From NCBI GenBank assembly GCA_002049455.2, contig KV919070.1, positions 1 through 64,000 of the forward strand: a stretch of DNA of 64,000 nucleotides. Direction: 5' to 3'. The notes beneath the pieces are model-generated. The model did not search any database and was not told the DNA's origin. It saw nothing but the letters and a program-made list of their open reading frames with translations. Numbering within the stretch: position 1 is the first letter of the stretch; each line of letters begins with the position of its first letter. The translations under genes and the position numbers were made by a program. The DNA comes from Porphyra umbilicalis (Eukaryota > Rhodophyta > Bangiophyceae > Bangiales > Bangiaceae). Of this stretch, positions 1 to 64,000 are shown piece by piece.

Positions 1-2
1 GC

Positions 3-464
3 ACGGTGCGCACGATGGGCGAACGCCCGACGACCTCCCGCGAAGGCGTCGTCATTGCCGTCGACCGGTCGCCCATGCCCCGCGTCCCCGGCGCCGTTGG
101 CGTCACCGGCAACGTCCTGTGCGCGGCGACCCTGGACGAGGTGCGGCGCGTCCTCGCCGGCCGCGAAGCCGACGTTGTCCTCAGCGACATGGCGCCCGAC
201 ACGAGCGGCGAGCGGGAAACGGACCACGTGCGGAGCGTCGGCCTTGCGCGCGCGGCGGCGGCGTTTGCCGACGGGGTGTTGACGAATGGCGGCACGCTCG
301 TCGTCAAGCTGTTTCGGGGGGGGGAGGAGGCCGCGTGGCGGCGGGAGCTCGCCGCCACCTACGTGCGGGTGCGAACGGTCAAGCCGGCGGCGAGCCGGCC
401 GGGCAGCCGCGAAGTGTTTTACGTGGCGACGGGGTTTGTGCCGGCGGAACTGCGGGGGGGGTGA
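3..464 (+). CDS. FtsJ/RrmJ-family rRNA 2'-O-ribose methyltransferase, C-terminal part (5' end outside window)
   Basis: The frame is open to the left edge, so only the C-terminal ~150 residues are present. The family transfers a methyl group from S-adenosylmethionine to a ribose 2'-OH of large-subunit rRNA; eukaryotic members of this bacterial-like type often work in mitochondria or plastids. Visible family features in order: VVIAVDRSPMPRVPGA (end of the SAM-binding half), VVLSDMAPDTSG with the catalytic Asp, GGTLVVKLFRGG with the catalytic Lys, and the C-terminal KPAASRPGSREVFYVATGF block with the catalytic Glu. Three of the four K-D-K-E residues are therefore visible. The first Lys and the Gly-rich SAM loop would lie upstream, beyond the window. 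The stop is TGA at 462-464, followed by a poly-G stretch. An intron near the left edge cannot be excluded. Confidence 0.85.
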   Translation, partial: TVRTMGERPTTSREGVVIAVDRSPMPRVPGAVGVTGNVLCAATLDEVRRVLAGREADVVLSDMAPDTSGERETDHVRSVGLARAAAAFADGVLTNGGTLVVKLFRGGEEAAWRRELAATYVRVRTVKPAASRPGSREVFYVATGFVPAELRGG

Positions 465-2340
465 GGAGGGGGGGGGGGCGGGGGAGCGGCGGCTGCGACG
501 GGGGACAGTCGAGAGCGGCGGCGCCCGGCGGTGGGCGTCTTGCCGCCGCCCCGCGCGGCCGCCGCTGCCGCCGGTACGCGCGTGTGCAGCCGCGGCCGCG
601 GGCACCTCACCTTGCTGTTTGCGTTGGCGTGGCGGCGGCGGGCGCGCGCCGTGTGCAGAGGCCCGGCTGGGGGCGGGCGGGCTGGGGGTGGCGACGGCGG
701 CGTGACGGTGGCGGTGGCGGCGGTGGCGGGCAGCGGCATTCCCCCCCGCGGCTGCTGCGTCGGCCTTGTTGCCGACGCGTCGCGTCACCCACGAACCGGT
801 GGCCACAAGCTGTCGGTTGTGCGGTTGACTGTCGGTGTGAGCACCGCGGCGCTCCAACCGCGCGGCGTGTGGGTGTGCGCCGGGCCATCTCACTGGGCGG
901 GTGGCAGGGGTGGGGCGGTTACACTCGCCGCCTCGGTCGGTACCGACCTCGGTCCAGGAAAAAGAAAAAAGCGGATGGAGAAGCGGTGGCGGCCATGGGG
1001 GGCGGGTGAATCCCAACGACGTCCAGACGACGCCCGGACGAGTCCCAACCGACGCCCAGATGACTGCTCAACGGCTGTCCAACGGGCCCTGTCCTGCTGG
1101 GGGCAGTGGGCCGCTGCGGCGGCCGCGACGGCGCGCGTGACAGCGGTGCGGTGTAGGAAGGGTCGTGCCCGCCAGCCACCGGTTTGGTGGTTGGTGTTTC
1201 TCGTCTTTTTCCTTTGCGACGCCCGCGCGCGCGCGCAGCGGGGCTCTCCTCGTCACCAGCACCTGCGGCGCAGCGACGAGGAGCCGCGCCTAGCCGCGCG
1301 GTGGCAGGGGTGAGCCGGGCACTGTCGCCCTCCGCGGCACGTGCGCGCGTTGCTGCGACGCCGCCCGCCCCCGGCCCGTCGACGGGCATGTGGCGACGGC
1401 GCACAGGGCGGGGGAGGCGGGGGAGACGTCCGACGAGGAAATCGAAACGCGGGGGTCAGCACGGGCGACGGAATCGGCAACGAGCCGCCGCCGACGGCGA
1501 CGCCAAAATTCTCGCGTGGCCGTGAGGTCCGCCGAGACGGGTCGGTGGGCGCGGGGAACGCGTCTGACGCTGAGTCAGGGAGACGCCCGCGAAGACGCGC
1601 CCGAGCGGAGCACCCACACCGAAACCTCGTCACTGTCACATCCGAGCAGCGGGTTCTCCGACGCGCCCCTGTCCACTCAGCCGAGCATGTGTGCTGCGTG
1701 CTCGCACTGTGCGGAGGCTTGGGATGCGGCACTCGTTCAGCCACAGCGGTCGTCAGTGCGCGCCAGTGTCTCGTAGCTGCGGTCTCGCTCCTGGACACGA
1801 TGCAGAGGTACCGTCTCTCGTGCGTAGGGTGCGTACTCAAGATCTTTTTTTGGTGCCTTTCCTGGGGGTCCCGCGGATAGTTGGTGGGGCTGCAGAGATG
1901 AAGGAGAGAAACCATGGCGGGTGCCATCGGATGAGTGCGGCCTACCTCTTCTCGGTTTCCAGTTGATGAAAAGTGACCGGTACTGAACCCGCTGCGTACA
2001 ACCGGGGGACGTTCACGACCGTCGTGGCAAGCGTCGCAACCGACCTTGTACAGGCCGGGTGTCTAGCACGATGCTTGCCGGGATCTGTAGGCTGTCCACA
2101 GCCCTCGACAGTTGACGAGGTGGGAACCCTTAGACCCAGAGGTGACTACTGGTTTCCGTGACGATGTCAAAAAGCAAAAACACCATCGTCTGTACAAGCG
2201 TACAGTGCGTTCTTGTTTTAAGAGACAGCTGATTCGGCTCAATATGAAGAAAAAGTGGCCCATACGGACTGGAATGGAAGACTCGCGACCCATATTCTTT
2301 TGTAAATGATTCTCTTAGAAGTGCCTCTTAAGGACGGCGG
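465..2340. other. Gene-poor GC-rich stretch
   Basis: Open frames exist on both strands to about 1900, but all are Arg/Gly/Pro/Ala-rich translations of GC-rich DNA and none matches a family I know. Base composition falls noticeably after about 1920. I see no RNA gene and no clear element ends here. Confidence 0.4.
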
Positions 2341-2412
2341 CGCTGTGCTGCTTAAGTGGGGTCGGAGCACATTGGCCTTTTTCCCTATGCAGAACACACA
2401 TTCTGGTGTGTG
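2341..2412 (+). repeat. Diverged single copy of the 4.2-4.7 kb repeat
   Basis: The stretch from CGCTGTGCTGCTT through GTCGGAGCACATTGG to ATTCTGGTGTGTG matches, with scattered substitutions, the same block in both units of the 257-bp tandem duplication at 4187-4698. It shows that the unit is dispersed and not only a local duplication. Confidence 0.75.
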
Positions 2413-3400
2413 CAGCCGCGGCATTTTGACTCGGCATTGGGCGTTCGACGGGAGTGAAGCTCGGCACATTCTGCGAGGGTCGATGCACAATGCCCAAATG
2501 TGTAATATCTCCCTGCATTCCGGTGCTGATACCTCTGTGAGTGCCAATAGGCTGGCGCCGTTTGGTCCTCAATGGTCCAATGGGACCCATGCAGCGCCTT
2601 GCATGGCGGACGAGACCGGAGATGAAACATGATGTCCGACCCGCCTCCGGGAATTGGGCCAGTTCTTGCTGCAGTTTGCCGTGGAGGGCGAGGATTTGGC
2701 CGTTGCCCTGCCAGCGGCAGCGGTGGTGAACTTCGTTGGGCGACGCTGCGCATGAGCCAGACTCCCCCGGTGCGTTGTTCATGTGGCGCTGGCTGGAGGA
2801 GGAGCTTACCATGATGGCGCTCTTCATCATGCGGCTACGTACGTGCCCGAGGTTGAGTTGTGGGCATGAGCAGAAGGGGCCACGCTGCAGGACATTGCAC
2901 TGGCGGCCGAGCGACTCTGTCACACTCTCCTACTCAAGATAGTTGCCCTCGATGTGAATGGAGATGAAGATCATGGTTACGTCACAGCCTGACATTGTCC
3001 TCCGCGTGGACGTGCATGTGTACGTGCGATGGTCCCGCTTGATGGGATGCCCATTGAGCTCAGTGGCACTCGTTTCTTGCCTGTGCGGCTTCTGAGCTTC
3101 TCTGCTGGTGGATTGCATCAGGAATGTATTTCTGGCTGGCGTGTCAATGGGAGTAACGGAGATGCTCCTGTGCCTTCCACGCGGTGGTCGTGTACAGCAG
3201 TTGGGTCACTCGTCCTCTGCTACTGCTGTGCTTACTGTGGGGAGATTTTCCCACAGAATGCGTAGTACGCCGCGCAGTGTATCACATCAGACCGCAGACG
3301 CTGCCACATCGGGACCTCGGCATTGTGGCGGCATTCGCCCTTTTTGCTCATTCCGCTGTGAAGCGCTGATGGGCTCATCGTTGGCATGCGGACACCGTAT
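2413..3400. other. Unidentified, lower-GC stretch
   Basis: No recognisable gene. Several open frames of 60-200 codons lie on both strands (the longest on -, 2315-2923). None shows a known domain and they overlap each other, so I do not call any of them. The base composition resembles decayed coding or transposon sequence. Confidence 0.35.
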
Positions 3401-3535
3401 ACAGCCGTTCTCCCGAAAAAACCCGCACTCGAACTGTTGCAAAAGAGTTCCAAATCGGCCTCTACGACCCCGCAGAGGCCGATTTGGAACTCTTTAGCAA
3501 CAGTTGGAGTGCGGGATTTTTGGGAGAACGGCTGT
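3401..3535. repeat. Long near-perfect hairpin (62-63-bp arms, 10-bp loop)
   Basis: The left arm at 3401-3463 starts ACAGCCGTTCTCCC and ends CAAATCGGCCTCT. The right arm at 3474-3535 is its reverse complement, ending GGGAGAACGGCTGT, apart from a few mismatches and a 1-base length difference. The loop is ACGACCCCGC. Such a structure is typical of a small fold-back MITE or of a locus that yields a long hairpin RNA. I see no target duplication at its edges. Confidence 0.85.
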
Positions 3536-3667
3536 ACTTGGACCGATGGAACCTTAGGAATCATGTGAGTTCCTTACGCAATCTCCCCATGCAGCTCTGT
3601 GCCCTGGAAACGCACATCGGGATCTCAAGAAATATCGTGCGAGATGCTCACATTGATCTTCTGCCCA

Positions 3668-4060
3668 GCGCAGCGGGCCCAAAACCGTCGTCAAGAGCAC
3701 GTATGCTTTTTGGTGTTTTGGGACGAACAGATAATCTGCAAACCGCCCTGGGGCTCTGTCAAGGCTGCTTTTTTCCAGAAAGGTCGCCAAAATCATCTGT
3801 TCGCCGGGATAGATGCATCTCCACTCGTAAAAAGAGAGACACAGCATAAGACGTATACACTCCACCCTTCCAGAAAGAGAGAGAGACGGAGAAGCATCTA
3901 TGGCCCTGCTAGCAGGCGCAATGTGTGGAGTGAGGAACGATTCCTGTTCTCGCAAACACAAATATGCAAGGACCTCGCATGGGATGGCCTCTGAGAGCCT
4001 GTCAAGGGGGGTCGATCTGTTTTTTGCACAGGAATTCTGTTTCATCAAACAGGAACACGG
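3668..4060 (+). mobile_element. MITE copy 1, lacking its 3' terminal repeat
   Basis: This stretch begins with GCGCAGCGGGCCC and matches the two halves of the element at 23744-24926, read as 23744-23868 joined to 24593 onwards. It stops at about 4060, just before the point where the other copy continues into its 3' inverted repeat, so this copy is truncated. It also gives the uninterrupted version of the site (around 3790-3800) that carries an insertion in the other copy. Confidence 0.8.
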
Positions 4061-4186
4061 ACTGTCCTTCTGCCATCTGTCGCTCTTGCGGCGAACGGCG
4101 GTGGCCGTGTTGTCCGGGCCAAGCAGCGTCCGCCATTTCCCGCCCGCGCAGGATCGGTCGGAGTCGGGCCTGCAGACCAGACACCT
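4061..4186. other. Short spacer
   Basis: Sequence between the broken end of the MITE copy and the 257-bp tandem duplication. Nothing identifiable. Confidence 0.4.
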
Positions 4187-4698
4187 GCGGCACGCATGCG
4201 AGACTGGTGCGCACCAGTGCGAGCGTCGCCAGCGTCACTCGAGAGGGGTATGTATGCAGAAGGACCAAACAAATCCCCAGCAGCCTCGTGCGGTGTCCCT
4301 GCTATTCGGCCGTTCCCGCGAGGAGGGCCAGCGAGTACTCCAAAAAGGTCCCCGCGCTGTGCTGCTTCAGAGGGGTCGGAGCACATTGGGCTTTTTCCCG
4401 ATGCGGAACACACATTCTGGTGTGTAGACCCCCCCAGGAACCCGCGGCACGCATGCGTGACTGGTGCGCACCATTGCGAGCGTCGCGAGTGTCACTTGTG
4501 AGGGGCATGTATGTAGAATGGACCAAAGAATTCCCTAGCAGCCTCATGCGGTGTCCCTGCTATTCGGCCGTCTCCCGGAGGAGGGCCAGCGAGTTCTCCA
4601 AGCAGGTTCCCGCGCTGTGCTGCTCCAGTGGGTTCGGAGCACATTGGCCTTTTTCCGGATGCGGAACGCACATTCTGGTGTGTAGACCCCCCCAAACG
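4187..4698. repeat. 257-bp tandem duplication
   Basis: Two diverged units start at GCGGCACGCATGCG (4187 and 4444). Both carry, in order, a TGGTGCGCACCA palindrome, GGTGTCCCTGCTATTCGGCC, GGTCGGAGCACATTGG or a close variant, and CATTCTGGTGTGTAGACCCC. The units differ by many substitutions and small indels, so the duplication is not recent. A third partial copy lies at 2341-2412. No convincing coding content. Confidence 0.8.
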
Positions 4699-6675
4699 TG
4701 GTCGTGGGTACAGGTATTCAACACATTTGGATGTTATCGAAATCTGGGGTCACCGTTAATTTGTCCGCTTTACACCAACAGTTGCGTACATAGAGGCAAT
4801 CCAACGAGCTGTCAGCGTGTTGCGTACCTCAACAACACGACGCAGACTGGCTTGCTGCAAGCACGAGCCTCGCCCGAAGGTTCTGGTGCTTGCTAACAAT
4901 ACCCAGGCCATGTGTCATCGCCTCTCGTGTGGATCGGAGTAGTCAGATCCCTCGACATGTGTTCGTCCGTGGTTGTCCCAAACGGCTCCAGTTCTCACTC
5001 TCTTGCTATTGACAGGTTGTGGGCTTTATGGGTAACTATGTTGGTGATCTTGCTAACCGAAGCTCCTCGGCTCGATCTCTTCTCTAGTGCGTCTCCTGGA
5101 GTGGGGACATGGATACTCGAGTCCCAAAAAAGGATCATTGCGATGCGGGTGCGCTGATGGCACCGCGAGTTAGACAGACAGCCGACGCCGTTGCCTTGCT
5201 TCTGGCTGCCCGCCGTCCACATGCAGAGCATGTCCAATGCTGTGCACGCTGTGCGCTTTTCAGCCACGCTGGGTTTCTCACTTGTGGGCTGTCTTAAAGT
5301 CTGACGCCGTCCACCAAAGCCACCGATGTGCGCGCCGCGCCTCTTCTGGATGGATCCAGCTCCGACGTTGGTGGCCGCCCTGCGTGTGAGCGCGTCACGT
5401 CCAGCGCGACTGGCCGGTTCCGCACCCCAAGCGCCAGGTCCTGCTTTTTCCCCACCCAGCGTTACGTTTTTCCATCCAATCGGGTGCAGGTATCATCTGG
5501 CATGGGCCGCCGCGAGCGGGCCTCGGCCAATCGACGAAGCTTCGACGCCACGGGACGATCACTGTAAATGGTGCTGACCACTCGGCCCATCCCTCACAGG
5601 TCATGAGGCCCGCCCGATCCCAGGCCAGCCGCGAAGCAATCACGCCTGGACCTCCTGCGGCTCACAGCAGCGATCTAAGCAGGTCGCAGATGTAGATTCC
5701 TCGTTGTGTGGGAATAGATATGTGGTCCATGGCTCGCGCCGGTCTCTGCGTGTCCCAGGGCAGCCTAGCAGGTCGCCAGCTCAGGAACCAGCTCACTGGT
5801 GACCCGCTCTTGCCGAGTGGTCGAGTGGGCGCGCGGCACCGCCCGATGCTGTTGCATCCATCCATGGCCGAGAGGAGGCACCCGTGTGGCAGCCATATCC
5901 CTGCACCGTCTGCCCCTCCCTCCTGCCCTGCCGCGGCCAGATGGATTGGTTGACAGTGTGAAAACGTGCGTAATAGCTGGGCTCCGCGGTCATCAAGAGG
6001 GGCTGTTGACACGCTGGTTCCTCGCGTCTGCACCCCCCCTCCCTCCCCCCTCCTCGAGAATCACTGCCAGCCACTTAATCAAAGCAGACGTCCCAGGCCG
6101 CCGGAGGTGTGAGGCGCGGTCCCTCAGTCTCCTCCTCCTGGTTGGGTTTTGCGTAATGACCAGCGTCACCGTATTGTTTGGCACCACCCCAGCGGTTGAC
6201 AGAGTGGAGCACAGCGAAGGCCAACAATAAAGGCGCCAACCGGTCACGTGCGACGTCTTTCGAGGCACGGCGGTGCCGCGACCGTCGGATGCTGAGAACA
6301 GCAGACTAGCCCCGTCGCAACGTGACCGCCGTTCCAGGGTTCCCGCGTGAGTGGTCTGCTCGTCTTGATCACGCCCAACGCGGTTGACCGCTGGGGTCAC
6401 GTTGCTGCCGCCGGTGCCGTCCGCCCCCTCCCCCCCCCGCGGCCGTTCCCTTGTTTCCCGTGCGCCGTCCATTTCGATCCCCCCATCGCCGTGGCCTTCC
6501 TCCCGTCGGCTTGCGGTCGGCGTCGAGCCCCGACGCCCGCCGGCTCGCCTCCCCGACCCTCCGCCCGTGCACCCGCCTCCGTGCCCAGAGGCGGCAAGTA
6601 CTGGCCGGTCGCGCTCCATTCGACCGTAGAGGCGGCGCCGCGCCCAAACGACGCCCGTCCGGGCCGGTACGCTGA
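4699..6675. other. Intergenic stretch upstream of the Myb gene
   Basis: No gene, RNA or element ends identified. The last ~450 bases become strongly GC-rich and lead into the Myb coding region, so the Myb promoter and 5' leader should lie in this stretch. I see no clear TATA box near 6676. Confidence 0.4.
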
Positions 6676-7126
6676 ATGCCAACGGCGGCGGTCGCCGCCG
6701 ACCGGGGGAGCTGGCGGGCGGTGCGCCCCGGCGACGTCTTCCCCAATCGACACGGACGAACACGGAGCACTGCCGGCATGTCGTGGCCGCCGGTCGACGA
6801 TGCGCCGCCGCCAACCTCTGGGGGCGGCGCGCCCCCACCCCCCAACCGGCCGCCGCCAACCTCTGGGGGCGGTGCGCCCCCACCCCCCAACCGGCCGCCA
6901 CCCGCCGCCGCCGCCTGGCCACCGACGGATGTGCTCTCCGTGGCGCCCTCCCCCCCCCCCCACAGCGTGCCTCCTAGCCGAGAGGTGGCCGGTGGCGGTG
7001 ACGCCCTGCTGCCAATGCGCGCCGCCGACGCCGGCGCCACGGCCGGTGAGGGCGGCGGCGGCGGCGCCACCCCCCCCAACTGGCCCGTGCCAGCCGTCGC
7101 GATACAACGGCCCACCCCGCTCGCCC

Positions 7127-7166
<40 letters not shown>

Positions 7167-7567
7167 TGACGGCGCGACGGCGCTCGGCTGGGGCGTGCCC
7201 GCCTTCTCGGCCGGCCCGCCGCGGGCGGGGGCGGCCACGGACGTGCTCCACCCCCACCAACCGCCGTCGACGCTGCCGCCACTGTTTTGGCTGCCGACGC
7301 CGCCGCCGCCCGACCTTGCACTCGACTGGCCGACCGCCTCGCTGTCGGGCGGCAGCGGTGACGGCGGTGGTGCGCCGTCGGTTGGCGGCGCCGACGTGTA
7401 TGGACCGGTGTGGGCGGGCGCACCCGAGGCACCGACGGGCGGCGCCAGCGGCGGCGGCGGGGTGTCGCCGCAGCACGGGGTCGGCGCGTCGGGTGCCCGC
7501 CAACCGACGGTGGCGGCAGCCGCCGTCGGCGCCGCGGCCGACACCATTGGCGCCCGCACCCTCGGCA

Positions 7568-7608
<41 letters not shown>

Positions 7609-8885
7609 CAAGCCGTGGTCGCCCCAACGGCGCAGTCCGCGCCCACGTCTCCGACCGACTGGTCGACATCCTCCTTCTTGAGCTGCTCGGCAGAGAAGGC
7701 GACGGCGGGCACGGCGCACGCCCCACCGTCCGCGTCCCTGCCCGCGAGCCCGGCCGCCGCGTGTTTGGACGCCCCCCTCTCGGAGGCCCCGCCGCCCCTC
7801 CTCGGCGCGTTTACCACGTCCGACACGACGACCGTCGCGGCGGCGGCGGCGGCGGCGGCAGCGGCGGCCACCAAAGGCCGCAAACGCCCCGCGGCCGCCA
7901 CCACCCCCCTCCGCCGCCCACAGTCGGCCAAGAACCCGTGGACGCCCGCCGAAGACGAGGTCCTCGCCGTCGTGGCGGAGCGCGTCCCCCGCCCCCGCGA
8001 CCGGTGGGTGCAAGCCGCCGCCGAGCTGCCCGGGCGGAGCCCCAAACCAGCCCGCGAGCGGTACGAGCACCACCTGCGGCCGGGCATTGACTGGTCCGAC
8101 TGGAGCGAGGGGGAAGACGCGCTCCTCTTTGCCACTGGCATGCGGTGCGGCGCGGGCAAGTGGTCCTTGATTGCCAAGGCGCTCCACGCGGCGCGCGTGC
8201 GCGCCCGCGCGCATGCGCCGCGGCCGCCCGGCGACGCGGACGGGCCACAGCTCAACCGCACCGAGGCGCAAGTCAAGAACCGCTGGCGCAAAATGGAAAA
8301 GCGGGGGTGGTGCCGCGCAGGGGGGATCCGCCGCCCGGCCGCCGCCCGCCGGGGGCGGGGGGGGAGTCCGGCGCAGCGGCTGGCAACGGTCGCCCGCCTC
8401 GCATCGGGCGTCGGGGCGGGCGCCGAGGGCGGCGGCAGCGGCGGCGGCGGCGGCGGCGGCGGCGGGGCAGACGCAGCGGCGGCGGTGGCGGCCGCGGCCG
8501 CGGCGCCCGCCTTTTGCATGCCATCGATGGCGGCCGCGGGTGCGGCCGCGGCGGCGCCGCCGGGCACCCCCGGCGGCTCGTGGGCGTGGCCGCCCCCGCC
8601 GCCGCGGGCGGGCAGCCACGACGCGTGGCCGCGCAGCGCCACGCCCCCGACGGCACGCGGCGGGTGGCGTGCGGCCGACCGGGGCGCCCCGGGGGGCTCG
8701 CCGGGCGTCGTCTCCCTCCCCGACGGCAGCACCGCCGACGGGTGGTTGATGGCGGGCGCGCACCGGGGCGGCGCGCTCATGCGCGTCGCGTCGGCGCCGA
8801 CGCCGTCGGCGCGGTGGTCCGCACCTTGGGGGGGCGGCGCCCACCGGGCGGCGGCGGCGGCGGCGCCACCGCCGCCGCTGCCACC

Positions 8886-8929
<44 letters not shown>

Positions 8930-9225
8930 GGGCGTTGTGGCTGTCACCGCCGCCGCCGCCGCCGCCAGCACCGCTGCCGCCGCCGCGGGCGTTGTGGCTG
9001 TCACCGCCGCCGCCGCCGCCGCCAGCACCGCTGCCGCCGCCGCCGCCGTCTCATGGGATGGGGGAGCACCCCGGCGGGCCATGGGGGGACGCCCCGTCGC
9101 CCGACGGGTGGGCCGACGAGCGGGGGCTGTCGGTGGTGCCACCGCCGCCCGACGCGCCCGTCACGGCCGACGTTGTCGCGGCCGTCCTCGCCGCCGTCCT
9201 TGGCTCCGCCCACCCGCAGCCGTAG
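6676..9225 (+). CDS. R2R3-Myb-like DNA-binding protein with long low-complexity flanks
   Basis: Predicted 849 residues; likely a nuclear sequence-specific transcription regulator. A TGA lies directly before the ATG at 6676, so without an intron the start is here or at the next Met (6778). Residues 1-410 are Pro/Gly/Ala-rich. A basic patch (KGRKRP) precedes two Myb repeats at about residues 417-540. The first contains NPWTPAEDEVLAVV and RWVQAAAELPGRSP. The second contains DWSDWSEGEDALLFA and KWSLIAKAL and ends NRTEAQVKNRWRKMEKRGW. The spaced Trp residues are typical of Myb. The second repeat carries an unusual ~25-residue insertion rich in Arg/Ala/Pro between its helices. The C-terminal third is again Gly/Ala/Pro repeats and ends in a short ordered tail (GWADERGLSVV to GSAHPQP). 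Internal tandem repeats lie at 6811-6900 and 8928-9041. Paralogue-level identity cannot be assigned. Confidence 0.8.
6811..6900 (+). repeat. 45-bp in-frame tandem repeat inside the Myb gene
   Basis: Two units start CCAACCTCTGGGGGCGG at 6811 and 6856 and differ at only one or two bases. They encode two copies of PTSGGGAPPPPNRPP. The near identity points to a recent slippage or unequal exchange event. Confidence 0.9.
8928..9041 (+). repeat. 57-bp in-frame tandem repeat inside the Myb gene
   Basis: Two copies (start 8928 and 8985) of a unit encoding RALWLSPPPPPPPAPLPPP, lying in a longer CCG-rich microsatellite. Confidence 0.85.
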
Positions 9226-9641
9226 GCGGGGGGGGGCGGGGTGGCGCCCGCACCGGGGCGGGGGGGCGCCACGCGTCGGGCGGTGGGGGGGGGGGGGGGG
9301 GAAGGTCGGGCAGTGGGGGGGGGGGGGGGGGGAAGGTCGGGCGGCCTCATGGGATGGGGGAGCACCCCGGCGGGCCATGGGGGGACGCCCCGTCGCCCGA
9401 CGGGTGGGCCGACGAGCGGGGGCTGTCGGTGGTGCCACCGCCGCCCGACGCGCCCGTCACGGCCGACGTTGTCGCGGCCGTCCTCGCCGCCGTCCTCGGC
9501 TCCGCCCACCCGCAGCCGTAGGCGGGGGGGGGCGGGGTGGCGCCCGCACCGGGGCGGGGGGGCGCCACGCGTCGGGCGGTGGGGGGGGGGGGGGGGGAAG
9601 GTCGGGCGGTGGGGGGGGGGGGGGGGGGAAGGTCGGGCGGT
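9050..9641 (+). repeat. 296-bp tandem duplication of the Myb 3' end
   Basis: The stretch from CTCATGGGATGGGGGAGCAC (9050) is repeated from 9346 almost base for base, including the codons of the last ~57 residues, the TAG stop, the GC-rich trailer and the following poly-G tract. 296 is not a multiple of three, so the second copy is read in another frame relative to the gene. It still encodes the same tail and ends in TAG at 9519-9521. Confidence 0.9.
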
Positions 9642-9675
9642 GGGGGGGGGGGGGGGGGGAAGGTCGGGCGGTGTC
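9283..9675 (+). repeat. Poly-G minisatellite
   Basis: Runs of about 17-20 G are separated by AAGGTCGGGCGGT or AAGGTCGGGCAGT, with two units after the Myb stop and three to four after the duplicated tail. The first base runs belong to the duplicated unit. Tract lengths are likely to vary between individuals and to be error-prone in assembly; the strand could form G-quadruplexes. Confidence 0.85.
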
Positions 9676-9808
9676 GCCCGCGGCGCGCCGCGACGCGCCG
9701 CGGGCGGCGGGGCTGAGGGATGATAGGTCTGACTCTTTGACGGACGGGCAGGGGCGGCCGGTCGGGCGTGTGTGGCGAGTCATTGGAGCGCCTCGGGCGG
9801 GGCGCGCG

Positions 9809-9940
9809 AAGCGACGAGCGGCGACCAGCGCGCCGTGCACTTCAGCGTTTCAAACGGCTGGGGGGGGGGGGGGGGGGGCACGTATCGTCAAGCGACGAGG
9901 GGCGACCATCGCGCCGTGCACTTGAACGTTTGAAACGGCT

Positions 9941-9970
<30 letters not shown>
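9809..9970 (+). repeat. 81-bp tandem duplication with poly-G runs
   Basis: Two units start AAGCGACGAG (9809 and 9890). Each carries CGCGCCGTGCACTT, a near-palindromic AACGTTTGAAACGG-type stretch, a run of about 18-28 G and CACGTAT. They differ mainly in G-run length and a few substitutions. Confidence 0.85.
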
Positions 9971-9971
<1 letters not shown>

Positions 9972-10061
9972 GTATTGTAGGCGTTTCTCGATGGGTGAAT
10001 TTCGGGACTGCTTTCGCGCCACGCGTGGGATCGTGGGTTGGGCGCATCGGGCGCCACCCTC

Positions 10062-11328
10062 GTCGCTGCAGGCGGCAGCCCAACAGAACGCCGAACAGAA
10101 TCGCTGTTGGGCAACAGCCGAACAGAAGGCCATCTGTTGGGCCAGTCTGTTCGGGAACAGACGCCGACTAGAACGCCATTCTGTTCGGCGCCGCTGTTGG
10201 TCTGTCTCGTGGGTCGGTTACTCCACTGCCAGGAACTGGATCGAGTAACGGCTCTCTTTATGATGGTTAGTGAGTTTTTGAATGCCTAAGTCTGTTTCAG
10301 TCTTCAAAGAAGGTATGTCTGCCATCCTGTTATGGACTGCCGTGCGCGGAAGTGCCACATCGTCGCTACTTCATGTTAAATAGGACTCAGCCAGCCCTGT
10401 CTTTATGTGTAGCTCGTTGGAGAAGGGCTGGTGCAATGTGTCCACTGGCCTTCCAGCGTGCAGGCAGCCTTCCACCTCGTCTTCTCAACCACCCACGTGC
10501 CATTGGCCGATGGCTTCCCAGCTGGGCAACCGCTTCCTTCGTCCGACTGCCACGAACACCACTCGTTCCACGAACTGCCCAGCTCCACTGCCTCCCCCCT
10601 GACGTCAGCGCCCTCCGTCAACCTTTTCACTTTCTCTGTGGGTGCATGGCCTCTGGGCGCGCTTCTCACTCGCCTGTGGTGCGTTACATGGCGTTCTCCT
10701 TGCGCGCGGTTCCCCTGCCCCCAAGCCCCCCCCCCCCCCCCCCCACGACTTGCTGCGGACTGTTTCTGTGGCACGACCTCGGCTCTGCAGCGCTAGTGGC
10801 TCTGTCGGTGATCATGATCTGCATGGGCTTTCCCTCACGCGGTCGTTGTGGGAACAGGCGCACTCACCTTCTCTGTCTTGGGCGTGTGCTTCACCGTTTT
10901 ACTGGGTCACTCTACTTCTCGTGGGGCTTCTCTGTATTTGTTCGCACCAGGTTGGATTGGTGGTGCGTTGAGGCTCGTGTTTGTAGAAGCGAGTACAGGA
11001 GTAGCTCCGTGTCTTGTGGGCATGACGCAAGAGCCTAGCTCAGACCGTCAGATCAGGAATTGTGCAGTTCACATGTATTGGAAAAGCAGCTACGGTCTAC
11101 CCACGTTGGACTGCAATTTGTATTCGCAAGCCTTTTCTCCCAAGAGCCCCAATCTAGAGCTCCTGATCCCGTTCTCGATCACATGTGCTGCACGGTCCTG
11201 CCGAAAATCCCGAGATCCAGCGCCTAGCACCGAACATGTCCGCAACAGAATCGCATCTGTTGGGCGTCTGTTCGGCAACAGACGCCCGAACAGAATGGCG
11301 TTCTGTTGCGGCTGCCGCCTGCAGCGAC
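10062..11328. mobile_element. Candidate fold-back element with palindromic ends
   Basis: A 31-bp sequence starting GTCGCTGCAGGCGGCAGCC at 10062-10092 is repeated in inverted orientation at 11297-11328 with a single 1-base indel. Both ends are themselves palindrome-rich. Around 10080-10200 CCAACAG...CTGTTCGG and its complement can pair. At 11262-11287 GGGCGTCTGTT and AACAGACGCCC form an 11-bp stem. The interior has no recognised coding region and includes a poly-C run near 10728-10744. No target duplication is obvious. Confidence 0.6.
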
Positions 11329-12718
11329 GCTGTTGTGGGGGCGGGGGGAGCAACAACCAAGTGCTCCCCGCGCCCACGGCACCCCGGTCAAGTCCTCCGG
11401 CAGGTGGCGGCCGCCGTGGGTGTCCCCGTCTCGGGGCAACCCATGGCAGCCGCGACCCACGGCAGGCGGCCGGGCTGAGTGGCCAGCCGCGCCGACGACG
11501 TGGGGTCGCCGCCGGCCAGGATGTGGGGGAGTCCTGGCACACGCGGGGGGGCGGACGCGGAACGGCTTCACGCGGGCAGCGGCGCCCATGCCTGGGCACC
11601 GCTCCTGGCGGGATGCAAACCGGGACGGGCGGGGGGGCCCGCACCGGGGAGAGTGAGCCCGTACCGGGCGCGCGGGCAGGGCGTGCTGGGGGAGTGTGGG
11701 TAGGGGGCGGGGTGCCGTGAGGAGAGCGGGCGCCGCCCGAGAGGGTATATAAGGACGCGCCTCGGGGGCTAGCCCCAGGCGCAGGGGAGAAGACAGAGCG
11801 CTTTACCCTTTTTGTCATCTGCGTCTAGCTACCGCGGGGGAGATCGAGCACACGTGCACGCACTCTAGCAGGGCGCGCGCGTGAGCAGCCTAGCCTCTCA
11901 CTACACACCCGAAGCTGGCTGCGCTGCGCACCTGCACGCGGACCACGAGGGGCTCCCCGGGGACCCGCCTGGGCCCGCTGCACACGCGTCTGCCAGAGTG
12001 GCTGCGGCCGCCCTTGTCATTGCAATGACCACGCGGCGGCGGCAGTTGCCGCCGCCTCCGCGGCGGGGGCGCCACCGCCGGGAGCACCGCCCGGCACTGC
12101 CCCCGCCCCTGCACCCGCCGCCGCCACCGGGGCCACCGCCGACGCGGCGGCGGCAGCGGCAGTCGCCCGCCCGTCGCGCCCGTCGACCGCCGCGGGTCCC
12201 CCCGCCCGCTGTGGAGGAGGTTTGAAACCGCATCGACGCGACAAGATCGGCGTCGGCTGGTCGGAGGGGGTCTCAAACCCACCAGCCGACGCCCCGCCCC
12301 TCTGGTGGCACGTTGCCATCGTGGGTGGCCTGCGAGCCGCCTCGCCCCCACGGGCATTCGCACCAAGCGGGGACGGAGGCACTTTCACAAACTGTCAAAT
12401 TTGAACGAAACTGTCATCTTGCAGAACCCCCCTCTGATGCATCGCCAGGGGGGGTGGTCCGCACTCACAGGGCCATAGAGGCCGATTCTGAGGACGCTCC
12501 GAAACGGCCCTACAACAGCGAGATATGCATGTAGAAACGGAAAACAAAGCCAGACCCTGTGAGAAGAGGTCACAAGGATCGTCGCGATTCCGTACCACGC
12601 TACTTGGGGACTTACCCCGGCGGTTTTCAGATTGGTGCCAGTACGTCTGAAATGGCTATACTGGGCCATATTTGACCCCGCTTTTCCTCAGTGTCTACAC
12701 TATCAGTATAGATGGCAT
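11329..12718. other. GC-rich stretch with a promoter-like region
   Basis: Holds the TATA-box region at 11746 and weak Arg/Pro-rich frames downstream (for example from an ATG at 12024, ~67 codons). I cannot tell whether this is a host promoter or part of a retroelement LTR; no gag, pol or primer-binding site is visible nearby. Confidence 0.35.
11746..11754 (+). promoter_or_regulatory. TATA box candidate
   Basis: TATATAAGG stands in an otherwise very GC-rich stretch. About 12 bases after it is the perfect palindrome GGGGCTAGCCCC (11766-11777). If used, transcription would start near 11775-11785 and run on +. The gene it would serve is not evident. Confidence 0.45.
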
Positions 12719-13442
12719 TCCAGGCACGTACGTGCAATACCCTGGCCTCCAGTGCGGTGGCGCGCTCGGCGACGCATAGATACCGGGTAAGCCGGCCGGC
12801 TCCATGGCCGCGAGCGCGCGCGGGGGCACGTGCAGCCACGTTGCCGTTGCGGGGGGGGCGTGGGGCGGGGAAAGGGGTGCCGCCGCCGCCGCCGCGGCGG
12901 CGGCAGCCCGCCGGCGTGGTGCAACGCCTATGGGCGGGGCCGTCACCCCGCCGCGCAGCGCACCTGCGCGCGGCTGACAAGGCGCACGGGCGGGCGGATG
13001 GGATCGACCACCGCGCGACGGGGCGCCTCTAACCGTTCCGCGAGATGGCGTTAGAAACCGCCGACGTGCCGCCGCAACAGAAGCCGGCGCGCAGGCACGA
13101 TCACCCGCGGGTCATCGCGGGCGCGTCGAACCCCGGAAGTCGCTGCACGCGGTCGCCGCGCGCAACTCGGGGCGGTGGGGGGGGGCGCCCCCCCGCACCT
13201 GCCCGGGCAGGGGGGCAGGCGCCGTTTGGGCCCTGTGACCCTTGTGGCAGGACAGTCCTTCTCAGCCGCGTAACTCTATTCGCTTTTAGCGTCATCGCGA
13301 CCCTTCCAACGCTGACACGCCCTCAGATCCCTGAGGACACGAATGCAGACTGCCACCTCTGAAACGGAGAGCAAGTCCCTTGATCTAAGTATATGTGTGC
13401 ATCACTACACTTTGAGAGCACCCTGTCCGAAAGGCCAGGGAA
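12719..13442 (+). repeat. Dispersed ~0.7-kb repeat, copy 1
   Basis: First of three copies (others at 27510-28194 and 51062-51758, both inverted relative to this one). The shared boundaries are TCCAGGCACGT...AATACCCTGGCCT on one side and AGGCCAGGGAA on the other, so an internal CCCTGGCCT is inverted at the two ends. The middle is very GC-rich and the distal ~200 bases are ordinary in composition. It behaves as a mobile or dispersed non-coding unit; the superfamily is unknown. Confidence 0.8.
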
Positions 13443-15394
13443 TATTCGCATTTTAGAGCAACAGTACGCGGCCAACACGGTTCTGACACTGTTCAACGAC
13501 ATGTCCGGGAGCTGCCCCCCCCCCCCCTCACAGCTCCAATTGGGGGCATCACCGCACCTGCTGAGACAAGTCACGTGGCCCCCCTTGGTGCCACGATTGC
13601 GAGCGTGCCTGGGCTGGATTCGTATTCAATCAGCGGTCTGATACGTGATGCCAGCTGGAGAGCTGTCGTACAGGGCCGCACCAGCTGAATACGTTGCAGA
13701 AAATAGAAGCGTCTTTTATGGTTCTGTAGCGCCCTCTGGCTGGGGGTAGTACACCCTCTTCCTACCTCCTCGCGCTCTTCCCCCGCCCCTCGCCACCCGA
13801 CCCGAACCGCACCCAAAAAGCCAGAACGAAGCAAAGACAGTGAGATCAGCACATGCAGCGCCCCACCCCCTTCACCGACCGCATCCGCGCCGTCCGCAAC
13901 GACTATAGGGGTAGCAGGGGCCATAGGAGCAAATGGGACTGTAGAACATGGTACAGTAGGAGAGCAATGGGCAGTAGGGCTATAAGGGGAAGTATTGGGA
14001 AAGGAGGCAGCGGAGGGAAAAGAGCAGTGGGCAGGAAACAGGCAGTAGGAGAAGAGCGGCAGTAGGGGAAAAGGTGGCGGCAAAGGCCACATGGGCAGAG
14101 AGAGAAGAAGCACATCACTGGACGGGTGCAGATTTACGGAGGGAGAACGGCGGAGCAAACGATACGCAGTGCACACATCTTACTACTCTCCTTGTCCTAC
14201 TAGTCCTCACGACACTTAACGTACTTGAGAACTAAAAATACAAGACGGGCGAGGGGGGTGTCAAAGACGCGCAGCTCGGGCGTGACGGGATCCGTACGCG
14301 GTAGAGGAAGCCTTGACGCCGGCGTGACTCCCTGCCCCTCCATGCGCGACGACGGCGGTAGCCGTCAGCGGTAGCTGTACCGCGGCCGAACGCCTTTAAG
14401 GCCCAGGGGGTTCGGGGGGGCGGATGTTCGCGAGGGCTGCCGGAGGATGGGGGACACGGCCAGGTGGAACCATTGAGGGCCAATGGCCCACTGGACGACG
14501 TTCCCCGGGGAGCTTCCACGTCGGCTGACCCTCCGAAGAGCGACATACGCTGCACCAATCGATGATCGCCCGAAGCAACGGGTATTCAGAACGCGGCCAC
14601 TGAGGATCCGATCCCAGCCTATGTCTGTCAGAACAGATGACCATTGACCGCCCAGTAAGGCTCACAGTGTCAATAAATGAGGGTCGAGATCCCCGCATAA
14701 GGCGTACCGCCCTCCACACAACTGAAGGTGAGGAGTGCTGGGTCCACACACGAGGCTTGCAGCTCACCACATGGCGGATGGTTGACAGAACACCACACTG
14801 AAGTATGACACCTCGGCTGACAAGTTACTTCTACACCCGATTTAGGTACGTTCTTGAGAGGGTTACTTTACTGTCAACTAGTTGGATGGGTGGCCGTGGG
14901 CGCAGTCTGCAAGCCGGTGACGTCAGTTACTACGAGATGTGACCGGCCGAATGATTGCTGGCGGTGGGTGTGTGTAGGGCATTGACGGAGTGGGGGCATG
15001 GGCGCCCGTGAGCAACTGCGGCGGGTGTGGGGGGGGGGTGCGTATCAGGCGTCGATGGAGAGTCCGTCGACGTTGGCATCGACGAAGCAGAGGCGTTGGC
15101 GTGGCCGCAGCCTTGTTAGCAGATGCAGTCGTTACGGTGAGATCTGACATGGGGTATCACTGGGGGTTCAGTGAGGGCCACGTAGAGCGCAGAGTAGCAT
15201 TCCAGAAATCCAGCGATGAACCGCCGGAGTTGATCCGTGATCACTCTCGTCCAGGCCTTGCATCGAGGCATTGAATCGTCTCACGCACAAAAGTTCCCTC
15301 TCGACCCGGTGAGGCTACATTAGCGATCCGGCGAGGCTACATGATGAGGAATCCCGCCGAATCCCACCGCCGTCGGCGGGGACAACACCAGGAC
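13443..15394. other. Intergenic stretch with a purine-rich block
   Basis: From about 13900 to 14110 the + strand is strikingly purine-rich, made of degenerate GGGCAGTAGGG/AGGAGAAGAG-like units. Weak minus-strand frames at 14232-14770 carry no known domain. Nothing else identified. Confidence 0.4.
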
Positions 15395-15397
15395 TGA
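15395..15397. repeat. TGA target site, left flank of the non-autonomous Harbinger element
   Basis: TGA directly precedes the terminal repeat GGCCCAGTCTACACGGCG. The same TGA follows the opposite terminal repeat at 17186-17188, as expected for a 3-bp target duplication. Confidence 0.75.
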
Positions 15398-15841
15398 GGC
15401 CCAGTCTACACGGCGAGCGACGTGAACGTGATTCGGCACCAATATGAACATAAGTCCGCCATAAAACACGTGATGTGGCGCCGTCTTTCTTCACGGCACG
15501 CTACACCTAGTCAACAGGCAGTGTTCCTGCTCTTCTGGGTTTTGAAGCGATTTGCGGGCCTTGGTTGGCTGCTCCGTCCAAATATGACAGCTCATTGGTC
15601 ACAGATGAGAGTGTCAGATCGGGCATCTGTAGTTTCAACCGTAGTACCACGTGGAGAACAGCACCCCCTCTCACCAACCCTGCCGGGCAGTACAGCGTGA
15701 TCGTTTCGAGAGGCTCTCGTGAAAATCTGGTCGGAGAGAAGCGGTGTTTGAACGGCCCCGCTACTCCGTTGGAAGCGACGCACATCACTGCAGAACAACA
15801 GAAACGGCAACAACTCCGACACTGTTCACGCTGTGGCAGCA

Positions 15842-16384
15842 TTCTTTGGCTTATTCTGCTGCACTGTGCGGTGTATCGCATAAACCGGCACCGCCAGAGC
15901 ACGTGCATTTCCCACAAAAAAGATAGCTGGCGGATATACGAGTCCATGTACACGGGGTTGTCAGAGGGTCGCAAGTGCTCCGATGCTCGTTCTGACGACG
16001 GATTCTGACTCAGAGTACCCCAGTTACCCTAGGTATCATAGGGGGAGCTTCTGGTTGCGCCTTGTGGCGTCGACAGACCCCCCCGACCGATTTGGTACCC
16101 GGGCATGCCGGGCCGAGTCAAGCGATCTGGTGGGAAAACGGGCATAACTCCGGCTGTGTGTATGCATTTTGACTGTTCTTTGGCTCATTCTGCTGCGCTG
16201 TATGGTGCACTGCATAATCCAGCAACGCCAGAGCACGTGCATTTCCCACAAAAAAGATGGCAAGCAGACATACGTGTCATTGTACACGGGGCTGTCAGAG
16301 GGTCGCAAGTGCTCCGATGTTCATTCTGACGACGGATTCTGACTCAAAGTACCCGAGTCACCATAGCCATAATAGGGGGAGCTG
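15842..16384. repeat. Diverged ~205-bp direct repeat inside the non-autonomous element
   Basis: Units at 15842-16050 and 16176-16384 share TTCTTTGGCT, AGAGCACGTGCATTTCCCAC, GTCAGAGGGTCGCAAGTGCT and GACGACGGATTCTGACTC with scattered substitutions. The offset is 334 bases. Confidence 0.85.
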
Positions 16385-16954
16385 GTGGTTGGGTCGGTTG
16401 GCGACCACGGGCTCGTACTTTCGCTCTTTGTCGTCATCCGCCATATTGCGCCCCACCTCAAAAGGACGGCGACCAGGCAGCGTCGAGAGGGAAAACAGGT
16501 ATAAAATTGCCTGCAAGACGAGGCGCGGGCAAGACGTGATCCGCCCCGGATCACGTCGGTCCGCTGCTGATCCGGTGACGCCGGCGACCCCGCTCAGAGC
16601 GGCCATCAGCCGGGGTCCGTAATGGGGTCGCGACCCAATTTTGTATCGACCAATAGAATTTCAGCACGTTGCAGCGCAGCTTTAATTGATAGAGTGTAAT
16701 GCCCAGACCCAGAAGAGCAGCCTTGACCAGGCGTGACGCACGAACACACTGTGCCAGAAGTTTATGGTCAGATCTGGCAGATCGTATCGTGGTGACAACG
16801 ACGCAGCGAGAGCTACGCGGCTGCACCGAGCAGGCGTCTCTCGAGAACTGACGGATCTCCCATCTCTTGATCCGAGTGGTGCAGTCGTGAGGAGCCTTCT
16901 CGTCCAATCATTCCTGCGAAAGCCAAAAGACGCAACTGACACATTCCTTTCCAA

Positions 16955-17006
16955 ACACGTTCACGTGCGTGAGATATTAAAAAAAATCTCGCGCACGTGA
17001 ACGTGT
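16955..17006. repeat. Subterminal hairpin, non-autonomous element
   Basis: 21-bp arms (20 of 21 paired): ACACGTTCACGTGCGTGAGA... at 16955-16975 and its complement at 16986-17006, with the A-rich loop ATTAAAAAAA. It lies about 180 bases inside the right end of the element. Confidence 0.9.
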
Positions 17007-17185
17007 CCGGCTTGAATGCGCCGAATGAGCCTGTTTCGGCTCGTAAGTCCTTTGTGCGCGGGATCGCACGGTCGGCCAGATTGGGTCTAAGATTATTAGC
17101 GTGATTGGGGTGTGATTGGAACGAAGCGCTCCCATTGGCTAGCACGTGTCTGAGCACGCCGTACACGCGCCGTGTAGACTGGGCC

Positions 17186-17188
17186 TGA
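17186..17188. repeat. TGA target site shared by two abutting elements
   Basis: One TGA separates the right terminal repeat of the 15398-17185 element from the left terminal repeat of the 17189-23304 element. Confidence 0.8.
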
Positions 17189-17367
17189 GGCCTCGTCTAG
17201 ACGGCGCGTGCACGGCGTGCACACAGGCGTGCTAGCCAATGGGAGCGCGTCGTTCCAATCACATGCCATTCACATTGACCAGATTCGTCACTTTTACCCG
17301 AATCCGGCGGACCCGCGCACGAAGGACTTACAAGCCAACTCTGGCCCATCTTTGCCGGTTTGGGCTG

Positions 17368-17421
17368 AACACGTTCACGTGCGCAAGATTCTTTTTTTTT
17401 TCTCGCGCACGTGAACGTGTT
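17368..17421. repeat. Subterminal hairpin, 6.1-kb Harbinger element
   Basis: 21-bp arms (20 of 21 paired): AACACGTTCACGTGCGCAAG... at 17368-17388 and its complement at 17401-17421, with a T-rich loop. It lies about 180 bases inside the left end, mirroring the hairpin of the neighbouring element. Confidence 0.9.
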
Positions 17422-18217
17422 TGGAGCTCAACTTGCGGTGCGAGTTGCCATTGCTTCCGCGCGTGTGATTGGAGGAGATCGCGCCGCAGAAGTCAAACTG
17501 GATTGACGCGCCGGCGGTTCCCTGGATGCTGTGCCGCGGCAGCGGCTCCTGAAGCGCACCTCGATGGCACCTTCGGAGGGGGCCTGGGCCACTGGGGGCC
17601 CCTCGCGCAAGTAACTGGAGGCACTGCTGGAGGGCGCACGCATGCGGCACCGTGTACAGCGGCCGTGCCACTGGAAGCATAGCAGCAGGGGAGGTCAAGG
17701 GGCGCGTGTGCCCTGAGACCTCCAGCACGAGCCACTGGGGGCACAGCAGGTCGAAGGGCGCGCCCCGAGCGAGGGGCACGGCAGGCCTGCCACTGAAATC
17801 ATTGAAAAGCGGGGGGGAGGGGCGTGCCGCTGGCGACGCCTTCCCGCAAGCCGTTGAGTGCATCTCTTGCGGTCTCGCGCACGCGGCCCCAGGGTCCCGG
17901 TCCGTGTGTTCCCAGCGGCCTCGAAGCGGTGAGTACTGTGGGCTGCCGAGGGCCCTGCAGGCATGTTTTCTTGCACGCAAGGGGCTCCAGATTGGGGAGG
18001 GGGGCTGTGCGGGCGCTTATTCGCGGGCACACTGGGGATACCACGCCGACCTGGACAGGTACATGACGTTTATGTGGGTGCAAAGTACTCGTCTCGGTCC
18101 CCGGCAACGGCAACTAGCCCGGCTAGCAGACCTTCGAGCCCGTGCTTCCCGAGCCCCAGCAGGTTTTTCGGGCCCTCCCCATCCCCAAGACACAAGTGGA
18201 TCTTGCGCCTGCCTCCC

Positions 18218-19585
18218 ATGGCTCTTCACGATTCTTGTCGTGTTTCTGAGGAGATCGACGCTGGCGAGGAAGATTTTTTTCGGCTCAGCCTGGCGACGCC
18301 GCCACTGGACACCCCCAGCGCTCCCGCCGCCGCAGTAAACCCCCCCCACATTGCCGGGCCCACCTTGCCGATGGCCGCGCCACTGTCTTCTCGTGCGGGC
18401 TCCGCGCCTACCAGGCCCGTCGTCGACCATGAAAAGGCGACCTCCGTTCTCGAGAAGCTGTCGGCGACGGAGCTGCGTACCGTGATGCGGGTGTTACGTA
18501 TCAAGGGCAAGATGCAGGCCAACATGGCTGACAAGCGGGCCATTGCTCTAGTCGCCATGGAGTACCAGAAGGTGGACGACGTGGCGCTCGAAGCCATGAA
18601 GGATGACTCCGACCTCGCGCTGCCCTCTACGCCCTCCTCTGGCGTGGCAGCCTTCGTTGCTCCCGTTGCGTCTGTCACGCCGTCGCCCTCCGGGCGTGCT
18701 TTGGGTGCTGGCGGCTCTGCATCCCCGGCTGTTTGCGTTGCGTCTGCGGCTCCTATGGCAATCACTCGGGGCCCGTCATTTTCAGCCAACGATTTTGCTC
18801 GGTTGGCCCACGTTGTGACAGACCCTGCACACTTCCAAGCCGTCAGCGACGACGGCCGACCTTTGTCGCGCGCCGAACTCGACAAGCCGCGGGACAGCCT
18901 GTGGGATTCCGTGCTCGCCCCGGCCTTCAACAATCAAGAGTACAAACCGGAGCGGGAGAGGGCTGTGGACGGGGTACTAGAGTCGGACTTGCGCGGCATG
19001 CACCCCACGCGCTTCACATGTCAACGTGACGCGTCCAAGCTTGAGACCATCTACCGGGCCATGAGGTCTAACTACACCAAGACGTACGCCAACTATACGC
19101 GCAGCGGGCAGTTGGAGGGGGGGGTGTTCAAGGACTTTATCAACGGGGAGCATCAACTCCTCTACCTGCATTGCCTCCTTTTCGATAATCCCTCGGTCGA
19201 TTTTGTTCTCCGGTCTTTGCCGCAAGCCGCGCAAGCAGAGGTGGGTCTTCCTGGGAGCGCGGCAGTCGGCCGCGGGCCCGGACACCCTGGATCTGCTCCT
19301 GTTCCAGCCCGAAAGCGGTCGCGCCAGGCGGAGGTCACGATTGGCGGTATGGAAGGCTTGACGTCTGCGATCGTGGCTTTGGGCAACTCCGGCGGATCGG
19401 GCGCCAATGACGCCGTTGGGCGGCGCTCGGCCGACGCCTTCGACAACGCCGAGGCCATGGCCGCCGTTTGGAAGCAACTGAAGGTCGCCCGCGCCGCGGT
19501 CGCCGAGGACCCGATGGGCGTGCTTGCTGTATCGATGCACGCCCACTGCGAGTCGCAGCTCGAAAAGCTGATGGAAGCTTCCTGA
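18218..19585 (+). CDS. Harbinger-associated SANT/Myb-like partner protein
   Basis: 455 residues from the ATG at 18218 (context CCCATGG); the frame extends upstream to 17963 without a better start. In PIF/Harbinger elements a Myb/SANT-like protein helps the transposase enter the nucleus and bind the element ends. Here residues ~85-125 (LSATELRTVMRVLRIKGKMQ) are helical and may resemble a SAP motif, which is weak. Residues ~215-330 carry the SANT-like block: LWDSVLAPAFNNQEY, the KLETIYRAMRSNYTKTYANY helix, then SGQLEGGVFKDFI and LYLHCLLFDNP. That matches the W..VL..FN, long middle helix and SG spacing seen in plant Myb/SANT-like partners. A basic ARKRSRQAE near residue 365 could be a nuclear signal. 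The C-terminus is Ala-rich and helical. No stop or frameshift is visible. The domain assignment is by eye. Confidence 0.7.
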   Translation: MALHDSCRVSEEIDAGEEDFFRLSLATPPLDTPSAPAAAVNPPHIAGPTLPMAAPLSSRAGSAPTRPVVDHEKATSVLEKLSATELRTVMRVLRIKGKMQANMADKRAIALVAMEYQKVDDVALEAMKDDSDLALPSTPSSGVAAFVAPVASVTPSPSGRALGAGGSASPAVCVASAAPMAITRGPSFSANDFARLAHVVTDPAHFQAVSDDGRPLSRAELDKPRDSLWDSVLAPAFNNQEYKPERERAVDGVLESDLRGMHPTRFTCQRDASKLETIYRAMRSNYTKTYANYTRSGQLEGGVFKDFINGEHQLLYLHCLLFDNPSVDFVLRSLPQAAQAEVGLPGSAAVGRGPGHPGSAPVPARKRSRQAEVTIGGMEGLTSAIVALGNSGGSGANDAVGRRSADAFDNAEAMAAVWKQLKVARAAVAEDPMGVLAVSMHAHCESQLEKLMEAS

Positions 19586-20679
19586 GTGTTGGCGTGCGCG
19601 GCCACTTACGGGGGTGATGCGAGGGAATGCGTGTGGGGATGGCTCTTTTGTATTTGTAGACGAGGTTGGCAAGGGTGGGGAGAGAGTACGGAGTGATGGG
19701 AGCTCCCCTGCAGTGTCTGGTACATGTGTGTAAACATGCTTTGATTTATTTTGCACTATATGCTCTTGTATGCATCAGCCTGGTTGCAGAAGTCGCAGAC
19801 ATGTTCCTGGATTTTTGATTCACTCACGGGCGTACATGCATGTTTTGCAGGAGCAAAAAACCCCGGCCGCTGACATCGACAAGTGCCGAAAAATACACGA
19901 GCGATTATGGGGTTTTCTATGCACACGCTTTCCTTCTGCAACGCTGTGGCAGTGTATATGTCGCCCCGAGCGCTGTACGCGTCGCCCATGGCCTTCAGTA
20001 GGGTTTTCGGGTGGGCAACGGTGGAGCGGTTGTCGCGCGTCTGGGTGCTGGGGAGTTTAGTGTACCGACGGCGTGAAATAGAAGGGTGTTGCTAGTGGTC
20101 TGAGTGGCAACGGTGACGGTAATCGAGCAGGGCAGGCGTGACGAGCCGAGTTTGGTACCTGCCCTCGCCGATGGCATGTCCCCCCCGACGTGCGCGATGC
20201 CCCCTCCGCCGTGCGCGAGACGACTGACACCTCTGGTGCATACACGGGGCACAAGATTGTCGCCACGGGGCGAGCCTGACCGCCAAAAAGTGGCGCAGCT
20301 GCAAGCGCGGCTGCCGGGCGGCTCCTGTTGGTGCGCCAGCCCGACAGCAACTGCCTGATACTGCTGCGGTTGGTGGCTGTTGCGCTGTACCACGGGGTGT
20401 GTGGGACCAAGGTGGTCCAGCTCTCTCTTCCGGCCGGCGACGCAGACGCACCCGTCTGGGGAGTGCGTTTCGCCTCCTTTTTGTTGTGGAGAGTCCCTCT
20501 TTGTCCCGCTGCGCGTGTTCTTAGTGGCCTTGTGGTGCCAGTGGTACAGGACAATACCTTGTAATATAGCTCTTATCAGGGAAAGAATGAGGTGCTAAGG
20601 GAACAGAGCGCGTCGTTGATAGTAAAGAGCCTCGTTCCGAATGGTCTGGTAGTCACCAAAACGTTTATTGAAACAGCTG
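19586..20679. other. Spacer between convergent Harbinger genes
   Basis: Holds the 3' trailers of both genes. An AT-richer stretch at 19720-19770 (TTTGATTTATTTTGCAC) may serve 3' end formation of the partner mRNA. No other gene identified. Confidence 0.4.
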
Positions 20680-22200
20680 TCAAGCGGGGCGGCGGCACTG
20701 CAGTTGCTTCAGACGGCGGGTCAAAGCGACACGAAGGGGACATGGCTCCCTGTCGCGCCTGCGCTGGCGCAAGCGGTCATCCAGGTCGCACTGGTCCTGC
20801 ATGATCAAAGCAGACGACCCACCCCCAACACAGTCCACCCACAGAGATTCATCAACGCGAGGGCTGCTTCTCTCAACCAAAAATTTGTGCAGACGGGCAC
20901 AAACACGCACAATCAAAGCAGCACACGAGACAGAGAAACGAAAGGGCCTCCATAACACACCCCACCGACCGACAATCTGCCCGAAGACCTGTTCGACGAA
21001 AGTACGCGAGGAGCTATGGTAGTAGTTGAACGAGTCCTTCTCCCAGGGCAGGTTGTGCCCTGGCCAAGGGGTAAGTACGCGTAAGCCGGCAATGTAGGCG
21101 TCGTCACCCGCCGCCCAGTATCCCCGCAACAGCCCATCCGCCGCCGCCAGCAACGCCGCCAGGCCGCTTTACATGAAGGCAGTGCTGTCATGACATGACC
21201 CAGCGGTGACGGTGGACAGGAACTGCACCTTGTAGTCCGCACCCACGGCCGCCTGCACGTTGACCGCGAAAAAGCTTTTTCGTGTCCAATAGGAGGAGGG
21301 GTTTGGAGCCTCACAGACCTGGGGGCGGCAGATGCGCAGCGCGATCCCGTCGATCGCCGACACACACCCACGTAGCAGGCTTCGTCCACCACGCGAAAAG
21401 AGGTCACTCTGTGTGGCGAGTTCTGATGGCGAGGATGGAAACTTGATGTTTTGTAAGAAAGGTTCAGAGTCAAGGGCAGACAGCACCTGCAACAAAAAGT
21501 AAGAAAGAGCCACGAAGAAGATAAAGCAAGTGGCGAACACCATCATCCAGAAAAGAACAATGGGTGGCGACGGAAACGAAAGCGACATGTGGCGATGGAA
21601 ATGCGGCGTTAGCTGTTGCCCGAATTAGGATATAGCATGGCTTGCTCGCGTCACCCGTCCACTTCAAACCACAGGCCGCACTAATGACGCGCACCAAGAT
21701 GAGCCGTACATACCTGATGGAACACCGAATAGGCGGTGCACCGACCGAGTCCAAACGAAAAAAAAGCAATCAAGATATGATGCGCTGGCGAGCATGCGGA
21801 GACAGAAGGCAAGTCGGCACTCGGTGGGGATGCACGCACCACTCGACAGGACCGCCATGCCCTCCTCGACCGCCAGACGGCGCGCCACCGCAGCGTGAAG
21901 CGTCTGGAAATCATCTCGTGTTACACGAAAAAGTAGGCGAAAGTCAATGTCCGAGACGTGGTTGAGCCCCGTCTGGAATGAGAGCCGCGTGCGGGTACCC
22001 GACGTGGACAGCCGCGGTGGCGGCGTCGCCGCGGCCGCCGCCATCGCCGGCAGGCACGCTGCGGCGACAGCAGCCGCCAGCATAGCCGCACGCCGGGCGC
22101 CTTCGCCGCGCCGACGACGGTCGAGCAGGCAGAGGTGGGGCCCGCACCCACGCGTGATCTCGCTGCGGCGGCGCACAACACTCGACCGCCGTGTAGCCAT
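20680..22200 (-). pseudogene. Harbinger transposase (DDE_Tnp_4 type), damaged
   Basis: Reads from the ATG at 22200. The N-terminal half has the helical FRVTRDDFQTLHAAV and LAFCLRMLASASYLD blocks. A run of eight T in the sense strand (21758-21765) shifts the frame. The next frame continues GLGRCTAYSVFHQ to a splice donor, and after a 227-base intron the protein resumes with VLSALDSEPF. The DDE core follows: GCVSAIDGIALRI (first Asp), KSFFAVNVQAAV, GSCHDSTAF (second Asp), then a TAA at 21169-21171. The same frame runs on after it: GDDAYIAGLRVLTPW, KDSFNYYHSSSRTFVEQVFG (the Glu) and RWGVLWRPF. Order and spacing are those of Harbinger transposases. The damage is therefore one homopolymer frameshift and one nonsense codon; sequencing error could explain the first. 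It converges on the partner gene. Confidence 0.85.
21487..21713 (-). other. Spliceosomal intron in the Harbinger transposase (227 bp)
   Basis: On the minus strand the donor reads CATCAG|GTATGTAC and the acceptor TTTTTGTTGCAG|GTGCTG. Both flanking exons are in phase 0, and joining them gives a continuous transposase alignment (YSVFHQ to VLSALDSEPF). Both sites are near consensus, which is good evidence for a eukaryotic splicing context. Confidence 0.85.
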
Positions 22201-23304
22201 CGAGGCGGGCGGAGCGCACCGGACCGTCCGTCGGCGACCGCAGGTGGGTAAAAGGTAGACAGAGTTGGCGCCGAGCGGGGGGGGGGGAGACGCAGGGCCT
22301 AGTGGAACCTACAGGCAGGTAAAAGGTGAAGAATGGGCGTGCGGAAGGCGTCGCGGCGCCACGTGCTGGCCAACCGGGCAGCCACGGAATGGGGGGAAGA
22401 GGGGGACGGCCAGCACGCAAAACGGCGGCGGCAGGACGCAAAAGCTCACGAATGTGTGGAGGGGGTTGCGGGAGGAGGCGGAGCCCGAACGCGGAGGCGC
22501 GGCACACCTGTTGGGCGACCAGGTCGGCACCGAGCGTGGGTGTGGCAGGCACAGGACCAGCCCGCGGTACACCGGCGGCAGGCCGCGAGAGCGCACAAAG
22601 AAGAGGGGGGGGTGGGCGGGGCGCGCATGCAGCAGAACCGTATAGCGGCTGAGAGACACCCGGTGCCGTCGTTCGCATGTGGTTCCCAGTGGTGCAGTGC
22701 TCTGGCGACGGCTTGATAACTGTTTGCGAACATGCGGTGACCAGCAAGAGCCTCTGAACGTGCATGAGGAGAGGAGGGCAGCTGGTGCGTGTCGTGGGTG
22801 CCTCCAATGCACCCGCCGGGGGAGCTGGCGTGTTGGTGGCTCCAATGCAGCACGGGGGGCCACAGAGCTGCGTGGCCAACGACGTACCCAGCTGAGGCCG
22901 ATACAGAGCTGTGTGATCCAATCAAATCCCAGGACTGGGGCTAACACTGTGCAGCACCCTGGGAGGTTCGTGTCCGGGGGCCTCCCGTCGTGTGGGGAAG
23001 GGAAGGGGGGCCCTCGATCGCGCCAGTGGTCCGGGCAGCTGCGGCTGCAACGTAGAGGGATCGCCAGGGTGTGACCAGCGAAGGGGGCACTGCGCTTGTG
23101 TGGTGCCCTCGGGTCCGTGCGCGGACGTTTTCGGCGCATGTCATACAATCTGCCCGTTCCAGCAATAGACGTTTTGAGCACGACGTGTTCATGAATTTCC
23201 TGCTGCCGTCAAGACAGCAGTGTTCCAATCACGTCCGGTTCACGGAGTTAGGTTCCGATTCACATCCGAACACGTGCACGACCGCTCGCCGTCTAGACAA
23301 GGCC

Positions 23305-23307
23305 TGA
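23305..23307. repeat. TGA target site, right flank of the 6.1-kb Harbinger element
   Basis: TGA directly follows the right terminal repeat (ending CTAGACAAGGCC) and matches the TGA at the left end. Confidence 0.75.
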
Positions 23308-23743
23308 GGGCGCCACTTGTGGCCAACGTTTCCACGGGCTGGTGAGAGGCCAGTGGAGCCCGCGCCACCCCAGCATTGATTTCACTTTTTGGGTACAAAT
23401 TCTAGGCCGCAGTATGCCCCAGTACACCCTTTGCGCACCCTAGTAGTGTGGTTCGTAATCGAGACTATGCATCCCAGCTCTACGTGAAACTTTTGCTGGA
23501 TATCCAGCTTTTTTGGCCCCGGGATCCAGGAAAAAGCCGGATCCGGTGGCCTCGATGTCCATTTCGGTCGGAAACAGAGGTCGTTCGACTGATCTGGCGG
23601 CTCGCTGGTGCGGGCCAAACAGCAAGCATCAGTCCAAGCCACCTGATCGAGCCCCCACAATTGCAGCTAGTCAGAAAAACCAGGATCTCGGGCAGTCTGT
23701 TGCCCGACACACGCTGCACGTGAGGCGATCTTCCGCGCCGCAG
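23308..23743. other. Spacer with a short repeat shared with 28.5 kb
   Basis: Around 23496-23545 the words TGGATATCCAG and GGGATCCAGGAAAAAGCCGG occur; the same words appear inverted at 28474-28500 and near 28608. No gene identified. Confidence 0.4.
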
Positions 23744-24926
23744 CGCAGCGGGCCCAGAACCGTCGTCAAGAGCACGTCTGATTTTTGGTGTTTTGGGACG
23801 AACAGATAATCTGCAAACCGCCCTGGGGCTCTGTCAAGGCTGCAATTTTCCAGAAAGGTCGCCAAAATCAGTCATTATTCGGTTAAATCCGTCCCGGTTA
23901 TATCCACAGTGGATATAACCGGGCCGAAGAACGCACCACAGGCGCCGAGAGAACGGGGAATGTGGACAGCAAACAAATTTATGGACCACGTGTTGAGCTT
24001 ATTCTCAGGTCGGGTCAACTTACACAATTCTGAGCTCATCCTGGAGGAATGGAACGCAATGTTGCGCTCGCAGATTACCCGCCGGTCTGCCTGAAGGCGG
24101 ACTGCCTGCCCAACAGGGCCAACGCTGAGCTCAGACGCCATCCTGATGACATTCAGCCTGTTGCTGACAACGAAAAGTTGGATGTGTCTTCTCTAGTAGC
24201 CATGATGGCCCACACGAGGCTGCAGCGCGAGTTCAAGAGCGTAAGCGGTCCGACCATGCGCAGGTGATGCGTCGCTGGGTGCTGGCTGAGACCGATGTTG
24301 AGGCTGTCGATGCAGCGGTTGACGTGCTTTTGGCTGAGGCGGACGATGAAGAGTGATGGAGCATGGTGGGTTGGTACGAGGCACACTCTTGCGTGATCAG
24401 GTTATGCGAAGGCAAGTAAAATTGGACTTCTTCGCGTCCGAGTTCCGCGTAAATGCTATCTTTCGTACTTCTCTTTCTTCCCAGTAGTATTGAAATCTCC
24501 TCACGGCAGCCGATCGCAAGTCGAGCCAGAGGAGCCTAAGTACTGTCAGCGACTGTAAACAAATGGCGATGGATATAACCGAATGATGACTGCATCTGTT
24601 CGCCGGAATAGATGCATCTCCACTCGTAAAAAGAGAGACACAGCATAAGACGTATACACTCCACCCTTCCAGAAAGAGAGAGAGACGGAGAAGCATCTAC
24701 GGCCCTGCTAACAGGCGCAATGTGTGGAGTGAGGAACGATTCCTGTTCTCGCAAACACAAATATGCAAGGACCTCGCATGGAATGGCCTTTGAGAGCCTG
24801 TCAAGGGGGGTCGATCTGTTTTTTGCAAAGGAATTCTGTTTCATCAAACAGAAACACGGGCCTCCGAGAGGCTCAAAACAGGCAAAAACAGACGTGCTTT
24901 TGACGACGGTTCTGGGCCCGCTGCGC
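23744..24926. mobile_element. MITE copy 2 with terminal inverted repeats, split by another insertion
   Basis: The left end GCGCAGCGGGCCCAGAACCG and the right end are inverted repeats that match at 36 of the first 37 positions and continue with small indels to ~50 bp. Without the inserted 724 bases the element is ~459 bp and non-coding. Its two halves (23744-23868 and from 24593) match the unbroken copy at 3668-4060. No clear target duplication is seen at its ends. Confidence 0.85.
23869..24592. mobile_element. Inverted-repeat element nested inside the MITE
   Basis: The ends are CAGTCATTATTCGGTTAAAT... and the reverse complement of CAGTCATCATTCGGTTATAT..., 20 of 22 matching. Comparison with the empty site in the copy near 3790-3800 (AAAAT|CATCTG) fixes the insertion exactly. 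Either 724 bases entered with no target duplication, or 722 bases with a 2-bp CA duplication. Just inside the left end is the palindrome GGTTATATCC...GGATATAACC. The interior has short frames of 60-72 codons on + but no known domain, so it is non-autonomous. Confidence 0.85.
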
Positions 24927-24975
24927 AGTGTGTGGCCGTCGCTTGGGCAGCTTCCCCCCCCAGACGCCCATTTCT

Positions 24976-26863
24976 GCGCAGTGCTCACTAAAGCCAGGCT
25001 CGTGACAAGGGCCGATGTCTTGTCTCCGTCCAGGTGAAAATCGGGCACGGCTTGTCGCGGCTCTGTCACGACCAGAAGACAGCTCGGAAAGCTTCCGCCC
25101 CCACTAGCCTAACGGCCAAACAATGTCTCTTAATGGATAATGAAGTACGTTTAAATACAATACTAAGGCAAACTGGCACACGACGCTGAGCGCTGCAAGT
25201 CGTGAAATAGCAAGAGTAACTGCAAAAAAAACTTTCTGTGGCCGGCTTACAGCGCCTGCGTCTCCTGCTTCGGAGGCGAGACAGCGAATGAAGTGGGTTC
25301 GATCCCGACGTGAGCGCTTCCTCTTGTGGCGGGGATGGTCGGTGGGGCGTCGCGTCGGTCATGATCCGCGGTAGCATCGCCGGTGGCGACTTCACCGCTG
25401 GCGGCGAGGGCGGGGGCAGTGGCGGTGGCGGGAGCGGCGCGCCGACCAACGGTATCGCTCCTGCCGGGAGGAACGGTTCTGCTGCTGGCGGTGGTGGCGG
25501 TGGGGGGAGCAGCACGTCAGCCAGCGTCGGCGCATCATCCGGGGCCGGCCCCGTTGCGGGTGCGTACGGGTCGACCTATCTCTCTCAGACGGCTGGCGAC
25601 GACCCGCTTCTGGTCCCCTTCATTCCCTCCGTGGCTTTGGGCCTGCGGCTTTTTAGTAGCGGCGCCGCGTCTTCCGACGCACCCACTGTCATGTCACAGG
25701 CGGTGATGAGGGAGGAGCTCACTTTGATGGGGATGTGTAGCCGCCGCACACACTCGGATGCCTTCCGTGATTGGTGTGGCGCACACTCGGCCGACGTGGT
25801 GGTCATCCGCATTGCGGTCGCTGACCTGCAGACGCGGCTGTTGGGTTTGGTGTCTGACGGTGGCGGTGAGGGTGCTGGTGTCTTTCACATTGTGTAGGTA
25901 TAGCCTCTGTAGCAGTTTCAATCCATGGTCTGCCCTGCTATTTAGACTGTTCATCTTTACATTGTTTTGCTTCTCGCACACCCATGTCAAGCAATGATCC
26001 CCGTGTGTTTGAGCACAGTATTTTTTCTGGATTGTTGGGGGAGACAGTACCACCGTGTGTGCTGCAGTGCCCATAACAAAGCGCCAGACACTTTGCCTGT
26101 CGTAGCACCACCACAACGGCTCGGCGCCCAGTGTGAGTGACCTTTGCTAGCGTCATAAGGTTGCTGGCTGTGGCGCCTGCCGTCGGAAAACGGCGCCACC
26201 AGCAAAGCCGGTGGAAAGCTCAGAAAGCACTGCCATCATCGGGTCACTCCCGCCATGGCCGCCATTGTGATGGTATACAGTAGAGGTGTGTGGGCAGCGA
26301 GGCACTTTGCCCGCTTGGCGAGCTGATGGCGGTCATGTGCCCGCCACTGACTTGACCCGTCAAGTTGACGTAAGGACTGGCGGAGGGTGACGAAATCTGA
26401 CAGGTGCCAGCACAGAGCGGACCGTACAAATACAGCATTCCGAGAAGAACAGGCGAAGATTGCGTGCAAACCACCACTAAATCCAGTTGTAACAGGCTGG
26501 TTGCCGCACTTAGTTGGCCACCCAAAACAGACGCGTGCTAATGCCATCGGCAACCGCCGGGGTCGTGTTTCGTCATTCTTGTCACGGGCATACGCACCTT
26601 TGCCCGAACCATCTTACTGGCCTCTACGGACACTTTTTCTTACCTCTTTTGATAGAGGACGTCAGTACGACCACGATAGGCGCGACACATGTGAACGCAA
26701 CGCCCATGACAGAGGGGTTGTCAAGCTTTTTCTGTTTTTTTTGACAGACGACCCTAGTTCTTGACCCAGGGGGACGTGTCAAGCAGGCTACTGTGCGAGA
26801 ATCCGGTGCTGCGTGACAAGAATTTCCGGCTTGTCACGAGCCTGGCGTTAGTGAGCACTGCGC
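24976..26863. mobile_element. DNA-transposon-like element with 34-bp inverted ends (1.89 kb)
   Basis: GCGCAGTGCTCACTAAAGCC... at 24976-25009 pairs with 26830-26863 at 33 of 34 positions. The subterminal regions on both sides are dotted with CTTGTCA/TGACAAG motifs (for example 25001, 26711-26729, 26776 and 26830). Clustered short motifs near the ends are typical of CACTA-like elements, and CACTAA occurs inside the repeat, but it is not at the outer tip and no 3-bp target duplication is visible. The superfamily is therefore open. One candidate gene lies inside (25310-25897). Confidence 0.65.
25310..25897 (+). CDS. Hypothetical protein inside the 1.89-kb element
   Basis: An open frame of 195 codons with no recognised family. 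The first ~90 residues are Gly/Ser/Ala-rich (GGGGSGAPTNG, GGGGGGGSSTSAS). The C-terminal half is of ordinary composition (MREELTLMGMCSRRTHSDAF, DWCGAHSADVVVIRIAVADL) and looks like a folded or helical region. There is no ATG at the frame's start; the first in-frame ATG is near 25361. An upstream exon or a shorter protein is possible. Its position between inverted repeats suggests an element-encoded protein, but nothing identifies it as a transposase. Confidence 0.4.
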   Translation: MSASSCGGDGRWGVASVMIRGSIAGGDFTAGGEGGGSGGGGSGAPTNGIAPAGRNGSAAGGGGGGGSSTSASVGASSGAGPVAGAYGSTYLSQTAGDDPLLVPFIPSVALGLRLFSSGAASSDAPTVMSQAVMREELTLMGMCSRRTHSDAFRDWCGAHSADVVVIRIAVADLQTRLLGLVSDGGGEGAGVFHIV

Positions 26864-27509
26864 TGGGGTGTGCTGCCCGCCCCCCCGCCGTTTAACCAGA
26901 TCGGCTGCTTCGCCGCCGTTGCAACGGCGCTCGCTGCCAGCACCACCGCACCGCTGAGTTCTCGACCGGACCTTGGTCGTCCCCTACCCCCCCCTGCACA
27001 CCTATGTCCCCGTCCTTGCCGTTGTCCCAGGCACGTATCCCCCTTCCCCTTGCTCTCTTGGAGCGTGCCCTATGTGAAGGTATGTGGACGCATGTGAGAC
27101 GTCTTGCTGTGATTTTTTTACACCAACCTTTGAGCTGGATACTATGGAAGAGATGGGAGGGGGGGACGGGAGAGAGGCGCAGGAGGCGTCCGAGGGAGAT
27201 GGAAGCGGACAGGGGATGGAGACAGGGGATGGGGCCATCTGTCGCTGCGCCGCGTCCACACCATCGGCGTACAGCCGGACGCCGCCCCCGTGACCTCTCC
27301 CGTTGGATTGGCCCATTTGGACGCCGCCGTCACAACCGCCCGCTTCACCGACCACTCAGACCCCTCTCCGTTGGAGGGGTGAGTAAGTGGGGAGTGTCCG
27401 ACTGCCGGGTCGTTCTGTCTAAACTGGCCATTGACGTGTACACGCCGCTCTGCACTTCGCTCTGTTTCGGTACCTTATTCTCTGCTATGGTGTTTACCGT
27501 ATGTTCCTG
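26864..27509. other. Intergenic stretch
   Basis: Pro/Arg-rich frames only, in several overlapping phases. No gene identified. Confidence 0.35.
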
Positions 27510-28194
27510 TTCCCTGGCCTTTATGACAAGGTCCTCTCAAAGTGTAGTGATGCACAAATATACTTAGATCGTGGGACTTGCTCTCCGTTTCAGAGGTGAC
27601 AGTCTGCATTCGTGTCCTCAGGGATCTGAGGGCGTGTCAGCGTTGGAAGGGTCGCGATGACGCTGAAAGCGAATAGAGATACGTGGCTCAGAAGGACTGT
27701 CCTGCCACAGAGGTCACAGGACGTCTGCCCCCCTGCCCCCCTCCACCGCCCCAAGTTGCGCGCGGCGACCGACGTCCGGGGTTTGAAGCGCCCACGATGA
27801 CCCGCGGGTGATCGTGCCTGCGCGCTGACTTCTGTGGCGGCGGCGCGTCGGAGGTTGCTGACGCCATCTACCGGTGCGGTTGGAGGCGCCCAGTCGCGCG
27901 GTGGTCGATCCCATCCGCCCGCCCCTGTGCCGTGTCGGCCGTGCGCAGGTGCGCTGCGCGGTGGAGTGACGGCCCCTCCTGCGGGTGTCACGCGACGCCG
28001 GCGGGCCGCCGCCGCTGCGGTGGTGGCGGCGGCACCCCTCTCCCCGCCTTACGCGCCCCCCGCTACGGCAACGTGACTGTACGTGCCCCCGTGCGCGCTC
28101 GAGGCTATGAAGCCGGCCGGCGTGTCCGGTGTCGATGCGTCGCCGAGCGCGCCACCGCCCTGAAGGCCAGGGTATTGCACGCACGTGCCTGGAA
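27510..28194 (-). repeat. Dispersed ~0.7-kb repeat, copy 2 (inverted)
   Basis: Starts TTCCCTGGCCT and ends AGGCCAGGGTATTGCACGCA through CCTGGAA. It is the reverse complement of the copy at 12719-13442 with substitutions and indels, mainly in the GC-rich middle. Confidence 0.8.
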
Positions 28195-29222
28195 TTCTTT
28201 TTCTGTCTACATCTGTCTGCTCTTCTTGTGCCTCGCCTTTTCTTTGCAGGGGGGGCAAGCGGGCGGGGGCTCGGGGCGTTCGTGCCGCTCTCCCCACCGG
28301 CTCATGTTAATTTCCACTTGCTTGATTGCACTTGACTGTTGGCTCACATGTCAGCACTACAAAATACCATTCAAATCAACTACTATAAGCAACAGTGTCA
28401 GAGGACTCAGAGGACCATTCACGTGTGGGCTGACAGCGAGGTGAGGAGCGTTGTGAGCCAACCAAAGTGCAACCTGATCCGGCTTTTTTCCTGGATCCCT
28501 GACGACGGGAGGGCCCCCGCGACCGGAATACGGCGGGTCGACTTGGAGCCTACAGACGCGAATATTTCTCCTGTGAGTGTCAGATTGGCGCTTTTCAAAG
28601 TGGCTGGATATCCAGGAAATTTTTCCCGTAGGGCAGGGAGTGGTTGTCTCTGAGGGCGCTTTCTTCATCTTGATTGACGGCATTAAAAAAGCGCTCGATT
28701 TGACTTGCCTCATAGGTGCGTTCAGGGGGGCCGAGCCGAGAAGCTATACGGGGGCGGCGAGCGTCGAGGCCGCCCGCCCGTGCCGATTGACCCTCAGGGT
28801 CATTCTACTGTCCCTGACGCAATTCTGGATCAGCGACCCAAAGCTGGATCACCGGAATTTTCGCTTCCAGCTCATTTGCCCGTCTTGTTTCTGCGTTTTC
28901 TCTCTCCTTCGGCGCTGCTACAAGAATACAACAGCGGAGGGGGAGAAAACACACCAACAGAAAGCCCAGAGAAAGACGCATCTTTTGCTGTCAATGGCCC
29001 TCGTATGCTCGAAAATACACGGCGACGGTCGGGGTGGTGAGGGTTGAGGCCGTCCTGTTGGCGCCAAGTGCCCGTCACATTGCAGATCCGGCCGATCGAC
29101 CGCGGTCGGGACCACAAACCGTTGATCCGCCGTCCGCTGCTGGCGGAACCTCCCTCCTATAGACCGCTGCCCCGCCCTTCCTGGCTGCCCCCCCCCCCGC
29201 CCCTCGGTCACCCCAGTCTATA

Positions 29223-29272
<50 letters not shown>

Positions 29273-31672
29273 GCTGGTGGAACCTCCCTCCATTTCTACC
29301 GCTCCCCCCGCCTCCTGGCTATCCCCCCCCCCCCCCTTGGTCGCACCAGTCTGTATGTGCCCGCTTCTGCTGTGGGCCACCCCCCCTCCGCTCTTGTCGG
29401 CGCCGTCACCGCGGACTCCACGGTGGCGACGACGGCGGGCGTGTCCGCCTCGACGGTAGGCGGCACAACGTCCCCTCCCCCCCCCGCGGACACTACAAAG
29501 GCAGTGGGCAGCGGAGCTGCGGCCACACTCGCAGCCGGGAGCGTCGTGGCGGCCGCCCCGATGGGGGAGGCCAGCGGTGCGGCGGTCGCGGCGGCCGGTG
29601 CGCCGCCCCCCACTCCGCGGTCGGGGGAGGTAGCAGTGGTAGGGGAAGGCAGTAGGAGTGGGGGGACGCAGCGCGATGGTGCGAGCGGCAACGCTGGGGG
29701 GAGGCAGTGGCAGTGGTAAACAGCGGCAAGTCGAGCTGTCACGAAGGCGGCTGTAGCCACCCTGGCGACATCGTCCAGCTGGAAATGGCTCCACCGGAAC
29801 CCCGTCTGACAATTCTGCAGATCCAGTGTATTCGGCAGATCGGCACTGACACTGCCCAGTCCAGTGAATCACGCGTTTTTTCTGACACTGTTCAATCCAG
29901 TGAGTTAGTACCCTGCGCTTCTCTTCCTGCCTACACCTGTTCTGTTTCTTTTCTGGCCGAAACAACAACATGGAATGCCACCTATAGTACCATGTGCCCG
30001 TTCTGCTCAACTTTGATGAATGTTGGTATGGTCTGATCATTAGAGCACACCCAACAATCCGTATCGAGTCCACATCCCATCAGATTTAAGAGCGCCACGT
30101 ACACGAACGTGAAGAGAAATGATTTGGTGTCGAACCTCGTCCGACCCTGATGTTAACACAGGTGCGCAGGTGAGGTGTATTTATTGAATAACACGGGGCT
30201 ACGTCTTGAAATCAAGATGAACATTTGTGGAAATCCGAACCCTCACTGTTGGCTCTGCGGTTCCACAAGAGGCAGGCTCAGATGCCTTCTGTGGGACGCT
30301 CGAAGTGCCAGGTGTGAAAAGTGCGATTGGCATGGAGTATGCTGGCGATCAGAGTTGAATTCGAGGCAAGCGTCTTCGAGCAGAGGGCCGCGTGCCCAGA
30401 AATCGTCTGCTATTAACCGATCTGTAGCATATCTCTGCTCCCAATTGGCAATTGGCCACAAGTAGCCTCCTTGACGGGCCAAAGCCCATGTATTGTGGGA
30501 ATTGGCCTGTGGCACGCCCTTTGGGGGGTTACTTCGGCATTGTTCATTTCTTATTGTTTGTTTGCTTGCCTGTCTTCTTTGTCTGCCGGCACTCATTACG
30601 ATCGCTTGTGATCGGACGGTCGATCGACCGGTGCCCTCGTTTGTATTAAATCACCGTGGGTCCGCGGTCGCCGTCGTGGGCACCACCCGGCTCCCCATCG
30701 GATGCCCTTCAACAAAAGGTATTTCTTCCTCGCCGCGACCGCGATAGAACTCGCTTTATTTCTTGGCTACGGTGGGTCTCAGTACACTGGTAAATGATCT
30801 AACGTTATTAATACCATACGATCGTTCCGTCATTTCAGACGTCGTTTCAGGTCACCACGTGTCTCGCAGGCAGCAGACGCAATATGAGGTCGCCAGGTTA
30901 TATCGGAAACTGACGCCAACACTTCCAAAAGACAGGTGACCTGGCTATGATGCTTCACGGATCCACAAGCTGAGCAGGAGTCGTGGAGATCTGGTTTCCA
31001 TGCCCTTTTTCGGCAACAGCAGGCTGCGGTCGGCCGAGCTACGTTGCCGAGAGACGCTGACAGAAGCGCACGAGACGCGGCGATATCCGCCGCCTGTCGC
31101 ACTTGGGGGCTTTCGAGCGACAGCTGGCCCTGATACGTTCCCATTCCCCCTACGCGGCAACGTAAGAGCCGTAGAAGCACTATCGGTGGTTGGTTTTTGT
31201 TTTGCTCCCTCTAGTCTGATGTGGCGCAGCTTTTTTGTTGGCAGGCGGAGCCAGCAAGGCGCGAGCCGCAGAAATACAGTCGAAGGGCTCCTCTTCGCAC
31301 CCCCACAGTGGGTTTTGACACGTCCAGACAGCACCTCACGATGCCCGGAAAAGCTGACCACTGATAGCATTGCACGTGCGTCCGAGATGACCCTCTCTCT
31401 TAAGACATGTTTGCAGGCCTAGAGCAAATCCAGAACAAGAATAGTCGCAGCCTGGCGGGAGCCGTGGCTGTGGAGCCTTGTATCGCATTGGCGCAAGCAG
31501 TGTTCTCGACAGGTCCATTCGCATTCGCGCAGGCGCTGTTCTCCAGGGTGCCGGCAGGCAGGGGGGCGGGGAACAGGCAATCACGACTTCCTTCCGGGTG
31601 TCGGTGGAGCCTGCAGGGGTGCGACGGAGAAAGCGGAATCACAACAAGCTTCCGAGAATCGTAGAAAGCTGA
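28195..31672. other. Gene-poor stretch with a poly-C region
   Basis: 28474-28620 shares inverted short words with 23.5 kb. A ~131-bp duplication with long C runs lies at 29138-29356, and a Thr/Ala/Gly-rich frame follows it to 29719. 30175-30465 has a Cys-rich frame without a recognisable finger spacing. I call no gene here. Confidence 0.35.
29138..29356. repeat. Diverged 131-bp tandem duplication with poly-C tracts
   Basis: Units near 29143 and 29274 share GGAACCTCCCTCC, CCTGGCT followed by C runs, and CAGTCTATATG or CAGTCTGTATG. Between them is an uninterrupted run of about 44 C at 29227-29270. Confidence 0.8.
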
Positions 31673-31681
31673 CAGCCATAA
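31673..31681 (+). promoter_or_regulatory. TATA-like motif upstream of the 32.2-kb gene
   Basis: CCATAAAAG about 520 bases before the likely start codon at 32195. The distance would need a long leader, so the assignment is weak. Confidence 0.25.
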
Positions 31682-32194
31682 AAGCAGTGGCGCCTAGTGG
31701 CCCGTCCGCGCAGCCGCTGTACTTTGTAAGCCCGCACTGGTCGTGTGGAAGGCCCACGGTGCTTTCTTGGTAGGGAGGTCACAGGCCACGGAGGGGTCGC
31801 TAAGAAACGTGTCAGCCATCGGAGCCGACCGCTTCTCGTGCCTTCCGACCGGCGCGCTCACCAGTTTTCACAACGGCGCTCACCACCGTGCCGTGTCTAC
31901 CCACCCACCATTCTCTCGCCTTCCTTCACGGCACCCACCCGCCCACCGCTCACTTCCAACACGCACGCACACACCTCCCCCTGACCTACATACTTCTGTG
32001 CATCTGACGTCGTGCACGCACGAGGCCCCATTCGACCAGGCCATCACGAGTGTCACCGTCGCTGCTCCCTTTGCGCGCAGGACGTTGCTTCAGGCCTCTT
32101 CACTGCGACGTTGGCCACTCTCTCGGCCAAGCCGTCTGCGTCGTACTCTCACGGACTCCTGGCTCAGCCGTGCTGCGCGCGGCGCTCGCTCGAC

Positions 32195-33445
32195 ATGTAC
32201 GAGCGCGCCATGGTCGAGGCTACCATGAGTGGCCAGAACGCGGCCAAGAAGATCATCACTGTCATCCCCAAGGACGTTGAGTCGTTGGCGGCCTTTGAAA
32301 AGGCCGGTGGCACCAGCAACGCCGGGACGTGCGCGGTTTATACCCCGGTGATTTATAAGACGGCCAAGGCGGATGGTGCGGCCTCGGACGAGGCCGGTGC
32401 CTGCCGCTGCAAGCGCAAGGCCGAAGAGCATCCGGCCACAGCTGGCCAGGTCGTCAAGGTCGCCAAGCGTCGAGAGATGAGGGACCAAGGGCACGCCAAC
32501 GCTGCCGCGATGCACATTGAAGGTGTTTCCAATGTTGGCTCTCAGAGGAGCGTGGCTGTTTATTCGTCCAAGGTTGCAACGCTGCTGTCGGCCCCTCTTA
32601 CTGTATAGCAGCTCACGGCCACCTACGAGATCCTGGCCGGTCATTTTAAGCGTTCTCTCGCGGCCGTTGAATCTCTGGGCCTGCAGTGGACGACAAGGCA
32701 GCAGCGGGCGGCGCTGCGTGGCGCTACTATTGAGCAGCGCGCCGTCGCCTACCTTTTGGCCGCGCGCTTGTTTGCGGCCAAGATGCGGCAGTGGGCGGCC
32801 ATCAAGCTCTACTGGACCGAGAGGCGCCAGTGCGTCGAGGCCCAGAAGGCGGTTGACGACGCTGGGCCACATGGCATGGCCTACGTGAATTGCACGGCAA
32901 TCCGCGAAGGATACACCGGCGTGGGTAAGAAGGAGGTGTTGGCAGCCGACGCGGCTATGGCTGCCGCATTGGCGGCCGACGCGGCTATGGCTGCCGCATT
33001 GGCGGCCATCCGCGCGATCCGCTCGAATGCAACCGTGCAGGGGAATGCCACCGTGCAGGGGAAGGGTCATTCCAAGGCCGGCGCGTCGTCGACCCGAGCG
33101 CCGGACTTGGTCAGGGGAGAGGCGGCGGCGGCCTCTGTGGGGGTGGCGGGGATGGCAACGGGCAAGGCCGGTCCGGCCTCCGAGCGCGCGTCAGGCAAAG
33201 GGAAGGGAAAGGCCAAGGCCGTGGTGGCCTATGTTGAAGACGACGACGCTGACGACTTCGTCATCGTCAAAGTGAGTTTGGCCAATCCGCTGGCCAAGCA
33301 GGTCAAGAAGAAGGCGGAACAGATCAAGGCCAAGGCCGAGCTGGGTTCGAGCGTGACCGCCGGGATGGCGTCCGCAGCTGCCAAGGCCGGGGTTCTTGGG
33401 TACAGGTATGCCGAGCACGACGATTCTGAGTGGGCAAAGTCCTAG
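32195..33445 (+). CDS. Hypothetical protein with one in-frame TAG
   Basis: Not recognised. From the ATG at 32195 one frame runs 416 codons, broken only by TAG at 32606-32608 (codon 138). Both parts look coding. Before the stop: KKIITVIPKDVESLAAFEKA and ACRCKRKAEEHP. After it: TYEILAGHFKRSLAAVESLG and LLAARLFAAKMRQWAAIKLY. Near residue 250 there is a perfect two-unit 30-bp repeat (AADAAMAAAL twice) and an 18-bp repeat (NATVQG twice). The C-terminal third is Lys/Ala-rich with an acidic patch (VEDDDADDFVIVKV). Composition suggests a basic, helical, possibly nucleic-acid-binding protein, which is inference. The TAG could be a mutation, a short intron, readthrough or an assembly error. A possible upstream in-frame extension lacks an ATG. 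Confidence 0.55.
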
Positions 33446-36049
33446 GGAGCATGTGACGAAAGAGTGACTCGAGGTGACTTGGAGGGGTCGGTCTATGAAC
33501 TTCGTGAGCAGCGGGGAGGGTAGCGCGGCACCGTTTGTATGACTCGGCCGCAATGAGGAGTGTTTGGCGGCCGCGTGTACGACGCGGCCGCCCTGAAGAG
33601 GTTGGCCCGGCCGCTCGTACGTGGCGGCCGCGGTGATGCTGGCGCCGTCACATGATACCGTAGTGTAGTTCTCTCTGTCATGAGGGCGTGGGCATAATGC
33701 GTTCGTTTTCCATGTGTTGTGGCTTTGCCTGAAAAACAGTCGCGCGCGCGTGGCATCTTCTTCACATGTAATGGAGGCGTCGGGACATTGTCGCGAGGAG
33801 CATGCGAGACCTCCACTTGGCCCGAGAGCGCCAGGTCCTTTTTTCTCAGTGGCTTGATGGCAGGCACTTTTTGCTCATCCGCTCCCAGGGAGACAGTTGC
33901 TCCTTGGCGCAGGACTAGTGCTCGAGATGTGGCGGAGACTGAGTCAGACGCGTAGCTTGAAAGGCACCCACCCGCACGAGCGTGTCTCTCGCCTTGTGCA
34001 TCATCGCACTGAGAATTTTCAGGGTTTTCAGCGGAAGGCATCAGTGCCACCGTTTCGCACTCCTTCCGTTTTGTGGATCTCACCTTGCAACATCGGGCAC
34101 AGCTGTCCAATAAAAACGCCGATTAATCGTGCCACGCAAAATGGCGCGTCGCGGGATCTGGAAGCCCAGCCTCGGGATCATGAGCGATAGAGACACGTAC
34201 GCGAGTGGCAGCAGGTTGCCCGGCCGCGTGGCTGCGGGTGGCCCGGTATGGTTGGCGGTCTGTACGTACATGGCTGTCAGCAGCGGTTCTGATTGGCCGC
34301 AGGGATGAACGAGTTCGTCGACAGCTGAGCATTTGGGCGCCACTGCGTCCAATTTAGACACGTGCGTTGAAAGAAGCGTGAGGCGTGGCCACGGCCTTTT
34401 TTGGTGGCACCGGATGGGCTCTTGGTGAGGCTATAGGCTCCTGTGCCACTCTGATATTCACTGACACGGCGGGCCCGACGGGATTGGCCAGGCGCCGCAT
34501 GGCGGCGGGCCACGACCTGCACACAGATATCTCCGCACAGTTGACAGACGCTTTACACGTGTGGCTGCCCCTGCTCGGTCGGCCCATGTCAGGTGATCTC
34601 TGTTTTCCGCGTGTAGCCACTGTCTACGGCTGCGCTGCAAGCACAGCAAGGAATGCCAACAACATAAACCTTCACGTGATTCACCACTGTCTCTCGGGCC
34701 CATTACGCATCCCTGTCAGGGTGGCCATCTGCGCTGCTCGTGCACAATTTAAAGATCACACACCTAGAAAAGCTGGCCCGAGCTCGACAGCCAAGCTGTC
34801 ATGCGGGGCTTCCGATCCCTCCTGAAAGGGGCTCAGACGATCGCAGAGTAAACTGAGGCGGAACATGCAATTCGGATTGCGGGCCACCAAATCTGAGGCA
34901 CAAAAGGCGATAACCCTCTCTCGTGAGATCGGACAGCACCCTCTGAGAGGCCACTTGACGGCGTGCCGCTTGTTCCGCGGCCTGGAATGAGATTTCCCAG
35001 CCTCGTCTTGCCCAGTCTCATTGGGCCTGCACGCCTCGTTTCGGGGCTCTGACTCACACCCCCTTTGCCCTGGGCCCTCAGTGAGCCACAGCCTCCTTCA
35101 CCGGGCCCGAGTTGAGGCGCAACCTCTCTCTGTCGCGCTCTGGCCTAGGCGTCGCAAGCCTCGTGCAGGGCGCCGTCTGCGCCCGGCCGGTCGCAGGCCG
35201 CCCTGTGCACCCGGCCGGTCGCAGGCCGCCGTCAGCGCCCTGCCGTTTGCCACTACTTGCAGGGGGCCGTCAGCGCCCTGCCTCTTGCAGCGGATCGTCA
35301 GCGCCCAGACGCTTGTGAAGGCCTGGACGCGGCCTTGCGCTTTCCTGTATCTCCGGCGAGCTGCTGCGCTGCCATTACCTCTGTGTCGGCCGCTTGCGAG
35401 CAACGGCCGTTTTTTTTGACCGCAGTCACTTCCAGGCCGTCACTGGCCTCACTTCTCATCGTGTCTACACTGCGAGCGGCAGCGACCTAGCCACCTACCT
35501 GTCGCTGTGGCTGTGGTTTTGCGGAACAGCGGATCCAGTAACCCCCTACGGCTCATTCCGAACCCAGCCCGAGCTGGCCACATGGCTACCCCCCCCCCTA
35601 CTTTCCGTATGACGCAGACCCCGACGCCGCCACGCGTAGCCCCGGAGGCGTCGGCGCCAGCCCCTCGTGACACAGCAGGGTCGACGTGCCCACACCCCTC
35701 ATCCCCTATGCCGAACTGCTCCGACTCTGGCGGCGACGATGCTTCTTCACCACCGAATCGTGCGGCGAAACCTGCGGCTACCGCGGTGATGCCGGAGGTG
35801 GCTGACACTGGACCTGGGGTGGCCGAGATGCAGACGACTCGCAGTCGCACCCGAGGCGACTCCCCCGGCGTACACTCCCCGCACGCGGTATGGGCCCCGG
35901 GCCCCAACCATCTCGGATTCGCAGCTGCAGCGGTGGCTACGGAGCATCTGCACCCTTTGTAAGCTGTCGCAGCGGGTAAGTGCCAACGTTGCAATGTGCC
36001 CTAGCACCAGGGGCTTTTGATTCCGTCACTTTTCATAGAATCTGAATAT
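33446..36049. other. Gene-poor stretch
   Basis: 35160-35300 has degenerate ~30-bp repeats built on GGTCGCAGGCCGCCGTCAGC. A frame at 35507-35962 (+) has a Ser/Pro/Ala-rich product with no known domain. Nothing else identified. Confidence 0.35.
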
Positions 36050-36960
36050 ACTCCAGTTGCGCTGACATGCACTCAGATTTGAGTTTTTGATGATATCATG
36101 TATCTGGATTCGGATCTGACCTCGTCGGTCGGATTCAGGATCAGCATTATATTCGGATATGTTATCGCTCCGATTTCGATTATAATCTGTGTACCTAGAG
36201 TGAGAATATTCCGTCCGAGGACACTTCTGCGCAAATAGGGATCGACGCATGTACCAACGAGAGGTTGTCCGACGACGCCGCCAACACAGTCTAGCGCCAG
36301 CCAACGTACGTTGTGAGGTGGTCTCAATCTCCTGGGAAACTGGAGTGGTATGGTGTACCTGCACGATTCCAGCGTGCAAACTAAAAGCTACAATCTCGTG
36401 GTCGGACACAGAAAGATTTGTGGTGCTGCGGGCAGTGCTCCCGAAGTCACGAAGAGTGCTCGTCGGGGTGCAACAGTGGTCGACGCTGGAGGGTGTTGTG
36501 ACAGCAAAGAGGCGCAGTTTTCATGCGACGAGAAGCAGGGCGGCAGGGCTGCTCCTCACGCGAAGGGGATGGGATCATGCTGCGGATACCCAAACACCTT
36601 CACGTCGTGGTCCGGGCATCCGGCTCAGGTGTGCCAGACACATTTCTCTCTTAGTTGCGAAGGTCCAGTCCCTATCGCATATCTGGTAGCCAACATTGGC
36701 ATCTTGTTCGCCTGCGGCGTCGCAAGGGCTGCCCCAGACTGTTGTTGTAGCGCACAGCCAATTCCGGGACTCGGATAAACTCAGGCAAAGTATCTCCACT
36801 CTGATTACATTATATCCTGACCTCAGAGAATTATTAAGGCACATTATAATCGTCGGTGCATGGACAGAGTACATTAAGAATACGCAGCTACGGCATGAAT
36901 ATGGATATATCCGAGTATACTGTGCGGATATATCTAGCTCAACTTTATCCACCTCAGCCC
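36050..36960. repeat. AT-rich patches with recurring ATATCCG words
   Basis: 36085-36225 and 36785-36945 drop sharply in GC and are rich in ATATCCG/CGGATAT and TATATCC words. Similar patches occur at 50815-51010 and 52060-52250. They may be parts of one decayed element family. Confidence 0.55.
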
Positions 36961-37065
36961 CTGCCTAGCACCTGCCCGTGCCCGTGGGCTGTCCGGCCCG
37001 CCGCGCAGCTGGGCTGGGGGTGGACGTGGATTTCGCAGGGGAACCGTGGGGTTTAGAGCCGCACG

Positions 37066-39445
37066 GTGGAGCGGCGTGCGCATCGCCGCTGTTGCTCTCT
37101 GTGTCGGTGCGCTGCTTCTGTCGGCAGCGAGCACGTGACGTGCCCGCCGTGGTGCCCCTACCCCTGGGCATCCCCGGAGAAGATCAGGATTCCCCCTGAT
37201 GAGAACGGCCGTGAGCAGACCGTCAACTGGGAAGGCTACCAGCACCGACTGGCCCAGCAACGTGAGGCCGAGGTGGAGGCCGCAAGAGCCAAGCCACCGC
37301 GCTGGGAGCGCCTTCTCACGATGCCTAACGCCAAGGGCCGGCGCGAGGAGTTCTGGGTCAACCTCAATCTGCCCCAGCCGCCGGTCGGGTGGGAGCCTAA
37401 GGGTTTGGGCCGACTGCCTCTCCCTCGGGACAAAAAGCGGCCTTGGCCGACTTTCTTGCGACGGCCGCTGTGACTTTGGCCGCGCTGCCCGTGTCGACGT
37501 CTGCAACCATTCTCGAGAACAAGGGCGATTGCAATCTACTTCTTTCTCCTCAACGTCTGGCCAACACACGGCCGATGCGGACGGCCAGCACACGGCCGAC
37601 TTCACCTGCAACGATGGACCGCTGGATACTGGTGCAGAACCGACGCCGACGGACGAGATCGCACCGGTTGCGGCGCCACCCGCACGGCCTGCGTCACCAA
37701 GGTCGGCGGCTTAATTTTCAACACGACCGGGGCGAGACGAGCAGACAACGACGGAGCGCGACGGCGAGCTTGCCTGGCATGCTGCCCGGCGACTGGAAGG
37801 GTCGTCGCTCGAGACTGAGGAGGAGCGGCTGCGTGCCGAAGTGACCAGGCTCCATGCCGAGGCCGCCGCATCTCGCGGCTTCTTGGAGGAGGGACAGCAG
37901 CAGGCTAACCCGCGTGCCAATGCCGGCGGCTGCGGCCGCGGCACGCGCGGTGTTTCATGGATCGAGGCCGAGCGTAGCATCCTCGCCTGCGTCTACAGGG
38001 AGGCAACGTTGAACTCAGAGGTGGGTATGGACCAGACCCTGGAGAATTTTGACAAGGACGTGTCGGACCGCTTCCGCCGCCGTCTTCCAGACGACATGAA
38101 CCAAGTCCAGCGACGGCGCGCACGCTCAACCTCTGCAATCATGAAGGAGCTGAGGTACGGCATCTTCCCCAGCATCAAGCGCTTCAAGGCGTGCTACTTG
38201 GCGGTACTCAGGCTCAAGATGACGGGGCATCCAACGCCGGAGCAGCTCGTTGGCGCGGCCAAGGCCAAGTACAATGGCCTCAACCCTTATGATGGCCTCA
38301 AACCCACTGTGTCTGACAAGCTCCCGTGCCCTCCACTGAGCAACTGGCGCATCCTGAAGGAGATTGACCGCTTTGGTGGTGGGGCGACAGTCGTGCCTCT
38401 GGCAGGTACTGCGGCGCACCGCAACTCGACAACGCCGGGCGCTTCACAGGCCGAGGCCGCTGACTTAGATCCAATATATCTTGGCAACAACGACGACGGG
38501 GAGGACGCCCACCTTGCCACCGACGGCAACGACGATGGCGACGGGAGCACCCCGATGTCTTCGTCCTTTGCCCGTGGCAAGAAGAGCGTTTTTCAAGAGC
38601 TGCTTATCGGCTGTAAAGCCGCCAAGGCCGCCACAAGAGCTGAGGTTCATCTCATGAGCGAGGTTGCCGCCAGCACGGCCGCCCTGGAGTCGCTCGCCGA
38701 CTCGGCGGCGCAGCGAACTGCTTTGGGGTTTTGGTCAACTCCGATGGCAGTCAAATCGGAGTGCGACCGCAGATGGTGGGCGCTGGAGACTCGCCGGCGA
38801 CTGCAGCAGGCCGAGGACAAGGACAGGGACGAGCGCCGCCCACAAGACGGCGGGGACTTCGAGATGTCCTCTGAGGGGCCACCACATCGTGGCCGTGGTG
38901 GTTCAAGCCGCGGCGTCGGGCGCCGCCGTGGACGTGCTGAGCTCCAAGGTGATCTAAATTGCAAAGAGGAGGAGTACTTGCACGCTTCTCACTCACGCGG
39001 TGATGGCGGCCGTGGTCAGGCTTCCGTTTGTGGCCGGGGACGCGGTCGCTGTGCTGACCCTGGTTGCGGCCAATGAAGCAAGCGGACGCGGACGGTGCGC
39101 TTTGCTGATGTGACTTTCTCCTCTTCCACTTCCACTTTGTCTTCGCCTGCCTCCCGTCCTCCACCGACCTCCAGCCAACCGTGTCAATCTCAGCAGGTGC
39201 GTTCTTCTCCCAACGACAAAGAGAATGATCATGAGATCTACGACATGGGGGAAGACCACCGCCAAGTGCCACCACCGCCGACTCCTGTTGGCTCCCAGGT
39301 CGAGCCGACCACCTCTGTCGAGGCGGCCGCTGACGCGGCCGCCGCGCTGGTGGCAGGCGCTCTGACGAGTGGCAGCGCCGACGAAGGGATCAGCGGCGGC
39401 GTGGGCAATGACGGTTCCCCTGATGGACAAGGACTCGGATGCTGA
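37066..39445 (+). pseudogene. Second Harbinger-like SANT/Myb partner gene, interrupted
   Basis: Coding-like sequence runs in two frames. An N-terminal block ends at 37473 (GREQTVNWEGYQHRLAQQRE, KGRREEFWVNLNLPQPPVGW). A second frame then carries most of the protein to 39445, broken by TAA at 37712-37714 and TGA at 39074-39076. Its core at 37958-38400 has the pattern of plant transposon-associated Myb/SANT proteins: GVSWIEAERSILACVYREA, DPI-like spacing, DKDVSDRFRRRL, a helix ending FKACYLAVLRLKMTGHP, then AAKAKYNGL and NWRILKEIDRFGG. Coiled-coil (LETEEERLRAEVTRLHAEAA) and acidic regions flank it. It converges on the transposase at 40523-42253, the same layout as in the 6.1-kb element, although the proteins differ in sequence. 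Introns could remove the two stops and the frame change; decay is equally possible. Confidence 0.65.
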
Positions 39446-39569
39446 GGTGGCCGGCCGAGGCCGACGCGGTCGCGCCAAGACATCTACCGCGTCCGGGACC
39501 GCGGCATTGTTCAACACCTGCCTTGGCTCAGGCCGGGTGGATCGACTTCTCCAAGAACGAACAAGGTAA

Positions 39570-40522
39570 GGCCCTCAGATCCGCGCCGCGCAAGAGGACG
39601 GCCGCGTGTCGTTGCCGCATTAACACACTGAGCGTGATACCTTGTGTCGTGCAGCAGTGTCCGCTGCATCAATTGTGTCTTGGGCTTTTTCTACTTGCTT
39701 TTCCGTTTCTTTCGTGTCTCGTTCTCCATTATCCTACTCTACCACTTTGCATTGTGCATGTTCTTTGCGCGATGATGCCTTTCCTTTGCGTCAAGCGCTG
39801 TACAGCAAATGGCCTGTCTCTTTGGGCCGACATCTACACGACAAAGCCGGCAGAAGTTCTCTTTGAGAAATATGGGTTGTGCCGAAGGTCCAGGCCAGAG
39901 GAGGAAGAAATAGGCAAAGGCGAGAAGGGCAGAGGCAGGAAGAGGGAGGCGAAGGGGCGAGGTGAAGGCGGCCACGAATGGGCCACATGTGGTGTAGGGC
40001 GACGTTGGGGCTGGGGCTGGCTAGTGCGCTAAGATCAGGCTTAAGAAATGATGAAGGCCACGCCAGGCAACGTCAGAATGTCGGCCATACAATGACTGCT
40101 GGCACATGGACCACCCAGAGGAATCTACAAGGCCGGAACCCGAAGCCGAAAGCACACAAACGCCGTTCGAATGTCTCATCCAGCTGTCTTGACAAGTGTC
40201 TGGGGAGACTTGTATCATTATTTTTCATTCGTGGTGCGGCCAACGCACTATGCTCACACTCGCTTTGCGGCCAACGCACCGGGCTGACGCTGGCGTTTCG
40301 GGCAGCATACTGAGCTGACGCTCGCGCTTCGGTCCCGACAAACGCAGTGGCCACGGTTACCCTGTCCATCGTTGACTGGTCACCCGCGCTCGGCGTCATC
40401 CCCTCGAGGGCAAGACATGAAGACATGTGTGTCAAGGAAAAATAAACCCTGCCCAGCGGGGGAAAAAAAACCCATTTGTTGTATGCCGCGTGCTACACAC
40501 GCCCCCGGCATGCTAGCCAAAA
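39570..40522. other. Spacer between the convergent partner and transposase genes
   Basis: 39600-39780 is T-rich and 40436-40472 A-rich (AAAATAAACC and a run of A), plausible 3'-end regions of the two genes. No separate gene identified. Confidence 0.4.
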
Positions 40523-42253
40523 TCAAGAGTAGGGCAACAGTAGACGGCCCCTGTCCGCAAATATGTGCTCAGAGAGGTCGTGGAGCAACGTGAAGTGAGC
40601 GTCGCGGTCCTTGGCCTCGCACTCGGCCCCGTCCGTGTACGTCAGGGAGCAAGGTACCACGTCTTGCTCGGTGCCGGTCTCCACCATGTCGTCTTGGGCC
40701 TCATGCTGCGCGGGCTGCGGTGGCCCCCAGACACATGGGCCTCTTGGTCCATTCTCAATAAAGAATGCCGGTTGGCGCTCACTTGCAGCGCGAGCAGCAG
40801 CAGGACGTCCTTGGCGACTCCCACAGTCCGACTCCTCGTTGCCCGGTCCTCGGCGCTGCCCTTGCAGATCTGCAACAGCTTGTTGCACCTCTGCCGCCGC
40901 GTCGATGCGCCGTTGGGCCAAACAATCGCTCTGCGTGCACTCAATGGCCATATCGTGCATGATGGCCACCGCCTTTCCGGTGTTGATCATCCGCAATACC
41001 GTCGTGAAGCGTGCAGGTCCAAGAATGATGTTGAAGCGCGACGGCATGACGGCGTACAATCGCTCAGCGTCTTTCCGGACAGCTTGCTGCAGCCGGTTGT
41101 GCACGCGCCGCTTGGGGGTGACCGGGTTGGGGGGGTCATTGCAAACAAAGCATTCCGGGGATATCCTTGGTCGACCTCGTAATAAAGCAAGCGACGGGTA
41201 CGGCCGTTCATTGTATAGTTGATGTTCCGCGGCGGCCACACACCCGCGTTCACGTCAATCAATCAGAGGTGAACACGCCAGCACATTCATGTCGTTGTAG
41301 CTCCCAGGAGCCCCAATAAAAAAGTGCCAGGTGTACGTGTCCTCATCGCAGATGCTCTCAACGACCACGGAGAGCTTACCCTGGCGGTCATGGTACTGGC
41401 CGGCCAGAGCCTTGGGGAACTTGAGCCAATGCCAGTGGGTGCAGTCAATAGAACCGATACAGCCTGGCATGCCACGGGCCGCGTTGCGGGTGAGGATGTC
41501 CTTGCGTTTGTCTTCGGTCTGGCGGCGGAGGTACGTCGCCTCCCACTTCTCGGCGATGAGGTTGGTGAGGCGCCGCGTTGCCTCCGCGATGGTAGACGGC
41601 GACAGGCGGCAGTACTCGTCGGGACGGTCGTACGGCTCCCCGAAGCCCAACGCCCGCAACGCCGCCAGCAGCTTCTGGATGGGGAACGACTGCAGCCGCC
41701 CAGTCGCGTTAATCGAGCGTCGCCACCACGACTCATTGCGCACGGCCGTGAAGAGCCGCTTGAAAACAGCTGGCGGCAAGCGATTGCGCTTCTCAAAATC
41801 TCGCTCGCTGTAGACGGGCGGCTCCCGGCCGGCCCCAAAATAGTCATGCATGATAGAGTACGCTCCCATGTCAAAGTTGCGGTTCCGGCTCGGCCTTCGG
41901 CCAGGGCGAGAACCACGAAACGGGAGCTCTTTACCCGCCCGCGCACGGACAGCAGCGCCCTCCGGATGCGCAGGCCAGCATGATATCCAATCACCACGGC
42001 CACATCCAAATTGTCGTAAAATGAGCCATCGGCAGCCGCCACAGCATCCATGGGGAGCGGGCCCGGTATGGGCCACAAAAACCACAGTGGGAACAAGACG
42101 GTGAGCACGACGGTGTGAATGCACGTGGGGGGTAGGACGACGGTGGTCGGGGGCGGTCGCCACGACGGTGGGTGTGGTGGGGAGAGGGTGCGGTCGCGAC
42201 CGTCGGCTGGGCCACGGGTGACGAAATGGGGAGGGCAGTGGCGCGGCCCCCAC
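40523..42253 (-). pseudogene. Plant-transposon-type Harbinger transposase (PF04827-like), frameshifted
   Basis: Family signature in order: MHDYFGAGREPPVYSERDFE, KRNRLPPAVFKRLF, FPIQKLLAALRALGFGEPYD, GCIGSIDCTHWHWLKFPKAL (first Asp), GKLSVVVESICDEDTYTWHF, GAPGSYNDMNVLACSPLID (second Asp), INYTMNGRTRRLLYYEVDQG, then AVRKDAERLYAVMPSRFNII (the Glu) and GPARFTTVLRMI. The frame breaks twice within the core: an extra ATTG in GATTGATTGAC (41255-41263) right after PLID, and a G7 run (41131-41137) between NALFAMTPP and NPVTPKRR. A third frame change is likely before MGAYSIMHDYFG, because YDNLDVAVVIGYHAGLRIRR lies in another frame upstream. The C-terminal ~110 residues after the core are Gln/Ala/Arg-rich and unlike the usual family end. 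This is a different transposase lineage from the one at 20.7-22.2 kb. Confidence 0.8.
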
Positions 42254-43088
42254 CCCCCCCCCTAAAATCAGGCCCGTTTATGCGGGGGCAGCCCGGCGAC
42301 ACCAGCCCCACCACGCCTGGCGGGGCCTCCGCACAGTGTATCTCCTCCAATCAGGCCCGCGCGTGCGGGTCCGGCCCGAGCATGTGAGCTCGCACCCTCG
42401 TTGGCCCCGTGGGCCCTGACGGGGCCTCAGTCCAGTGTACATAGTGGGAACAAGCGCTGCATGGCTGTGAGCGAGCCACGTAGGTCGTCGTGCGCGCTCG
42501 ACTTGGGCCATGACTCTGCTTCCACTCCTCCTCGGCCGTGACTCTTCCACTCCTCGTTTTCTGTGCCTGAGCACGCGCAAGGTGGTGTCGATACATTTGA
42601 ACAGCGTGGCTCAATCTCGAGATCGAGCATTCGCAGGTCCTTACGGCCGTTTCAGATCGCCTGTAGGCCCTCAATCCCCTGCGAGTGTGCTGCGGCTACG
42701 TTTCCCGCACAATCACGCCGCCTGCGACGTCCCTTGCTTCCGGACAAGAACGAGATGTGATCATTCGGGATCATTGAGGCTACACGTGGTGACCGCAGCG
42801 GTCGTCCGTGTCCTCCAGCACGTCGTGCCAGCGATGAGATAGGCTCTAAATTGGTTCGGATCCGTTCAAAATATGGCCTCGACGCCCACATCGAGGCCCT
42901 CGATGGAGACCGGGGCCCCAGATTACGAAAGGCCTATGTACCCTGATTGTTTTTATTCGAAAGGACTTATCGTGGAATAGTATCGGGTTTTCAAGTGATA
43001 CCCTCCGTTTGTGGACGGATCCGCATAGAACGGATCGCTGTGTGTGATGCTTTCTGCCTACGCTGCCACGTTTAGCCACGTTTGACAC
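42254..43088. other. Spacer downstream of the second Harbinger pair
   Basis: Direct words CAGGCCCGTTTATGCGGG and CAGGCCCGCGCGTGCGGG recur at 42268 and 42353. I could not find convincing terminal inverted repeats for the 37-42-kb pair. Confidence 0.35.
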
Positions 43089-43604
43089 GTGGCTCCAATA
43101 TTTGCGGAATGCGAGATTGGTGGGTCTGCTCTTACTGCTCTGCGCGCTGCCGTCTGGTCCATGATAGAGGAGCATACGACACGTCCGGGCCGAACTCGAC
43201 CCAAACATCACTTTACCAGAGAGACTTGTTCTTGGTGCTTTGAAGGGTCCTGCGAACGAAAAAGTGAATCGCTAAGCGGACAAATGCTTCCCTCCTGCTT
43301 TTTTCGGCCCTCCAAGGTCGCAGTGGCCAGATATGGCCCTACCCCCCCGCAGTGCCCTGCCTATCTGCTGGAAAAATTTCTGAGTGCGTTGGCTTTGCTA
43401 CATTCTATGCTTGCGATAAAGGCGAAAAGGTCTCTCCAGCAAGGTCGTAGGATGCCCACTGCGCGAAGTGCGGGTTCAGTCATCCCAGCCACCCTAGTAT
43501 CGCGTCTGCAGAGGTGGCATGCTGCCAAACCACTCTGGACTCTCCCCAACAGTGAGACCTCTCCAACTTGTGAGCTCCCGCGCATACGTAGCAGTGGCCC
43601 ATGA
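43089..43604 (+). CDS. Hypothetical ORF, 171 codons
   Basis: An open frame of mixed, non-repetitive composition (ECEIGGSALTALRAAVWSMI, YLLEKFLSALALLHSMLAIK). No known domain, and no in-frame ATG at the start. It may be a decayed coding fragment. Low confidence. Confidence 0.25.
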   Translation: MAPIFAECEIGGSALTALRAAVWSMIEEHTTRPGRTRPKHHFTRETCSWCFEGSCERKSESLSGQMLPSCFFRPSKVAVARYGPTPPQCPAYLLEKFLSALALLHSMLAIKAKRSLQQGRRMPTARSAGSVIPATLVSRLQRWHAAKPLWTLPNSETSPTCELPRIRSSGP

Positions 43605-45434
43605 CCCCCTCACAGGCGGTTGTATCACGGATGTCTTCTGGCACCTACTGACCAAAGGAGGCCCTAAACGCTCTACTTAGGTTTGCAAAGTGCTCTGCGA
43701 GGATGTTATAGACACACATAGCTATTCAAGTGGCTCCACAAGCATCGCAGAAGTCAATACGAGCCGAAGACAGATGACGCATGCCCCCCCCCTGCATGCC
43801 ACCCCCCCACCCTGACCTACTCTCCACTCCAGCTACTCCCGCCCGCCCTTACATCACCACAGACCCACCTACTCGCATGCTCTTCGTAGACAGCTTGGAC
43901 GGCATGGAGCCCCTGCCCGCCAACCGACCCCACCGCCGGCCACTGCCGCCGCCGGCCGCCCCCACCGCCAGCCGCCACCACTGGCCGCCCCACCCACAAC
44001 CGAAGGCCGCCGACCATCCTCCTCAACACCCGCCGCCGCCAGCGGCTACCGCTCGCCAGCGTCCCCCCCGCGAGGAACCGCAGACAGGCGCCGACGCTGC
44101 TACACCCCCCCCTGCTAGCTGCCAGCACCCGGTGCCGGCGAGGGCGCCCCGCCGCCAACCACCACCACCCCCAGGCCCACACGCCAGACGCCGCCGGCCA
44201 TCGGCGAGGGGCGCCCATCCCCGCAGCGAAGGGAGTCGGGAGGCAAACGGTGGTGCTAGAAAGAAGAGGAACGGCCGACCGCCGCGCCGGCCGCCCCACC
44301 GGCCGGCCGCCCAACCGGCCGGCCGCTCCACCGGCCGTTCGACCTGCCGACCGCGCCTGCCGCAGGCCGCCGGTCCCGCCGGACGCGCCTGCCATCCGCC
44401 CCGCCGCCGTTTCCCGCCCCCACCGGCAGACGCGTTCACCAGGGCCCGCGCCCGCCGGTGACGGTCCCCACCGTATGCCGCCCGCGCCGCAGGCCGCCCG
44501 TGCCGCCCGCCGGCCCCGCCGCACGCCCCGCCCACTGTCTGCGTGTGCTCCCCCGGGTGCGGTGGGAAGAAAGGGGCAAGATCAGGGCCGGATGGCGGAG
44601 CGAAGGGTGGCGACGGGCGCGGCACAGCGCGGCGTTGTGGGGGGCAGTGCCCGCTGGCACAGCGGCCCCCGCATGGTGCGGGGGGAGCTCAAAGGAATGT
44701 ATGGGGCGGGGGTGCGGGCTAAAGGTAGAGGGCAGGCCAGGGGGGAGGGAACGCACGGGTGGAGGTCACAGCGGGGCGGGTGGCCCGGTACGGCGCGACG
44801 TGGCAAGGGGTGGTGGCCGTGCGTTCCGCCGGCCCCCCCTGGGCGCAAGGTGGCGGCCGAAGAAAGAAGAGCAGGCAGGTGGGACCAGGGGAACTCAGGG
44901 AGAAGAAGAAGAAGATGGGGGTAGGGAGGAAGCGGGGGGGGGGGGGGGGGTCGAAATGGGGGGGGGGGGAGCGGGCTGTCGAGTTGGCGGGTGAAACAGT
45001 CGCGTGGCAGCGGTTACGGCGGATGACAGTGCGGCTCAGACCAGCGCTGTGGTGCTTAAAGGGGGGTCGCACGCAACCGGGCGGATTCGTCGATTTTTGA
45101 CCGCAAGATGTTGCGGATCCCCCCAGCACGACACCATACTCGACGGTTTTCGACCTATGTAACCTCAAATGGCTGCGTCATACGTTTTCCGGAACCCGTC
45201 GGAACTGTCCTTACACCTCCCGAAGCGTCTGCATGCGACTCGATTAGCTTCGGGCATGGCGAGTGACTGCCCACCACGGTCGGCCATGCCCGTCCACTCC
45301 CTGGTACACTCCCTGGTGCCCTACGATGACCCGTCCCGCGACGCCACATCTAGGATCACAGCACCAGAACCGTAACTACTGGTCTACATCAGAGCCTTCC
45401 CCCACTACGCCCCGCAACGCCCATACAGGCTGTA
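43605..45434. other. Low-complexity GC-rich stretch
   Basis: From 43781 to 44990 all frames on both strands are Pro/Arg/Gly/Ala-rich, and several overlap over the whole length, as expected from composition alone. A G-run block lies at 44934-44970. I do not call a gene. Confidence 0.4.
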
Positions 45435-45797
45435 GTGCGCCACTCACTTTGCCACGCGAAGACCCCAACATGCGACGGGCACGTCGTCGCCCACGGCGGG
45501 GGTGCCGTTGTTCACTGCGACGTCCTCCCCGTGCTCGCCCTGTTACGGGAGCCAATCCTCACGCCTGTCCACGTCGATATTGGCACTCAAGCCGTCATCT
45601 GCCAGAACGTCGGCGCCATCAGCGCCCCCACATCTGCGCCTGGTTCAGCCATCAGCGCCCACATAACTGGTGACGTGGGCGTTGTCGTTGGCTCCCAAAC
45701 CGTCAACCGCCACGACGTCGGCGCCATCAGCGCCCAACTCTCCGCACCCGGTACAGGCATCGCTGGCCACTTCACTCTCCGAGGCTGTGGTCAATAG
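45435..45797 (+). CDS. Hypothetical ORF with an internal repeat
   Basis: 121 codons. The last ~75 residues contain two related units, VGAISAPTSAPGSAISAHIT and VGAISAQLSAPGTGIAGHFT, with a ~38-residue offset and preceded by similar VDIGTQAVICQN and VVVGSQTVNRHD. Repetition is kept at the protein level with substitutions, which favours a real but unidentified repeat protein fragment. No domain recognised; ends at TAG 45795-45797. Confidence 0.3.
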   Translation: MRHSLCHAKTPTCDGHVVAHGGGAVVHCDVLPVLALLREPILTPVHVDIGTQAVICQNVGAISAPTSAPGSAISAHITGDVGVVVGSQTVNRHDVGAISAQLSAPGTGIAGHFTLRGCGQ

Positions 45798-47611
45798 TTG
45801 TCAATGAGGGACGCGCCCGTGCTGCCTCTTGGCAGACCCAGCGAAAACGGTCGGATGTCAAAACTCGTCACCGCTGATTTGTCCTAATTAATGCTCTTCA
45901 TTGGCGGATAGAACCTGTGTCGGTACTCTATCATTGGCTGACTGCTGCTATCAGCATCGGCTCGATTGAGAGATATCATTTGCTTTCACTTCGTGGCTCC
46001 ATTCACTTTGGTCGAACACGGCCGCATTGCTGCTTCACCCGCATATTTCTGCGAAACAGACTTGCTTGCGGATGCTCCCGCAGTCGCTGCGGACCTGAGA
46101 ATCGAGCAAAATCGGGCTTACGGGTGACCCCCCTTTAACCACAACAGCGCAGTAGGGGGGGCTGAACTGCTCTGTGGAGCCATTCCGCACGGCATCCCTG
46201 AGATGGGGTTGACCGTGCCTGTGGCAGCCGCGCGCTCTCAGAGATTCTCAGCGCGAGTCCGACGCAAAATATTGCTACGTGTTTGGGATCCTTGGATGCT
46301 ATGGCAGATCCCTAAAACATGGGCCCTGCGCGTATGCGCCCAAACGTGCAGCACGTTTTAGCCCCCTCAGCAGGCCGTTTCTGGCAGGCACGTTTCCCAC
46401 AGCGAGCACGTTTCCTTACAGAAGAAATACTCGCGAGTGCGAATACCGTGTCCGACGCGGTGAGTCACGCGTGGTTGGCGCACTGATCGCTGATTGCGGT
46501 CCCGACTGTGGCCCGCGACGCTAGTCAGGTGGACCTTTTCTGATTAAGGGCCTGCCGGGACTCGTCCCAGGAGAAACGTGCTCCACTTCGTGCAACAGAG
46601 ACCGGCATGGTGGGGATTGGCCACTAATGCAGATCATTAGTCCCCTCTCAGAGCGCCCATGCAGGCAGGTCGTCAGAGTTCGTGGAATTTCGGTGGCCCA
46701 AAGTGGCACACGGCGGCTCGTCCGAGGGGAAACGTGCTCCAGTTCGTGCACGCTCCGACAGGGTGCAAACCATAGGTCCAGCATGCAAATCTTAGCGAAT
46801 GGGGGCTTCATGGGACTTAACCGACCCAGCTGTGCGGCGACGCTGTCCCGCGATCCGGCATGTGGGATTCTGTGAAGTTCTCATTGGACGAAAGCCCGTC
46901 ACGCGGGGTGCCTGGATCCACCGGGGCACTATCGCTGGCCGTCCGATCGCGGTCTCGAGATGAGGGCAGCTCTTGAGGCCCGTGCACATCCGACGTGGTC
47001 GCGATCTCTGTCGGACCCGGGATGCAAATGCGCACCTGGCTCTGTGGACCTCTCCCGACGATTGCCGCCCTTTTTCTCTGCCACCGCAATCTTTTGCGCC
47101 GCGCGCGCACTTGCCGACGGCTGTTCACATGCTACGCTCGTACCCTTCGTTTGTTCTTCGCGCGATGCAGGCAGTGATATAGGGGTAGGGCCGAGCCGCC
47201 GTTGCCCCCACACCTTCCAACCCGGTCGCGATTGCGCTTCGCCGACCTGCAGCGTGCTCCGGCCGACGCCCCACCACCACCCCCCCCCTCGAGAGTGTGC
47301 CGCGCGTCCTCCTTTAGAGGGAGTTTTCTGTCGCTTCTTATTGCCTCTCCCCTCCCCCCGCGCCAGTTTGTACCGTTGTGTCAGGCGCCCTCAGATAGAC
47401 GCGTGCTGTGACAAGTGGGGGTCCCCGTTGCCGGACGACACACATCAGAGCGTCACGAGCGGTTGGCCGGTGCGCGGGAATCGACGCGGCGTGAAGGTCG
47501 TGCGGTCGAATGGTCTTGCAGGTGGGCCGTCCAGCGTGCGCGACGAACGTGAGAAGGGGGGCGGGCGGTCCTGCGGTAGCGACGCCGTCGGGCGGGGGTC
47601 GGTGCGGCGAC
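45798..47611. other. Intergenic stretch
   Basis: A short direct repeat (CTCGTCCCAGGAGAAACGTG / CTCGTCCGAGGGGAAACGTG) lies at 46561-46594 and 46717-46750. No gene identified. Confidence 0.35.
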
Positions 47612-49430
47612 ATGACGGGTAAGTGCCTGCTTTGTGGGTTTGACCTCGGCCGCGACGACAATGGGAACAAGAGGACGAGGTCGCACTCGCAACGGACGTG
47701 CGTCTTCAGGTCGTGGCCCTGCCTTCACGCCCTTCCGGCGGACCACCCCTTCCACAAAGAGGGGGGGTGCTTCACAGCTGATTGTACCCACCTAAAAGAA
47801 TTGCCCGAAATGCAACAAGGACGGCCACCGCGTGAACACGCTGCGGCTGGGCCCGTCGCGGTTCAACATTGACAACAAAGGCACCATCACGCGTCATCGG
47901 GGCGCCCCGGCTCTCACCAAGTCCAATTTTGAGTGACCTCATCCCTTCGAGAGAGACGTGGCCAAGTGGATGCGTGTCCAACACGACGCGAGTTGGACGG
48001 AGTGGAGGGATGGGCAAGAGCTCGCGGCGACGGGGGAAAAGTTGGCCGCCACGGTACACCACATTAGATGGGACGTCGACGCCACCGCCGACGTCATGGA
48101 GGCGAACGGCATTGCGGCCGCGACAATGGTGCCGAGAACCGCTCGCACTTTGAGGCGATTGTCGGCACCATGGAAAATCCAGATGGGACTGCGGTAAGGG
48201 CGGCCGGGGCCTCAGCAACGAGGGGAGCCGCTGCGATATGGCGGGCAAGGGGTGGCGACAGGCGCATTGGACGGGGTCGCAGTGGCCCGGCTGCCGGTTC
48301 CGGTGCGGTTAGGGGTGGTGCGGCTGGCTAGGCGGCCAGAACTTGAGAGGGCGGCCGGCCGATGGACGTGGACTAGATTCAACCGCATTCGTCGTCACCG
48401 TCGTCTGCGGGTCGCCGAGTCCGCAGTCGTGTTGACGCTTGTGTTGCGTAAGCTGGCCGGGGCAGCCGGGGCGCGTCATGATCGACGTCAACGCAGTCTG
48501 GGCGCGGGGCAGGTGTCTCAGGCGGCGCTGCGGGATCAAACCTTGCGACGCGCTCCGCCGTGCTAATGCAGCAACAGCACACGGGCCTTATGCGCGTCCA
48601 TGCGATGCGCGCTGCCGACTGCATCCAGCACCTCCTGGAAACCGGTTCCGGGTCCACTGACGGGTCGGACGTTGGGCCACGTGCCACAGCCTTTGCTGGC
48701 CTGTGTGGCAGAGGCGGGGGGGGTGCGCCGGCTGCGCCCGTTGCCGCTCCTGTTGCCGCAGCGGCGGCTCCGTTACACTTGTCGTGGAAAGAGGGGGAGA
48801 GGACCAAGTATAATAAGGCTGTTGTCTTCGAGTGCCTTGCCATCAGCGGGCTGACGACAGAACAACCAGCACGCAAGGTATTTCGGGGTGCGCTGCGGGA
48901 GCAGGCGGCGGCGTTTCCCCACATCGAGCAGCAGTTTGTAGACGCAGCCAACGATCACTTCCTGATCGGAATGAACATCACCTGCGGCGTTGTGTCCCCA
49001 GCCGACGTGGCGGAGCAGCTCATGTCGCGTCGCCTCACCGTCTCCACAACCAACCTCTTGTCCCTCGTGTCTGTATGGGTGAAGAAGTACGTCGACGAGA
49101 ACGTGGCGGCCTCGCAGGTACTCGGCGTGTCTCTGGGGGGTGAGTCGACGTGGGACGCCGAGCAAGCTGGCTCTACATCTCGCCGCCGAGAGCAGCCGGA
49201 GGGGAGAACGGGCCATCCACCACCCGGTGGTCGCGGTGACACGAGGTCGGCGAGCATCAATGACGTCGACGACGGGGAAGACGGAGAAGAAGAGGATTCT
49301 GGCAATGACGACGATGGAGACTCTGCGGATGAGGAAGAGGCACCAAAGAGAGCGTGGCGAGAGGACGTTGAGGGCCATCCCGAGGGGTGGGTCGGATTGT
49401 GTGTTGTAAAGCCCGGCCGCCACAGTAGAT
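47612..49430 (+). pseudogene. Unidentified gene in several frame segments, Cys/His-rich N-terminus and acidic C-terminus
   Basis: From the ATG at 47612: KCLLCGFDLGRDDNG, then HPFHKEGGCFTADC. The frame shifts near 47795 to NCPKCNKDGHRVNTLRLGPS and FNIDNKGTITRHRGAPALTK, suggesting zinc-binding C-x2-C units. After an in-frame TGA near 47935 the same frame gives KWMRVQHDASWTEWRDGQEL. A later segment (48560 onwards) is a long helical stretch (KYNKAVVFECLAISGLTTEQ, EQLMSRRLTVSTTNLLSLVS) followed by an acidic run (DVDDGEDGEEEDSGNDDDGD). I do not recognise the family. Segments agree in direction and look coding, so this is either a multi-exon gene or a decayed one. Beyond ~49430 the frame to 50233 is low-complexity and probably not coding. 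Confidence 0.45.
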
Positions 49431-50814
49431 TTTCCCGACGCACCCCCTTCAGCCTCCCCACCCCTCTTCCCCCACCCTCCCCCCCCCCCCCCCCCCCTCC
49501 GCGTGCGTGTCTCTCTCAGTTTACACCTTCGCCATTCGGCCGTCGCCACACTCCACGCAAGCAGCAGGGTCGTGCCACCTGCAGCTGCGGCAAGCGCCAC
49601 TGCCGCGAGCCAGGCCGCCCTGCAGCGGTGACAGCACTTGCGCTACGTCCGCCCCGCAAGAGCTCCACTTGTGCCGCGCGAATGCCATGTTGCCATGCCA
49701 CCATCACGCTGCGGCTGTTCTTGCTCTACATCCACCCCGTAAGAGCTCCACCTGCGCCGCGCCACCGACGTGTTGTGGTTTCACCATCCAGCAGCGACCG
49801 CGCTCGCGTTAGCCCCGCGCCACAGCCGTATTGCAAGTCGCCCTCCAGCTGGCACCACGCTTGCGTTACCGCCGCCCGCCAGAGGCACCTCCCTGGCCAC
49901 GACAGTCTCGCCATGCCGCCCTCCACCTGCGACCGCGCTCGTGTTCCCCTCGCCCCCAAGGAGCGCCCGCCGCATCCGCTCCCTCGCGTCGGGCTGCAAA
50001 CGCGCGCCACACTAGCAGACGCTGTCGTCGGTCGTCGGCGCATGTGGCGACAACCGGCGTCGTGTGGCCACCGCCGTGAGCAGTACCCGCGGCCTTCCCC
50101 GGCGCGACTGCCAAGTCGCAGACAGCACAGTCAGCGGCGGGCGCGCGAAGCGACTCGCTCGCGAAACCCCCGCCTCCCAAGACCCCCCCCATCCGCATCG
50201 TCGTGTGGCGTGCGGACACGCGCGCCACAATAGCATGTGGCGTGCGGACACGCGCGCCACAATAGCAGACGCTGTCGTCAGTTGTCGGCGCATGCGGTGA
50301 CGACCGATATCGTGTGACCACCGCCGTGATCAGTACCCGCGGCCTCCCCTGACGGGACTGCCAAGTCGCAGATAGCACAGTACGCGACGGGCGCACAAAG
50401 CCACTTGCTCGGCGGGGCAGGTGAAGTGGGCTAGAAAGACCGCCCATCCGATGCATGCGACGGACGCACAGGCACAGCCGATGCGCACGATGACGTCAGC
50501 GGCGGAGAAGCGACCGCTCTGGCTGGGGCGAACATCGCGTACAGGAGTAGGCGACGGGGACCGGGCTCTTGCGAACTTTGTGGCATGCACGTGCGTGGCG
50601 AGACGAGGCGGGTTGAGAGGAGAGGCGTCGAGGTGGATCAAGGCTCAATTTGTGTCGATCCAGCAACACGCAATGCGTCTGAGACAGCATTTGGGGACCT
50701 TCCCCACAAAAACTCCTTTGTTTAGCCCATGTTGGTGCTATTTCGGAGTGAAACACGGCATCATCTGGAGTGAAATCAATTCTTCTGTTGAACCACTGGG
50801 GATCAGGGGTTGTC
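49431..50814. other. Repeat-rich, gene-free stretch
   Basis: 49560-49830 has diverged repeats of CCCCGCAAGAGCTCCAC and GCCGCGC; 49990-50415 has the tandem repeats listed separately. No gene identified. Confidence 0.4.
50020..50415. repeat. Tandem duplications: ~145-bp units and a 33-bp unit
   Basis: The block from GCTGTCGTCGGTCGTCGGCG to the stretch ending near 50165 is repeated, diverged, at 50271-50415. Between them a TGTGGCGTGCGGACACGCGC... unit of about 33 bp is present twice in a row at 50200-50265. Confidence 0.8.
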
Positions 50815-51010
50815 ATGGATATATCCCCGAGGATTATATCCGTGCATTATATCCGTATCCACTTCGGATACGAGCCGGGCAAGCGTATCCAAACTGCAAT
50901 ATGAGAAAAGGAGGTGAGGATATATCTATCCTGTCCGACATAAATTGCAAGATTATATCGGATCCGTATCCCAGATATTATAGTCAGGATACAGGGATAT
51001 ACAGGATCAG
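50815..51010. repeat. AT-rich ATATCCG patch
   Basis: Words such as GGATATATCC, ATTATATCCG, CGTATCC and CGGATAC repeat through ~195 bases, in sharp contrast to the GC-rich surroundings. It directly precedes copy 3 of the dispersed repeat. Confidence 0.6.
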
Positions 51011-51061
51011 GAGGCTTCCCGCGCCTGCAGAATTCTGGTTAAACACAGTCGACCTCTCTTT

Positions 51062-51758
51062 TTCCCTGGCCTGTAGGACAGGGTGCTCTCAAAGTGTAGT
51101 GATGCACACATATGCTCAGATCAAGGGACTTGCTCTCCGCTTCAGAGGTGGCAGTCTGCATTCGGGATCTGAGAGCGTGTCAGCGTTGGAAGGGTCGCGA
51201 TGACGCTAAAAGCGAATGGAGTTACGCGGCCTCTTGAGGACTGTCCTGCCACAAGATTCACAGGGCCCAGACGGCGCCTGACCCCCTGCCGCACCCCCCA
51301 CCGCCCCGAGTTGCGCGCGGCGACCGCGTGCAGTGACTTCCGGGGTTCGACGCGCCCGCGATGACCCGCGGGTGATCGTGCCTGCGTGCCGGCTTCTGTT
51401 GCGGCGGCACGTCGGCGGCTTCTCACGCCATCTAGCGGCACGGTTAGAGGCGCCCCGTCGCGCGGTGGTCGATCCCATCCGCCCGCCCGTGCGCCTTGTC
51501 GGCCGCGCGCAGGTGCGCTGCGCGGCGGGGTGACGGCCCCGCCCGTAGGCGTTGCACCACGCCGGCGGGCCGCCGCCGCCGCGGCGGCGGCGGCGGCACC
51601 CCTTTCCCCGCCGCACGCCCCCCCCGCCACGGCAACGTGGCTGCACGTGCCGATGTGCGTGCTCGCGGCCATGGAGCCGGCCGGCTCACCCGATGCCTAT
51701 GCGTCGCCGAGCGCGCCACCGCCCTGAAGGCCAGGGTATTGCACGTACGTGCCTGGAG
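51062..51758 (-). repeat. Dispersed ~0.7-kb repeat, copy 3 (inverted)
   Basis: Same boundaries as the copy at 27510-28194 (TTCCCTGGCCT to CCTGGAG) and inverted relative to 12719-13442. It lies between two AT-rich patches. Confidence 0.8.
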
Positions 51759-52059
51759 TCGCGTGCCGACAATCGAAGGATTATTGTCCGAACATTTGGC
51801 AGCAACAAGCCGCGATCCAGCCCGACCCGGGTGGAACCGTTCAATCACGCGACTCGACCCGATTGTGTTGTTGTCAAAATGTAAAACGAGATTCAGAACG
51901 GTCTTTCTGACGACCGTTCACACAAACGGCGGACAACCGCCTCGACGGCGCCCGTTGGGGCGTTGAAATCAAGTGTGGATTTCAAGTCGTACTGACGTCC
52001 ACTTAGCACTCGAATAACGGCTAGATGGCGTTCTTCTTGGGCTCAAATTGAGCTGCCCG

Positions 52060-52250
52060 TCGGACTTGTGGGATTATATTCCGATCCAATAATCGTATCC
52101 GAATACGATTATGAACTACTCAAATATCCGGCTCCGGAGACAGATATCCTGAACCGGATCTCAGCTGATGGAGTTATCCGTTATCAGGTACGAAGGATCG
52201 GCGTGTATCCGTATTCCATTACGGCCCAAATTCCATATCCTGACAACCCC
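52060..52250. repeat. AT-rich ATATCCG patch
   Basis: Words TATTCCGATCC, CGTATCCGAATACG, ATATCCGG and GTGTATCCGTATTCC mark a second patch on the other side of the dispersed repeat. It ends about 80 bases before the E(z)-like gene region. Confidence 0.55.
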
Positions 52251-52329
52251 TGCTGAGGATGTCGTCCGACCCTGGTCCTGCCTGACCTTCCACTGAGGCG
52301 CGCTCCTCGTCAGACTCCCGTGTCTTGCC

Positions 52330-55300
52330 GTGTCTTGTCACCCATCGCCGCACGACGCGGCAATAAAGTGTCCCGCTGTGGACCACCTGCTCGAGTGGCC
52401 CGATGACGGGCCGACCGGCACCGGGCGTGGTGCCCTTTCGGGCGCAGGTTGTGCTGCCGTGTCGGGCGTGGGCGGTGATGCCGTGTCGGGTGCGGGTGGT
52501 GCTGCTTCGTCGGGCGCGGGCGTTGGTGCCTTGTCGGGCGCGGCCTGTGGTGCCGTGTCGGGCGCTGGGGCACCTCTTCAGTCTGGCATCGGTCGGACCG
52601 CCCTCTCTGTGCTCGAATTGACGAAGCAGCACGTTTTCCGGTGCCGCCGCGCAGCGGTGCGGACGGCCATCCGTGTGAACCGAGCAGCAGTTGTGCGTCA
52701 ACTGGCGTTGGCACGGCGCTCGGCCTCAGGCAGTGACACGGCTCCTGTGCTAGCCACTCTCGACGTCGCTGCTATCGATCACATCGATTGCACTCCCCCA
52801 TCGGCTGATTGTTGGGCACAGGCAGCTGTGGCCGTCTGAACGACCCTTGGTCGGGATGAAGATGCCCTCGGCCGCATTTGCGGCGACCGGTGGCGCAATG
52901 GGCGAGTAGGGATTGGGGGGTCGAGTGGGGACCGTGGGCATCTGGAGGTGCCGTCATCATCAACCGCAGAGCTCCACAATGAATGTGGCGACGGTACGTG
53001 GGCGACATGTTCCAGTCTGCCGAAAAAGCGGCGAACGGAGCCGGATGCGGGTCCGGCGTTCCAGTTGGGCGTGCACTGCAGCGGGGGGCTGCAATCGAGT
53101 TCAGCGGCACGGTCATGCGCCCGTAGAACCGACTGGCACGAGGACAGCGGTCGGCTTGAGCGCGCTGGTCCCTTGCATCTACCCGTCGGTGCCGTACGTG
53201 TCACGCGCCTGCCGGCGGTGGAGCGGCTCCCGACGTATACGTTTTACGTACCGGTGCGTCAGTCGTGGCGGCGAGTGGAGATTGCCCCAAGGCACATGTT
53301 TGTACCCCACATGGGGAACCGTGTTGAGAGCTTTGCTGACGCCGCCAGTGCGGTGCTGCCGGACCGATGGGTGGGGCACGACGACAGCGATGGTAGCGAC
53401 GCGTCGGAGGATGGCACAGGTGGCCATCCCGCCGACTAGTTGCATCTATCTCCCAGGACGCGACGTGCCGCAACTCGACGTGGTATCTGGTCTGTCGTGA
53501 AGACGGTTGGCCACGCGGCGGCGGTGGTGGACGCATTGGCCACCCTGCTTGATTCAAATGCAGCTATCGTCAGGCGCACAATTGCTCTCATTGAGAGACG
53601 TTCCCGAGACAACGAGACGGCGCGCGAGAAGCAGGCATCGACCAGAACCCGTCGCGACAGCCTTGAAGAACTCACTGGTGGTGTGAGCCTAGCTCTTGTT
53701 CTCGGCAGCGGAGCGTCCCTCTCCGTGCCCCGAAAACCTTCAAGGACACATCCAGTTGCCGACTCTGCCGGGACCAGGCTTTCGTTCTGCTCAAGTCTTC
53801 CGGTGCTGGGCGCCCCGGCAGTGCATCGCGACCGTGCGTGCCACAACGCCGCTTTCGATGCCCCGGCCGCCGGTGTTGGCCCCTCGAGCCGGACCTGGGC
53901 AGTTCTTCAAGCCGGCGCCGTTGTGACGTCACGTGAGGAGGGGCTCCGTCTCCGCGCGGACGCGTCTTTACTGCGAGAGATGCGCTCGGCGTTGCGGTCG
54001 CCCGGGGTTAGTGCTGTGATAGCGGAAGCGTCCCTAGGCGGGTCTCTTCTCGACGTAGTGGCTCGACGTGTCTCCACCGGAACGCCCATTTCGGTGCCCA
54101 TCGTGCCACCTCGGATGGACACGACCGTTTGTGAACGGGACACGTTCTCTCGACTGCTCTGCCGCTTTTTTCTGCGCTACGCGTGCCGCTTGCATGGTCC
54201 CCCATGCAGGGAGCGATTGCCAAGTACCCCTGGCGTTGTCCTGGTTCATCTTCCACCCAATCCCCACGTGCTTGCCTCCCTCCAGGCGCACGCGAGGACG
54301 TCGGGCGCGAACCATCCCGTCGCGGGGCAGGACGGAAACTTGCCTCCGGCCGGGCAAGGTGCGGCGGTCCGCGCCCAAGTCGATGTCGGTGTCTCGATGC
54401 CCTCTCAGTCGGCAGTGCGTCGCGCGCGACTGGCCGGGGCCATTAACGGGGCCATCGGTGTCGCCGCCAGTGCGTGTCCCTTCTGCACTTTGGATCCCCG
54501 CCGTCATCTGCGTGGAGCCGCTGAGGGGGACGACGGGTGGACGGCCGACGAAGTTGCTTTTCTTAGAGCTGGTTGCGGAATGGTGGGTAAGCGCGACAGT
54601 TGTCGTCTGGCCGCATTCGTACCAGGGCAGACGTGCCGTACTGTGGCGGCCAACATCGTGGCAGTTGGGCTGCCAGAGGAGCGTCGCCGGTTCGTGACGC
54701 CTGCACTTGAAGACGCGCCCGAGACTGACTGTATTTGTCGTAGGACGAGCGCCCAGATGTTGTTGTCCCAAGCTGCTTCTTCCCAACGCCCGCGACAGCA
54801 GGGCGCCACCCTCTTCTTTATTCCGAGTGGCGTCACCGACGACGATGGGCGTGCTGTGGACTATCGACCGTGCTATCATGTCGGCCGTTGCACTACCGAG
54901 GTGTGCAGGTGCGCCCGGGTGAGCATTCCCTGTGAGAAGTACTGTGGGTGCGCTCGGGTGCGGTGGGTGGGAAGCGTGGACAAGGCGAAAGATGCGCAAG
55001 CGTTTTCGGCAGCCTCTGAAGCGGCCGCCGTCTCTCCGACATTGTCGGATGCTACGGCGTCTGCGGTCAGTGGACCACAATTCGTTAACAATGCGGGGCG
55101 GTCAACGGCTGACGGCTCCTGGGCTGGACCTCTTTCGGCCTTCTGTGCATCGCAATCGGGGCCGTCACAGGCGCGTGGGTCGCGCCTCTGCTCGCGGCGT
55201 GTCTGGTGCTCGTGCGTGGCCCCGTCGCGCTGCGATTCGGATGATTGCCCGTGCTTTGCAGTCGACCGGGAGTGCGACCCGGACGCTGGTGGGATGTGCG

Positions 55301-55764
55301 GGGCGCACTTGTCTCCATCGGCCGCTGCCGATGGCGAGTCCGGTACAAGGCGCTGTCGAAACGTTCAGGTTCTAGTCGGCTTGCGCGCTCGGCTTGTACT
55401 GGGCCGGTCCCACACGCACGGCTTTGGAGTCTTTTCGGCGGAACAAGCGGACACCGGCGACTTTGTGGGGGAGTACGTCGGCGAGCTCGTGCCCCACGAT
55501 GATGCACATGCGAGAGGGCGGGTGTGCGACGCGATGGGTGTCAGCTTCTTGTACACGGTAACGCGGGACGTCGTTCTCGACGCCACTCGAGTCGGCAGTC
55601 GCATGCGGTACGTGAATCACAGTAAAGCGCAAGCGAACCTCGTGCCGAAACTGCTGAGTGTTTGTGGTTACATCCGGGTCGGCGTGTTCGCTGCGAGAGA
55701 GCTGGTACCCGGGGAAAAGCTCTTTTTTGACCATGGATACGCCGTCACCGGCTGGCAAGAGTGA
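52330..55764 (+). CDS. E(z)-like histone methyltransferase (CXC + SET)
   Basis: Three blocks lie in one frame: 52330-52839, 52948-53439 and 53440-55764, separated by TGA (52837) and TAG (53437), so introns must remove the stops if the gene is intact. E(z) proteins are the catalytic subunit of Polycomb repressive complex 2 and methylate histone H3 Lys27. The C-terminal block has a Cys-rich CXC region (YRPCYHVGRCTTEVCRCARV, CEKYCGC, then CSRRVWCSCVAPSRCDSDDC and PCFAVDRECDPD) and a SET domain (GFGVFSAEQADTGDFVGEYV, SFLYTVTRDVVLDATR, RYVNHSKAQANLVPK, GVFAARELVPGEKLFFDHGY). The gene ends near the SET, as is usual. VVDALATLLDSNAAIVRRTI and the acidic HDDSDGSDASEDG resemble the middle of E(z). Block 1 has degenerate 30-bp repeats (GAVSGAG-type). 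The start codon is unresolved; no ATG opens the third block. Confidence 0.75.
54958..55170 (+). other. Possible in-frame intron splitting the CXC region (213 bp)
   Basis: GCTCGG|GTGCGGTGGG at 54958 and CCGTCACAG|GCGCG at 55170 would remove 71 stop-free codons in phase 0. Removal would bring CEKYCGCAR close to SRLCSRRVWCSC, which restores the compact cysteine spacing expected of a CXC domain. The alternative is a Ser/Ala-rich insertion in the protein. Confidence 0.45.
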
Positions 55765-56119
55765 TTCGTTAAACGATCATTGTGGTGCCCGGGGCGAGTG
55801 TCGGGGGGCTCACCGACAGCTTTTCGGAGTACGACTCAGGGGCGCTTGCCAGAATGCACGACGTCTGGTGGCATTTTTGATGCGTGGCATCAGTCGGCGC
55901 TCCGATATACACATTGTGCTGCTTTTTTTTCTTGTTCTTCTCCCGTCAAGCATGCATGCAGACGGTGGACCAAGAGCACCTCGGACGCGTCCAGTGCCAG
56001 TCATGGCCGTCCGGCGATGACAGTAGGGGGTAACGAAAGGTTGCAGAGCAAAGCAAGGACAGGCGAGTTTTACATCGCCGTCACGGGTGAGGTAGTATCA
56101 CACCAGAGTCAAAGGGTTG
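55765..56119. other. Spacer between convergent E(z)-like and F-box genes
   Basis: A T-rich tract at 55923-55935 may take part in 3'-end formation. No gene identified. Confidence 0.4.
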
Positions 56120-57335
56120 TCAGCAAGGTGAAGTCGACACTGCGCTGTGACGCCGCCATCCCCACGCGACGCAAAGGTGCCGGACACCAAAACATTCTGC
56201 GTGCGCAGCCACATCATCCACGACGCCCTTGTCCGGTGCATCGGAAGAAAACGCGTTCACCGCAAACCTCATGATGTGGCCGTCGACGGGCTCCCAGCGC
56301 CTACAGCGCCAAGGCTGCGCTAACGTCGGCCATGCAGCCGCCACTTGGTCGTATACCGCGACAGTGAAGGCCACAAAGTCGGCCACCCGACTCTGGTCCA
56401 CGCCACCCATTCCACCGACAAACCGGGCCACCAAACCGGACCGAAGCGCGAGGGCGGCGGGCACCCAATGATGCACGGAATGAAGCACAATAGATACAGA
56501 CACCCCGTGAAGATGTCAACTGCCCGCCGCATGCGCGCGCACCTGCTCCTGCAAGAATAGCAGGCGCCGCACCCGTAATCGAAGCTTCACGAGGACCAAA
56601 GGCATGGCCGCCCAGCGAGCCACACGGGCCGTCTCGTCTGGGAGCATGATGGGTGTAACTGCGTACGGCGATCGACCGACAGCATCTTGAACCGCATCTG
56701 CGACCTCCTCGAGCGCGCCAAAAAAACGCCATGCGCAGTACCGTCGCTGCATCAAAACGCACCTCCGCACTGCTGTCCGCCACGACAACGGCGTGTAGCT
56801 GAATGCCCCAAACCCAAGTGACTACCTCAGTGGACACGTCGCGCGGCGACCGAACACGCACACTGGCAGGTGACGGAAATGGAATCGAAGAAGAAGCAGC
56901 CGCAACATGCTCCGCCCACAGTTGGAGGTCGAACATGGGCGTCGTTCCACCGCCAAGTCCGTCCAGCAGGCGGCTCCCAGTGGCGACGACGCGCAACACG
57001 AGGACGATAAACCGTCCTGGCGTCTCCACCTCAACCCGTGCGGCCAGTGGAAACGCGCATGGCAGCCGCTCTCTCGCTCCAACCGCGCCACCAAGACCCC
57101 CCGACATTAAATGCCCAGAGGCACGGCAGTGAGGCAGGCGGCTCTCGTCTGACGTCGCGTCCTCTCCGAGAACCGCCTAGCCAATGGATTTGTGCAGGGT
57201 GTCGGTTGTGCACGCCTCGCGCCAGCCCGTCGACACGTCAGCCATCGCGAGGCGGTCGTGGACGGGCAACTCTTCCAGCACCAATTTTCGAATCTCAGCT
57301 GGGAGGCTCTCGAAACAAGCTGTCGGGGGGCACAT
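56120..57335 (-). CDS. F-box protein, frame interrupted
   Basis: From the ATG at 57333-57335 the product opens with an F-box: FESLPAEIRKLVLEELPVHD then RLAMADVSTGWREACTTD, about residues 7-50. F-box proteins recruit substrates to SCF ubiquitin ligases through Skp1. A TAG (57177-57179) follows the F-box, but the same frame continues through RVEVETPGRFIVLVLRVVAT, FDLQLWAEHVAAASSSIPFP and TWVWGIQLHAVVVADSSAEV. A run of seven T in the sense strand (near 56720-56726) then shifts to FFGALEEVADAVQDAV and WAAMPLVLVKLRLRVRRLLF. After TGA (56516-56518) the frame resumes with VADFVAFTVAVYDQVAAAWP. Introns, decay or base-call errors could explain the breaks. The substrate-binding half is not identifiable. 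The upstream leader holds a 25-bp direct repeat (57351-57400). Confidence 0.55.
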
Positions 57336-57879
57336 GATGCCGCGCAAAGGGGGGATGAGGCCGGGTGAAAGAGGGGATGAGGCCGGGTCAAAGAGAGGTG
57401 CACCGGGCTCACCACGTCCAAGTGTGCCATGTAGCCACAACAGACCAGATCAAGCAGCGTGCCCGAGGAGGTCGCACGTCGTGAGAGCGACCAGTGGGAC
57501 GCACACGAATTGGCGCCCCGCGATGGCGCCTCGCTGATGATTGCCGAGAGGTCCAGGCCTGCCCTGCTTTCGCCGAGGACCCGGTCGATCGCCTTGCTTC
57601 AATGCCACATGATCGTATTGGGATGCATACTCCTGGATGCGCAATAAATACCTAATTGAAGTCCAGCTTTTCAAGAAAAACCATGGTTCTTCCTGTTTAT
57701 ATTGGCTGAAGCCGTCTCAGTTTATCCGCTTTAAACTGTGTGAAAAGTGAGTCCAGCAGTATTTGCGCTGTCCTGATGCAAGCTGAATGGCCAATCCCAG
57801 TGTTGGCGCCGTGTTGTCCTCGTGGCCGCGGCGCCCGGCAGCACGTCGGCTCTGAGACTCTCCACCTGGCCCTCGCATT
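57336..57879. other. Divergent intergenic stretch
   Basis: Probably holds promoters for the F-box gene (-) and the zinc-finger gene (+). The words ATAAATACC (57644) and GTTTATATTGG (57694) are AT-rich, but I cannot assign a TATA box to either gene. Confidence 0.35.
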
Positions 57880-58965
57880 TTGCTGCTGCATCCTCGTCGC
57901 ACCACCAACCTTTGTCTAGCTCGTGGTCATCTGCGCATACCGAATACGGCTCCTGGCCGCCGCCTTCGCCCTACCCTTTTTCCCACCATCGCGCGCACCG
58001 ACTTACCATGGCTGCTTTCCGCCCGCCCCTCTCCCCCACCAGGAACCTCCCCGCCCTCCATCCCGAGCATCGCTGTATTTGCTGCGTGTCGTCTGTGTGC
58101 AATGACTCTGACGGGGCCGGCGAGCTTCGCTGAGCACGTCCGCGGCAAGAAGCATCACCGTCTGGAGGGGGCTGCGGCAGTCCTTGCGAGCGCCTCGTCC
58201 GCACACCCCTGGGCCTGTACTCTGTGTACGCTGCACAACGACACTGGCAAGAGCCTCTTCTCGCACGTCGGGCGGTCGAGCGCTTGCGAACCGCCGGACG
58301 GATTCACGAGAACGCCCCTCTGGTTCCGCGCCTGCGGGCCGCGGTAGACGAGGTTCGTCGGACAGGCGACGAGGACGGGCAAAGAGCTCGTCCTCGTCGC
58401 CTGTATTTTGGTGGCGGCCGAGGCCGAAGCCGCAGACACGGAGGAGTCCGATGACGACAGCGACTCGGCGGCGCCGCGTGAGGACGGAGCGAACGGCGAG
58501 ACGCGCAACGGCAACGCCAAGCGGGCGCCCAACTCTCGGGTGGCCACGTAGGCGATGGACGATGGTCGCCGTGCATCTCGATCCGGTTCTGGCGCTGTCC
58601 GGGCTCGTTGCGCTGGTGCTTCCTCTGGGCGCCAGCACAACGACCGATACCCACGTGTCGCTCGTGACACCAGAGTTCCGGCTGTTGTTGCCTCCTAGAG
58701 TGGCCGCAAGCGGCGTCGCGAAGATGGAGCCGCCAGCAGGTCGTGGCAAGACACACCTGAGGATGGAGGAGAGACAGGGTCGGGCATTGCTGTACGCGCG
58801 CAAGCGAGGGGCGGGGGCGAGCCCGCCAATGGCGCGAGCGGCGGCACGATTGTCGTCGTGCCGCAGGGAGCCACCGTACTGTTTGAGTGTCTCCGATGTG
58901 GAGGGCTGTACGGCACAGCGTCAGCGTTTACGCGGCACATGTGCAGCCCCGCACATTTTTCGTGA
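57880..58965 (+). CDS. U1-type C2H2 zinc-finger protein, frame interrupted
   Basis: One frame carries three fingers. CRLCAMTLTGPASFAEHVRG-KKH (58087-58157) fits C-x2-C-x12-H-x5-H, the U1/matrin type that binds double-stranded RNA or RNA-protein complexes. A second unit, CTLCTLHNDTGKSLFSHVGR (from 58216), keeps Cys-x2-Cys-x12-His but ends in Cys. The third, CLRCGGLYGTASAFTRHMCS-PAH (58888-58956), is again C-x2-C-x12-H-x5-H, nine bases before the TGA stop. Between fingers two and three the same frame is acidic (TEESDDDSDSAAPREDG) and then basic (GRKRRRED), typical coding composition, but it contains three TAG codons (58345, about 58549 and about 58694). Small introns could remove them; otherwise the gene is decayed. 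The start is unresolved because no ATG precedes finger one in this frame. Confidence 0.55.
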
Positions 58966-59574
58966 TGGTCCGTGTTCTTTGGGATGGTCCGTTATGGATG
59001 TACCCGTCGTTATCTCGCCGCTCTTTGTTCTGCTGCTGTGCGCTGACCATTTACTGTGACATTGCGCGAGGGTTTCCTCATCGGTATGTATGCTTTTCAT
59101 AGTCATTGCATGCCCTGTTCTTGTTTCTTGTTCACAAGCCATGCTGTTCCCCTTGTTATGGACACTGCTCGATGGCAACTGGGACCGAACAGCAACGTCC
59201 TTTCCTCTTTACTGGCTTCCCTCTCCCCCCCACCTAAAACCGCCGATACAGACACGATGCCGTGTCAGCAGCATCGGCCTCTACAGTGCACGTAGAGAGA
59301 ACCCCCGTTCAGCGGCATCTGTCCTGTACTAATGGCTTGGTGACTGTACCTCCGGTCCCGTCGCCATTCGAAGTCCCACGCAGGCGACGGTACGACATAG
59401 CGCATTCGAACTGCCACCAGCAGCGACCTCTCTTTTCCACAAAAGACTTGACGGTCCCGCCACCATCCCCAGCCAAGGCGGAGCAGCTGCGAGGAATCAA
59501 GTGCAGGAGGAGAGGCACGTACCGCAACAGCGGACGGGCGAAGAAAACGCCCCAAATAGAGTCGCAGACAGGTA

Positions 59575-59960
59575 GAGGGGACGCGCTCACGGGCGGCACA
59601 GACGGGGGTGGGAGACGTGCCCACCAAAAGCACAGGCGGGGAGGGAGAGACGACCAACAGCGGCAAAGACGCCGGACGAGGGGCGCACACAAATAGCATA
59701 CACGGGCGGAGTAGAAGCCCTCAACAGCGATACAGACAGATGCGGGAGAGTCGCGGACGGGGGGCACGAACGGGTAGAGGAGAGCCGCTCACTGGCGGCA
59801 CAGACGGGGGTGGGAGACGTGCCCACCAAAAGCACAGGCGGGGAGGGAGAGATGACGAACAGCGGCAAAGACGCCGAACGAGGGGCGCACACAAATAGCG
59901 TACACGGGCGGAGTAGAAGCCCTCAACAGCGATACAGACAGATGCGGGAGAGTCGCGGAC
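59575..59960. repeat. 202-bp tandem duplication
   Basis: Units share GGCGGCACAGACGGGGGTGG (59592 and 59794) and run almost identically through CACCAAAAGCACAGGCGGGG and CTCAACAGCGATACAGACAG. The high identity suggests a recent event. Confidence 0.9.
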
Positions 59961-60822
59961 GAAGGACACAGGAATCAGGAAAGACCCTCACGAGACGCAT
60001 GGACAACCACCACCTGTGCAGCATGGAGATTGCTGGAATGTGTCCCGCGACTCAAAGTCTTCCAACGTTCCACACTAATGTTTCATTCCTTGTACAAGAC
60101 ATTCACTGTAAATACGTCAACGAGCGTCGTGTCAATTTGAGCGATGGTCTCTGCGTCAATGAATGGAAACGCAACACGATTGATCAAAGCCTCGAAAACT
60201 GCAAACGATCTCAGTACGACGGTCGATGTTTTTTAAAACGGAAGCGGGTACAAAACAGCCTCCCCGCTGTTTCCCACCTTTCTGGTGCTATGGAGACAAA
60301 GTCTCAAGCTCATTGCTATACGGCCGCATGTGCGCACTACGACTGTCAACACGGTGACTGGCACTTGTGATATTCCTTGACGGAACAACAAAGGGAAGAA
60401 GAGATATGGCAATGAAGCGAATGGTGGTCTTGCTTCACCAGACACACACTTACCGCGCCCTGAGCCAGAGGTCACCACAGCGTCGTGCTTGTATGCTGTC
60501 GGCGCAGTTTGGTGCGCCCCAGAATATTCCACGACATATGTAGGCCTCTGAGCGCAGAGCAGAGTGTGAGGTCGTCAAGTCAGATCATTCCAATTGTCAA
60601 ACGGGCTGGTCTCATTCCGAGATTGCGGATTTACAGCATTCCTATCGAGCAGAGGCGCCCCGTCCCACACCATGTCCATGTGCTTGACGTAGCGATCGTC
60701 CAGAATCTCAACCGAAGCGTCGCTTCGTGTGCGTCTCTCGCAATTTTTACTCTGCAAACCGACGGCAGGAGATCAGCCTCCGGCACGGATTGCAAGAACC
60801 TGGCCGTTCTCCGAACCGGCAA

Positions 60823-60852
60823 GGCTCGATTCTGATTGGTCAGAATCGAGCC
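60823..60852. repeat. Perfect 13-bp hairpin
   Basis: GGCTCGATTCTGA and TCAGAATCGAGCC flank a TTGG tetraloop. There is no T-run after it, and its role is unknown. Confidence 0.85.
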
Positions 60853-62531
60853 CCTCACTCTAGCACGATGAAGTGAGTGTTGGTCGCTGGCGATCCGTCG
60901 TCGTCGTCGTCCTGGCCGGTTCCGCAGTTGCTCAATCGACCGTCCATTGTCACTCACTCCCAACACGTCGTCCCTCGATTTGCTGCTCCCATCGCTCTGG
61001 TTCGCGGCGGTTGCTTTCGACAGTTCTGTTGACACCATCCGACGCACTGTGCGTTTTACAGCACTGCTTGCTCCCACTCATCCAGGCGATCATCGTCATT
61101 GTTCATGTTTGCAGTATGCCCTTGACGAAGGCGATATTTGAGATGGTTGGTCGTTTCTTGGCTCAACGACCCTATGATTGTCCCGATACTGATTTATTTT
61201 TCGCTCTCGACAGCGTCATTTCGGTATCGGTGCGACCAACCACCTGCGCTCCTCGACAACAGCCCGACCGCCTCAAGTCCCACCTCGATTATGACCAGGA
61301 AAGTGGCGACTGGGGGTGCCTCCGGCGCGACGCTCCCACAAAGACGACGGAGCATCGTAGTGTGTCCCACCGCCTGCAGGCGGCGGCTGTGGTGAAGGGA
61401 AGTATGAGCCCACTGGTGCGGCGAACGACGGCGCCATCCGCTCGCTCCCCTCCCTCTTCGTTAGCCAGAACAAAGGCGGCTCTGCGACTCAAGAGACCAC
61501 CCTGACTTGAACAGTGGTCCTCACAATGCGCAGCGCAGAAACAACCGCCGCTGCTGTCACCAGATGGTCCACTGACATCGACAGCAGTAGCGCAACAGGC
61601 ACACTCGATGCACTCGAATCGACAGGATAAAGCGGCGCCTTTTCATGCGGACTCTGTGACTGACGGGACGGAGATGCAACGCAGTTTGCCTTGTCGGCGG
61701 AGGTCCAGTGGGGGGTCTGCGCGGACGTTCGGCTTCCATGGTCCGCGTGGACGCATGCCAGTGGCGGCAACGGGTGAGATCCAGATGTCGGCGACGGTGG
61801 GGGTCCCGAGACGAATTCGCTTGGATGGTCCTCATTCATTGTCCGTGTGGATGCATGCCAGTTGCGGTGATAGGTCAGAGGTTGGCGCTCCCCCCTTGCA
61901 CGACCCTGTACCGGCGCCAGTTGGCGCAGAGCTAGCTCCCCTGGCAACCCACCACCTGATCAAACCGTTTCTCACGACAGCCGCGGCCGCCTAGAACAGC
62001 CGTCAAACGGGGGTATCCCGCCCCCCCGCAGCCTCTTTACGACTCTGCCCGCGGCCAATCGCTCACGTCCACACTGTGCTCTTGCTGTGACGGGCGGCGT
62101 CGACGTCATCAGTCGTTCCCAGTTTTGGACAACGCTGAGAGCGGTGACACGACGGTAGCTGTCGGAGATCCCGACCCCGAAAGGCAGTGATGCCGGACGC
62201 GAATAGCGGAGTGGACGTGGTGTGCGCAACCTCCCTGACCGCGCGTCAGCCCCGACCACCTCTGAGTCCATCACGTGAAGTCGCCCGAGCGGACAAGCCC
62301 GCATGACACAGCGCGTTGCTTCTGGAAATGCGCTGAGCCTTGTCACGTCTATGTCCCTTGTTCCCCGTGTTCAATGCCTTTTCCTATTGGGCCGCTCTAC
62401 AAAATAGGACGTTCTGCAGAAGCACACGTCTGCTAAAAAAAGAGTACGTTTCAAACACACGTCTGCTGCCACAGTTGGACCCGGGTCGCGCCTACACACT
62501 GGTCGAGCCGCCCCGGTACTGCCCCTCCACT

Positions 62532-62609
62532 ATGTGACGGTCCGTCACATGGCCCCCCACACTCGGGGAACCGGATTCCCCGGAAATATGTCCCACTACC
62601 ACATATTTC
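62532..62609. repeat. Cluster of three perfect hairpins
   Basis: ATGTGACGG-T-CCGTCACAT (62532-62550), GGGGAA-CCGGA-TTCCCC (62565-62581) and GAAATATGT-9-ACATATTTC (62583-62609) follow one another in 78 bases. All three are fully paired. Confidence 0.85.
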
Positions 62610-62900
62610 AAATTGATCCGTTGGCGACCCACTTGTGATCACCTCGTGGCTCACCAACCACAACCGCAATCCCAATACTTCCCTGGCATTCGTAACCCCC
62701 CCGAGCGGGCCCCTACTTAAGACCGTAATTTTGTGCAAACCCGACTTGGATTATCGACTTACGTTACTCCGCGCCCCTGACCCCGGGGCGCCGCGAGGGT
62801 GTCACGTAGCACCCTTCCCCCGCCTCTACTCAAGGCGGTATTCGAAGCTTCGGCCGTCCTTCGGGTTATGCGCCCCGTGGGCCCTGAGGGGAGGGTTTTT

Positions 62901-62980
62901 CGAGGTTCCTTTGAGGGTGTCTGAGGAGGATTTTCCGAGGGTCCTTTGAGGGTGTCTGAGAAGGGTCTTCCGAGGGTCCG
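62901..62980. repeat. 35-bp tandem repeat
   Basis: Units start CGAGGTTCCTTTGAG (62901), CGAGGGTCCTTTGAG (62936) and CGAGGGTCC (62971, partial), each of the first two followed by GGTGTCTGAG. Confidence 0.85.
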
Positions 62981-64000
62981 AGGGGAACGGATGGGATAAG
63001 AGGGTGAGGCGTGAGTGTCGCCTCAAGGCCTTCGACGCGGGCAAGTTAACTTCCGGTCACACAACTCGTGTTTGTCGCTCGGGGCTCCTTCCTCCGGTCG
63101 ACGCCGTGCGTGTGTGCTCTTCGGGGGTTTCTTCCGGGGCGGGTATTCTCCGAAATGACTACCCGGCGACACGGTTTGGCTCGCCCTCCCCCCAACTGGG
63201 TGGGGTGGGCTGAGCGTCTTGTCACACACTACATGCAGGCACACGCATCGTCTACGGTGCATCGTGGGTGGCCGCCGCACCCGCCCCCGTGGGTGGCTGT
63301 GGCCCCGTGCTGTTTGAACGGAGACTCCGCCCCCTCCCTAGCGCCCCTCCTCCCGGCTCTCGACGCCCCCACGCGTTTCTATGCACAGGAAGAGCCACCA
63401 CCTGCCGCCCTGGTTCACACCAGGCGCCCCGATGGTGTCCGGGACGGCGCCGAGATGCAGCTCCACAGGGGGCGCCGCCGTGACGGCGCCATCGACAACG
63501 CCGCCCGCGACCTTGCTGGCGTTACAGACGCCGGCGCCGACAGCTGGAACCAAGGCCGACTCAACAGGATCCCGGACGCAGACGAATGAGGGAGCCCCGA
63601 CTGGGTCCCAAAAAAGAGAGTGAGACTGACAGGAAGCAGAGGGCCCTCACTGCAACGTACCGTAAAAGTGTCGTGCTCTTCACACGTACGGGTAATCGAC
63701 AGACATGGGCGGAGACACACATACGCCTGTAGCACAGAGAGTGTCAAAAGCTACGGACCTCAATTCCCGTCATTTCGCGCCCGTGTCTATCTTTTTGTCA
63801 TATCAAGGCCACGCACGACCGGATGCAATGACCCCCGCATCTCTGACGTACCGCAACAATCCTTACCCATCGTGCGTCGTCGGAGCAACGCCGCTGGACG
63901 ACCGCGACGAGAACTACAGCGCCCTACAGATGAGGAGGCAAATGCGCCTGAACCGACCGTGACGACGGCATGCAAGGGCAACAACGGTGGTCAAGATGAT

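Follow-up and report, generated by a model that had tools for sequence, protein, structure and literature searches.

Harbinger-type elements in Porphyra umbilicalis are found at the tips of their relatives more often than their DNA target consensus gives, a result that holds up as a statistical statement about one genome. One such case lies in the window (the whole stretch of DNA analyzed, 64,000 nucleotides of contig KV919070.1), in which element A (15398..17185, 1788 bp) and element B (17189..23304, 6116 bp) abut in the order TGA-A-TGA-B-TGA.

Both elements end in 18-bp terminal inverted repeats (TIRs) starting with GGCC, which the TIR pattern search placed at 15398..15415 (plus strand) and 17168..17185 (minus strand) in A and at 17189..17206 (plus strand) and 23287..23304 (minus strand) in B, the right TIR of B having 1 difference from the left one. 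The target copies read from the letters are TGA at 15395..15397, a single TGA common to A and B at 17186..17188, which the junction search also found, and TGA at 23305..23307. The original prediction had given the coordinates, the end letters, and the TGA at 15395, 17186, and 23305 correctly, and the ends did not turn out to lie within a longer unrelated repeat. Within the window, GGCCYNGTCTANACGGCG at up to 2 mismatches matched just the four A and B ends (shuffles expect 0.07), and GGCCTNAGGCC matched exactly at the junction only; at one mismatch the latter was no commoner than in shuffles (6 versus 4.18).

Over about 554 bp, A was 98 to 99% alike to a 550-bp element in contig C126. Beyond that part its interior holds about 1.2 kb, including two copies of a 216-bp repeat (86% alike), and no transposase was found in A (15398-17185). 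The last 236 bp of A and the first 237 bp of B matched in inverted orientation at 77% around the TGA, and alignment and folding outlined a junction-formed inverted repeat at 16950..17425 with the TGA as its center. The fold of 17087-17286 had an energy of -91.3 kcal/mol, versus a shuffle mean of -34.3, and Rfam at the gathering threshold gave no match within the window.

Element B is built like an autonomous element, its two genes being arranged tail to tail. The domain search detected a DDE transposase domain on the minus strand in two parts, the first at 21169..21588 (DDE_Tnp_4, 8.5e-7) and the second, in the same frame past a TAA, at 20680..21153 (DDE_Tnp_4, 9.6e-11); these matches support the assignment of the elements to the Harbinger type. 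The TAA at 21169-21171 closes the frame between the two parts, and from its sequence the transposase gene of this copy looks broken, whereas in the C555 copy a frame of 314 aa is open. A frame at 21664..22200 (minus strand), for which no family match passed the cut-off, may by position and frame be an upstream part of the gene. An intron near 21713-21487 (GTATGT..TTGCAG) is no more than a candidate and was set aside, since joining there lost the reading frame. The candidate second protein is a 540-aa open frame at 17963..19585 (plus strand) from the open-frame list. It had no Pfam match, its last 455 residues were also without an NCBIfam match, and a Myb/SANT domain was not detected in these same searches; the structure predicted for the last 455 residues (mean pLDDT, 38.4) was too poor for use. 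The search for relatives of the transposase in viral_contigs returned 22 pattern matches, with 0 confirmed, and a search of solved structures returned two insignificant matches (E values of 0.5 and 0.55).

The left flank of the pair (15278..15397), which closes with the first TGA, lies in a repeat found in 40 or more further copies, and the same high-copy repeat goes on in the right flank (23308..23427). When the outer flanks were joined with one TGA, 85 candidate places were obtained elsewhere in the genome, and all of the 40 places scored matched 239 to 240 of the 240 bases at 93 to 97% (a score of coverage and identity, in which the TGA letters were not read). The joined flanks are thus uninterrupted in 40 paralogous places, which shows the site as it was before insertion and speaks against a misassembly; an artifact of assembly at repeated ends is highly improbable, even though the assembly is a draft of 665 contigs. 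The prediction that one element had entered at the other's target duplication is supported. An empty site could be read letter by letter at 23644..23646, where the same repeat in the window has one TGA (TCA on the other strand) and its copy in C184 carries a 491-bp element with TCA on both sides.

In the whole genome (83.8 Mb) the TIR pattern gave 179 matches at up to 1 mismatch (reversed-pattern control, 0). We determined the target preference from the loci examined, where the 3-bp flanks were identical in 35 of 41 paired elements, including A and B. TGA and TCA were taken as one class, being the same duplication read from either end. The flanks of 94 distinct ends (105 minus repeated outer flanks, with both ends of one insertion counted and ends with 3 mismatches dropped beforehand as likely chance matches) were TGA/TCA at 63, TAA/TTA at 24, and other at 7, i.e., TNA at 87 of the 94. 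With this single class the flanks were not mostly other trinucleotides, and the tabulation bore out the prediction insofar as TGA/TCA was the commonest; the actual target, however, is TNA. A TGA-specific target found no support, since TAA/TTA was used too and a G/C center was no commoner at the TNA ends (63 of 87) than at background TNA sites of the sequence examined (6058 of 7795). What distinguished the targets was their neighbors: C before or G after the TNA was present at 25 of 26 independent targets (both in 6, one in 19, and none in 1), while the background TNA sites with both, one, and no such neighbors numbered 566, 2829, and 4348 of 7743. The 26 targets come from the 35 of 41 pairs with identical flanks, minus 5 of these elements that abut another and minus repeated flanks. 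A site lacking C/G neighbors had a relative weight of 0.07, one with a single such neighbor 2.0, and one with both 3.2; these weights rest on the 26 targets of A/B-type elements only. Insertion is at TNA, with a preference for an adjoining C on the left or G on the right, the same as the published C-TNA-G of NuwaII (PMC4482050); this preference was already known in the superfamily, so the lineage shows no newly altered choice of target, contrary to what the original prediction suggested.

Recognizable ends stood on either side of 13 junctions. Where the spacing was left open, it was exactly 3 bp in 8 of 9 junctions: in 3 of 3 A/B junctions (0 to 12 bp allowed) and, by coordinates, in 5 of 6 N-N junctions (0 to 30 bp allowed; N denotes a further family), the remaining one being 17. 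Since only about one further TNA would be expected in the 30 bp next to an end, little weight attaches to the 3-bp spacing by itself. Mixed junctions, which were not rare, were of the A-B, N-A, and N-B kinds, and same-family junctions comprised C11, C438, and the five N-N ones. Target copies inside chains agreed where read, with the single exception of the outermost right copy in C6 (GCA for TCA). Among 174 listed A/B-type ends, the neighbor gaps below 5 kb were 3, 3, 3, 3, and 368 bp, one of the 3-bp gaps (the C217 pair) having been taken from a mismatch search and so not being unbiased. With N ends added (100 of 205, from contigs C1-C86), the gaps other than 3 bp were 11, 32, 37, 648, and 777 bp; the abutting pairs C6:493772, C45, and C78:90240 in that list came from the junction search and are likewise not unbiased. 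The gaps of 11, 32, and 37 bp fit mini-elements or insertion within a TIR, and those of 648 and 777 bp are unexplained. Junctions outside the examined loci are known mostly as coordinates or short matched text, and some may copy one event within larger duplications.

The number of junctions far exceeded what the consensus predicts. Four A/B-A/B junctions were observed (the fourth, C217, by the mismatch search), versus 0.015 to 0.030 expected from the target weights or 0.10 from CTNAG only, and five N-N junctions, versus 0.02 to 0.38, the element and end numbers behind these expectations (110/200; 130/205 to 200/400) being estimates. GGCC stood outside the TNA at 19 of 205 N ends, a count that takes both ends of each N-N junction, versus 4.9 expected. 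The liking for the ends of relatives put forward in the original prediction is upheld by these counts. Among the 300-bp flanks compared with 35 element sequences (n = 85), 6 adjoined an examined relative, at 4 junctions (C6, C11, C19, and C310), and none lay clearly inside one; as only 2 of the 35 were N-type, the comparison would have passed over most insertions within N elements. A seventh flank, C317:82115, also matched an examined element, but the matching part of the C199 element had no counterpart that could be found in A and is probably another repeat. The end at C11:382737 also adjoins an N element and stands outside the 6 since that neighbor was not in the comparison set.

The chains could arise from the sequence preference only, with the tips carrying a regenerated C-TNA or TNA-G that is later used at the ordinary per-site rate. 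The preference is real, as the weights indicate, and a tip always gives one C/G neighbor; yet the junctions so predicted (at most 0.10 and 0.38) fall well short of the 4 and 5 found, no more than 26 targets underlie the weights, and other insertions show no favor for the letters beyond the adjoining C (at -2, C stood in 9 of 52 half-sites). We regard this explanation as unlikely. A longer target consensus behind the chains was tried with 1, 2, 3, 5, and 8 positions per side and rejected, all versions giving at most 0.030 A/B-A/B junctions. The median ordinary target ranked in the top 4% of TNA sites by score and four tip targets only in the top 13 to 18%, a point in favor of targeting directed at ends.

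It is also conceivable that two joined ends were inserted as one, as dimers or joined-end intermediates, with which the same-family junctions (C11, C438, and the five N-N) would be in keeping. The A-B, N-A, and N-B junctions, however, unite different families, which argues against simple dimers, and the TNA copies agree within a chain where read, apart from the C6 copy, so that we hold this origin to be improbable. We give slightly less credence still to a safe haven, in which elements build up in repeat-rich, insertion-tolerant regions and abutting pairs are a by-product. The window chain does lie within a high-copy repeat, clustered MITE insertions are discussed in this way in passages of PMC3695323, and two non-abutting neighbors lie less than 1 kb apart, at 648 and 777 bp, with another at 368 bp. 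Against it, the tip itself was hit in 3 of the 4 unbiased close A/B-type gaps, though 5 kb holds about 182 TNA, and 0 of the 85 flanks lay clearly inside an examined relative.

We therefore consider, as the reasonably probable reading, that these are NuwaII-like PIF/Harbinger elements that inserted sequentially with end-directed targeting, working in the manner of IS30. A and B would both belong to one PIF/Harbinger (PHIS, NuwaII-like) group and would have entered one copy of a high-copy repeat in succession. Their transposase would insert at TNA with a 3-bp stagger, favoring sites that have a preceding C or a following G, and as the element begins with GG and ends with CC, every insertion would create a new C-TNA or TNA-G at both tips. 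The second element would have taken a tip TNA, giving TGA-A-TGA-B-TGA. The cause of the excess may be docking: a donor-loaded transposase complex would dock on the resident tip with its active site already facing the TNA and join the donor there. That mixed junctions are not rare counts against a docking that is family specific.

According to passages of PMC4482050, the NuwaII group (PHIS = PIF/Harbinger, ISL2EU, Spy) targets preferentially C-TNA-G with a duplication of most likely 3 bp and has TIRs of 13 to 46 bp, mostly with a GG start, a DDE transposase, and a second ORF with Myb/SANT. The elements described here resemble it in their TNA duplication (87 of 94 ends), C/G-neighbor preference, 18-bp GGCC TIRs, DDE_Tnp_4 domain, and second ORF; Myb/SANT was not detected in the 540-aa frame by the Pfam and NCBIfam searches. 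The word "nested" is absent from the text of that paper, whose passages describe no chains. The classical PIF/Harbinger target, TWA (PMC4482050), does not apply here, since the 87 TNA ends consist of 24 TAA/TTA and 63 TGA/TCA. In plants, mPing/Ping/Pong, PIF, and Tourist MITEs make a 3-bp duplication with a 9-bp target preference, and share with our elements a transposase plus second protein, short nonautonomous derivatives, and a preference beyond 3 bp (PMC2836001, in part). For Medicago, a composite of two related PIF/Harbinger-like elements, MtPH-M-2-IIa, is reported together with nested insertions; there, however, an old copy was the target of the nested insertions, at TAA/TTA, and the passages mention no single shared target copy at abutting tips (PMC2213677). 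One group of Ectocarpus Harbinger elements likewise has TNA targets and two tail-to-tail genes, but no end-to-end chains are described in the relevant passages (PMC12477816). Same-family insertions are said to be common among maize and rice MITEs (Jiang and Wessler 2001, as cited in passages of PMC3695323 and PMC2836001). IS30 of E. coli has dual targets, nearly palindromic hot spots or sites beside its own inverted repeats (PMC9333248, in part). The likeness is one of behavior only, an excess beside resident inverted repeats being found here too; IS30 is bacterial, proceeds copy-out-paste-in via circles, and has a 2-bp spacing (same passages).

More tentatively, and with some doubt, these elements may represent a eukaryotic cut-and-paste lineage with two kinds of target, C-TNA-G sites and resident tips, even those of other families sharing little beyond GGCC. 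Its docking transposase would build chains that share one TNA per link and stay open to the next insertion, with precise exit possible in principle. To our knowledge, PIF/Harbinger target choice beyond a short consensus is not settled, and a genome with tip insertions far above the consensus prediction is a natural assay for it. It makes testable whether the substrate that a transposase excises can also serve it as a target, whether the ends of one family are recognized by another, and whether chains of elements, of which some are long palindromes, are a source of mini-elements and arrays.

We searched the genome assembly (83.8 Mb, 665 contigs), in which the window forms bases 1-64000 of contig C310 (91,867 bases), for relatives of the two abutting PIF/Harbinger-type elements, A (15398-17185) and B (17189-23304). 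Their 18-bp inverted repeats (GGCCCAGTCTACACGGCG and GGCCTYGTCTAGACGGCG, respectively) and the TGA read at all three boundaries bear out the original prediction of a pair sharing one TGA; no further match to these ends at up to two mismatches was found in the window (0.07 expected from shuffles). No transposase was found in A, of which about 554 bp is 98 to 99% identical to a 550-bp element in contig C126; about 1.2 kb is extra interior that includes two copies of a 216-bp repeat. Judged by its sequence, B is laid out like an autonomous element: its minus strand carries a DDE transposase, matched in two pieces by Pfam DDE_Tnp_4 (9.6e-11 and 8.5e-7), and its plus strand a 540-amino-acid open reading frame (ORF), the two lying tail to tail. 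Since a TAA (21169-21171) splits the two pieces, the window copy is probably inactive. In C555, a copy 97% identical to B over the matched part has a 314-amino-acid open frame at the corresponding place. A 157-amino-acid transposase query matched at least 109 places in the genome when 150 of 223 candidates were scored. The window also holds a second transposase fragment (41255-42253, minus strand; Plant_tran PF04827, 2e-21), an 849-amino-acid open frame (6676-9225, plus strand) with two Myb-like domains surrounded by long proline- and glycine-rich stretches, and a 774-amino-acid open frame (53440-55764, plus strand) with CXC and SET domains, presumably resembling an E(z)-type histone methyltransferase.

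The pair is embedded in a repeat that occurs at least 40 more times in the genome. When the outer flanks (15278-15397 and 23308-23427) were joined with a single TGA into a 240-base query, they were continuous in all 40 scored places (85 candidates) elsewhere in the genome, with 239 to 240 of the 240 bases aligned at 93 to 97% identity, which is evidence at the level of the span rather than of the letters at the TGA. The C184 copy of the same repeat offered letter-level evidence: there, a 491-bp B-type element is flanked by TCA at each end, at a place where the window has a single unoccupied TCA (minus strand, 23644-23646), the two copies being identical at 42 of 45 bases on each side. Together, these comparisons establish that 3 bp is duplicated upon insertion and make it unlikely that the window pair arose by misassembly or recombination.

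We then tabulated the 3-bp flanks in 222,288 bases of sampled sequence, mostly surrounding A/B-type ends, in which 105 ends were found at up to two mismatches (94 once repeated flanks were removed). TNA lay directly outside 87 of the 94 distinct ends (TCA, 33; TGA, 30; TAA, 13; TTA, 11) and other triplets outside 7. TGA and TCA are one duplication seen from opposite ends, forming a class of 63 against 24 for the TAA class, and both flanks were identical in 35 of the 41 elements with both ends in the sample (24 TGA/TCA, 11 TAA/TTA). The proposed special preference for TGA was not supported: a G/C center was present at 63 of 87 TNA ends versus 6058 of 7795 background TNA sites, so that the frequency of TGA reflects the G+C richness of the genome and not a preference. 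Among 26 independent, nonabutting targets, C before and G after TNA were both present in 6, one of the two in 19, and neither in 1, versus 566, 2829, and 4348, respectively, of 7743 background sites. The target is thus the already known C|TNA|G, shared with the NuwaII elements, whose terminal inverted repeats (TIRs) are described as mostly starting with GG and which have two ORFs (PMC4482050). Three elements (C32:408139, C259:114969, and C65:186245) have one common outer right flank and different targets (TAA in C32 and C259, TTA in C65), as if one repeat position had been struck repeatedly.

A genome-wide search for outward-facing A/B-type ends, permitting spacers of 0 to 12 bp, found three junctions, each with a 3-bp spacer (C310, TGA; C11, TCA; C438, TCA), and a fourth (C217, TTA) was recovered when mismatches were permitted. 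Ends of a third family, N (GGCCCGTTCKCAG), had 205 exact matches beside TNA, and GGCC stood immediately beyond the TNA at 19 of them (4.9 expected at the rate in sampled sequence). With spacers of 0 to 30 bp permitted, there were six N-N junctions, five with a 3-bp spacer judged from coordinates and one with 17 bp (C56:299744-299778). Four A/B-N junctions were found (one in C6, two in C11, one in C312); in one of those in C11, a 35-bp mini-element that keeps just 7 bp of its right end forms the A side. The total came to 13 (four A/B-A/B, four A/B-N, and five N-N), leaving out C19:206957, where the adjoining element is more distantly related (72%), and junctions at which the second side is known as GGCC only (8 of the 19 N ends; C129; C5). 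In sampled sequence, all seven GGCC-TNA-GGCC words were junctions of two such elements, and none of the 10 GGCC-NNN-GGCC words with other triplets had such ends.

Three chains had three members. The C6 chain runs 493506-493772, TCA, 493776-494716, TCA, 494720-497670, its outermost right target copy being GCA in place of TCA. The C11 chain comprises 368260-368810, TCA, the mini-element, TCA, and an N element from 368852; the mini-element (C11:368814-368848) consists of 28 bp of A-type left end and 7 bp resembling the right-end tip, with TCA on either side. In C78, judged by coordinates alone, elements ending at 224540 and starting at 224577 enclose an apparent 30-bp counterpart (224544-224573). 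N-type left ends at C18:168088 and 168100 are 12 bp from each other, and their coordinates fit an insertion at C|TCA|G within the N terminal repeat variant GGCCCGTTCTCAG.

Local clustering accounts poorly for the close pairs: among 174 listed A/B-type ends, the gaps of less than 5 kb between neighboring elements were 3, 3, 3, 3, and 368 bp, although 5 kb holds about 182 TNA. With the C217 pair excluded as biased, three of four close gaps fell at a tip (the outermost end of the resident element), with a probability of 7e-7 when the tip was weighted equally with other TNA, 4e-5 for a tip weight of 4, and 6e-4 for a weight of 10. A combined A/B-type and N list (162 ends, contigs C1-C86) contained eight 3-bp gaps, three of them supplied by the junction search, and other close neighbors at 11, 32, 37, 648, and 777 bp; the first three fit mini-elements and an insertion within a TIR, and 648 and 777 bp are unexplained. 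Six of 85 300-bp flanks (four junctions) adjoined a sampled relative, and none lay clearly inside one (one ambiguous match) in a set where N interiors are scarcely represented. Alternatively, because an element starting with GG and ending with CC remakes C|TNA|G at both tips upon insertion there, chains could arise with nothing more. By itself, however, this would yield too few of them: from rough element and end numbers, 0.015 to 0.030 A/B-A/B junctions were expected with weights from the 26 targets, and 0.10 if all insertions require CTNAG and all tips supply it, versus 4 observed; for N-N junctions, 0.02 to 0.38 were expected versus 5 observed. The target consensus ranked four tip targets only in the top 13 to 18% of TNA sites and a tip-to-tip target of C11 in the top 34%, versus the top 4% for the median ordinary target. 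The suggested preference for relatives' ends, that is, end-directed insertion, is therefore supported statistically in this one genome.

Our literature comparison drew on parts of PMC2213677, PMC4482050, PMC12477816, PMC2836001, PMC3695323, PMC9333248, and PMC9604107. Nested MITEs and clustered insertions are on record, as is a composite of two related elements in Medicago (PMC2213677); full-text searches, whose coverage did not extend to the most relevant study, on nested MITEs (Jiang and Wessler, 2001), returned no report of PIF/Harbinger chains sharing a single target copy. The simplest addition to C|TNA|G targeting would be that a donor-carrying transposase complex docks on the tip of a resident element, where its active site would face the TNA normally cut in excision and could take that TNA as the target. 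The two sides of the A-B junction make up an inverted repeat, each arm being about 236 bp long and the arms 77% identical, and the 200 bp across the junction has a predicted fold of -91 kcal/mol versus -34 in shuffles; such a hairpin is probably not needed, because N and A ends, which differ beyond GGCC, should not pair as A and B do. Docking would resemble IS30, described as choosing between hot spots and its own inverted repeats, with insertion beside the latter as the second kind of target (PMC9333248). A/B and N ends have little beyond GGCC and TNA in common, yet mixed junctions occur, so that any such recognition would need to depend on the very tip or a shared partner.
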